DNA from: Candidatus Aenigmatarchaeota archaeon
GTDB lineage: Archaea; Aenigmatarchaeota; Aenigmatarchaeia; QMZP01
Length of the DNA stretch: 39,773 bases
Assembly (NCBI GenBank): GCA_016783545.1
Contig: JADHWJ010000009.1
Span: forward strand, 1-39,773
Direction: 5' to 3'
Of the stretch, positions 1 through 39,773 are shown piece after piece. The translations under genes and the position numbers were made by a program. The notes beneath the pieces were generated by a model. The model was given only the letters and a program-made list of their open reading frames with translations. It was not told where the DNA came from and did not search any database. The number at the start of each line of letters is the position of its first letter. Within the stretch, counting starts at the first letter, position 1.

Positions 1-62
1 GTTCCTAATATAGCAGTTATGAATATGCCATATTTTGTTAGCCCGTTTGAATTTTCTGTCAT
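1..62 (-). CDS. Start of an unknown, possibly membrane, protein running off the window (MTENSNGLTKYGIFITAILGT...)
   Basis: Open minus-strand frame from ATG at 62 to the window edge, 16 bp after the stop of the AbrB-like ORF; hydrophobic. Confidence 0.4.
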   Translation of the reverse strand, partial: MTENSNGLTKYGIFITAILG

Positions 63-77
63 TCTTCCACCTAAACG

Positions 78-656
78 TTAAATGAATTTTTTGGGATTTT
101 TTAAAACACCTGAAAATTCTATTTTATTTAAACCCGGTGATTTACTGTTGAAAGATGTGTGAAATTCTAAATCTGTTATTTCAATCTCACCTTTTTCTGT
201 TTTCAATATCATAGTTTCTATCCCTGTCAGATATCGCCAATTCAATTCATCTATTCCATTTTTCCCATACTTATGGTTTGAAAATATTTTAGAGTTCAAT
301 ACTCTACCCTTAAGAATAATTCCATATACTCTATCTTTAGGGGCATCTTCTAACTTTTGGAATGATTCTCCTGGGTTAAGAACCATAGCTCTTGATGTTA
401 GACTAAAAAAAGCTATATCAATTTTTATAATCTCATCTTTTTTGCTTAATACACTACCATATCCCTCAAATTCATATTCTGATCTTAATTTTTTAATTTC
501 AAGTTCCATTCTAAGTTTCTCTTCATCTATTTTTTCTATTAATGTTTTTACCGAATCACCTTCACTTAAATTTTCTGATTTGTATGTCCCTTGCGGTATT
601 GTTAATACTAAACTTTTTCCTTGTTTCCATATCTTACCTACAAACATCTGAGACAT
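78..656 (-). CDS. SpoVT/AbrB-like DNA-binding N-terminus fused to an uncharacterised domain
   Basis: N-terminus VGKIWKQGKSLVLTIPQGTYKSENLSEGDSVKTLIEKI resembles the AbrB swapped-hairpin pattern; 192-aa ORF. Confidence 0.6.
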   Translation of the reverse strand: MSQMFVGKIWKQGKSLVLTIPQGTYKSENLSEGDSVKTLIEKIDEEKLRMELEIKKLRSEYEFEGYGSVLSKKDEIIKIDIAFFSLTSRAMVLNPGESFQKLEDAPKDRVYGIILKGRVLNSKIFSNHKYGKNGIDELNWRYLTGIETMILKTEKGEIEITDLEFHTSFNSKSPGLNKIEFSGVLKNPKKFI

Positions 657-778
657 TGTTCCACGTTGTATATTTAATCCTTATAATAATTATTAGATAG
701 TGTATTTATAAAGTTTTATTAGATATTCAAGTCAATATTTTCTAAAAACTTATTAACCACAAATACAATTAACAACTA

Positions 779-855
779 TGTCCTCGTCGAAGACCCAAGA
801 CAGAGGACAGAAGACTCAGGGACCAACTTCTCAGCCTGTTATCCCGGTCGGCGCA
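779..855. ncRNA. GC-rich intergenic island, candidate structured ncRNA or tRNA 3'-end relic
   Basis: GC-rich block in very AT-rich DNA; 7-bp stem TGTCCTC(779-785)/GAGGACA(803-809); ends with TCCCGGTCGGCGCA (842-855), which looks like T-stem 3' strand + acceptor 3' strand + discriminator. Confidence 0.3.
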
Positions 856-910
856 TATTCTTTTTTAAATAACATTTTCTTTGTATTGTTGAATCTGTGG
901 TCTAGTAAAT

Positions 911-1939
911 ATGAACATTTATAAACAATTACACTATATAGTATTTATGGCACTAAAAAAGACTTTGGATGGTAGATTCGTAGAAAAAAGAGTAAAAATA
1001 TCATCAAGTTTATTACAAAGAATAATATTAGACACTAAAAAACATAATGAATTTACCTGGAATAGTTTCGCGAATTATTTGGGCATTTCAACGTATACTC
1101 TAAGACATGACTATTTAAAAGGTATCAATACTTTACCACTTTCCACACTTCATAAGATAATAAATATTAATTCTGAATTGGAATGGAAAATAATAAAAGA
1201 AAAAATTAAAATAATAAATCCATTTTGGGGACAAAAAATAATTAAATATAAAAATGTTAATTTCCCAGATACTTTCTCGGAAAAATTTGCAGAGTTTTAC
1301 GGAATTATGCTTGGTGATGGCTGTATTTATTCAAATATATCGGGGTTTTGTATTACATGTGATGCAGTATTAGACAAACCATTTATGGAATATGTAAAAT
1401 TACTAATAATAGATCTATTTGGTATTGAACCTAAGTTATATTATTCTAGAAATGAAAGGGTTGTTAGATGTGTAGTATATAGCCAAGAATTGGTTAGATT
1501 TTTGGTTAAAAATGGCATACCATTGGGAATAAAATCAAAAAATTACAAAACTATACCTAAAAAATATTTTACCAAGAAGGAGCTTTTAAAGACACTAATA
1601 AGAGGTTTGATGGATACTGATGGTAGTGTATTCCCACACCCAGGAGCCAAAATAGTTTCTGATATATCAATAAAGAATAACTCATTATTGATTGATTTTA
1701 TAAAAGCTTTCAAGAAACTTGATTTTCCAGTAAAATCCACAAAAGATAGAATTTATTTTTCAGGAAGTGAGAAATTAAAAAAATATTTTTATTTATTTGG
1801 TAGTTCTAATCCAAAACATATAATAAAATATAAAACATTTATTAAAGGGAATAAAATACCAAAGAGTAATGAACTAGTAAACCTTTTTAAAGAAAATAGT
1901 CTAAAAATGAAATTACCATACTATGGGCCGGTAGTCTAG
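911..1939 (+). CDS. LAGLIDADG homing endonuclease family protein
   Basis: Two LAGLIDADG-like motifs, FYGIMLGDGCIYS and TLIRGLMDTDGSVFP; helix-turn-helix-like N-terminal region; 342 aa. Confidence 0.8.
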   Translation: MNIYKQLHYIVFMALKKTLDGRFVEKRVKISSSLLQRIILDTKKHNEFTWNSFANYLGISTYTLRHDYLKGINTLPLSTLHKIININSELEWKIIKEKIKIINPFWGQKIIKYKNVNFPDTFSEKFAEFYGIMLGDGCIYSNISGFCITCDAVLDKPFMEYVKLLIIDLFGIEPKLYYSRNERVVRCVVYSQELVRFLVKNGIPLGIKSKNYKTIPKKYFTKKELLKTLIRGLMDTDGSVFPHPGAKIVSDISIKNNSLLIDFIKAFKKLDFPVKSTKDRIYFSGSEKLKKYFYLFGSSNPKHIIKYKTFIKGNKIPKSNELVNLFKENSLKMKLPYYGPVV

Positions 1940-1947
1940 TGGTTATG

Positions 1948-1982
1948 GCAGTCACCTGGATTTTTCTAAGTGATTGTAACAC
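1948..1982 (+). other. 35-nt D-arm tRNA intron (about position 23/24)
   Basis: Central helix GTTA(1942-1945)/TAAC(1977-1980); bulges TG|G (1946-1948) and AC|A (1981-1983); inner 7-bp helix CAGTCAC/GTGATTG. Confidence 0.8.
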
Positions 1983-1996
1983 ACGCTGCCCTTACA

Positions 1997-2013
1997 TCCC
2001 TAAGGGGTGAGAA
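1997..2013 (+). other. 17-nt anticodon-loop tRNA intron (37/38)
   Basis: Central helix CTTA(1991-1994)/TGAG(2008-2011); bulges CA|T and AA|A; inner CCC/GGG. Confidence 0.82.
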
Positions 2014-2035
2014 AGGCAGAGATCGCCAGTTCGAT

Positions 2036-2080
2036 CTGCTTGCTCGCAGAGCTCACAAGTCTCTCAAGCAAGCTCGAGAT
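2036..2080 (+). other. 45-nt T-loop tRNA intron (59/60)
   Basis: Central helix TTCG(2030-2033)/CGAG(2075-2078); 3' bulge AT|C (2079-2081); inner helix GCTTGCT/AGCAAGC; removal restores a 7-nt T loop TTCGATC. Confidence 0.82.
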
Positions 2081-2114
2081 CCTGGCTCGGCCCATTCATA
2101 AATTAGTGATACGT

Positions 2115-2666
2115 ATGAATATCCTAAAATTTCTCCAGGAAGTGAATAAGCTCAAACAACTAAAAAGAACGGGTTGGGTTGAAAGAGGAGTGAAAGATGC
2201 AGAATCAAGTGCAGATCATTCTTTTATGACAGCTTTTCATGCGCTTGTTCTCGGAAGCAAAAGAAAAGACCTCAATATGGAAAAAGTCTTGAAAATGGCA
2301 TTGATTCATGAATTGGCTGAGAGTCAAGTAGGTGATATTGTTCTTAAAGAAGTATGGCCTGGTGGTGGAACAATGACATTTGAAGAAAAGCATAAGATAG
2401 AGAAAGAAGCTTTAGATAAACTTCTTGATAATTTGGACCCTAAGATGAGGAATGAATTCATGAATCTCTGGGAGGAATCTGAAAAAGAAGAAACAAAAGA
2501 TGCTGTTTTCCTGAAAAGTGTTGATAGAGCTGAAACAATACTTCAGGCCATAGAATATCATAAAAAAGGTAATTATAAGAAATCTGTAGAAAGTTTCTGG
2601 GATGAAAATGGTTTAAGTTTTATAAAAGACAAAGAAGTTAAAAAAACAGTTCTAAAAGCAATTTAA
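2115..2666 (+). CDS. HD-domain phosphohydrolase (YfbR/HDDC2-like)
   Basis: Start MNILKFLQEVNKLKQLKRTGWVERGVKDAESSADHSF...HELAESQVGDIV carries H...HD-type metal motifs; the longer ORF call starting at 2007 runs through the tRNA. Confidence 0.8.
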   Translation: MNILKFLQEVNKLKQLKRTGWVERGVKDAESSADHSFMTAFHALVLGSKRKDLNMEKVLKMALIHELAESQVGDIVLKEVWPGGGTMTFEEKHKIEKEALDKLLDNLDPKMRNEFMNLWEESEKEETKDAVFLKSVDRAETILQAIEYHKKGNYKKSVESFWDENGLSFIKDKEVKKTVLKAI

Positions 2667-2998
2667 AAAAATGTAAAAATACTGTTAATATTATATGCCC
2701 CCCCCCATATGTTATCCAATAAAACACTCACATATTCATATTTCCTGAAGCTGAGATATGACAAATCTTTGCTTAACCTTAGAAGAACCTGCAGTTTTTG
2801 TATTTCATCTTTGATTTTTCTTCTTTTTGTTACAGTATCACTATTGTTTAAATCTATAATAAGTTCAAGTATCCTAATAGAAGTGAGTTCTATTCTTTGG
2901 GATAATACAATTCTCTGTTTTCTTGGAAATTTGTTAACAGTAGGATATATCCATTTAACCAAATCATATGCTTTCTGAAAGAGCAAATTATATGACAT
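2663..2998 (-). CDS. avd: Avd-like four-helix-bundle DGR accessory protein (S23-like)
   Basis: MSYNLLFQKAYDLVKWIYPTVNKFPRKQRIVLSQRIELTSIRILELIIDLNN...LLRLSKDLSYLSFRKYEYVSVLLDNIWG matches the Avd/four-helix-bundle family pattern; immediately follows the TR. Confidence 0.75.
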   Translation of the reverse strand: MSYNLLFQKAYDLVKWIYPTVNKFPRKQRIVLSQRIELTSIRILELIIDLNNSDTVTKRRKIKDEIQKLQVLLRLSKDLSYLSFRKYEYVSVLLDNIWGGAYNINSIFTFF

Positions 2999-3026
2999 GA
3001 ACATAAACCGTCCAGACAGCATTGAA

Positions 3027-3130
3027 CTATTGGCAGCAACAGACCCTATATCGTCGTTCCTGTTCATGGGGTCGTTGTTGAAGTTCATGTTAAGAGGACC
3101 ATCATCAGGGTCCGCAGAACACCTCACAAC
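3027..3130 (-). repeat. DGR template repeat (TR)
   Basis: 104-nt near-copy of 3606-3709; reads ...CTT AAC ATG AAC TTC AAC AAC GAC CCC ATG AAC AGG AAC GAC... (AAC-rich), with all 14 differences from the VR at TR adenines. Confidence 0.93.
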
Positions 3131-3332
3131 ACAACATGTAGCCCGATTATCAAATATATCCAACTGCTTGGATACACACCACAGCTTTAGCTTCATTTTA
3201 CAGTATTCCGCTATTGCCGCTGAATTTCATGCGCTTTCAGACTTTGCAGGTAACAGATTTGCGCCTGTTCCTCTTTCTCGCGACTATAACCGAGCATGTA
3301 GTTCAAGCGCACGCCAGGGAATACTGTTTATT

Positions 3333-3417
3333 TGAGAATTATGTTCTCAGCAATGCGTCCATGGACGCACCCGCACTGGCGCATAACTGTCTTGGACAGC
3401 TGCCTCTATATTAGAGG
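3333..3417. other. Array of four consecutive inverted repeats between DGR target and TR
   Basis: TGAGAA/TTCTCA (3333-3349), perfect palindrome GCGTCCATGGACGC (3355-3368), CTGTC/GACAG (3387-3399), CCTCTA/TAGAGG (3403-3417). Confidence 0.6.
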
Positions 3418-3451
3418 TAATTAGAATTTGGGCAATAAGAAATTTATTGTT

Positions 3452-4396
3452 TTAATCTATATCATATTCAAATGATGCTTTAATTTTTGAAAGCTTCGCT
3501 TCTGCTGACTCAGCTCTCTTAATGGCTTCTTGTTCGCTTTTAACTATGGAATCATACTCTGATTTTGGAACCGCAGTTTCAGATTGCCTCGCTCCGCTCG
3601 GCAGCCTACTGGCAGCAACAGACCCCATATCGACGCCCCTGCCCATGGGGCCGTAGCTGAAGTCCATGTCAAGAGGACCATCATCAGGGCCCGCAGAACA
3701 CCCCACAACCACAATGCCCGATTTTCTGTCAGACCATACTTTTGATAATCTTCTTTCTGCCTGATTTTCTGTCAGTCCTGTGTTATCCATTATTACTTTA
3801 AGGGCTTTTTCTCTGTTTGGTTCTACTTTCTTTGGAATTCCTGTTAATTGATCATAAGTATGAATTCCGTCAGGAACAGCAAATGCTCCTCTGCTTATGG
3901 GAATTTCAACTGGAATTCTTTCTCCGTCCAAAGGAACATATTTTTCTTCATCCCAGTGCTCAACACCTCTGATAAGCTCTGCATACCTGTATCCTTCTGG
4001 CACAACCCTGCAAACAGGTTTTTCTGCGTCAAAATCAACAGCATCTTTGAACCATACACCAATCCATCTTTCATGGTCCGTGTGTTCAGGGTCTCTTAGA
4101 GCTGCTCTTCTCTGACAATCCAAATATAATTGCTTTCCAAGGTTTCTGTCCCCTTCAGGAAGGTTTGTTATTCTTTCAGGCATAGTTCCTGCCTCTTCAC
4201 ATTCAACAATGTCCTGTCCAAGTTCATAAAAAGAAAGCCATACTGTTAATGGCTGCGATTCTAAGGATGCTTTGTATGCCTGCATTCCCAGGTTTGCTCT
4301 TAATAATGGTATGCCTGAACTGTTTGTTTCCCATATCAGCGCATCCGGGACATGGAATCCCATGTAGCCTGAGTTTGATGTTTCTGAGTTTATCAT
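3452..4396 (-). CDS. DGR target protein with C-type-lectin/FGE-like variable domain and charged C-terminal tail
   Basis: Contains the VR in frame (VVVGCSAGPDDGPLDMDFSYGPMGRGVDMGSVAAS). The ORF opens at 4435, but MINSETSN at 4396 is a likelier start because a TATA-like stretch (TATAAACCTTTAAAAATA) lies inside the longer N-terminus. Confidence 0.8.
   Translation of the reverse strand: MINSETSNSGYMGFHVPDALIWETNSSGIPLLRANLGMQAYKASLESQPLTVWLSFYELGQDIVECEEAGTMPERITNLPEGDRNLGKQLYLDCQRRAALRDPEHTDHERWIGVWFKDAVDFDAEKPVCRVVPEGYRYAELIRGVEHWDEEKYVPLDGERIPVEIPISRGAFAVPDGIHTYDQLTGIPKKVEPNREKALKVIMDNTGLTENQAERRLSKVWSDRKSGIVVVGCSAGPDDGPLDMDFSYGPMGRGVDMGSVAASRLPSGARQSETAVPKSEYDSIVKSEQEAIKRAESAEAKLSKIKASFEYDID
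3606..3709 (-). repeat. DGR variable repeat (VR)
   Basis: Aligned gap-free to TR 3027-3130 over 104 nt; 14 mismatches, all at TR A (12 A->G, 2 A->T). Confidence 0.93.
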
Positions 4397-4517
4397 AGTT
4401 TTAATTGAATGTTTTATTTTTAAAGGTTTATACATGCTAATTTCAATGTGATGGAGAGCTTTATTATCAAAAAAACTGGTTCTAAAAGCAATTAAAGATA
4501 AAAGTTAATTTAGTTAT

Positions 4518-4934
4518 ATGAACGAAGAACAGGTCGTTGGTGTCCTTGGAATTATAAAACATAATGACTCATTTCTATTTGTTAGAAGATCTCCAAAATC
4601 AAAGTTTGAAGCGAATAAATGGGGGTTTGCCGGAGGGGCTGTAAAATTTACTGAAAATCCCATCGATGCACTAAAAAGGGAGATTATGGAAGAAGTAGGA
4701 CTTGAAATAGATAACCACAAACTATTTAATATATACAATGGTGTCTTTGATTCAAACGATAACAAAACAAAAAGACATTCAATATTGATAACATTCATCT
4801 GCGATGTAAAAAACAGAGAGGTCAAATTAAATGAAAAAGAGCATTCAGAGTTTAAATGGACTAATCTGGATGAGATGAAAGAATTGGATGTTATTGAAGG
4901 CAATGAGAAAATATTAGAAGATCTGGGCCGATAG
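4518..4934 (+). CDS. NUDIX hydrolase
   Basis: Nudix box GGAVKFTENPIDALKREIMEEVGLE. Confidence 0.9.
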   Translation: MNEEQVVGVLGIIKHNDSFLFVRRSPKSKFEANKWGFAGGAVKFTENPIDALKREIMEEVGLEIDNHKLFNIYNGVFDSNDNKTKRHSILITFICDVKNREVKLNEKEHSEFKWTNLDEMKELDVIEGNEKILEDLGR

Positions 4935-4968
4935 TCGAACGGTAAGACGCTGCCTCGGCATGGCAGAA

Positions 4969-4983
4969 AGATTAATCCTGCAA
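4969..4983 (+). other. 15-nt variable-loop tRNA intron (about 45/46)
   Basis: BHB: central helix GCAG(4963-4966)/CTGC(4978-4981), bulges AA|A (4967-4969) and AA|A (4982-4984), apical GATTAATC; removal leaves a 5-nt variable loop AAACT. Confidence 0.75.
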
Positions 4984-4997
4984 ACTCCGGGTTCGAA

Positions 4998-5031
4998 AGC
5001 TGGACTAGGCTTTGCCTAGTCGATCTGTAAC
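4998..5031 (+). other. 34-nt T-loop tRNA intron (about 59/60)
   Basis: Interrupts CCGGG-TTCGAA...T-CCCGG; strong apical stem GACTAGGC-TTT-GCCTAGTC; the BHB central helix is imperfect, so the exact ends are uncertain by a few nt. Confidence 0.7.
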
Positions 5032-5097
5032 TCCCGGTCGGTCCATTAAACGTTTATAAACCATTGTTCCAATTCTGCTGTAAAGACCGTGATATGT

Positions 5098-5829
5098 ATG
5101 GAAAGTAAAAACATTATACTCTTTGTAACAGACCTTCATGGAGATGTGAGTGTATATGAAGAATTGTTTAGACTTGGCGCTGGAATGAATGTCAAGGCTA
5201 TTATAATAGGCGGTGATATAACTCCATTCATGATGGGTACAGGAGAAGAGAATATAGCAATTCAAAGAGATTTTATAAAAACCTATCTTATCCCGAGAAT
5301 AAGCAAATTCAAAAAAGATCACAAAAAGGTGGTTTTTCTTATGTTTGGAAACGACGATTTTAAGGTCAACTATGACCTCTTAATTCAAGCCGAGAAGAAA
5401 GGAGTGCTCAAATTACTACACCAGGGTATCCATAAATTGAACGACTGGACTTTGAGAGGATATTCGTTTGTTAACCCTACTCCATTCTTCATAAAAGATT
5501 GGGAAAGGAAAGAAAAAGATATTGAAAAAGATCTGAAGGAAATTGAAAACCAGTGTGCAGAGAAGTCATTAATTGTTTTTCATGCCCCACCCATAAATAC
5601 AAATTTGGATATCATTTATACTGGAGAACATGTTGGAAGTAAATCCATAAGAAAGTTCATTGAAAAAGCACAGCCAACAATGACCTTACACGGACATATA
5701 CACGAAAGCCCTGAGATATCTGGGAACACTATGGATAAGATAGGAGAAACCATCTGTATAAACCCTGGAAACGCTAAGATTATTTTAATAGACCTTGACA
5801 ATCCAAAAAATATAATATTTACCAAGTAA
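5098..5829 (+). CDS. Calcineurin-like metallophosphoesterase
   Basis: VTDLHGDV...GGDIT...FGNDD...HAPP...LHGHIHE motifs; TATA-like TTTATAAA at 5053-5060. Confidence 0.88.
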   Translation: MESKNIILFVTDLHGDVSVYEELFRLGAGMNVKAIIIGGDITPFMMGTGEENIAIQRDFIKTYLIPRISKFKKDHKKVVFLMFGNDDFKVNYDLLIQAEKKGVLKLLHQGIHKLNDWTLRGYSFVNPTPFFIKDWERKEKDIEKDLKEIENQCAEKSLIVFHAPPINTNLDIIYTGEHVGSKSIRKFIEKAQPTMTLHGHIHESPEISGNTMDKIGETICINPGNAKIILIDLDNPKNIIFTK

Positions 5830-5854
5830 ATATTTCTCAATGATTAGAAGATTA

Positions 5855-7687
5855 TTACCTTGATAATATTTTCATTAATATTTTTTTCACCAGCTTTGAG
5901 ATGAATGCGGTCTTGTGACCTATCATCATCATCTGGGGAAGAAGAACTGAAGCACCGAATCCTGTCTTTAATGCAGCCAATAGTATTATCAATGAAAGCA
6001 GAGTTGAAATTAAAATTAAGCTGGATGCTTCATATCCACTCCTACCAAAGAATGCACCAACTGGTGATAGCAATGTATTGCACGTAAGGGTCTTTGGGTT
6101 ACAATCATATTTGCATTTTTTCAGCTGATCCCATTTTGTTCCATCTTTATTACATTCCTGGAGAACATCACTGACGCATCTTTTTGCTTTTGGATCGCAG
6201 ACTTTTTTCTTTTTTTCTTCAGCCTTTTCTTCTTTCTTTTCTGTCTTTCCATCTGTCTTTTCTGATTTTTCTTCTTTCTTTTCTGTTGAAGTGACTGCTG
6301 CCGCGCCACTGCTTCCACTACTTCCTCCTCCTCCGCCATCACTGGCAGCGCTTGTAGTGAAGTTGTAAGTACCTGTTGTGTTGCAATTGTAATTCTGATC
6401 ACATAAAGTTATGTTATAGTAATACACTGTGCTTGCTGAAAGGCCTGTTAGGGTCTGGCTATGATTCTTAGCAAATGTGGTGTTTGTTATACTTGAGGTT
6501 AAGGCACTTGGGCTTGTTCCATAAAGTATTGTTATATTTGTTTTCTCTATTGTATTCCACGCTATTATCGAAGTTGTCACACCCACTGTTGCTGCCTTAT
6601 TTTCTGGAATTGCTACCACCCTATCAATTATAAAGCTGGTAAACGATGTTGGCATATATTTGAAACTTATTGCATTATTTTGGGCAAGCGCTTCCACGTC
6701 AGCCCTGTAATTCCCGTTCTGTATTTCTGAGCCCTCTATATCCCAAACTATGTCATACATCAATTCAATTGAGTAAGTTTCGCTCGTGGAATAGCCAAAG
6801 CCAGGTATTGATGTTGTCTGATTATCTGATTTATAAATCTCTATTTCCTTCAAACCAACATATCTTGATGTTCCATTATCAACAACAAATTTTACAGAAT
6901 TGACATATTTCGGGGCAAATGATATATTCTTTGACTCGTTGCTGCCATTAGCAGGTAATTCACCTACAGTAATATTTGTGCCATCTGAAAATTCAAGGTG
7001 GCTGTCAGATATGTTGATTGTTAAATTTTCTCTATCCCTCAAAATCACAAGATATACCCAATAATATTGCGATAGACTGACATTTATCCATGCCCCCGGT
7101 ATTGTTTCATTCGAAGCCCATTCACTTTCCTCACTAAGATTTCCATCAATAGCAAATGAACAATTAAAGCTTGCATTAAGCTCTGTGCTTGCATTGCAAG
7201 TAGCACCTGTTGTATTAAGTGCTACATTTTCTGTTGTGTTAGTGAAGTTCTGATATGCTCCAAAACTTGTGTTTGTTGTACCTGTAAATGTACCATTAGT
7301 CCCATAACCATAACCCCATGAGTCGCTATTTCCATAAGAACTGTTTATATTAACACGGGATGTTATTGATATTATATTGGTACAAGGGGTTAGGTTAACA
7401 CCGCTCAAATCAAATGTACAATTATCAAACACCTGTCCTGTTGAATTATACTTTATCAAAAAGGTGATGTTCTTGAACGGTATTCTCTCCTCAGCATATT
7501 CTATATCAATATACGCTGTGAATGTTGTATTGTTGTCATTGCTATTAAAAGTCTGTAAAGTACTGGTATTTGTTATGTTGATTCCTGTTATAACAGCAAC
7601 CACAGGCCCGGAATAAGAGACAATAATTATGACAACTATAGTTAAGAATATCGATATTCTTATATCTTCGCTTTTCAGCCTCTCCAT
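5855..7687 (-). CDS. Secreted, membrane-anchored surface protein (discoidin-like and FN3-like regions, KE-rich linker, Cys motif, C-terminal TM)
   Basis: N-terminal TM, many N-x-S/T sequons, YYYNITLCDQNYNCNTTGTYNFTT FN3-like end, EKKEEK linker, SPVGAFFG motif before TM; paralogue of 32329-34050. Confidence 0.75.
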   Translation of the reverse strand: MERLKSEDIRISIFLTIVVIIIVSYSGPVVAVITGINITNTSTLQTFNSNDNNTTFTAYIDIEYAEERIPFKNITFLIKYNSTGQVFDNCTFDLSGVNLTPCTNIISITSRVNINSSYGNSDSWGYGYGTNGTFTGTTNTSFGAYQNFTNTTENVALNTTGATCNASTELNASFNCSFAIDGNLSEESEWASNETIPGAWINVSLSQYYWVYLVILRDRENLTINISDSHLEFSDGTNITVGELPANGSNESKNISFAPKYVNSVKFVVDNGTSRYVGLKEIEIYKSDNQTTSIPGFGYSTSETYSIELMYDIVWDIEGSEIQNGNYRADVEALAQNNAISFKYMPTSFTSFIIDRVVAIPENKAATVGVTTSIIAWNTIEKTNITILYGTSPSALTSSITNTTFAKNHSQTLTGLSASTVYYYNITLCDQNYNCNTTGTYNFTTSAASDGGGGGSSGSSGAAAVTSTEKKEEKSEKTDGKTEKKEEKAEEKKKKVCDPKAKRCVSDVLQECNKDGTKWDQLKKCKYDCNPKTLTCNTLLSPVGAFFGRSGYEASSLILISTLLSLIILLAALKTGFGASVLLPQMMMIGHKTAFISKLVKKILMKILSR

Positions 7688-7761
7688 ACAGTTATTATTT
7701 TATCTTCCATCGTATAAATCTCTTTAAGCATAAAGTCAATTATTGTACAGGTTAGAGATTT

Positions 7762-8181
7762 ATGAAAGTAGTTGCAATTTCAGGATATTTTGACCCTCTT
7801 CATGTAGGGCATATAAGATATATACAGGAAGCAAAGAAACTTGGAGATAAATTGGTAATCATCTTAAATAATGATGAACAGGCCAAGTTGAAGAAAGGAT
7901 TCTCTTTTATGCCATTTGAAGAAAGGAAAGAAATTCTTATGAACATTAAAGACGTGACTGATATTTTTGAGAGCATAGACATTGACTCATCGGTTTGTAA
8001 GTCCTTAGAGGAATTAAAACCAAACATATTTGCTAACGGTGGTGATAGGAATAAAGGAAACATACCTGAAGTTAAGATATGTGAAAAAAACAACATTGAG
8101 CTCATTGATAATATAGGCGGTGGCAAAATACAGTCAAGCAATTGGCTATTGTCAAATTTCAGAAAACACTTAAGAATTTAA
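7762..8181 (+). CDS. HIGH-motif cytidylyltransferase-like nucleotidyltransferase
   Basis: GYFDPLHVGHIRYIQEAKKLGDKLVIILNND and GGGKIQSSNWL. Confidence 0.85.
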   Translation: MKVVAISGYFDPLHVGHIRYIQEAKKLGDKLVIILNNDEQAKLKKGFSFMPFEERKEILMNIKDVTDIFESIDIDSSVCKSLEELKPNIFANGGDRNKGNIPEVKICEKNNIELIDNIGGGKIQSSNWLLSNFRKHLRI

Positions 8182-8200
8182 TTTTTATAAAAAATAAAGG

Positions 8201-9277
8201 ATGAAGATTTTAATTTTCAATTGGCGTGATATAAAAAACACAGAATCTGGCGGAGCAGAGGTCTTTATACATGAAATAGCAAAGAGATGGGCAAAAAAGC
8301 ATGATGTTGTGCTCTTTGCTTCTAATTCAAATGGTTCTAATGTGAAAGAGGTTATTGATGGTGTAAAGATAATCAGAATGGGTGGAAGATACTCTGTCTA
8401 CTCGAAAGCAAAAAAATGTTATAATAGACATTTTTCTAAGGAGAATTTTGATGTTATCATAGATGTTATCAATACACGGCCCTTCTTCACACCGAATTTT
8501 GTCAAGAATGGTGAAAAGATAATAGCCATTATATTTCAACTGGCAAGAGAGTTCTGGTTCTATGAGACCATGTTCCCTTTTAATGTATTGGGCTATCATT
8601 TTCTAGAGGATAGGTGGCTAAAGAAATACAGAAACACACCCACTGTTACGATATCTGATTCCACGAAAAAAGATCTGAATGATCTTGGTTTTAAGAAAGT
8701 TTTTCTAGCCAATTGTGGACTAAACACCAAACCTATTGATGAAGTTGAAAAAGCTGGAAAACCAATCATTATTTTTCTTGGAAGGATGGGAAGGGCTAAA
8801 AAGCCACAGGATGTAATGAAAGCGTTTAAGATTGTTAAAGAAGATGTAAAGGACGCGGAATTATGGATGGTTGGTGATGGTTTTCTTAAGAAAAGACTTG
8901 AGTCAAGGAACATGAAGGATGTAAAATTCTTTGGACATGTAAACAATAAAGCCAGAGATGAATTGGTAAAAAAGGCCTGGGTTATAGCTGTTCCTGGAGT
9001 AAGAGAAGGTTGGGGAATGGTGGTTACAGATGCGAATGCTCTGGGAACGCCTGCAGTCGGCTATAACATTCACGGATTAAGAGATTCAATAAAGAATGGA
9101 TACAATGGACTCTCTGTAGATAATAATCCAGAAGAAATGGCTAAAGGTATTATAACTATTTTAAAGGATAGTGAGTTAAGGGAAAGGTTGAGCAAAAACT
9201 CAGTAGACTGGGCCAGGCAGTTTAATTGGGATGAAACGGCTAAGAAAATCTTAAAGGTGATGAAAGATGTCATTTAG
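8201..9277 (+). CDS. GT4 family glycosyltransferase
   Basis: GGAEVFIHEIAKRWAKKHDVVLF; C-terminal VPGVREGWGMVVTDANALGTPAVGYN. Confidence 0.88.
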   Translation: MKILIFNWRDIKNTESGGAEVFIHEIAKRWAKKHDVVLFASNSNGSNVKEVIDGVKIIRMGGRYSVYSKAKKCYNRHFSKENFDVIIDVINTRPFFTPNFVKNGEKIIAIIFQLAREFWFYETMFPFNVLGYHFLEDRWLKKYRNTPTVTISDSTKKDLNDLGFKKVFLANCGLNTKPIDEVEKAGKPIIIFLGRMGRAKKPQDVMKAFKIVKEDVKDAELWMVGDGFLKKRLESRNMKDVKFFGHVNNKARDELVKKAWVIAVPGVREGWGMVVTDANALGTPAVGYNIHGLRDSIKNGYNGLSVDNNPEEMAKGIITILKDSELRERLSKNSVDWARQFNWDETAKKILKVMKDVI

Positions 9278-9923
9278 GCTTAATATTTTTAACAGTTGGT
9301 CAGAGGCGAGAAATAAAGATATAGTATCTCTTTTGGAACGCAACCCAAACGCTAATGTTATTGATTTGGGGTGTGGTGATGGAAAGTTCACATCTGAGAT
9401 AAAGAGCAAGATTAGTTGTGAAAATATTGTAGGTATTGATATTGAAAATAAATTGAAAGGAAATAACATTGCATTTAAAGAGGCTGACCTGAACAAGAAA
9501 TTTCCTTTTCAGGATAATAGCTTTGATGTTATTGTGTCAAATCAGGTCATTGAACACATTCTCTACCCGTTCAGGTTTATGAAAGAATTGTACAGGATAC
9601 TAAAACCAGCTGGCTATGTCATATTATCAACTGAAAACCTAGCGAGCCTGGATAACATAATTGCAGTCATTATGGGTTACATGCCCTTCTCTGTTCAGGT
9701 AGATGAAATATGCAAAATCGGAAATCCTTTGGCGTCTGAGATAAAGGGCTATAGAAAATATCCCCATGTTAGGATTTTTACATGGAAAGGATTAGCTGAT
9801 ATGATGAAACTTGTTGGTTTTAGAATAGAAAAGACAGCAGGTAATGGACATATTTTTGGAAAGCCTGGTGAAATGATTAATAAGAAGAGATGCAGGTTTA
9901 TCACATTTAAGGTGAGAAAATGA
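9267..9923 (+). CDS. SAM-dependent methyltransferase
   Basis: VIDLGCGDGKFTSEI motif I; NSFDVIVSNQVIEHI. Confidence 0.85.
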   Translation: MSFRLNIFNSWSEARNKDIVSLLERNPNANVIDLGCGDGKFTSEIKSKISCENIVGIDIENKLKGNNIAFKEADLNKKFPFQDNSFDVIVSNQVIEHILYPFRFMKELYRILKPAGYVILSTENLASLDNIIAVIMGYMPFSVQVDEICKIGNPLASEIKGYRKYPHVRIFTWKGLADMMKLVGFRIEKTAGNGHIFGKPGEMINKKRCRFITFKVRK

Positions 9924-10525
9924 TTAAATCAGGAAGGTTAAAAGTTATTGGAGAACTTATTGGTGAGAAACCCAAAAGGAATTCTTCACTATCGATTGGT
10001 TCAAAGTATGTTGATTTTAATACAATAAATCTTGATGTAAAACACTCACCAGGGCTTGATATAATTGCAGATGCCAGGCACCTTCCTTTCAAGCAGGATT
10101 CATTTGAGCTAATACTCTTTACTGATGTTATTGAACATCTTCCTGAGGATGAAGAAGACAATGCATTGAAAGAGATCCATAGAACCTTAAGGAGTAATGG
10201 TAGAGTAATCCTTTCCACACCAAACGACAGGTTCCTGTTCAAATATCTTGATCCTTCTTTCTGGTTAATAAAACATAGACACTACAAGAATCATGATATT
10301 AGAAAATTCTTGGAGAATAATAATTTCAAGATAGAGTCCATCTTTACATCTGGTGGCTGGTGGGCATGTGCAGGCAATCTCTGGCACTGCGTAATAACAT
10401 ATCCACTGAATAGAATTCTTAATAGAAAAATTATGCCATCATTAATAGAAAAGATGGAAAACAAGGAATATAATTTCCAAAAGAATGATAATGGATATAC
10501 AATATATGTGAAGGCGATAAAATGA
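9920..10525 (+). CDS. SAM-dependent methyltransferase-like protein
   Basis: DARHLPFKQDSFELILFTDVIEHLPEDEEDNALKEIHRTLRSNGRVILSTPN. Confidence 0.8.
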   Translation: MIKSGRLKVIGELIGEKPKRNSSLSIGSKYVDFNTINLDVKHSPGLDIIADARHLPFKQDSFELILFTDVIEHLPEDEEDNALKEIHRTLRSNGRVILSTPNDRFLFKYLDPSFWLIKHRHYKNHDIRKFLENNNFKIESIFTSGGWWACAGNLWHCVITYPLNRILNRKIMPSLIEKMENKEYNFQKNDNGYTIYVKAIK

Positions 10526-11322
10526 ATCTGGTTTCAGTGATAATACCAACATATAACAATGAAAGAACCTTAGGAGAATGCATAGATTCGATTAAAAAAC
10601 AGACTTATGTGGATATTGAAATAATTATTGTGGATAATAACTCAAATGACAACACTCAGGCGATCGCGAAAAAAATGGGTGCAAAAGTCATACAATTGAA
10701 TGCTGAGAGAACAACATCAAAGAATTTCGGGGCTGAGAAAGCAAAGGGTAGATATGTCTGTTTTATTGACTCTGATATGATACTGACCTCTAATGTTATC
10801 AAAGAATCTGTATTGATAGCCGGAAAAGAGAATGTTGGCGGCATTGTAATTCCAGAAATGTCAACTGGAAACTCGTTTTGGACCAAAGTCAGAAACTTTG
10901 AGAGAAGTTTCTATAAGAATACAATAGTTGAATCCGCGAGATTTTTCAGAAGGGACCTTATACTGAAATCCGGTGGCTTTGATGAAAATCTGGTCTGCTA
11001 TGAAGAGAGCACTCTCCCACAGAAAATCGAAAAGCTGGGATTTAGCATCAATGCAAGAACTGAAGCAGAAATTCTACACAATGAAAACGATTTCTCCATT
11101 ATGAAGTGGCTGAACAGAAAATTTTATTATGGAAAAAGCGTTTGGGAATATGGAAGCAATTATAAGGAATATGGAAGCAAGCAGATTGGTTTTCTTTATA
11201 GGTCCAGATTATTCTTCAACAATAAAAGATTTTATTCAAACCCTGTGCTTATGGCAGGCGTAATTGTATTAAAGACTTTAGAATACATATCAGCATTTTT
11301 CGGTCATCTGATAAAAAAATAA
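10522..11322 (+). CDS. GT2 family glycosyltransferase
   Basis: VSVIIPTYNNERTLGECIDSIKKQTYVDIEIIIVDNNSNDNT...FIDSDM. Confidence 0.88.
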   Translation: MNLVSVIIPTYNNERTLGECIDSIKKQTYVDIEIIIVDNNSNDNTQAIAKKMGAKVIQLNAERTTSKNFGAEKAKGRYVCFIDSDMILTSNVIKESVLIAGKENVGGIVIPEMSTGNSFWTKVRNFERSFYKNTIVESARFFRRDLILKSGGFDENLVCYEESTLPQKIEKLGFSINARTEAEILHNENDFSIMKWLNRKFYYGKSVWEYGSNYKEYGSKQIGFLYRSRLFFNNKRFYSNPVLMAGVIVLKTLEYISAFFGHLIKK

Positions 11323-11352
11323 CTACTTATTTCTTAGATTCTATTCATATCT

Positions 11353-13209
11353 ATGTGTGGCATAAACGGGTTTACTTTTCAAGATGAGAGGCTCATAAAG
11401 GAAATGAACAATTTAATAAAACATAGAGGACCAGACTCCTCTGGCATATACTCTGATGAGAATGTTACATTAGGTCATCAAAGGCTTAAGATAATAGATC
11501 TTTCAGAAAATGCTGCGCAGCCCATGTCAGACCATGAAAATACATTGTGGCTAGTTTTCAATGGAGAGATATATAATTTCCAGGAATTAAGAAAGAAATT
11601 GGAACAAGATGGTCACAAATTCAAATCAGAATCTGATACTGAGGTGATAATACATGCTTATAAGAAATGGGGCTATGATTGTGTTCAGCGTTTCAATGGA
11701 ATGTGGGCTTTTGCGCTGTATGACAAAAACAAGCTCTTCCTTAGCAGGGATAGGTTAGGCAAAAAGCCATTGTTTTACACGCAGAAAGGCAAGAATCTTT
11801 TCTTCAGTTCAGAAATAAGACCTTTATTTGCTCATGATATTGAGAAGAAGCTCAACAAGAGGGCTGTCTCCTCTTTCCTTTCATATAGGTATGTTCTTGG
11901 CAAAGAGACCATGTTTGAGGGTATATTCAAATTGCTTCCAGCGCATAACATGATCTTTGACATTTCCAAAGGTGTTATAGAGAAGATATGGGAATACTGG
12001 GATGTCGATAAAAATAATATAGAAATTTCTGAGGAAGAAGCTAAGGAGCAGACTGAAGATCTGCTCAGAAATTCTGTTTCTCTCAGACAGGTCTCTGATG
12101 TTCCCATAGGAAGCATAAACTCAGGCGGGCTCGATTCAAGCCTGATTTCAGCCATAATGGCATCCATGCATGATAATCCAATAAACACATTCACAGTAAA
12201 ATTACCAGAAAGGGGCTTTGATGAGACAGAGTTTGCAGGGCTTTTGGCTAGCCATTGCAAAACTAATCACAGAGAAATAACAATAGATACAACTAATTTT
12301 TTGGATATAATGAGAGAATATGTTAAAAGGAAAGATGAACCCATCGGTGTTCCAAATGAGATAGCACTATACACGCTCTTCCAGGAGATAAAAAAATATG
12401 CAACTGTAGTGCTCTCTGGCGAAGGTGCTGATGAGCTGTTTGCAGGCTATAGCAGAATATTTAGAAGTCCTTTTGATTATGAAAGGCTTAAAGCCGGCAG
12501 GTATAAAAACAAGTATCCAAGCCTATACAAGAAATACTCTGGAAGAACTTTCAGCAATGAGTTAGAACATTTTATGTATCTTTATAATTATTTTCCTGAT
12601 GAAGAAAAGAACAGCATATTGAAAGATGAATTCAGGGTTGATTTCACTACATTATTTAAAAAATATTTTGACAGAATAAACGGTTCCTATGCTAAGAAGA
12701 TCTCTTACATATTCATTAAATTACATCTTCCAGGACTTTTCTCAAGGCTTGACAATTCATCCATGACCAGTGCTGTTGAAGCAAGATGTCCTTTTGTTGA
12801 TTATAGATTTGTAGATCTGGCATTCAATCTCCCATTTGAATTAAAAAATCCATGGAAATCTGAAAAGGATAAAGAAGAGGCTAAGAGTAAAAATTGTGAT
12901 GAGATAGCAGAGGAGCACGATACGGTCAAATACATCCTCAAGAGAATAGCAGAAAACCACATACCGAAAGAGATAATAATGAGAAAGAAACAGGGCTTTC
13001 CTCTGCCCCTCCAGAAATGGTTCAGTGGAGAATTCTTTGAAGAAGCCAGGAATCTGCTACTTTCAGAGGACTCTAAAATAAAAATGGTTGCAAAAACTGA
13101 AAATCTTAAGAAATGGATACAGAATGGTATTGATTCTGACAGCAAAGATTTTGGTCAGAGGCTATGGATGTTGATTAGCTTAGAATTGTGGCTCAGAGAA
13201 TGGTTTTAG
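11353..13209 (+). CDS. asnB: Asparagine synthase (glutamine-hydrolysing)-like amidotransferase
   Basis: N-terminal MCGINGF Cys nucleophile, NLIKHRGPDSSG, and SGGLDSSL PP-loop. Confidence 0.9.
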   Translation: MCGINGFTFQDERLIKEMNNLIKHRGPDSSGIYSDENVTLGHQRLKIIDLSENAAQPMSDHENTLWLVFNGEIYNFQELRKKLEQDGHKFKSESDTEVIIHAYKKWGYDCVQRFNGMWAFALYDKNKLFLSRDRLGKKPLFYTQKGKNLFFSSEIRPLFAHDIEKKLNKRAVSSFLSYRYVLGKETMFEGIFKLLPAHNMIFDISKGVIEKIWEYWDVDKNNIEISEEEAKEQTEDLLRNSVSLRQVSDVPIGSINSGGLDSSLISAIMASMHDNPINTFTVKLPERGFDETEFAGLLASHCKTNHREITIDTTNFLDIMREYVKRKDEPIGVPNEIALYTLFQEIKKYATVVLSGEGADELFAGYSRIFRSPFDYERLKAGRYKNKYPSLYKKYSGRTFSNELEHFMYLYNYFPDEEKNSILKDEFRVDFTTLFKKYFDRINGSYAKKISYIFIKLHLPGLFSRLDNSSMTSAVEARCPFVDYRFVDLAFNLPFELKNPWKSEKDKEEAKSKNCDEIAEEHDTVKYILKRIAENHIPKEIIMRKKQGFPLPLQKWFSGEFFEEARNLLLSEDSKIKMVAKTENLKKWIQNGIDSDSKDFGQRLWMLISLELWLREWF

Positions 13210-13234
13210 ATTATTTATTTTAATAATCATAAAA

Positions 13235-13924
13235 ATGTATATGATAAAAAAAATCAAGAGAACTGTGGATCATATAAGAAAAAATATGCCCCTAGAACGC
13301 GTTGATAATTATGATTCATATTGGGAGAAAAGGAAATTGCAAGGAAAAGGCGGAACAACCAAAAGAGCTCTGATGTTAGATAAATATTTACATTCGGGCA
13401 CATTACTTGATATTGGTTGTGGAACAGGTGAATTTCTGGAACATTTTGATAGAAAGGGACTTGACGTTGATGGAATTGATGTGTCAAAAAATGCTATTCA
13501 GACGTGCAGAGACAAGAAATTGAATGTCAGACCATTAAATCTCTTAATCAAAAACAGGGAATTGAATAAAAAATATGATTATATAACAGCTTTGTGTATT
13601 TTAGAACATGTGCAAGATCCAGAAATATTGATGAGGAAATTCAAAGGTCACTTTAAAAAAGGATTATTCATAGCTATTCCCAATACGGGTTTTATTTTAG
13701 ACAGGTTTAGGCTCCTTCTTGGAAAATGTCCTCTGACATCAATACATTATCATGTAAGGGAACACATTAGATTTTGGACAGTTAAAGATTTTAAATATTG
13801 GGCAGATAAATTAGACTTTGAAATTGTTAAGATCATGCCAGAACCTAGTGATTTCGGGATTCTTGCTAAATTATATCCCTCATTATTTGCATCCAATATT
13901 ATTTATTTTCTAAAAGAAAAATAA
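13235..13924 (+). CDS. SAM-dependent methyltransferase
   Basis: LLDIGCGTGEFLEHF; ALCILEHVQDPE. Confidence 0.85.
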   Translation: MYMIKKIKRTVDHIRKNMPLERVDNYDSYWEKRKLQGKGGTTKRALMLDKYLHSGTLLDIGCGTGEFLEHFDRKGLDVDGIDVSKNAIQTCRDKKLNVRPLNLLIKNRELNKKYDYITALCILEHVQDPEILMRKFKGHFKKGLFIAIPNTGFILDRFRLLLGKCPLTSIHYHVREHIRFWTVKDFKYWADKLDFEIVKIMPEPSDFGILAKLYPSLFASNIIYFLKEK

Positions 13925-13972
13925 TTTCTTAAACTATTAAAATTTATTTTCTATAATTAATTAGGTGTTTAA

Positions 13973-14737
13973 TTGAAGATAATAATTCTTTCTGCGGGAA
14001 GAGGTATAAGGATGGGAGATTTCACAATAAACACTCCCAAATGTCTGATGGATTTGGGGAATGGTATGACTGTGGTAGAGTCCCAATTGGAAAATATAAA
14101 ACTAAACCCGGAAATCAGTGAAATTGTTCTTGTCCTGGGATATCTGGCCGAACAGGTGGAAAGCAAAATTCTAAAATACATGAAAGAGCTAAACATAAAG
14201 GTTATTTTCAATCCATTTTTTGATGTTTCGAATAATTTCATTTCCCTTTGGATGGCAAGGCATGAAATGACTGAAGATTTTATAATCTTGAATGGTGACA
14301 ATATTTTTCATGAAGAGGTTCTAAAGAAACTGATAAATATCAGCAAGGATGGTATACACCTTACTATAGACAAAAAAGAATCGTATGAGCATGGGGACAT
14401 GAAAGTTCTTTTAAATGACGGTATTGTAACAAAGGTTTCCAAGGAAATAGATATTGGTGATGCTCATGGAGAATCTGTAGGAATAATCAAGGTTCAGGGC
14501 AAGGTGGTTGTGGATAAATTCAGAAATACTGTGGAGATGATGGCCAGGGATTTTAAGTATCATAATTTATTTTATTTGGAAATATTCAACAGGCTTGCGG
14601 ACGAGGGCTATCCTGTTAATCATATTGAGATACACCCAGATGATTGGGGTGAGATAGATTTTCACGGCGACTTGAACTCTGTTAAAGACAATCTGGATAA
14701 GTTCATATCTGAGAAAATGAAGAGGTGGGAAAGATGA
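13973..14737 (+). CDS. NTP-transferase (sugar / inositol / choline-phosphate nucleotidyltransferase-like)
   Basis: MKIIILSAGRGIRMGDFTINTPKCLMDLGNGMTVVESQLENI; TTG start; overlaps the next gene. Confidence 0.85.
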   Translation: MKIIILSAGRGIRMGDFTINTPKCLMDLGNGMTVVESQLENIKLNPEISEIVLVLGYLAEQVESKILKYMKELNIKVIFNPFFDVSNNFISLWMARHEMTEDFIILNGDNIFHEEVLKKLINISKDGIHLTIDKKESYEHGDMKVLLNDGIVTKVSKEIDIGDAHGESVGIIKVQGKVVVDKFRNTVEMMARDFKYHNLFYLEIFNRLADEGYPVNHIEIHPDDWGEIDFHGDLNSVKDNLDKFISEKMKRWER

Positions 14738-15489
14738 GTGAAACAGAGCATCTGGTCTCTCAGGAAGAAAAAAGATACACAAAAGAAGATTTCCAAAGAG
14801 TTGTAGAAACGACAAGAAAAAAGGATGGGCTTCCAAACATATTATTTTACAGGAATTTTTCAATATTGATAACAAAACTTGTCTCCAGAACAAACCTAAC
14901 CCCAAACCAATTGACTGTTTTCTGTCTTTTAGGAAACATTCTTGCAGCTTATTTTCTTTTTTACAGGAACATGCTACCGTTTTTGGTTGTAGGAATTATA
15001 ATGCTCCAGGTTGCAAGGATTCTTGATTCTGTTGATGGTGAGATAGCCCTTCTTAAGAATAAATGCTCAAAGTTCGGGGCCTGGCTGGATGGAACAATTG
15101 ACAGAATATCTGAGGCTATGATACTCTCATCACTAGCCCTTGGAACATACTTCATATATGGCAACATGGATATTATTCTGATATTCATACTGTATTATCT
15201 TCTTTCATTCATCGGGACTTATGCAATGTTGTTTTCAGAAACACTATTCCAGAAGCATACTAGGGAAAATGTCTCGGGGTTTATAGCAAATATTGCAGAG
15301 AGATTTAAGATAAAGCCCAATTATCTAAGCTGGGAAGGCAGTTTATACACAGTCTTGCTAACGATTTTCATATTATTGAACAGGATAGATATTTTGTTTA
15401 TTATTCTAATAGCGATAAGCCTCTCAGAAATTTTTGTTGTTTTTAGAACTGTATGGAAAAGACGCTCTTATACAGAGGAAGTTGAATAG
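14725..15489 (+). CDS. CDP-alcohol phosphatidyltransferase family membrane protein
   Basis: Motif DSVDGEIALLKNKCSKFGAWLDGTIDR (the usual AR is AL here). Confidence 0.85.
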   Translation: MGKMSETEHLVSQEEKRYTKEDFQRVVETTRKKDGLPNILFYRNFSILITKLVSRTNLTPNQLTVFCLLGNILAAYFLFYRNMLPFLVVGIIMLQVARILDSVDGEIALLKNKCSKFGAWLDGTIDRISEAMILSSLALGTYFIYGNMDIILIFILYYLLSFIGTYAMLFSETLFQKHTRENVSGFIANIAERFKIKPNYLSWEGSLYTVLLTIFILLNRIDILFIILIAISLSEIFVVFRTVWKRRSYTEEVE

Positions 15490-15491
15490 TT

Positions 15492-16538
15492 ATGAAAAGG
15501 ATCATAACAACAGGTTCTGGTGGACCGGCTGGTATTAATTTCATAAAATCTTTAGGGGATGCTCCTGAGAAGATCTATGTTATAGGAACTGATGTAAACA
15601 AACACCACTTAGAATTGGTAAATGCGGATGAAAAATGCATTATCCCGCGGTCTGATTCCTCAGATTATATTGAAAAATTAAACAGTCTTATTAACATGAC
15701 AAAAGCAGATCTTGTTCACCCACAACCAGACAGTGAAGTAAGAATACTATCTGAAAATCGGAAAAAAATAAACGCAATGTTATTCTTACCAGAAAAAAGA
15801 ACAGTTAGAATCTGCCAGGACAAGCATGAGTCTGCAAAGGCCTGGAAAAAAGCAGGTCTGCCCATCTCTCATAGCATAGAAATAAGGGATGAAGCAGATA
15901 TGATTACAGCAGAAGAAAAATTTGGCCTACCTTATTGGCTTAGGGCAAAAGTCGGGTTCAGTTCAAGGGGATCAACTTTAGTGAGAAATAGAAAAACAGC
16001 CATACATTGGATAGGTTACTGGAAATCCAGAGGATCGGACTGGAATTTTATAGCACAGGAATATCTTCCAGGGAAAAACATTGCATTCCAAAGTGTTTGG
16101 AAAGACGGTGAGCTGATAACTTCCCAGGCAAGGGAAAGACTAGAATATCTTTATCCCTACTTGGCGCCATCTGGTGTGACAAATACACCAATTGTTGCAA
16201 AGACCATACATAGGAACGATGTGAATAAGATGGCAACTGATTGTGTATTAGCAATAGATAAGAATGCAACTGGTATTTTTTGCGTGGATTTAAAAGAAAA
16301 TAAAGACGGTGTTCCAATACCAACAGAGATAAACACTGGCAGGTTTTTTACAACAAGCTACTTTTTCACAAAAGCTGGAATAAACATGCCCTATTATTAT
16401 CTGAAACTAGCATATAATGAAAAAATACCAGAGCTTCCAAAATATAATGCCCTGCCAAAAGACCTGTACTGGATAAGGCATATGGACGCGCCCGCAATCC
16501 TAAAGAAGGGGGGAGAATGGAATCATTCAGTGATATAG
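15492..16538 (+). CDS. ATP-grasp (carbamoyl-phosphate synthase large-subunit-like) protein
   Basis: TTGSGGPAGINFIKSL N-terminus, central EKFGLPYWLRAKVGFSSRGS, C-terminal EINTGRF. Confidence 0.8.
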   Translation: MKRIITTGSGGPAGINFIKSLGDAPEKIYVIGTDVNKHHLELVNADEKCIIPRSDSSDYIEKLNSLINMTKADLVHPQPDSEVRILSENRKKINAMLFLPEKRTVRICQDKHESAKAWKKAGLPISHSIEIRDEADMITAEEKFGLPYWLRAKVGFSSRGSTLVRNRKTAIHWIGYWKSRGSDWNFIAQEYLPGKNIAFQSVWKDGELITSQARERLEYLYPYLAPSGVTNTPIVAKTIHRNDVNKMATDCVLAIDKNATGIFCVDLKENKDGVPIPTEINTGRFFTTSYFFTKAGINMPYYYLKLAYNEKIPELPKYNALPKDLYWIRHMDAPAILKKGGEWNHSVI

Positions 16539-17077
16539 ATCTGATAGTGTTTGATTTTGATGAAACAATTGCGAAACTTCAAGTAGACTGGAATGCGCTG
16601 AAGTCTGAGCTCAGTAATCATTTTAGAGAGAGGTATGGATTTGATTCTTTATTTTCTCCGCTAAGCCCTGCATTAAGCAGGCTTAAGGAACAGCACGGAG
16701 AAAGAGCAAAACAAGAAGCATATACTATTATAGAGAACCGTGAAATTATTGGAGCTGAAAATCAAGAGCCAATAGTGAAAACAATAGAACTGATAAAACA
16801 TTTGAAACAAGATGGGAAACAACTTGCTATTTTTTCTTCAAATACAAGGAAGGTTATTGAAATAGGATTGAATAATATTGGTTTGCATGATTATTTTGGA
16901 ATGATAATTGCAAGGGAAGATGTTGAAAAACAAAAACCAGACCCAGAAGGCCTGCTTAAAATTTTGGATAAATGCAAAATCCCAAAAGAGAGGGTAATTT
17001 ATATAGGCGACAGAGAAACAGACAGAGAAGCTGGAAACTCGGCTGGAATAAACACAATAATGGTTGAAGAACTATAA
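16517..17077 (+). CDS. HAD-superfamily hydrolase
   Basis: IVFDFDETIAK, IFSSNTRK, KPDPEG, YIGDRETDREAGNSAG. Confidence 0.9.
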   Translation: MESFSDIDLIVFDFDETIAKLQVDWNALKSELSNHFRERYGFDSLFSPLSPALSRLKEQHGERAKQEAYTIIENREIIGAENQEPIVKTIELIKHLKQDGKQLAIFSSNTRKVIEIGLNNIGLHDYFGMIIAREDVEKQKPDPEGLLKILDKCKIPKERVIYIGDRETDREAGNSAGINTIMVEEL

Positions 17078-17101
17078 AAAATTTTAAAATAATATTAAAA
17101 A

Positions 17102-17794
17102 ATGGATGAAATTATTGAGATTGGGAAATCATTGGGTTACAAAGGGGAATACACATATCTGAGATATGAGAAGATCGCTTCTATACTAAACAAACTGGGC
17201 AGCGGAACTATCTTGAATATTGGCTGCGGGTTTGGAATATTCGACCATTATCTATCAGAAAGATTCAAGGTCCTTGGAATCGATTCAGAGAGGAAGGAAA
17301 TAGAAAAGGCAAAGGAACTGGCAAAGAAGTTTAGTAGGTACTTTGAATATAAACTCACTGATGCTATGGAATTCAAAACAAATGAGAAGTTTGACTTCGT
17401 GCTCTGTTCAGAGCTGCTGGAGCATCTTAAAGATGATAGCAAATTTATTGAAAAATTAAAGCATTTTGTTAAGCCTGGTGGCTATGTTCTAATAACAGTT
17501 CCCAATATTCAACAGCTAAGAAACAGATTCAGGGGATTATTCGGTTTGAAACCAATATTTATGGACAGAACACATCTTAGGGAATATACAAGAAAAGAAA
17601 TCGAGACTCTCATAGAGAATAGTGGTTTAGATGTCTTAGAAATGCACAGAATAGTTATTTATTTCCCGTTTGAAAACATAATAAAAGTCTTTATACGGCC
17701 AAGATCAAGAATAAGGCGTAGCATATTGAGACTGCTTCCGGATGCAGCAAGTCATTTTATTTATTTATGCAAAGCAAAAGGAGATGAAACATGA
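17102..17794 (+). CDS. SAM-dependent methyltransferase
   Basis: ILNIGCGFGIFDHYL; FVLCSELLEHLKDD. Confidence 0.85.
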   Translation: MDEIIEIGKSLGYKGEYTYLRYEKIASILNKLGSGTILNIGCGFGIFDHYLSERFKVLGIDSERKEIEKAKELAKKFSRYFEYKLTDAMEFKTNEKFDFVLCSELLEHLKDDSKFIEKLKHFVKPGGYVLITVPNIQQLRNRFRGLFGLKPIFMDRTHLREYTRKEIETLIENSGLDVLEMHRIVIYFPFENIIKVFIRPRSRIRRSILRLLPDAASHFIYLCKAKGDET

Positions 17795-18612
17795 AAAAGA
17801 TAAAGCCATTAACGTCTGTGATATTTGAAACAACAAACATCTGCAATCTGAGCTGTGCAATGTGTCCTGTAAACAATGATATGAAAAGACAAAAGGTTAT
17901 TATGGATCTCGGGTTATTCAAAAAAATAATAGATGATAATCCGCAGCTTGAAAGAGTTGTTCTGCACAATTGGGGGGAACCTCTTCTAAATCCTTGCATT
18001 TTTGAAATGATAGACCATGTTCCGGAAACTGTAAAGGAGGTTTTGATGACGACAAATACCACTTTGTTTAATGACGAAATCATAGATAATCTTGTAAAGA
18101 GTAATCTCACAAGAATCCAGTTTTCAATTGATTCTGTTGGCAGGGAATTTGAGAAGATTAGAGGATTTAGTTATGAAGAGGTTAAATCGAACATCCTGAA
18201 GTTTATAGAAGCAAACAACAAGTCTGGAATGAAAGTGTGGATTGTGATTGTAATAAACGAAAAAACTGAAAACAGTGTGGAAGCTGTCAAGAAAGAATGG
18301 GCTCATCTTGTTGATAGGGTGCATTTCCAGCCGCAGTTATTAATAAAAAATAAAAGAACAGCCCCATGCAACTGTCTCTGGGGGAGGAGGTATGGGGAAT
18401 TGATTGTTCTTTCCAATGGAACTATTGTTCCATGCTGTTGCGATTATGAAGGTATTCTGAAACTAGGCGATGCAAATACTGAAAGACTTATTGATATCTG
18501 GAATAGTGAAAAGATGAAAACGTTAAGAGAGCTGCATGAAAAAGGGCAATTCCCTGAACTGTGCTCAAATTGCAATGAATATGAAACAGTTCTAGCAGAG
18601 AAGAGGTTTTAA
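17791..18612 (+). CDS. Radical SAM protein with SPASM-like C-terminal Cys cluster
   Basis: CNLSCAMC (CxxxCxxC) and C-terminal CNCLWGR...PCCCDYEG...CSNCNEY. Confidence 0.9.
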   Translation: MKKIKPLTSVIFETTNICNLSCAMCPVNNDMKRQKVIMDLGLFKKIIDDNPQLERVVLHNWGEPLLNPCIFEMIDHVPETVKEVLMTTNTTLFNDEIIDNLVKSNLTRIQFSIDSVGREFEKIRGFSYEEVKSNILKFIEANNKSGMKVWIVIVINEKTENSVEAVKKEWAHLVDRVHFQPQLLIKNKRTAPCNCLWGRRYGELIVLSNGTIVPCCCDYEGILKLGDANTERLIDIWNSEKMKTLRELHEKGQFPELCSNCNEYETVLAEKRF

Positions 18613-18613
18613 T

Positions 18614-20062
18614 ATGAAAGTCATGCTTATTCAGCCACCTGGGAACTATCTAATAAAGCCAAGCGGTGAAAGGGGTGGGAAATTAGCAGTGCACCCAATA
18701 GGAATAGCATACATAGCAGCTGTTCTTGAAAAGAATGGGTATGAGGTGAAAATACTTGACGCGCTTGTAGAAGGGTATGAAAATGAAGAGCCTGTAAGAG
18801 ACTGCCATTCTGGAAAGATTATAAGATATGGACTGTCATATAAGGAGATAAAGTACAGAATTCAGGAATTCAACCCTGATGTTGTTGGAATCTCCTGCCT
18901 GCAGTCAACAAGGCATATAGAGGCGCACAAGGTCTGCAGTATTGCAAAGGAGGTAAATCCCAATATCATTGTCCTTATTGGCGGCGGCCATCCAACAGCC
19001 CTTCCAAAGACAACACTGAAAGATAAGAATATTGATTATGTTGTAATAGGTGAAGGCGAGCATACAACACTGGAGCTTCTAAAAGCTCTGGAAAATAAAA
19101 ATTCTTTGAAAGAAATAAATGGTATTGGGTATAAAGAAAATGAAAAAATTATCATTCAGCCAAAAATAAAATGGATAGAAAATTTGAATGAACTCCCAAT
19201 GCCTACCTGGCATCTTCTTCCAATGGAAAAATACATGGAAATAGGAATGTCGCCTGGAAGAATGCTAAAGAACAGGAGATGGGTGACAATGTACACCTCA
19301 AGAGGCTGCCCGAACAGCTGCTCTTATTGTCCAGCAAATAAGGTCTGGGGTAATAGATTCCGCTGGAGATCCCCTGAAAGCATAATCACTGAAATGGAAT
19401 TTCTCATAAAAGAGTATGGAATAAAAGAATTCCAATTTGAAGACAGCAACATGACAGTCGATAAGAAAAGGATGATGAAATTCTGCGATGAAATAATAAA
19501 AAGAAATCTTGATATCTCTTGGTCTATGCCCCATGGAACAGCGATAGGCACATTAGATGAAGAACTGCTAAGAAAAATGAAGGATTCTGGGTGCTATGCG
19601 CTATATCTGGCAATAGAGTCTGCTGAACAGGAAATTCTTAATTCTGTTTCAAAACCTCTTAAAATAACAGAAGTGAGGCCTGTCATTGAAATGTGCAAAA
19701 AAATAGGGTTTCATCTGATAGGATATTTCATGCTTGGTTTTCCTGGTGAAACAATGAAAAATATTAACAATACAATAGATTTTGCTGAAAGTCTTGACCT
19801 GGACGGTGTTAGCTTTTTCATATCCACTCCTCTTCCAGGAACAGTTTTTTACAGGGAATGCAAAGAAAAGGGCTATCTAAGAAAAGGGTTCAAATTTGAA
19901 GATGCAAGATATGGTGTTGGTAATATAGTCACTGAAGAATTTGATCCTGAAATAATTGAAAAAATTAGAAGAGATGCATGGCTAAGGATAATGAAAAAAA
20001 GAGTAGATACTAATGGCTATGACAAAAGCAAATCCGGCTTTGAAAGGAGTGATGTGCAATGA
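18614..20062 (+). CDS. B12-binding-domain radical SAM protein
   Basis: N-terminal cobalamin-binding-like fold (GISCLQSTRHIEAHKVCSIAKEVNPNIIVLIGGGHPTALP) and CPNSCSYC cluster. Confidence 0.92.
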   Translation: MKVMLIQPPGNYLIKPSGERGGKLAVHPIGIAYIAAVLEKNGYEVKILDALVEGYENEEPVRDCHSGKIIRYGLSYKEIKYRIQEFNPDVVGISCLQSTRHIEAHKVCSIAKEVNPNIIVLIGGGHPTALPKTTLKDKNIDYVVIGEGEHTTLELLKALENKNSLKEINGIGYKENEKIIIQPKIKWIENLNELPMPTWHLLPMEKYMEIGMSPGRMLKNRRWVTMYTSRGCPNSCSYCPANKVWGNRFRWRSPESIITEMEFLIKEYGIKEFQFEDSNMTVDKKRMMKFCDEIIKRNLDISWSMPHGTAIGTLDEELLRKMKDSGCYALYLAIESAEQEILNSVSKPLKITEVRPVIEMCKKIGFHLIGYFMLGFPGETMKNINNTIDFAESLDLDGVSFFISTPLPGTVFYRECKEKGYLRKGFKFEDARYGVGNIVTEEFDPEIIEKIRRDAWLRIMKKRVDTNGYDKSKSGFERSDVQ

Positions 20063-21207
20063 GAGGATTTTATCTGGGGGGCTATATAATATCTGACCAC
20101 ACATTCGCAACCGAGGCGAATGTCAATTATGACCTGCTGAAAGAGCTTTCAAACTTGGGAATATCCGGAAATGTTGTGGCAGGTAATGTGGAAATAAACG
20201 AGCCCATTGAAAACTTTGAATTTTCTGGGATTCTATCACCAATGAAAAAAAGAAACAATATCTATCAGGTTGGCTATTGCACAACTTTAAAATATCTGTA
20301 TAAATCATATAGGCATGTAAAGAGAGCTGGCTTAAGGGATTTTGACTTTATACATAGAATGAACCCATTCAAGATATCAAGAAGCTTTGATATATTTGCA
20401 TTGGAAAAAAGTATTCTGAAGCACAAGATACCCCTTATATGCGGCCCTATATATCCTCTCTGGTATGACGAATTAAACAACCTAAAAACAAATCCAATAT
20501 TAAAGAAGTTCTTCTCAATAACAATGAAAATGTCTTCTGCAATAATTATTTACACACCAATCGTCAAAACGTTGATAAAAAAATTCGTGCCAGACATTGA
20601 TGATTCGAAAATCCATGTTGTTACACCTGGAATAAATATTGGAAATCTAGAAATAAACAAAAAACATGGTGATAGCAATATAATCTTTATTGGAAAACTA
20701 TACAAAAGGAGGAACCTGGATATTGCTATAAAAGCATTCGAAAAATATAAACGAAACGGAAACGATTGCAAATTTATAATAATTGGTGACGGTCCTGAAA
20801 GGAGCAATCTGGAAAGCCTGGCAACCAAGCTCAATCTGAAAGAAAGTATAGAATTTAAGGGATTTATTCCAAGGGATGAGCTATACAGGTATTATGAAAA
20901 CGCTGCTCTTTCTGTTGATTTGGGTATGGGCCAACCCAATAGGGTATTCTTTGAGTCTCTTCTAAGCTCAACTCCAGTCCTAGTCCCCCAAAGCAGATAT
21001 ACAAGAGGACTATTGATCGATAAACAGAATTGTTTAACAATAAAATCCCTGGATGTTGATTCTGTAGCAAAGAAAATTGAATTCTCATTGAAAAATCCTA
21101 AGTTATTATCAAAAATAACCAAAAGAGGCAAAAGTGATATTAAGGAAAATTGGAATATTAAAAAGTCAGCAAAACAAATTAAAGAAATATACGAAAGTGT
21201 GATTTGA
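20059..21207 (+). CDS. GT4 family glycosyltransferase
   Basis: VVTPGINIGNLEINKKHGDSNIIFIGKLYKRRNLDIAIKAF...FIIIGDGPERSNLE. Confidence 0.88.
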   Translation: MRGFYLGGYIISDHTFATEANVNYDLLKELSNLGISGNVVAGNVEINEPIENFEFSGILSPMKKRNNIYQVGYCTTLKYLYKSYRHVKRAGLRDFDFIHRMNPFKISRSFDIFALEKSILKHKIPLICGPIYPLWYDELNNLKTNPILKKFFSITMKMSSAIIIYTPIVKTLIKKFVPDIDDSKIHVVTPGINIGNLEINKKHGDSNIIFIGKLYKRRNLDIAIKAFEKYKRNGNDCKFIIIGDGPERSNLESLATKLNLKESIEFKGFIPRDELYRYYENAALSVDLGMGQPNRVFFESLLSSTPVLVPQSRYTRGLLIDKQNCLTIKSLDVDSVAKKIEFSLKNPKLLSKITKRGKSDIKENWNIKKSAKQIKEIYESVI

Positions 21208-23285
21208 TGGTTGATAAAAATCTTGTGAAAAAATACATTCCAATTATTTTGTTGATTTTAATAATGGTCTTTGTGTTTAGGGGCAGGCTCCTTAATATGG
21301 GCATTATTACGCATGGTGATTGGACATATGCGTTTGAAGAGAGCCTTATGGAATATTTTTACCCTGTTTATGGGTGGTTTTCTTTAATAAATTCAGGTCC
21401 AACACCACCGTTTACCCTATCAAATTATCCTATGCTATTTTTGTATGGCCTTTTTTCAGTGATAGGCATCTCGGTGCCTCTTTCAGTGAGGATTCTTTAC
21501 ATATATCCTGTTATTTTCCTAACACCGATTTCAATGTATTATCTTATGCAAAAAATGTTCAAAAACAAAAAAGCCTCTTTCTTCGCTGCTTTAATTTTTT
21601 CGCTGAATAGTTTCATATTGCTCGAGAAAGATCATATGACCTGGGTCATGGCATATGCATTGACCCCGCTCATTCTAGCTTTTTATGCAGATGCTTTGGA
21701 TACAAAAAGGATTAGGAGTTTCGTTATAACAGCCATACTGTTCGGACTTTCCATGATGTATGAAGTTAGGTTTTCTTACATAATCGCGGGTTTGGTGATA
21801 TTATACACATTGTTTAATTTTTACTGCGACAGGAAAGATATGATAAAAAAAATCAAAGGAATAATCGTTTCCTCGTTGCTTATAATTGGCTTAAGTGCTT
21901 ATTGGACCATACCATTCATTTTTTCCAATCTAGGTGAATCTATTTCAAATATATTGCCTGCCAGCCCTTGGATAAGTTGGGCTAATATAATTGATGGGCT
22001 TGTTATACGGAGCAGTTTTTATTCATTATCTAATATTATTACAGCGTTTAAGATCCAGCCACTTGAACCAATATTCTTGCTGATACCTATCATAGCATTC
22101 TCAGCTCTTCTTTTCCGTTCCAAAAAAGAATTCACTCAAAAGAAGCTGTTTTTTGCGGCAATTGCCCTGATTGGTATATTCTTGATAAAACAGGAAAACC
22201 CACCATTTGGCTGGATTTATACCTGGCTTTTTAATAATTTCCCTGGATTCTCCATGTTCCGCGTAGCATCAAAATTCTATCTTTTTGTTGGTCTGGGGGT
22301 TTCAATTCTTTTTGGTCTAAGTATCAACGGCATAAACAGAAAAATAAAAGGTTTTATAAAATCAAATTACTTTTTTTCAGAAAGGATATCATATATTTTT
22401 CTTGCGTTTGCATTCTTACTTATAATCATTATAGCAATGCCTGCAATCTTTCCCAAAAACGGGGATGTGATGTATAAGGGATATTATCCAATCTCTGGCA
22501 TACCAGATGAATACATTGAACTGAAAGGTATTGTACAAAACGAATTACAGCCTAATCATAAAATATTATGGCTTCCAAGGAAATCCAGATTTTCCTTTTA
22601 CAGCTATGAGCATCCTATTATCTCCACTGAATATGATTTTTTGGAAAAAATGATATTGCGGAACATTGAAACGCTCGAGACGGAGCACATAGGAAATTAT
22701 CTTTCTTCGCTTAATATAGGCTATGTCATATTGCTGCCGGACCTTGCTGCTTTCGAAGACAGGATAGGTGAATTAAGGTATAACAAGAACAGCAAAGAAA
22801 AATACATGAACTTTTTGGATTCCCAGAAAGATCTTGAAAGGATAAAAGAAAATAATTATGTTGTCTATAAGAATTTAGAGAATAGTGAATTGTTCAGAGT
22901 TGCTGATGAAATTGCATCAGAATATTCTGATAGCTCCAATATTTTTAGGAACAGCACGTCTGCAAACCTGATCAAATATGAAAGAATAGACCCAACATTA
23001 TACAAAGTTTATGTAAATGCTGACAGGCCTTTCTTGCTTTCATTTGGTGAGGTTTATAATTCCATGTGGACTGCTGAAACTCAGACAGGGCAATATGATT
23101 CTGATCCACTATATTCTATTACGAACAGCTTCTGGATCAATGAGACAGGAAATCTTTCCATAACAGTGAGGTACAAACCACAGAATTGGTTCTCTATTGG
23201 ATTTATAATATTTGTAATAACATTAATCATATGCATTATTTATCTGGTATATGAATTTATTATTAAATCATTCATGACCCAATAG
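21204..23285 (+). CDS. Large polytopic membrane protein, GT-C/YfhO-like
   Basis: About a dozen predicted TM segments followed by a soluble C-terminal region; 693 aa. Confidence 0.65.
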   Translation: MMVDKNLVKKYIPIILLILIMVFVFRGRLLNMGIITHGDWTYAFEESLMEYFYPVYGWFSLINSGPTPPFTLSNYPMLFLYGLFSVIGISVPLSVRILYIYPVIFLTPISMYYLMQKMFKNKKASFFAALIFSLNSFILLEKDHMTWVMAYALTPLILAFYADALDTKRIRSFVITAILFGLSMMYEVRFSYIIAGLVILYTLFNFYCDRKDMIKKIKGIIVSSLLIIGLSAYWTIPFIFSNLGESISNILPASPWISWANIIDGLVIRSSFYSLSNIITAFKIQPLEPIFLLIPIIAFSALLFRSKKEFTQKKLFFAAIALIGIFLIKQENPPFGWIYTWLFNNFPGFSMFRVASKFYLFVGLGVSILFGLSINGINRKIKGFIKSNYFFSERISYIFLAFAFLLIIIIAMPAIFPKNGDVMYKGYYPISGIPDEYIELKGIVQNELQPNHKILWLPRKSRFSFYSYEHPIISTEYDFLEKMILRNIETLETEHIGNYLSSLNIGYVILLPDLAAFEDRIGELRYNKNSKEKYMNFLDSQKDLERIKENNYVVYKNLENSELFRVADEIASEYSDSSNIFRNSTSANLIKYERIDPTLYKVYVNADRPFLLSFGEVYNSMWTAETQTGQYDSDPLYSITNSFWINETGNLSITVRYKPQNWFSIGFIIFVITLIICIIYLVYEFIIKSFMTQ

Positions 23286-23849
23286 GAAGGAATACTTCTT
23301 TTCCCGGCCAAAGAAATCTATGACTATAGAAATCAGCCCAACAACAAGAAAATAATAGATATAGATGGCAATTTCATCTAGGTATGCTTTGGTTTCATAT
23401 GTAGAAGTGAATGCATAGGATACTAACAAAATCAATGCTATCAGTATTGGAACTTTTGGATTCAGTTCAAAAATATATGAAAACGGTATGTAAAGCAACA
23501 GAATAAAAAATATAAACTCCTTGAATGTAAATGTGAAATAAGCCCATATTAAAAAGATAATATAGATGAGTCCAAGTATCATAACAGTTTCCTTTTCAAA
23601 TTCACCAAAGCCTATAGTCCTTATGTCATGAAAATTTATTCCAATCTTTTTCCTTTTTCTGTTAAGGTACAGATATGCATAAACGAATCCGAAAAATATT
23701 GCTATGAAAGTTAATTTTGTTTTTAACCCTGGAAAAAACAATGGATCAAAATAGTCATATATGTAGAAAAACAATGTGAGTATACACAAATAGAAAAATG
23801 TGCTTCTGATTGTCTTTTCATATTTTTTAAACATCATAATATTCACCAA
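23268..23849 (-). CDS. Small polytopic membrane protein
   Basis: Hydrophobic 193-aa ORF overlapping the end of 23843-27628. Confidence 0.6.
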   Translation of the reverse strand: MVNIMMFKKYEKTIRSTFFYLCILTLFFYIYDYFDPLFFPGLKTKLTFIAIFFGFVYAYLYLNRKRKKIGINFHDIRTIGFGEFEKETVMILGLIYIIFLIWAYFTFTFKEFIFFILLLYIPFSYIFELNPKVPILIALILLVSYAFTSTYETKAYLDEIAIYIYYFLVVGLISIVIDFFGREKKYSFLLGHE

Positions 23850-26800
23850 GAATTCTTGCCATGTTTAAAACGGTAAAATAGATAAGATATAGCAACAAAT
23901 GTTACTATCAAGGCCAATATTAAAACATATTCATACATGTTTTTTGTTATGTATTCCTCTGGCAGGGCCATATTATAAATTTTCACCTCATCGATTATTC
24001 CAGAAAAGTGGTTATTATCTTTCCATCTTCCGATATCAATTGGTTTTCCTGTCTCAATCTCTCCCAAAAATTCAGCTGATGCCACCTTTCTTCCATCAAA
24101 ATACAGATGCATTTCATTGCCTGATTTCACACCTATTATACTATGCCAGTCCATATCCATTTCAATCTTGTAATTGATGGAATGTACATGACTTGTATCA
24201 TTCCAAATCATAAATCTCCAATACAATCCGTTATATCCTCTACCAAGATAGAATGAATTGTCTTTAGAAACTAATGCCCTATCGCCGGATATGTTAGACG
24301 CCTTGAACCACAAGGAGATTGTCATATCTTCTTTTATTTTCAGAGAAGGTGTCTCTGGTATGGTTATGTAACTACTCTCACCATTAAATCTTAAACCAGA
24401 ACCAGATTTTCCAATACCCCATCCAACATTATTCAGAATGCCATCATTATCGTAATAAGAACTCTTGTCATATGTTATGTTTTCGGTGGCCTCATCAAAG
24501 CTCAGCCATAAGACAAGATTCTCGCCCTCATATGGATCTGATATCCTTTTAATAAACATCCCGCTTACATGTTTCCCTTCTAATCTCATTTCATCTGGTA
24601 TTATGGAAATATTAATCTCATATACTGATTTTTTTCTTTTTTCTAATTTGGGTATGGAAAATGAAATAATCCCATCAGCTAATACTAAGTTCTTAATACC
24701 ATCCGAATGGGTTATATTTCCATTAATTTCTGTATCCAGCGGTGTTGAAGGTATTGAGACAGAAACATTAAACAGATCTATATCTCCTGTGTTTCTCAAT
24801 ATTATTTTTTTACCCCAAATTTCAGAATTATTAGTTTTCAGTCCTGCTAAATTCTCTATTTTGTAATTTATCATGCTTTCCTGAAGATTCAGATGAACAG
24901 AATCGTCTCTCTTGAAAAGGTGGCTGTCGCTGATTGTTTTTGCTTTGGCTGCATCGTACAGAATTTCTACATCATCTTCAGACAGGGCCTCGCTTAAAAT
25001 CAGAAATTCATCGATTGTTCCATTCAGCGGGTTTGACTGTTCGCTTATTGTCATGCTTTCTGAAGTTGCGCCATGTACCCAGTTATCTGCATCTAAAATC
25101 TTTTCACCATTCACATAGCCATGTGCATCCCCGTTCTTTGCGTGTGTTAGTGTTATGAAATTCCATTCATCTAGGCTCATATTGCCCCCGGCTGAATAGG
25201 AACCTGTTCCGTTTCTTACACCAAAAACCAGTTTGTTTTCCGTTGACCATTGAGAATAAAATCCATAGTTATCCTTATGCTTCATTATTAAATTTTGATA
25301 TGTCCCTCCAGGATCCAAACGTTTTACCCAAAAAGCAATTGTCATGCCATTTCCTGTTAAATCCAAACTATCTCCACAATCAACATAGTCATCAGAACCA
25401 TCAAAACTCAAACCCTTTCCGAATTTCCCGTCAACCCATTCAGGTCCATTTTTTGGCACACAATTATTGTCAAAATCACTCATGTCCAGAACACTGCCTT
25501 CTTGATCAAAATCCAGGAAAAGAACAGGTTTGGATATACTGAAATTCTGAACACATTCAACGCAATTGTTGGACGCATTAATAATTATATCCTTCCATGC
25601 TATTCTTTTCTTCCTGTTTATTACATTAGCATCTCTTGTGAAATACTGTTTCTCAACACTGGACTCTTTTTTCATGTCCTGCCTTAGATCTCCGTATTGC
25701 AGATCAATCCAATCATTATAATAACTAACATTGAATATCCTGGATTCTGAAGAACCCAGTTCTCTAATCTGGATATAGCAAAACCTCTCTCTAATGCTCT
25801 CTGGTATCCAATCCAGATTATTAAAATCATTCACACTACATCTGCCATCAACATGGATAGCTGCCTTTATGTCTGAATAGCCTCTTGTTGGATCTGTATT
25901 GCTTATGTTTAGTTTTATCATTACATACTGCCTGTCTTCTGTAGACTGCCTTGACACATCTTGTATTTCTCGTACAACCTTCATCTTGATAGGTGATTTA
26001 GACCAACTGAATGTTTTTAGTGTGCTATAACCTGGCTGTATGATTATGTTATCTCCGCAATCTTCTCCAGAATCAATTGAACAATCTGAGATAGAGCTTA
26101 CATTTGCATTCAGACCAATAACTTGTGGACGATAGATGTTATTAGAGACAATTTCAAGTACTCTTGTAAAGCTTAACTTTTCATTAACCATTGTTTCGTT
26201 GTTGGTTTGGGGCACTGTATACAATAAACTAATGTCTTTTTCTATAGTGATTGTGGCATTGCTTGTTATATTTCCACTGGTTATGTTTAGAATATATTCT
26301 CCTCCGGTTATATCAGGAATCCAAATTATTCTCCCGTCAAATTTACCTTTAGGATCAGATAGGTCCAGAATATTTATTTCATCAACAGTCAAAACAACTG
26401 TGTTTATGTTCGCAGATGCATAGGCTTTGCAATTTGTAAAATTAGAGAAATCCCCCTGATAATTGCATATATCACTACCATTGGCAGAAAAGACAGCATC
26501 TGTTTTATTCCATTCTATAGTATATGTCTTCCACGAGTCTATCGAGGTATGGGAACATGTGCCAATAGCTTTACCGCTGCTTTCGTTATAAAATCTAGGG
26601 TAGCCATTTTGGAAATGAAGATATCCGTCATTGTCGCAATTGTTGAATCCGAAATAATTATTTCCAGTGTCTGCATCAGATTTCAATTTCCATATGCTTT
26701 TGACACGGGTAAAATTATCATTTGATTTTATTGTTGCAGTGCCACCACTTGAACTTAGTCTTAGATAGCCTCTATATGCATAGACATCCCCAGAACTTTC

Positions 26801-27628
26801 CCATGTATCAGATAGTTTATCAAATTCATCGTGAATTAGTGGTGTGCTAATCATTTGAGAGGAGTTATGCATTTCAATGCTAATATCCACATTGGATTCA
26901 TTGGCCCATGGATATATCAAAATACCTTCACCCTTAAGGAATGATTTTGCGTTTACATTGTATTCTGTAATATTCTTGCCAAATAGGTCCTTTAGACCTC
27001 TTAGTTTTGTAAACAACCAATCATATTTAGAGTAGTCACCTGAAACCGTGCTGTTAGTCATCGGGTGTAATGTTTTCATGGATTCCAAATCAGATTCTTT
27101 CTGTAATTCCGGGCTGTTAAAAATTACAAATATTCCGTATTTTCTCCTTGCAGGCAATTTGAAAAATAGGCTATTTGACTGATTACCAGAAAGAGCTGAT
27201 GATGTTAAAAGTACATCTGAATCTGCTGAAAATGAACCCCTGCAAATGCTCAGTCCTTTGCTGGCAGATATTCCACCTCCAATATCAGTACTTTCACAAC
27301 CTTCGTAAATTGTGCTGCTGCTGTTGGATACCCTAAATATGCACCTATTATCCCCGCCGCCATTTCCTTCATTTTTGCAGACCGATAAAAAATTTACAGT
27401 ATCTCCACTTCCAGTATCTATTGCCATGAATATTGGCACAGGAGAATTTTCAGTTTTATAGCTGATATCTTTTATTGCTTCTGGAGCCACCAATTCCCAG
27501 CTTGTCTGATCCTCGCTCGAATTTATAACAACCGCCAACCCAAAGGAAATTTCTATGGCTGCAAAAACTGTTGGTATTATAACTAAAAATGATGTTACTA
27601 AGACTATGAAAAATCTCATTTCTCCCAT
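23843..27628 (-). CDS. Giant secreted surface protein with two LamG (concanavalin A-like) domains and C-terminal TM
   Basis: SFDGSDDYVDCGDSLDLTGNGMTIAFWVKR... and RFNGESSYITIPETPSLKIKEDMTISLWFKAS...GIIDEVKIYNMAL; signal-like N-terminus, C-terminal TM + RFKHGKNSW. Confidence 0.85.
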   Translation of the reverse strand: MGEMRFFIVLVTSFLVIIPTVFAAIEISFGLAVVINSSEDQTSWELVAPEAIKDISYKTENSPVPIFMAIDTGSGDTVNFLSVCKNEGNGGGDNRCIFRVSNSSSTIYEGCESTDIGGGISASKGLSICRGSFSADSDVLLTSSALSGNQSNSLFFKLPARRKYGIFVIFNSPELQKESDLESMKTLHPMTNSTVSGDYSKYDWLFTKLRGLKDLFGKNITEYNVNAKSFLKGEGILIYPWANESNVDISIEMHNSSQMISTPLIHDEFDKLSDTWESSGDVYAYRGYLRLSSSGGTATIKSNDNFTRVKSIWKLKSDADTGNNYFGFNNCDNDGYLHFQNGYPRFYNESSGKAIGTCSHTSIDSWKTYTIEWNKTDAVFSANGSDICNYQGDFSNFTNCKAYASANINTVVLTVDEINILDLSDPKGKFDGRIIWIPDITGGEYILNITSGNITSNATITIEKDISLLYTVPQTNNETMVNEKLSFTRVLEIVSNNIYRPQVIGLNANVSSISDCSIDSGEDCGDNIIIQPGYSTLKTFSWSKSPIKMKVVREIQDVSRQSTEDRQYVMIKLNISNTDPTRGYSDIKAAIHVDGRCSVNDFNNLDWIPESIRERFCYIQIRELGSSESRIFNVSYYNDWIDLQYGDLRQDMKKESSVEKQYFTRDANVINRKKRIAWKDIIINASNNCVECVQNFSISKPVLFLDFDQEGSVLDMSDFDNNCVPKNGPEWVDGKFGKGLSFDGSDDYVDCGDSLDLTGNGMTIAFWVKRLDPGGTYQNLIMKHKDNYGFYSQWSTENKLVFGVRNGTGSYSAGGNMSLDEWNFITLTHAKNGDAHGYVNGEKILDADNWVHGATSESMTISEQSNPLNGTIDEFLILSEALSEDDVEILYDAAKAKTISDSHLFKRDDSVHLNLQESMINYKIENLAGLKTNNSEIWGKKIILRNTGDIDLFNVSVSIPSTPLDTEINGNITHSDGIKNLVLADGIISFSIPKLEKRKKSVYEINISIIPDEMRLEGKHVSGMFIKRISDPYEGENLVLWLSFDEATENITYDKSSYYDNDGILNNVGWGIGKSGSGLRFNGESSYITIPETPSLKIKEDMTISLWFKASNISGDRALVSKDNSFYLGRGYNGLYWRFMIWNDTSHVHSINYKIEMDMDWHSIIGVKSGNEMHLYFDGRKVASAEFLGEIETGKPIDIGRWKDNNHFSGIIDEVKIYNMALPEEYITKNMYEYVLILALIVTFVAISYLFYRFKHGKNSW

Positions 27629-27679
27629 ATTTTATAAAGGGTTTCGCTAAAATATAAATATAATTATTATAATTACTGT

Positions 27680-29119
27680 ATGGTTAATTTGCTGAGAAAC
27701 ATTGAAAACAAAAAATCGTTTTTATTGATCACAATAATATTTCTGGCAGTTTTCTTAACATATTATCCGCATATAGACTACCCATATCCGTTGCATGTTG
27801 ATGAATGGTTCCACATAGCAAATGTTAAAATGCTGGCGTTAAATGAAGAAATTGACTGGTATTCCGGAGAGATTATTAGAACAGACCTGGAAATAGGCTG
27901 GCATGGGGCCTTATTGTTGATAGGGATATTCAATTTGAGTGTTAATCAGTGGACTCTGGTCCCATCATTCTTACATGTATTGGCAATTCTCTCTGTTTTT
28001 TATTTTATCTTGAATTTCTTTGGCAAGAATCAGGCCCTGATATCTGCATTTCTTATAGCACTGATTCCCAGCAGTGTAAGGTTTGGCGGACCTGTTTTCC
28101 TTGTGCCGATAAATATTGGTCTTATATTCATTCCACTAGCTCTTGTATTTGCTTTCGAATTAACATTATTAAGAAGATTTTATAATCTTCTTGCACTGTT
28201 TTTGATAACAACATTCCTTCTTTATGCGCACCCACCAACAGCAATAGTACTGCTGATAATACTTGGATTTTATTTTATTCTCAATCTTGTTTCCAAAGAA
28301 GAATTTTGCAAAAGAAAGGCAAGAGATTTGTTTTTAACAATTCTTTTATCAGGTCTTATCTCTTTTCCAAACTACATACACTATATTCAACTAAAAGGCT
28401 TGGAGAGCATAAAATTTGATTTCTGGCTATATATGAAAGATATCTTTGGCATATACGGTATTATACCAACCATATTCTTTTTTGTTGGCTTTTATCTTTT
28501 AACAACGATACAGGGGAAAAAGATATGGAGTTTATTACTAACCACGTTATTACTTCTACTCAACATTGTCCTTTTCTCAAGGTATGGATTAAACTGGTTG
28601 GTATCTTATCAGAAAATATACATACCACTTTTTCTCTTAATGAGTATAATAGCGAGTTTTGGACTTTCAAAGCTAATTGAAATAAAAAAACCGTTCAAAT
28701 CATTCGGCCTTATTCTGTTATTATTTGCTCTATTATTGACAGGAGTATTTGCTGTGCAAAGCAATATGGAAACAACTTACTATTACCTGATTGACAATGA
28801 AGATTATGAAAGCTTCCTGTGGATAGGGGAGAACACTACCACAGATGCATTAATACTGATAAACCCCATGAAAGCCAGAGCTCTTCCGCCTGTTGCAGAA
28901 AGAAGGGTCTATGCAACAATACCGTTTGGCCCTGACGAAGAGCGGCTTAGCATTGCACACGAAGCCAATGATTTTCTTAACAATAGGTGTACGGATACGG
29001 TTTTCTTGATTGAAAGGAATATATCAATTATATATTCTCCGCTGGGCTGTGACAATCCTGACCTATTGGAATTGGAAAATGGTATATATCTTTTAAAAAA
29101 TCTTTCTCATAGCAAATAA
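27680..29119 (+). CDS. GT-C-like polytopic membrane glycosyltransferase
   Basis: N-terminal TM then HVDEWFHIANVKMLALN loop and multiple TMs. Confidence 0.65.
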   Translation: MVNLLRNIENKKSFLLITIIFLAVFLTYYPHIDYPYPLHVDEWFHIANVKMLALNEEIDWYSGEIIRTDLEIGWHGALLLIGIFNLSVNQWTLVPSFLHVLAILSVFYFILNFFGKNQALISAFLIALIPSSVRFGGPVFLVPINIGLIFIPLALVFAFELTLLRRFYNLLALFLITTFLLYAHPPTAIVLLIILGFYFILNLVSKEEFCKRKARDLFLTILLSGLISFPNYIHYIQLKGLESIKFDFWLYMKDIFGIYGIIPTIFFFVGFYLLTTIQGKKIWSLLLTTLLLLLNIVLFSRYGLNWLVSYQKIYIPLFLLMSIIASFGLSKLIEIKKPFKSFGLILLLFALLLTGVFAVQSNMETTYYYLIDNEDYESFLWIGENTTTDALILINPMKARALPPVAERRVYATIPFGPDEERLSIAHEANDFLNNRCTDTVFLIERNISIIYSPLGCDNPDLLELENGIYLLKNLSHSK

Positions 29120-30295
29120 CGATAAGACCAAAGAAACAGCTCCAGCAAGGGTTGTTGACATTGCTGCGCCAACTAACCCATGAATTGGGACAAGATATAC
29201 CAGCAAAAAGATATTCGTTAGTATCATTACAGATGTTATTATCAGTGGTATTTTTTCCTTATGTTGAGACCACATCAAATTAACAAAAAGTCTGAAGAAA
29301 GCAAAAATGAACATACCAACGCTTAAAATAACAAACGGTGTTGCTGCAATGATATAGCTTTCTGTATAGAATAGAGTTATTATTAATTTCGGGAATGATA
29401 TAAAAACAATGAAAATTGGAATCATTAATAACAATGATTTTCCTAAAAGTTTTCTGATTCTCGCTTTATCATTGAATATGTCAAGCTTAGAAGATTTAGG
29501 AAGGAAAACAGTTATTGAACCTCCGATTGCATATGCCAAAATCTTTGAAGTTATTGATGCAACATTGTAAAAGCCTGCCTGTTCCGGACCAAGAAAGTAT
29601 CTCACAAAGAACAGGTCCAGATAAAAGAAAAATATCATCAAGATTGATGCAGAAAGTATATAGAAGAACGATTTATTCATACTAAAGGATTCTGCAATAC
29701 CTTCTGTTTTTTTCAAGAATATTGGTATGAGGAAAAACATTAATGCCAATGAACCAATCCAAAGGGAGAATGTTGCCCCTAACAAACCAAAGCCAAAGAA
29801 AACCAGACTAAAACCAACAATTAGCTTTAGCAAAGGATTTGCAATCAAGGTTCCTGATAAGACTGCCATTCTTTCCTTTCCTTGATAATATGATCTCAGT
29901 ATAGGTAGCAAAAGCCCAATGGGTATTCCAATGGAAATCAACTGTATTGGTACTGTAAGCTGGGGGTTATTCAGCGCACCGGCAATAAGATAGGAAAATA
30001 TGAACAGTAAAACCGCAGCAACCAAGCCCATAAAAAATGTAATTTTAGTGTATTTTCTGATTATAAATATTATCGTGCTTTCTTTTTGATCCCTATCCAG
30101 CTTTGCAATCTCCCTTGTTAGCAGGGTCTGTATAGTGGTTCCAGGAACCATGAAAACAGTGAATATTCCAATAAGAATGGAAAGTTCTCCATATATGGCC
30201 GGAACCAGCATTCTAACCATTAAAAAATTAAAGATATAATTCAGAGCCACTGAAATAAAGACCGCGATTGTCACTATTACTGCTTGCTTTATCAT
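29093..30295 (-). CDS. Polysaccharide/oligosaccharide flippase (Wzx/MVF-like)
   Basis: 12-TM-like pattern; MIKQAVIVTIAVFISVALNYIFNFLMVRMLVPAIYGELSILIGIFTVF. Confidence 0.85.
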   Translation of the reverse strand: MIKQAVIVTIAVFISVALNYIFNFLMVRMLVPAIYGELSILIGIFTVFMVPGTTIQTLLTREIAKLDRDQKESTIIFIIRKYTKITFFMGLVAAVLLFIFSYLIAGALNNPQLTVPIQLISIGIPIGLLLPILRSYYQGKERMAVLSGTLIANPLLKLIVGFSLVFFGFGLLGATFSLWIGSLALMFFLIPIFLKKTEGIAESFSMNKSFFYILSASILMIFFFYLDLFFVRYFLGPEQAGFYNVASITSKILAYAIGGSITVFLPKSSKLDIFNDKARIRKLLGKSLLLMIPIFIVFISFPKLIITLFYTESYIIAATPFVILSVGMFIFAFFRLFVNLMWSQHKEKIPLIITSVMILTNIFLLVYLVPIHGLVGAAMSTTLAGAVSLVLSLFAMRKIF

Positions 30296-30417
30296 TAAGA
30301 ATATTAAGGCAAAAGAAATTTATAAAGAAGTTAGTCCTATAAAAATTATTTTTAATAAAGTGGTATGCATGATGCTGGTTTATAAATATTAGGTTTAATC
30401 ATTAAAAGAGGTCTAAA

Positions 30418-31386
30418 ATGAAATATAGTTTAACATTTAGAACTGGAATTGATAGATTTATTGACATTGAAACTAGTTTATCAAGGATCAGTGAATTTGG
30501 TGAGAGTCTTGGAGATGAAGATAAATGGATGGAACAATCTTTGAGATCATTACTTATGGTAGATGATAATCCAGATTATCCAGATTTACATCGTGAAAAT
30601 ATTGTTGCCATAAGACGAAGAAATGATCATGTTTTTGTAAAATATGAAATTCCTAGAATGAAAACAGCTTGGGCTATGGGTAGAGTTAGAGGTGCGATAA
30701 TACCTGTCATGGTAGATAGTGATGAAATTGAATTTATAGGTAAGAGTTGTAGAATTGGTCTTAGACGGTTAAAAGAGTATAGCTATGAAGCTAATGGATA
30801 TGTTCAACCCACTAATTTAGAATATCCTAAATGGGATCTTATTCAGCAAGCGGTTAGAAATAGCTGGGAAGATCGTGTTGTTGCTAAACCATATGATGAT
30901 TCAATTGACTTCCTTAAACTAGGAGGTGAAAAACATGGTTTAGAATGCATAACAATAGAAGATTTTCCATTAAACGAGATTGAAAGAAACATACTTGATT
31001 ATTGTGAAAAGTTTGGGGAAAAGAGAAAAGAAATAAGAAAACGTAGTGATGTTCTTAAAAAAGCCACCAAAGGTAAAGCTAGATATGAACCATATACATA
31101 CCTTGGTTGCTTGCCTGCATTACTTATTTATTGTACTAAAAGAGGAAGAAGAAATTTAGAGATTAGAAAATTAAGAGAAGAATCACCAAAAATTGATTAT
31201 TTTGGTGAAAAAATAAATTCATTAAGGCTTGAACATGAATTAGTTTCTATGATTTACAGAGAGAAAATGAAGGCGGGTTATGTAAACTATTTTGACAGAT
31301 CAAAACCTGAAGAAATGTTGAGGGAATCTGATAAATATATAGCAAGTCTTGATGTGTTTATAGAAGAACATAGTCTAGCCGCATAA
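30418..31386 (+). CDS. Hypothetical protein
   Basis: 322-aa ORF with no family I recognise; own upstream TATA-like region. Confidence 0.65.
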   Translation: MKYSLTFRTGIDRFIDIETSLSRISEFGESLGDEDKWMEQSLRSLLMVDDNPDYPDLHRENIVAIRRRNDHVFVKYEIPRMKTAWAMGRVRGAIIPVMVDSDEIEFIGKSCRIGLRRLKEYSYEANGYVQPTNLEYPKWDLIQQAVRNSWEDRVVAKPYDDSIDFLKLGGEKHGLECITIEDFPLNEIERNILDYCEKFGEKRKEIRKRSDVLKKATKGKARYEPYTYLGCLPALLIYCTKRGRRNLEIRKLREESPKIDYFGEKINSLRLEHELVSMIYREKMKAGYVNYFDRSKPEEMLRESDKYIASLDVFIEEHSLAA

Positions 31387-31429
31387 ATTTAATTTCTTTC
31401 ACTTAAAAAGCTAACTACCAATTAAAATT

Positions 31430-32308
31430 ATGCTAATTGCAGATTCTTTATATAGGTTTGTAAGACTTTTCAGAGAAGCTCCTAGTTTTACTGTAACGAA
31501 TCAAGTAGCAGAATTTCCTAAAAGGCCTGATATAGATTTTTATGAACCAGAACCTGATTATGATGGCTTAGCTAAAAGATATGGTGTTGAACATAAAGGT
31601 TTTACAGAAAAAGTTGCAAATTTAACAAATCCTGAAGATCTAAAAGATGGAAATGAACTCGAGATAAACTGGGTAACATCTGTTGATGTTCTTGCATCAA
31701 GAACTGGATATTTTGAAGAAAATCCATTTTTCCAATTGGCTGCAATTGGTATTGTTAGGACCGGGGATAGAAATGTTCTTGTGGGTGTGAGGGGTGGTGA
31801 TATAACCCCTGAAAGAGTGGATAGATTTGCTTCTGGCCTTTATGGATGCCCTCCTGGTGGAAGTGTTTTGTTTGAACATGATTATGGTGATACTGACCCT
31901 ATTACTCACACACTAAAAGAGGAAATGGAAGAAGAACTCGGTGATTTTTATATTGATGGTCAAAGGCTTCTGGGGGTTTTTGAGGCATTTAAACCAGGAC
32001 CAACCGGATATAAATTTGTTTCTGTCTTAGAGACAGACGCAACATTAGCAGAGATACAGGAAATGAATGTTTTGGCTAATAGAGCATATGATGAAGTGAT
32101 TGGAAAAGGAGGCTCAAAGGAAGACGCATCTAAAGCTTTAAAAGAAGATGGTTTGCCTCCAGATGCATGGGAGCATCCTATTATTTTAGGCTGTCCTGAT
32201 AATAGAGGGGCTATTGAATATTGGGTAAATTCACAACCCCAAGCATTCTCAGGAATTGGAGCAGGAGCACTAATGCTATACGCTCTTAGTTTACCAGAGA
32301 ATGAATAA
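31430..32308 (+). CDS. NUDIX-related protein
   Basis: PPGGSVLFEHDYGDTDPITHTLKEEMEEELGDF resembles a Nudix box. Confidence 0.65.
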   Translation: MLIADSLYRFVRLFREAPSFTVTNQVAEFPKRPDIDFYEPEPDYDGLAKRYGVEHKGFTEKVANLTNPEDLKDGNELEINWVTSVDVLASRTGYFEENPFFQLAAIGIVRTGDRNVLVGVRGGDITPERVDRFASGLYGCPPGGSVLFEHDYGDTDPITHTLKEEMEEELGDFYIDGQRLLGVFEAFKPGPTGYKFVSVLETDATLAEIQEMNVLANRAYDEVIGKGGSKEDASKALKEDGLPPDAWEHPIILGCPDNRGAIEYWVNSQPQAFSGIGAGALMLYALSLPENE

Positions 32309-32328
32309 ATTAAGAAGAATAAGAAAAG

Positions 32329-34050
32329 TTAGAACTGGATTTTTTTCCCAATTTTCTTGAACTTTACTAACAATAACAAAGCCACAATTATTATCGCAAT
32401 CACTGTTACGATCCAGTAGATTTCTGCACCTGGTCCGAAGAATGCACCAAGTGGTGATGCTGGTGCTATGCATGCTAATGTATCTGAATCACAGCCATTT
32501 GGACAATCATCCAGATCAGCCCACCCTGAACCTTCAAGGTTGCAGCCCTGTAATAGGTTTCCAACACATCTTCTTGAGCTTGGTTCACATTCTTTCTCTG
32601 AAACCTTTTCAGCTGTTATTGCAAATACAGAGAATCCTGGTGTTTCTGCTTCAAAGTAAATGTATCCATCATCTTCATTTGATATTCCTGTGGTCAGGTC
32701 AGTCCAGCTTCCATCTACAAATTTCCTTAGCTTTATTGTTGATTTATCAAGATTGTTATCAGACACCCATGATTTTGAGACCTTGAACTTGACTTTTGCA
32801 CTCTCTATGTTTGAATTATCCAAATTTGTCACTGTCACTGTAAGGTAGCTGTATACAAAGCCTGGAGCAGATATGCTCACTGTTGCCGGCAATGCTGTCT
32901 GCCGCTCAACCTTTACCTGAACATTTGAAGCAGCACCCTTTACGGTTATTTCAATCTCTTCTATATCAACATCTTCAACAAAATCAATCTTAGCAGTCTC
33001 TCCTTCCGCTATCTCTTCGATTGTCTTTGTCTCTTCTACAATTACTTCTGGCTCAGTCACAGTCTCTGTTTCCTCTTCTTCTGTTTCTTCTGTTTCTTCA
33101 GTTTCTTCAGTTGTTCCTCCGCCAGCTGTTCCGCCACTTGACGCTGCTGCAGCTGCTGTGGTTAAATTAAAGACGCCTGTTGTGTTACAGTTGAATCCGT
33201 CACAAGAAGTTACATTATAATAATAAGTTGTATTTGCACTTAAACTGCTTAAGCTTATGCTATGAGCAAGAACTTCAGTTGCATTTGTGCTGCTAGATGA
33301 TAGTGTACCTGAAACTGTTCCATAAGAAACACTGGAATTTGTAAGCTCGCTTGTGTTCCATGTAACAGTTGAGCTTGTTGTTGCTGATGTTGTTGCATTC
33401 ACACCTGTTATGCTTGGAACTGTTATATCAACTGTGAAGTTAGCTAATGTTGTATTATCAGATAAGAATGTATAACTTGTATTACCACTGCTTACAATTG
33501 CCTCTAATTCAGCAGTGTAATTACCGTCAGATGGACCTGCTTTTGTAAGATTCCAAGTGACATTATATTGGAGCTCAGCTCCGTATGTTCCCCCATACTC
33601 ATATCCTGCGCCGCCGTAACCATAACCATAACCATTCCCAAAACTTGTATTAATTGTTCCATATCCAGTTGAATTAAATCCATAACCATATCCCCATAAG
33701 GTAGTGTTTGACCAACCATACGGTGTTATAGATGATGCACTGATATTGGTTATGTTTGCACAAGAAGTAAGGTTACTGCCATATGGCGTGAAAGTACATG
33801 TATCTATGGTTGTACCGTCAGCGTCCTTTATTCTCAGTGTTATATTCTGGACAGGTATCCTTTCTCCAGGGTAATTTATATCAACATATGCTGTAAAAGT
33901 GACGCTAGTGTCGGCATTGCTATAAGAAGACTTGTCAGAACCCACCCCAAGTATAACAGCTCTTGTCGGATTGGCGAAGATAACAAGTATCACAATAGAC
34001 ATTGCGAAGAATATAGAAATTCTCCTATTTCTTTTACTGCCGATATTCAT
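32329..34050 (-). CDS. Secreted, membrane-anchored surface protein (acidic linker, FN3-like region, Cys motif, C-terminal TM)
   Basis: Sequon-rich; TEETEETEETEEEETE linker; CEPSSRRCVGNLLQGCNLEGSGWADLDDCPNGC...SPLGAFFG + TM; paralogue of 5855-7687. Confidence 0.78.
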   Translation of the reverse strand: MNIGSKRNRRISIFFAMSIVILVIFANPTRAVILGVGSDKSSYSNADTSVTFTAYVDINYPGERIPVQNITLRIKDADGTTIDTCTFTPYGSNLTSCANITNISASSITPYGWSNTTLWGYGYGFNSTGYGTINTSFGNGYGYGYGGAGYEYGGTYGAELQYNVTWNLTKAGPSDGNYTAELEAIVSSGNTSYTFLSDNTTLANFTVDITVPSITGVNATTSATTSSTVTWNTSELTNSSVSYGTVSGTLSSSSTNATEVLAHSISLSSLSANTTYYYNVTSCDGFNCNTTGVFNLTTAAAAASSGGTAGGGTTEETEETEETEEEETETVTEPEVIVEETKTIEEIAEGETAKIDFVEDVDIEEIEITVKGAASNVQVKVERQTALPATVSISAPGFVYSYLTVTVTNLDNSNIESAKVKFKVSKSWVSDNNLDKSTIKLRKFVDGSWTDLTTGISNEDDGYIYFEAETPGFSVFAITAEKVSEKECEPSSRRCVGNLLQGCNLEGSGWADLDDCPNGCDSDTLACIAPASPLGAFFGPGAEIYWIVTVIAIIIVALLLLVKFKKIGKKIQF

Positions 34051-34086
34051 AACATATAATTATTGTTTATAACTTATAAATATTAC

Positions 34087-36090
34087 TTACCCTTTTTGTT
34101 TTTTGTAAAAAAATAAAAGCACTAAAAGAGTTACAACAGATACAATATATCCGATGATATGCGTTCTGAATCTTATATTTTGAAGTATCTGGCCATTATA
34201 GGTAAAAATATTCACACCAAACCTCTCAAAAGGATTATTTGCACCAAGCCTCCAATAATTCGAGTACCTTTCTGTAAAAACAATGAATTTTTTCCTTGGT
34301 TCTTCTATTATATACTCTACTACTGAAATTCTTGTATGATCTAGCCTCTCCCAATCGTTTATTTGATCCAGATCATCTGTTTGATAGATCTTACTGATCG
34401 GATTTTTATTCTTGAAAACAAGAAAATGCTCTGTAGCATTAATCATTTCCAGGTCTGATTGATTGAAAAGAAATGCATAGCCACCATAATCGCTTTCTTT
34501 TGTGAGAACAACATATTTCACATTCAGCGGCATAATCCTCTCTCCAAAATTGGTTATATTATTCCTATTGTCCAGAAGGGATTCAATATAAGGGGATATT
34601 GGGTTTTTCGAAGCTGAATATACGTTTCCAAGCTCCAGATTATCGCCCTGTATAACAGGTTTTGTGAAAAAGTCCTTAGCTGGATTGAATATTCGTTTGT
34701 CCCAGTTTGGAAGCCATTGAAAATCCATATACATGTGCCATGGAAGAAAAAGCACATTAAAATCATCATTATCTTCATTAAGATAGTCATTTAGTTCATA
34801 CCAATCATTAGGATAATCAGTTGACCTCATGTAGCCCTCAAAGCCAAAGAACATTGTATAAGAATAGATGAACGGCACAGCCAGTGCAATTACAGCCACT
34901 AAAACTGATAATATTTTTATTGAATCGATTTTTTCCTCTCCAATAAAATTATAGTTAAATATTTTCCTTGGTGATTTAATCAGCCTTCCAACAGCAATGC
35001 CTCCAAGGAATGAATAAGTTATAATTAGTAAAGGCAGGAATTTTTGGACATCCCTGAAAATCTGGAAAAGTGTGGGGAAAACATTGAAAATCTGCAAGAC
35101 AAAACTTTTAGTGTACGGGTGTGTTGTTCCTATTGACATGAATACTGCAAATACTATTGATAGTATAGCCATTACCAAGAATTCGTCTTTGTGTTGACTA
35201 TTTGATATGAAGTAACCGTATAACATGAGTAAAAGAATAAACACAGGAATCAGATACCAGAATGGAATATAGAGCATGGAATAGTTATACCCTGCCCTCC
35301 AGAAACCAAGCATAGAGATGAATGTAAACGGGAGATTATCAAATACCTTTATTGGCTGCATCAGGAATATGTCTTCTCTTCCTATTTCTTCTGAAGGTAT
35401 CTGTTCTGCTGTAAATAATGGTAGAACCCAGAAGAGATTCAGTGCAAACAATATAATTAAAAGTATTATTAGGGATTTGAATAAAGTGAATATCTGCAAT
35501 TTGCTCTTTTGCCTATACAATCTAAACAAAAAGATGATAGCAAAGATTACCAATATCAAGAATAGGTTATGTACATCCAGAATCGCAATCAGAGTTATAG
35601 AAAAGGCTGCCCTGATTATATTCTTTTTGTTTGGTCTTTCAAACATATCGAAAAAAATCTTTATTGCAAATGGAAGTATGGCATATGATAAAAGGAATAG
35701 CCAATGCCCTACTAAGAATCTCACAAAGACCAATGGATTCAGCATGTATATCAAGCCTGCAAAATATTTTCCGTATCTGTTTGTAGGACAAAGTCTATAT
35801 GCAGAAACACCTGACAGGAAAAACGCTAAAAACAAGATTATCTTTTGAATGAGCCAGAATGGCATCAATATGTTTACAGCCTGGAGCGCTAAGCGAAATG
35901 GTAGATTAATTACATAATACAGGTCAAACCCATAAATAATATTAATATTGTTTATGGTTGGTGTAAATACCATATCCAATGTAAAAATATATTTTGGTAA
36001 TAGGAGTTCCCATAGCACAAGAACTGAGATAATGGAAAAGAAAACCAAATAAAAGAACTTCCAATCAAAAATTCTCTTAATTTTATACAT
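34087..36090 (-). CDS. Large polytopic membrane protein, GT-C-like
   Basis: 667 aa, many TM segments plus soluble C-terminal region; similar layout to 21204-23285. Confidence 0.65.
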   Translation of the reverse strand: MYKIKRIFDWKFFYLVFFSIISVLVLWELLLPKYIFTLDMVFTPTINNINIIYGFDLYYVINLPFRLALQAVNILMPFWLIQKIILFLAFFLSGVSAYRLCPTNRYGKYFAGLIYMLNPLVFVRFLVGHWLFLLSYAILPFAIKIFFDMFERPNKKNIIRAAFSITLIAILDVHNLFLILVIFAIIFLFRLYRQKSKLQIFTLFKSLIILLIILFALNLFWVLPLFTAEQIPSEEIGREDIFLMQPIKVFDNLPFTFISMLGFWRAGYNYSMLYIPFWYLIPVFILLLMLYGYFISNSQHKDEFLVMAILSIVFAVFMSIGTTHPYTKSFVLQIFNVFPTLFQIFRDVQKFLPLLIITYSFLGGIAVGRLIKSPRKIFNYNFIGEEKIDSIKILSVLVAVIALAVPFIYSYTMFFGFEGYMRSTDYPNDWYELNDYLNEDNDDFNVLFLPWHMYMDFQWLPNWDKRIFNPAKDFFTKPVIQGDNLELGNVYSASKNPISPYIESLLDNRNNITNFGERIMPLNVKYVVLTKESDYGGYAFLFNQSDLEMINATEHFLVFKNKNPISKIYQTDDLDQINDWERLDHTRISVVEYIIEEPRKKFIVFTERYSNYWRLGANNPFERFGVNIFTYNGQILQNIRFRTHIIGYIVSVVTLLVLLFFYKKQKG

Positions 36091-36127
36091 ATATGTAAAT
36101 TTAAAACTTAAACATTAAAATCATTCT

Positions 36128-37075
36128 ATGATCTTAGTTACTGGGGGAGCTGGTTTCATAGGGAGCCATGTGACTGATAAGCTATTGGAAATGGGAGAAA
36201 GTGTAATTTCTATTGATAATTTTAATGATTTCTATAAACCTGATATAAAGAGAAAGAATATTCAGCATAATCTCGAGAAAGAAAACTTCAAGCTTGTTGA
36301 AGTGGATATTACAAATAAAGAGAGGCTGAAAGCGATTTTTAAGGAAAATGATATAAACAAAGTTATTCATCTAGCTGCAATGGCTGGTGTAAGGCCTTCT
36401 ATTGAAAATCCATACATATATGAGGAAATTAATATAAGAGGAACACTGAATCTACTGGAAATTGTAAGAGATTGTGGAATAGAAAACTTTGTGTTCGGCA
36501 GCTCTTCTTCTGTATATGGTGCAAGTGATGTAGTGCCTTTTATAGAAAATAACAGAGCAGACAGGCCTATCTCACCGTATGCTGCGTCAAAAAGAAGCTG
36601 TGAGCTTTTCTGCTACACATACAGCCACCTATTTGATATACCAATGTCCTGTCTGAGGTTTTTCACTGTTTACGGCCCAAGGCAAAGGCCAGAAATGGCA
36701 ATACATAAATTTGCAAGGCTTATTGACCAGGGCAAAGAGATAGAAATGTACGGTGATGGTAAGTCAAAGAGAGATTATACATTTGTTTCTGACATAGTTA
36801 ATGGTATAGTTAGTGTTCTTGGGAAGAAATTCAAATATGAGATTTTCAATCTTGGGAATTCGAAAACAGTTGAGCTGAGATATCTGATTTCCCTTATAGA
36901 GAAAAACATTGGAAAAGAAGCTAATATTAAGCAAATGCCAGACCAGCCTGGTGATGTTCCAATAACATATGCAGATGTATCAAAATCAAATAAATTGTTT
37001 GGTTATGAACCAAAAGTCTCCATAGAAGAGGGTATTAGGCGGTTTATTGAATGGTATGGGAACAATAAGCCTTAA
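36128..37075 (+). CDS. NAD-dependent nucleotide-sugar epimerase (extended SDR)
   Basis: ILVTGGAGFIGSHVTDKLLEMG; SPYAASKRSCELFCYTYSH. Confidence 0.92.
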   Translation: MILVTGGAGFIGSHVTDKLLEMGESVISIDNFNDFYKPDIKRKNIQHNLEKENFKLVEVDITNKERLKAIFKENDINKVIHLAAMAGVRPSIENPYIYEEINIRGTLNLLEIVRDCGIENFVFGSSSSVYGASDVVPFIENNRADRPISPYAASKRSCELFCYTYSHLFDIPMSCLRFFTVYGPRQRPEMAIHKFARLIDQGKEIEMYGDGKSKRDYTFVSDIVNGIVSVLGKKFKYEIFNLGNSKTVELRYLISLIEKNIGKEANIKQMPDQPGDVPITYADVSKSNKLFGYEPKVSIEEGIRRFIEWYGNNKP

Positions 37076-37098
37076 TAAATTTTAATTTAATTTAATTT

Positions 37099-38034
37099 AT
37101 GGATCTATCAATTGTGGTACCTGTTCTTAACGAAGAAGATAATGTTAAGCCATTATATGAAAAGGTAAAGGCTGTTCTAGATAGGCTTAAAATAGATTAT
37201 GAAATCGTTTTTGTTGATGACGGATCTGAAGATGCTACGTTCCGGATTTTAAATGAAATGCATAAAAAAGACAAGAAACTGAAAATTGTAAAAATGCGAA
37301 GAAACTTTGGCCAGAGCGCTGCAATAAGCGCTGGTTTTGAGCATTCCAAGGGAGCTGTTATCATTGCAATGGATGGTGACCTGCAGAATGACCCTGAAGA
37401 CATACCAAGACTATTAAACAAGTTAGAAGAGGGATATGATATTGTTTCTGGATGGAGATTTGAAAGAAAGGATCCATTTTCAAAGAAGCTGTTCTCAAAA
37501 TTCTCTAATTTTCTGCGTAATTTCCTGTTAGGAGATCCCATACACGATTCTGGATGCACACTTAAAGCGTATAGAAAAGAATGCATAGAAGAATTGGAGC
37601 TATACGGAGAAATGCATAGGTACATACCATCAATACTGAGAAGAAAGGGGTTTAAGGTAACTGAAATTAAGGTAAAACATCATCAAAGAATGTTTGGAAA
37701 AACAAAATACGGTTTTTCAAGAATAATGAAAGGATTTCTTGACCTTATTAACATATGGTTCTGGAGAAAATTCTCTTCAAGGCCTTTGCACATCTTTGGT
37801 GGGTTTGGTATACTGCTTATTATAATTGGGTTTTTATCCGGGATATATCTCATATTTCTGAGATTGTTTTTTACATTTTCCCTGACCACATCCCAATTGC
37901 CTTTGTTGTCTGTGCTTTTGGTTATAATCGGTATCCAATTCTTTGTATCTGGGATATTAGCAGATATGATAATCAAGACATACTACTCACATGAGAACAA
38001 AAAGGTTTATTTTATAGAAAAATTTATTGAATGA
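37099..38034 (+). CDS. GT2 polyprenyl-phosphate glycosyltransferase (DPM1/GtrB-like) with two C-terminal TMs
   Basis: LSIVVPVLNEEDNVKPLYEKVKAVLDRLKIDYEIVFVDDGSEDAT...MDGDLQNDPEDIP. Confidence 0.92.
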   Translation: MDLSIVVPVLNEEDNVKPLYEKVKAVLDRLKIDYEIVFVDDGSEDATFRILNEMHKKDKKLKIVKMRRNFGQSAAISAGFEHSKGAVIIAMDGDLQNDPEDIPRLLNKLEEGYDIVSGWRFERKDPFSKKLFSKFSNFLRNFLLGDPIHDSGCTLKAYRKECIEELELYGEMHRYIPSILRRKGFKVTEIKVKHHQRMFGKTKYGFSRIMKGFLDLINIWFWRKFSSRPLHIFGGFGILLIIIGFLSGIYLIFLRLFFTFSLTTSQLPLLSVLLVIIGIQFFVSGILADMIIKTYYSHENKKVYFIEKFIE

Positions 38035-39145
38035 TATGAAAACCCTGATGCTGAATTATGAGTTTCCTCCTTTAGGTGGGGGCGGATCCAATGCCTGCAA
38101 ATACATACTCAAAGAAATGGCAAAAAAAGGTGTTTCCATAGACTTGGTTACAAGCTCTGCTTCCAATCATTTTGAAACTGAAACAATTGGAGAAACTATT
38201 AAAATTTATAGACTGCCTGTAAACAAGAAAAGTATTCATTTTTGGACCCAGAGAGAGGTTCTGAGCTACAGCATGAAATCAAGAAGTCTTATTAAGAAAC
38301 TTCTGAAACAGGAAAAATATAATTTATGCCATGCTTTTTTTGGCATACCATGCGGAGCAATCGCATATCTCTTTAAAAAAAGATTACCATATATTGTTTC
38401 TCTGAGAGGCTCTGATGTTCCTGGATTCAATAATAGGTTTGAACTCCAATACGTGTTTCTTAAGCCGTTTATTAAAAAAATCTGGAGGAATGCGAGAGCT
38501 GTAATTGCAAATTCAGAGGGACTAAAACAATTAGCGTTTTGCACTGATGCAAAACAGAAAATTGGTGTTATACCAAACGGTATAGATATGATGGAATTCA
38601 AGCCTGGTAAAAACACTGGTAAATTAAAAATATTATGCGTCTCTAGGCTTATCAGAAGAAAGGGTATAGATTATTTAATAAAGTCGATACCGCTTCTTGA
38701 AAAACAATTAAAGGATTTTGAGATAGTAATTATTGGTGAGGGTAATCAGGAAATAGAATTAAAGAGATTATCCAGGAATCTGGGAGTCGAAAAGTTTATC
38801 AATTTTGAAGGGTATGTTCCACATGACAATCTTCCAGAAATTTATTCAAAATCCGATGTATTTGTTCTGCCATCCCTTAACGAGGGAATGTCCAATACTG
38901 TTTTGGAAGCAATGGCATCCGGATTGCCGATAATAACAACAGATACTGGAGGAACAAACGAATTAATGAAGGACAATGGTGTGATTGTGCCCCCAAAAAA
39001 TGAACAGGCGATTTCAGAGGCAATAGTCAAAATCTCAAATGAATCTATTAGAAAAGATATGGGAAAGAAAAGCAGGGAGATTGTGAAACAATTTGACTGG
39101 GGAACTGTTGCCGAGAGATACATTGATATTTACAGGGGGATTTAA
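38027..39145 (+). CDS. GT4 family glycosyltransferase
   Basis: FPPLGGGGSNACKYILKEMAKKGVSIDLVTS...VLPSLNEGMSNTVLEAMASGLPIITTDTGG. Confidence 0.92.
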   Translation: MNDMKTLMLNYEFPPLGGGGSNACKYILKEMAKKGVSIDLVTSSASNHFETETIGETIKIYRLPVNKKSIHFWTQREVLSYSMKSRSLIKKLLKQEKYNLCHAFFGIPCGAIAYLFKKRLPYIVSLRGSDVPGFNNRFELQYVFLKPFIKKIWRNARAVIANSEGLKQLAFCTDAKQKIGVIPNGIDMMEFKPGKNTGKLKILCVSRLIRRKGIDYLIKSIPLLEKQLKDFEIVIIGEGNQEIELKRLSRNLGVEKFINFEGYVPHDNLPEIYSKSDVFVLPSLNEGMSNTVLEAMASGLPIITTDTGGTNELMKDNGVIVPPKNEQAISEAIVKISNESIRKDMGKKSREIVKQFDWGTVAERYIDIYRGI

Positions 39146-39147
39146 CA

Positions 39148-39773
39148 ATGTGCGGAATCTGCGGTGTTGTTGGTTTTGAAGATAGATCTCTTGTAAAGAA
39201 AATGACAGATGTTTTGGAACATAGGGGCCCAGATGATGATGGCTATTTCTTTGACTCTGGTATTGGACTTGGTCATAGAAGGCTCAGTATAATAGACCTT
39301 TCAAAAGGAAAGCAGCCAATACATAATGAGAACAAAACAATATGGATTGTTTTCAATGGAGAGATATATAATTATAAAAAATTAAGAGATGAGCTTGAGA
39401 AAAAAGGCCATAGGTTTTATACTGATTCTGATACTGAAACAATTGTTCATCTCTATGAAGAGCTTGGGGATTCTTGTCTGAAACAGTTACAGGGTATGTT
39501 TGCTTTTGCATTATGGGACTCTGAAAGGAAAATACTTTTTTTGGCAAGGGACAGGCTTGGAATAAAGCCATTATACTATGCACTAATTGATGGAAATATT
39601 CTGTTTGCATCTGAAATCAAATCCATTCTTCAATATGAAGGTATAAAGAGGGAGATAAATCATAAGTCTATGGATAATTATTTTACATTTAGGTATGTAC
39701 CAGGTTCTGAAACAATTTTCAAGGGAATAAAAAAACTTCTTCCAGGTCATTTTTTGAAATTTTTTAACAATGA
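39148..39773 (+). CDS. asnB: Asparagine synthase (glutamine-hydrolysing)-like, truncated by window end
   Basis: MCGICGVVGFEDRSLVKKMTDVLEHRGPDDDGYFF...FNGEIYNYKKLRDELEKKGHRF; open to the last base. Confidence 0.9.
   Translation, partial: MCGICGVVGFEDRSLVKKMTDVLEHRGPDDDGYFFDSGIGLGHRRLSIIDLSKGKQPIHNENKTIWIVFNGEIYNYKKLRDELEKKGHRFYTDSDTETIVHLYEELGDSCLKQLQGMFAFALWDSERKILFLARDRLGIKPLYYALIDGNILFASEIKSILQYEGIKREINHKSMDNYFTFRYVPGSETIFKGIKKLLPGHFLKFFNN

Follow-up and report, generated by a model that had tools for sequence, protein, structure and literature searches.

The window, a stretch of 39,773 nucleotides from a Candidatus Aenigmatarchaeota archaeon (contig JADHWJ010000009.1), contains a genuine diversity-generating retroelement (DGR) of a known kind. 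As a DGR it is nothing unusual for DPANN archaea, a superphylum with known cases of several DGRs in one genome. The surprise for a specialist is a poly-G tract that the cassette shares with its relatives; the cassette is also a variant in having no reverse transcriptase (RT). On balance, and with some reserve, we favor the reading that the window cassette is an active DGR unit served by an RT in trans. The wider proposal, on which we are evenly divided, is that Aenigmatarchaeota DGRs may be phase-variable, with the G tract switching the RT or an Avd-RT fusion on and off, and that the cassette without an RT would be driven in trans by these switchable sister RTs.

Results

An adenine-specific TR/VR pair

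Repeat search and pairwise alignment placed a template repeat (TR) at 3027-3130 and a variable repeat (VR), in frame in the target gene, at 3606-3709, both on the minus strand. In the repeat search this pair is the longest direct repeat within positions 1-12000. The original prediction held that the two repeats align over 104 nt without gaps and that all of their differences lie at template adenines. Our minus-strand alignment reproduced this A-only pattern: 14 mismatches, 14/14 at an A of the TR (12 A>G, 2 A>T and 0 A>C). With 27 A among the 104 nt of the TR, the hypergeometric probability of 14/14 is ~2.5e-10. Every C, G and T had also been said to be identical in the two repeats, and all 77 non-A positions of the TR are indeed the same in the VR. 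The likeness breaks off abruptly at either end of the alignment, and the VR substitutions fall on N, D, R and I codons of the target ORF. Genome-wide searches found no remote VR for the TR of the window or for that of the sister cassette on C15 (see below).

The presence of a 104-nt segment in two copies would also be expected if TR and VR were ordinary duplicated gene segments that had diverged by normal mutation. We regard this as vanishingly improbable: all 14 changes sit at A of one copy, at the probability given above, and sister and related cassettes, whose TR sequences are different, show the A-only pattern too, beside Avd, RT and RT-16. Such A-only differences, seen in independent cassettes too, rule out ordinary paralogy.

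The final mismatch, CCAATAG in the TR and CCAGTAG in the VR, is identical in 7/7 comparable Avd-type cassettes. It lies in an IMH-like VR end, AGTAGG (3605-3610, minus strand; TR counterpart AATAGT), that is likewise invariant in 7/7 of these cassettes. Because it is the same in all seven, we read the AATAG/AGTAG mismatch as a fixed IMH*/IMH difference, which leaves 13 mutagenic sites. The 14 differences had been taken together as the signature of mutagenesis; 13 of them keep that meaning and this one does not.

Components of the cassette

The order on the minus strand of the window is target gene with VR, GGA-loop element, RT-16 leader, TR and Avd. The target gene (3452-4435, minus strand; from the ORF list) encodes an orphan protein of up to 327 aa, and the ATG at 4396 is its likelier start. 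The VR begins at about codon 243 of the 327 codons and is followed by ~50 codons; past the VR the protein has a C-terminal coiled-coil-like extension. DGR targets are expected to have a C-type lectin-like (or Ig-like) fold; this protein has no Pfam or NCBIfam match, and a PDB sequence search gave no credible match. An AlphaFold2 model built from four sequences is of low confidence (pLDDT 38).

Just 3' of the VR lies GCCGAGCGGAGCGAGGC (3586-3602, minus strand), an imperfect hairpin with a GGA trinucleotide loop. Sister and related cassettes keep the element both where it encodes AERSEA and where it falls past the stop codon. In the seven cassettes the AATAG/AGTAG site is followed by a G and then by GCCGAGCGGAGCGAGGC, which is slightly altered in one. 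The predicted stability of the hairpin is not above that of shuffled sequences, so the call is based on conservation, not on energy.

An Rfam match to the RT-16 RNA (RF03019) identifies a conserved leader at 3133-3335 (minus strand), ending 2 nt before the TR. Its 42 bits fall short of the family's gathering score (50) and place it among the lowest-scoring full-length RT-16 leaders in the phylum; the leaders of the sister cassettes reach 61 and 80 bits. Wherever RT-16 and TR could both be placed in a cassette, RT-16 ends at the TR 5' end or at most 4 nt from it, and for this reason RT-16 is probably the 5' domain of the TR RNA.

The Avd-like protein that had been reported directly after the TR proved to be Avd (2663-3004, minus strand), matched by three profile libraries: NCBIfam NF033474 (4e-21, 75.2 bits; cut-off 80), Pfam PF22296 (1.5e-15, 58.1 bits; cut-off 40) and phrog_3206, 'Avd protein of DGR' (2.9e-20). 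Its ORF and that of the target are both intact. Outside a near-identical stretch (see below), the window avd differs from the avd on C16 at 33/216 nt (dS 0.59, dN 0.09); these rates, an average over both branches that also covers the time before RT loss, point to average purifying selection on the window Avd.

The identification as a DGR gains from the Avd, the hairpin, the IMH/IMH* pair and the RT-16 leader, and from paralogous cassettes in the same genome with DGR-type RTs. The part of the original prediction that did not stand is its treatment of the element as complete, since the RT is missing; it also did not pick up the G tract or the duplication at the flanks.

The missing RT and the sister cassettes

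No reverse transcriptase was found in the window. Two RVT_1 genes lie elsewhere in the genome, which comprises 885,693 bp on 18 contigs and is ~70% complete: one is on C17 and one on C16, both with YxDD and [IL]GNLTSQ motifs. In the C17 cassette (L008) the RT follows the target, and the cassette has its own A-only TR/VR pair and RT-16, without Avd. The second RT, at the end of C16 (L010), comes after an Avd that is cut off where the contig stops; the matching 5' part of Avd is found at the start of C15 (L009), together with a TR, RT-16 and a target with VR. C15 and C16 are joined by a 36-nt overlap, and the TR/VR pair for the C16 RT lies on C15. The Avd/TR-flanking RNA of the window and that of the C15 cassette are nearly identical over ~115 nt, with 1 difference in 117 nt. 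These two cassettes also agree in their AGTAGG/hairpin signals, and the RT-16 leader is common to all three.

The TR and VR of the sister cassettes (L008 1496-2073; L009 148-276 and 607-714) also differ by indels of ~20 nt (21 nt in C15), and the extra TR stretches are bounded by short direct repeats, as though template had been skipped by the RT. Further along C15, at L009 2491-4482, a 663-aa ORF that by eye resembles a ferredoxin oxidoreductase beta subunit is broken by an intein-like segment with LAGLIDADG-like motifs.

Across 156 genomes of the phylum, RT-16 occurs at 30 sites in 23 genomes, and for 27 of the 30 sites an RT is encoded nearby on that contig. The remaining three are the C15 contig end, a partial match (G111:C15) and the window. 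Setting aside C15, which lies at a contig end, the window's is the one complete RT-16/TR/Avd cassette in the 156 genomes that has no RT.

Insertion site and flanking repeats

The 3' end of an HD-domain (YfbR-like) gene (2115-2666, plus strand; identified by profile match and homologue comparison) is duplicated around the cassette. Repeat search located the left direct repeat, GTTCTAAAAGCAATT, in the 3' end of the HD gene at 2649-2663 and the right copy of the same 15-mer at 4479-4493, both on the plus strand. The 15-mer is part of a 32-nt repeat (81%) that lies exactly either side of the cassette (2640-2671 and 4470-4501), and 0/200 shuffles gave a repeat of equal quality. The HD gene ends in the left copy, with ...KKTVLKAI*. 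Translated, the right copy would give ...KKLVLKAIKDKS*, which is closer to the C-terminus of the nearest homologue (...LLLKAIKMQE*). The arrangement looks as though the cassette had entered the gene at its 3' end, with ~25 nt duplicated. Because the flanking repeats have already diverged, yet TR and VR show no non-A difference in 104 nt, the comparison suggests that the VR was rewritten after the cassette was inserted.

None of the other cassettes tested has a significant flanking repeat, G031 apart. In that genome a complete DGR cassette has an intact tRNA gene on one side and, on the other, a copy of that gene's 3' end matching at 19/21 positions. The bounds of the G031 cassette (L263 4065-4168 and 1197-1217, both on the minus strand) are attL/attR-like, as an integrase would leave; no integrase gene was seen between the tRNA gene and the copy of its 3' end.

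Elsewhere in the window, a free-standing LAGLIDADG endonuclease gene (911-1939) is directly followed by a tRNA-like, possibly intron-bearing sequence (~1930-2095), and a second tRNA-like sequence lies at ~4922-5046, both noted by eye. Scans of the window for tRNAs with ARAGORN and Rfam returned nothing and called neither sequence.

Poly-G tracts at DGR loci

A run search found a tract of nine G (G9; 2698-2706, minus strand) in the 3' end of the window avd, at the place where the RT follows in related cassettes. The whole genome has three runs of at least 9 G, one per DGR cassette: G9 in the window, G10 in C16 (44555-44564 of the contig; L010 6556-6565) and G13 in C17 (L008 1756-1768).

The association holds across the phylum, where 19/30 DGR loci have a G tract of 9-13 G (tract lengths are those of the assemblies, with one genome per species). 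In 24 DGR-bearing genomes, 19/38 G tracts lie within 1 kb of a DGR RT or Avd, where the genomic background would predict 0.084; each of the 19 is on the RT coding strand. A G tract is present in 22/26 DGR-bearing genomes versus 36/119 others (Fisher p 7e-7); the G-tract statistics are post hoc, the tract having been noticed before testing, and the margin is very large. At the other archaeal, bacterial and viral DGR loci examined the tract is absent, scattered cases excepted.

The tract occupies three kinds of position. At Avd-type loci it is found at the 3' end of avd, in most cases with 2-9 nt separating it from the start codon of the RT, and the frame relation of avd to RT varies: an in-frame fusion at 2 loci, +1 at 4 and -1 at 2. 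At Avd-less loci it lies upstream of RT-16, among the opening codons of an ORF that seems to be leaderless and begins ~29 nt after a TATA-like box. At the assembled tract length this ORF is open in 2 loci (79 and 155 codons) and closed after 10-24 codons in 4. At 2 loci the tract lies inside the RT, and the RT of G102 is split into two frames exactly at the tract. In the window the tract affects only the C-terminus of Avd.

The varying frames between loci suggest that these DGRs are phase-variable. Mixed frame states at a conserved position match the prediction of slipped-strand phase variation. Programmed frameshifting at the tract was also considered, and the non-conserved frame relation of Avd and RT argues against it. 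It is possible that the G run at Avd-type loci is a Shine-Dalgarno-like element for the RT, with or without length variation.

Another G tract was seen in G091 (L092 2395-2404), where a G10 splits an Eco57I-like N6 DNA methylase into two overlapping ORFs, with profile positions 1-68 and 73-167 either side of the tract. It would seem to be an archaeal restriction-modification gene subject to phase variation, and methylases of this sort are typical phase-variable genes.

Discussion

From sequence we infer three things about the window cassette: that it is still active, that its RT acts in trans and that it arrived by insertion. The cassette would have come as a unit to the 3' end of the HD-domain gene, either without an RT or losing it later. 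Its RT-16/TR/Avd transcript would then be reverse transcribed, with adenine errors, by an RT from a sister cassette, and the cDNA would replace the VR up to the AGTAGG/hairpin boundary, so that the target protein is diversified. If the cassette is active, its RT must come from another locus, since it has none of its own. A shared RT is plausible because the window and C15 cassettes have near-identical TR-flanking RNA and agree in their AGTAGG/hairpin signals, and because the three cassettes have an RT-16 leader in common. The most likely donor would be the C16 cassette, to which the Avd and TR-flanking RNA are most similar.

The chief rival to an RT in trans is that the cassette is a recent relic, a complete DGR that lost its RT by a deletion beside the G tract, the VR having last been rewritten before that and the system now being dead. 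Decayed DGRs are common in relatives, with stops or broken RT frames in G111, G102, G108, G075, G117 and G051; the low score of the window RT-16 leader would fit decay, and only ~34 nt separate the G tract from the flanking repeat. Against a relic stand the 0 non-A differences in 104 nt of TR and VR, in a cassette whose flanking repeats have already diverged, and the intact target and Avd ORFs, with Avd under average purifying selection. We consider a relic possible and rather unlikely.

A further alternative lies in the assembly. About 110 nt of avd (108-113 nt) are identical between window positions 2874-2987, L009 1-108 and the end of L010, and the C15 start and the C16 end both fall within this shared stretch. 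We examined whether a constraint on the RNA could account for the 113-nt identity and found codon conservation across genera only mildly raised (codons 10-20, 0.62 vs ~0.4). A recent exchange between the cassettes or an assembly effect is likelier than RNA constraint. The cassettes could have been mis-paired in assembly, such that the TR/VR half of the window Avd continues into the Avd-RT of C16 and the half of Avd without an RT is that of C15; under this pairing an RT would lie in cis to the window TR, and C15 would hold the RT-less cassette. Contigs typically break in such a stretch, as C15 and C16 do in the ~113 nt identical to the window, and the stretch is identical while the remaining Avd has a dS of 0.59. 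However, the window cassette has a copy of the HD 3'-end repeat at each flank, as would be expected only of flanks that share one insertion, and an Avd half without an RT exists whichever pairing holds. We judge mis-pairing improbable.

For the wider proposal of phase-variable DGRs, the Avd/RT junction, the RT itself or the leader would hold a hypermutable G tract that switches expression reversibly, and hypermutation of the target would become a reversible stochastic trait. If the G tracts are contingency tracts, two mechanisms of random diversification are stacked: slippage picks the cells that hypermutate, and the DGR then hypermutates. Phase variation, if true, would bear on the question of how the cost of having a DGR is kept down in archaea, and would add to the few archaeal examples of slipped-strand phase variation. 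We found no paper joining DGRs with slipped-strand variation in a literature search that did not take in the 2017 archaeal DGR survey. The cassette without an RT, if active in trans, would mean that DGR RTs serve TRs at other loci. RT-16, as a putative 5' domain of archaeal TR RNA, would offer a sequence marker for cassettes that does not rely on the RT.

Comparison with known systems

In the DGR of Bordetella phage BPP-1, a VR in the target, a TR, Avd and an RT support adenine-specific mutagenic retrohoming, with a hairpin downstream of the VR. The window cassette has the VR in the target, the TR, the Avd and the hairpin downstream of the VR in common with it. It differs in its order, target-TR-Avd-(RT) with an RT-16 leader, in having a trinucleotide-loop instead of a tetraloop hairpin and in the missing RT. 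Each of the three cassettes of this genome has the RT-16 RNA (RF03019), a family that in the phylum is nearly always found near a DGR RT.

The nanoarchaeal (DUSEL4) DGRs comprise several cassettes in a DPANN genome, with orphan targets, a hairpin with a GRA trinucleotide loop inside the target gene, IMH/IMH* sequences (TGGGGT/TGGAAT) that differ at A/G, and fragmentary DGRs too (Paul et al., 2015; PMC4372165). The cassettes described here resemble them in their number per genome, orphan targets, GRA-type loop hairpin and A/G difference between IMH and IMH*. They differ in the sequences AGTAGG/AATAGT, in a clear Avd and in the cassette without an RT. The account of the nanoarchaeal DGRs (PMC4372165) has no mention of poly-G tracts, frameshift or homopolymer. 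For the tracts the likeness is to the poly-G contingency loci of Campylobacter, Helicobacter and Neisseria, where G tracts near or inside genes turn the frame on or off by their length; the tracts reported here, read from assemblies, differ from these in belonging to archaea and to DGRs.
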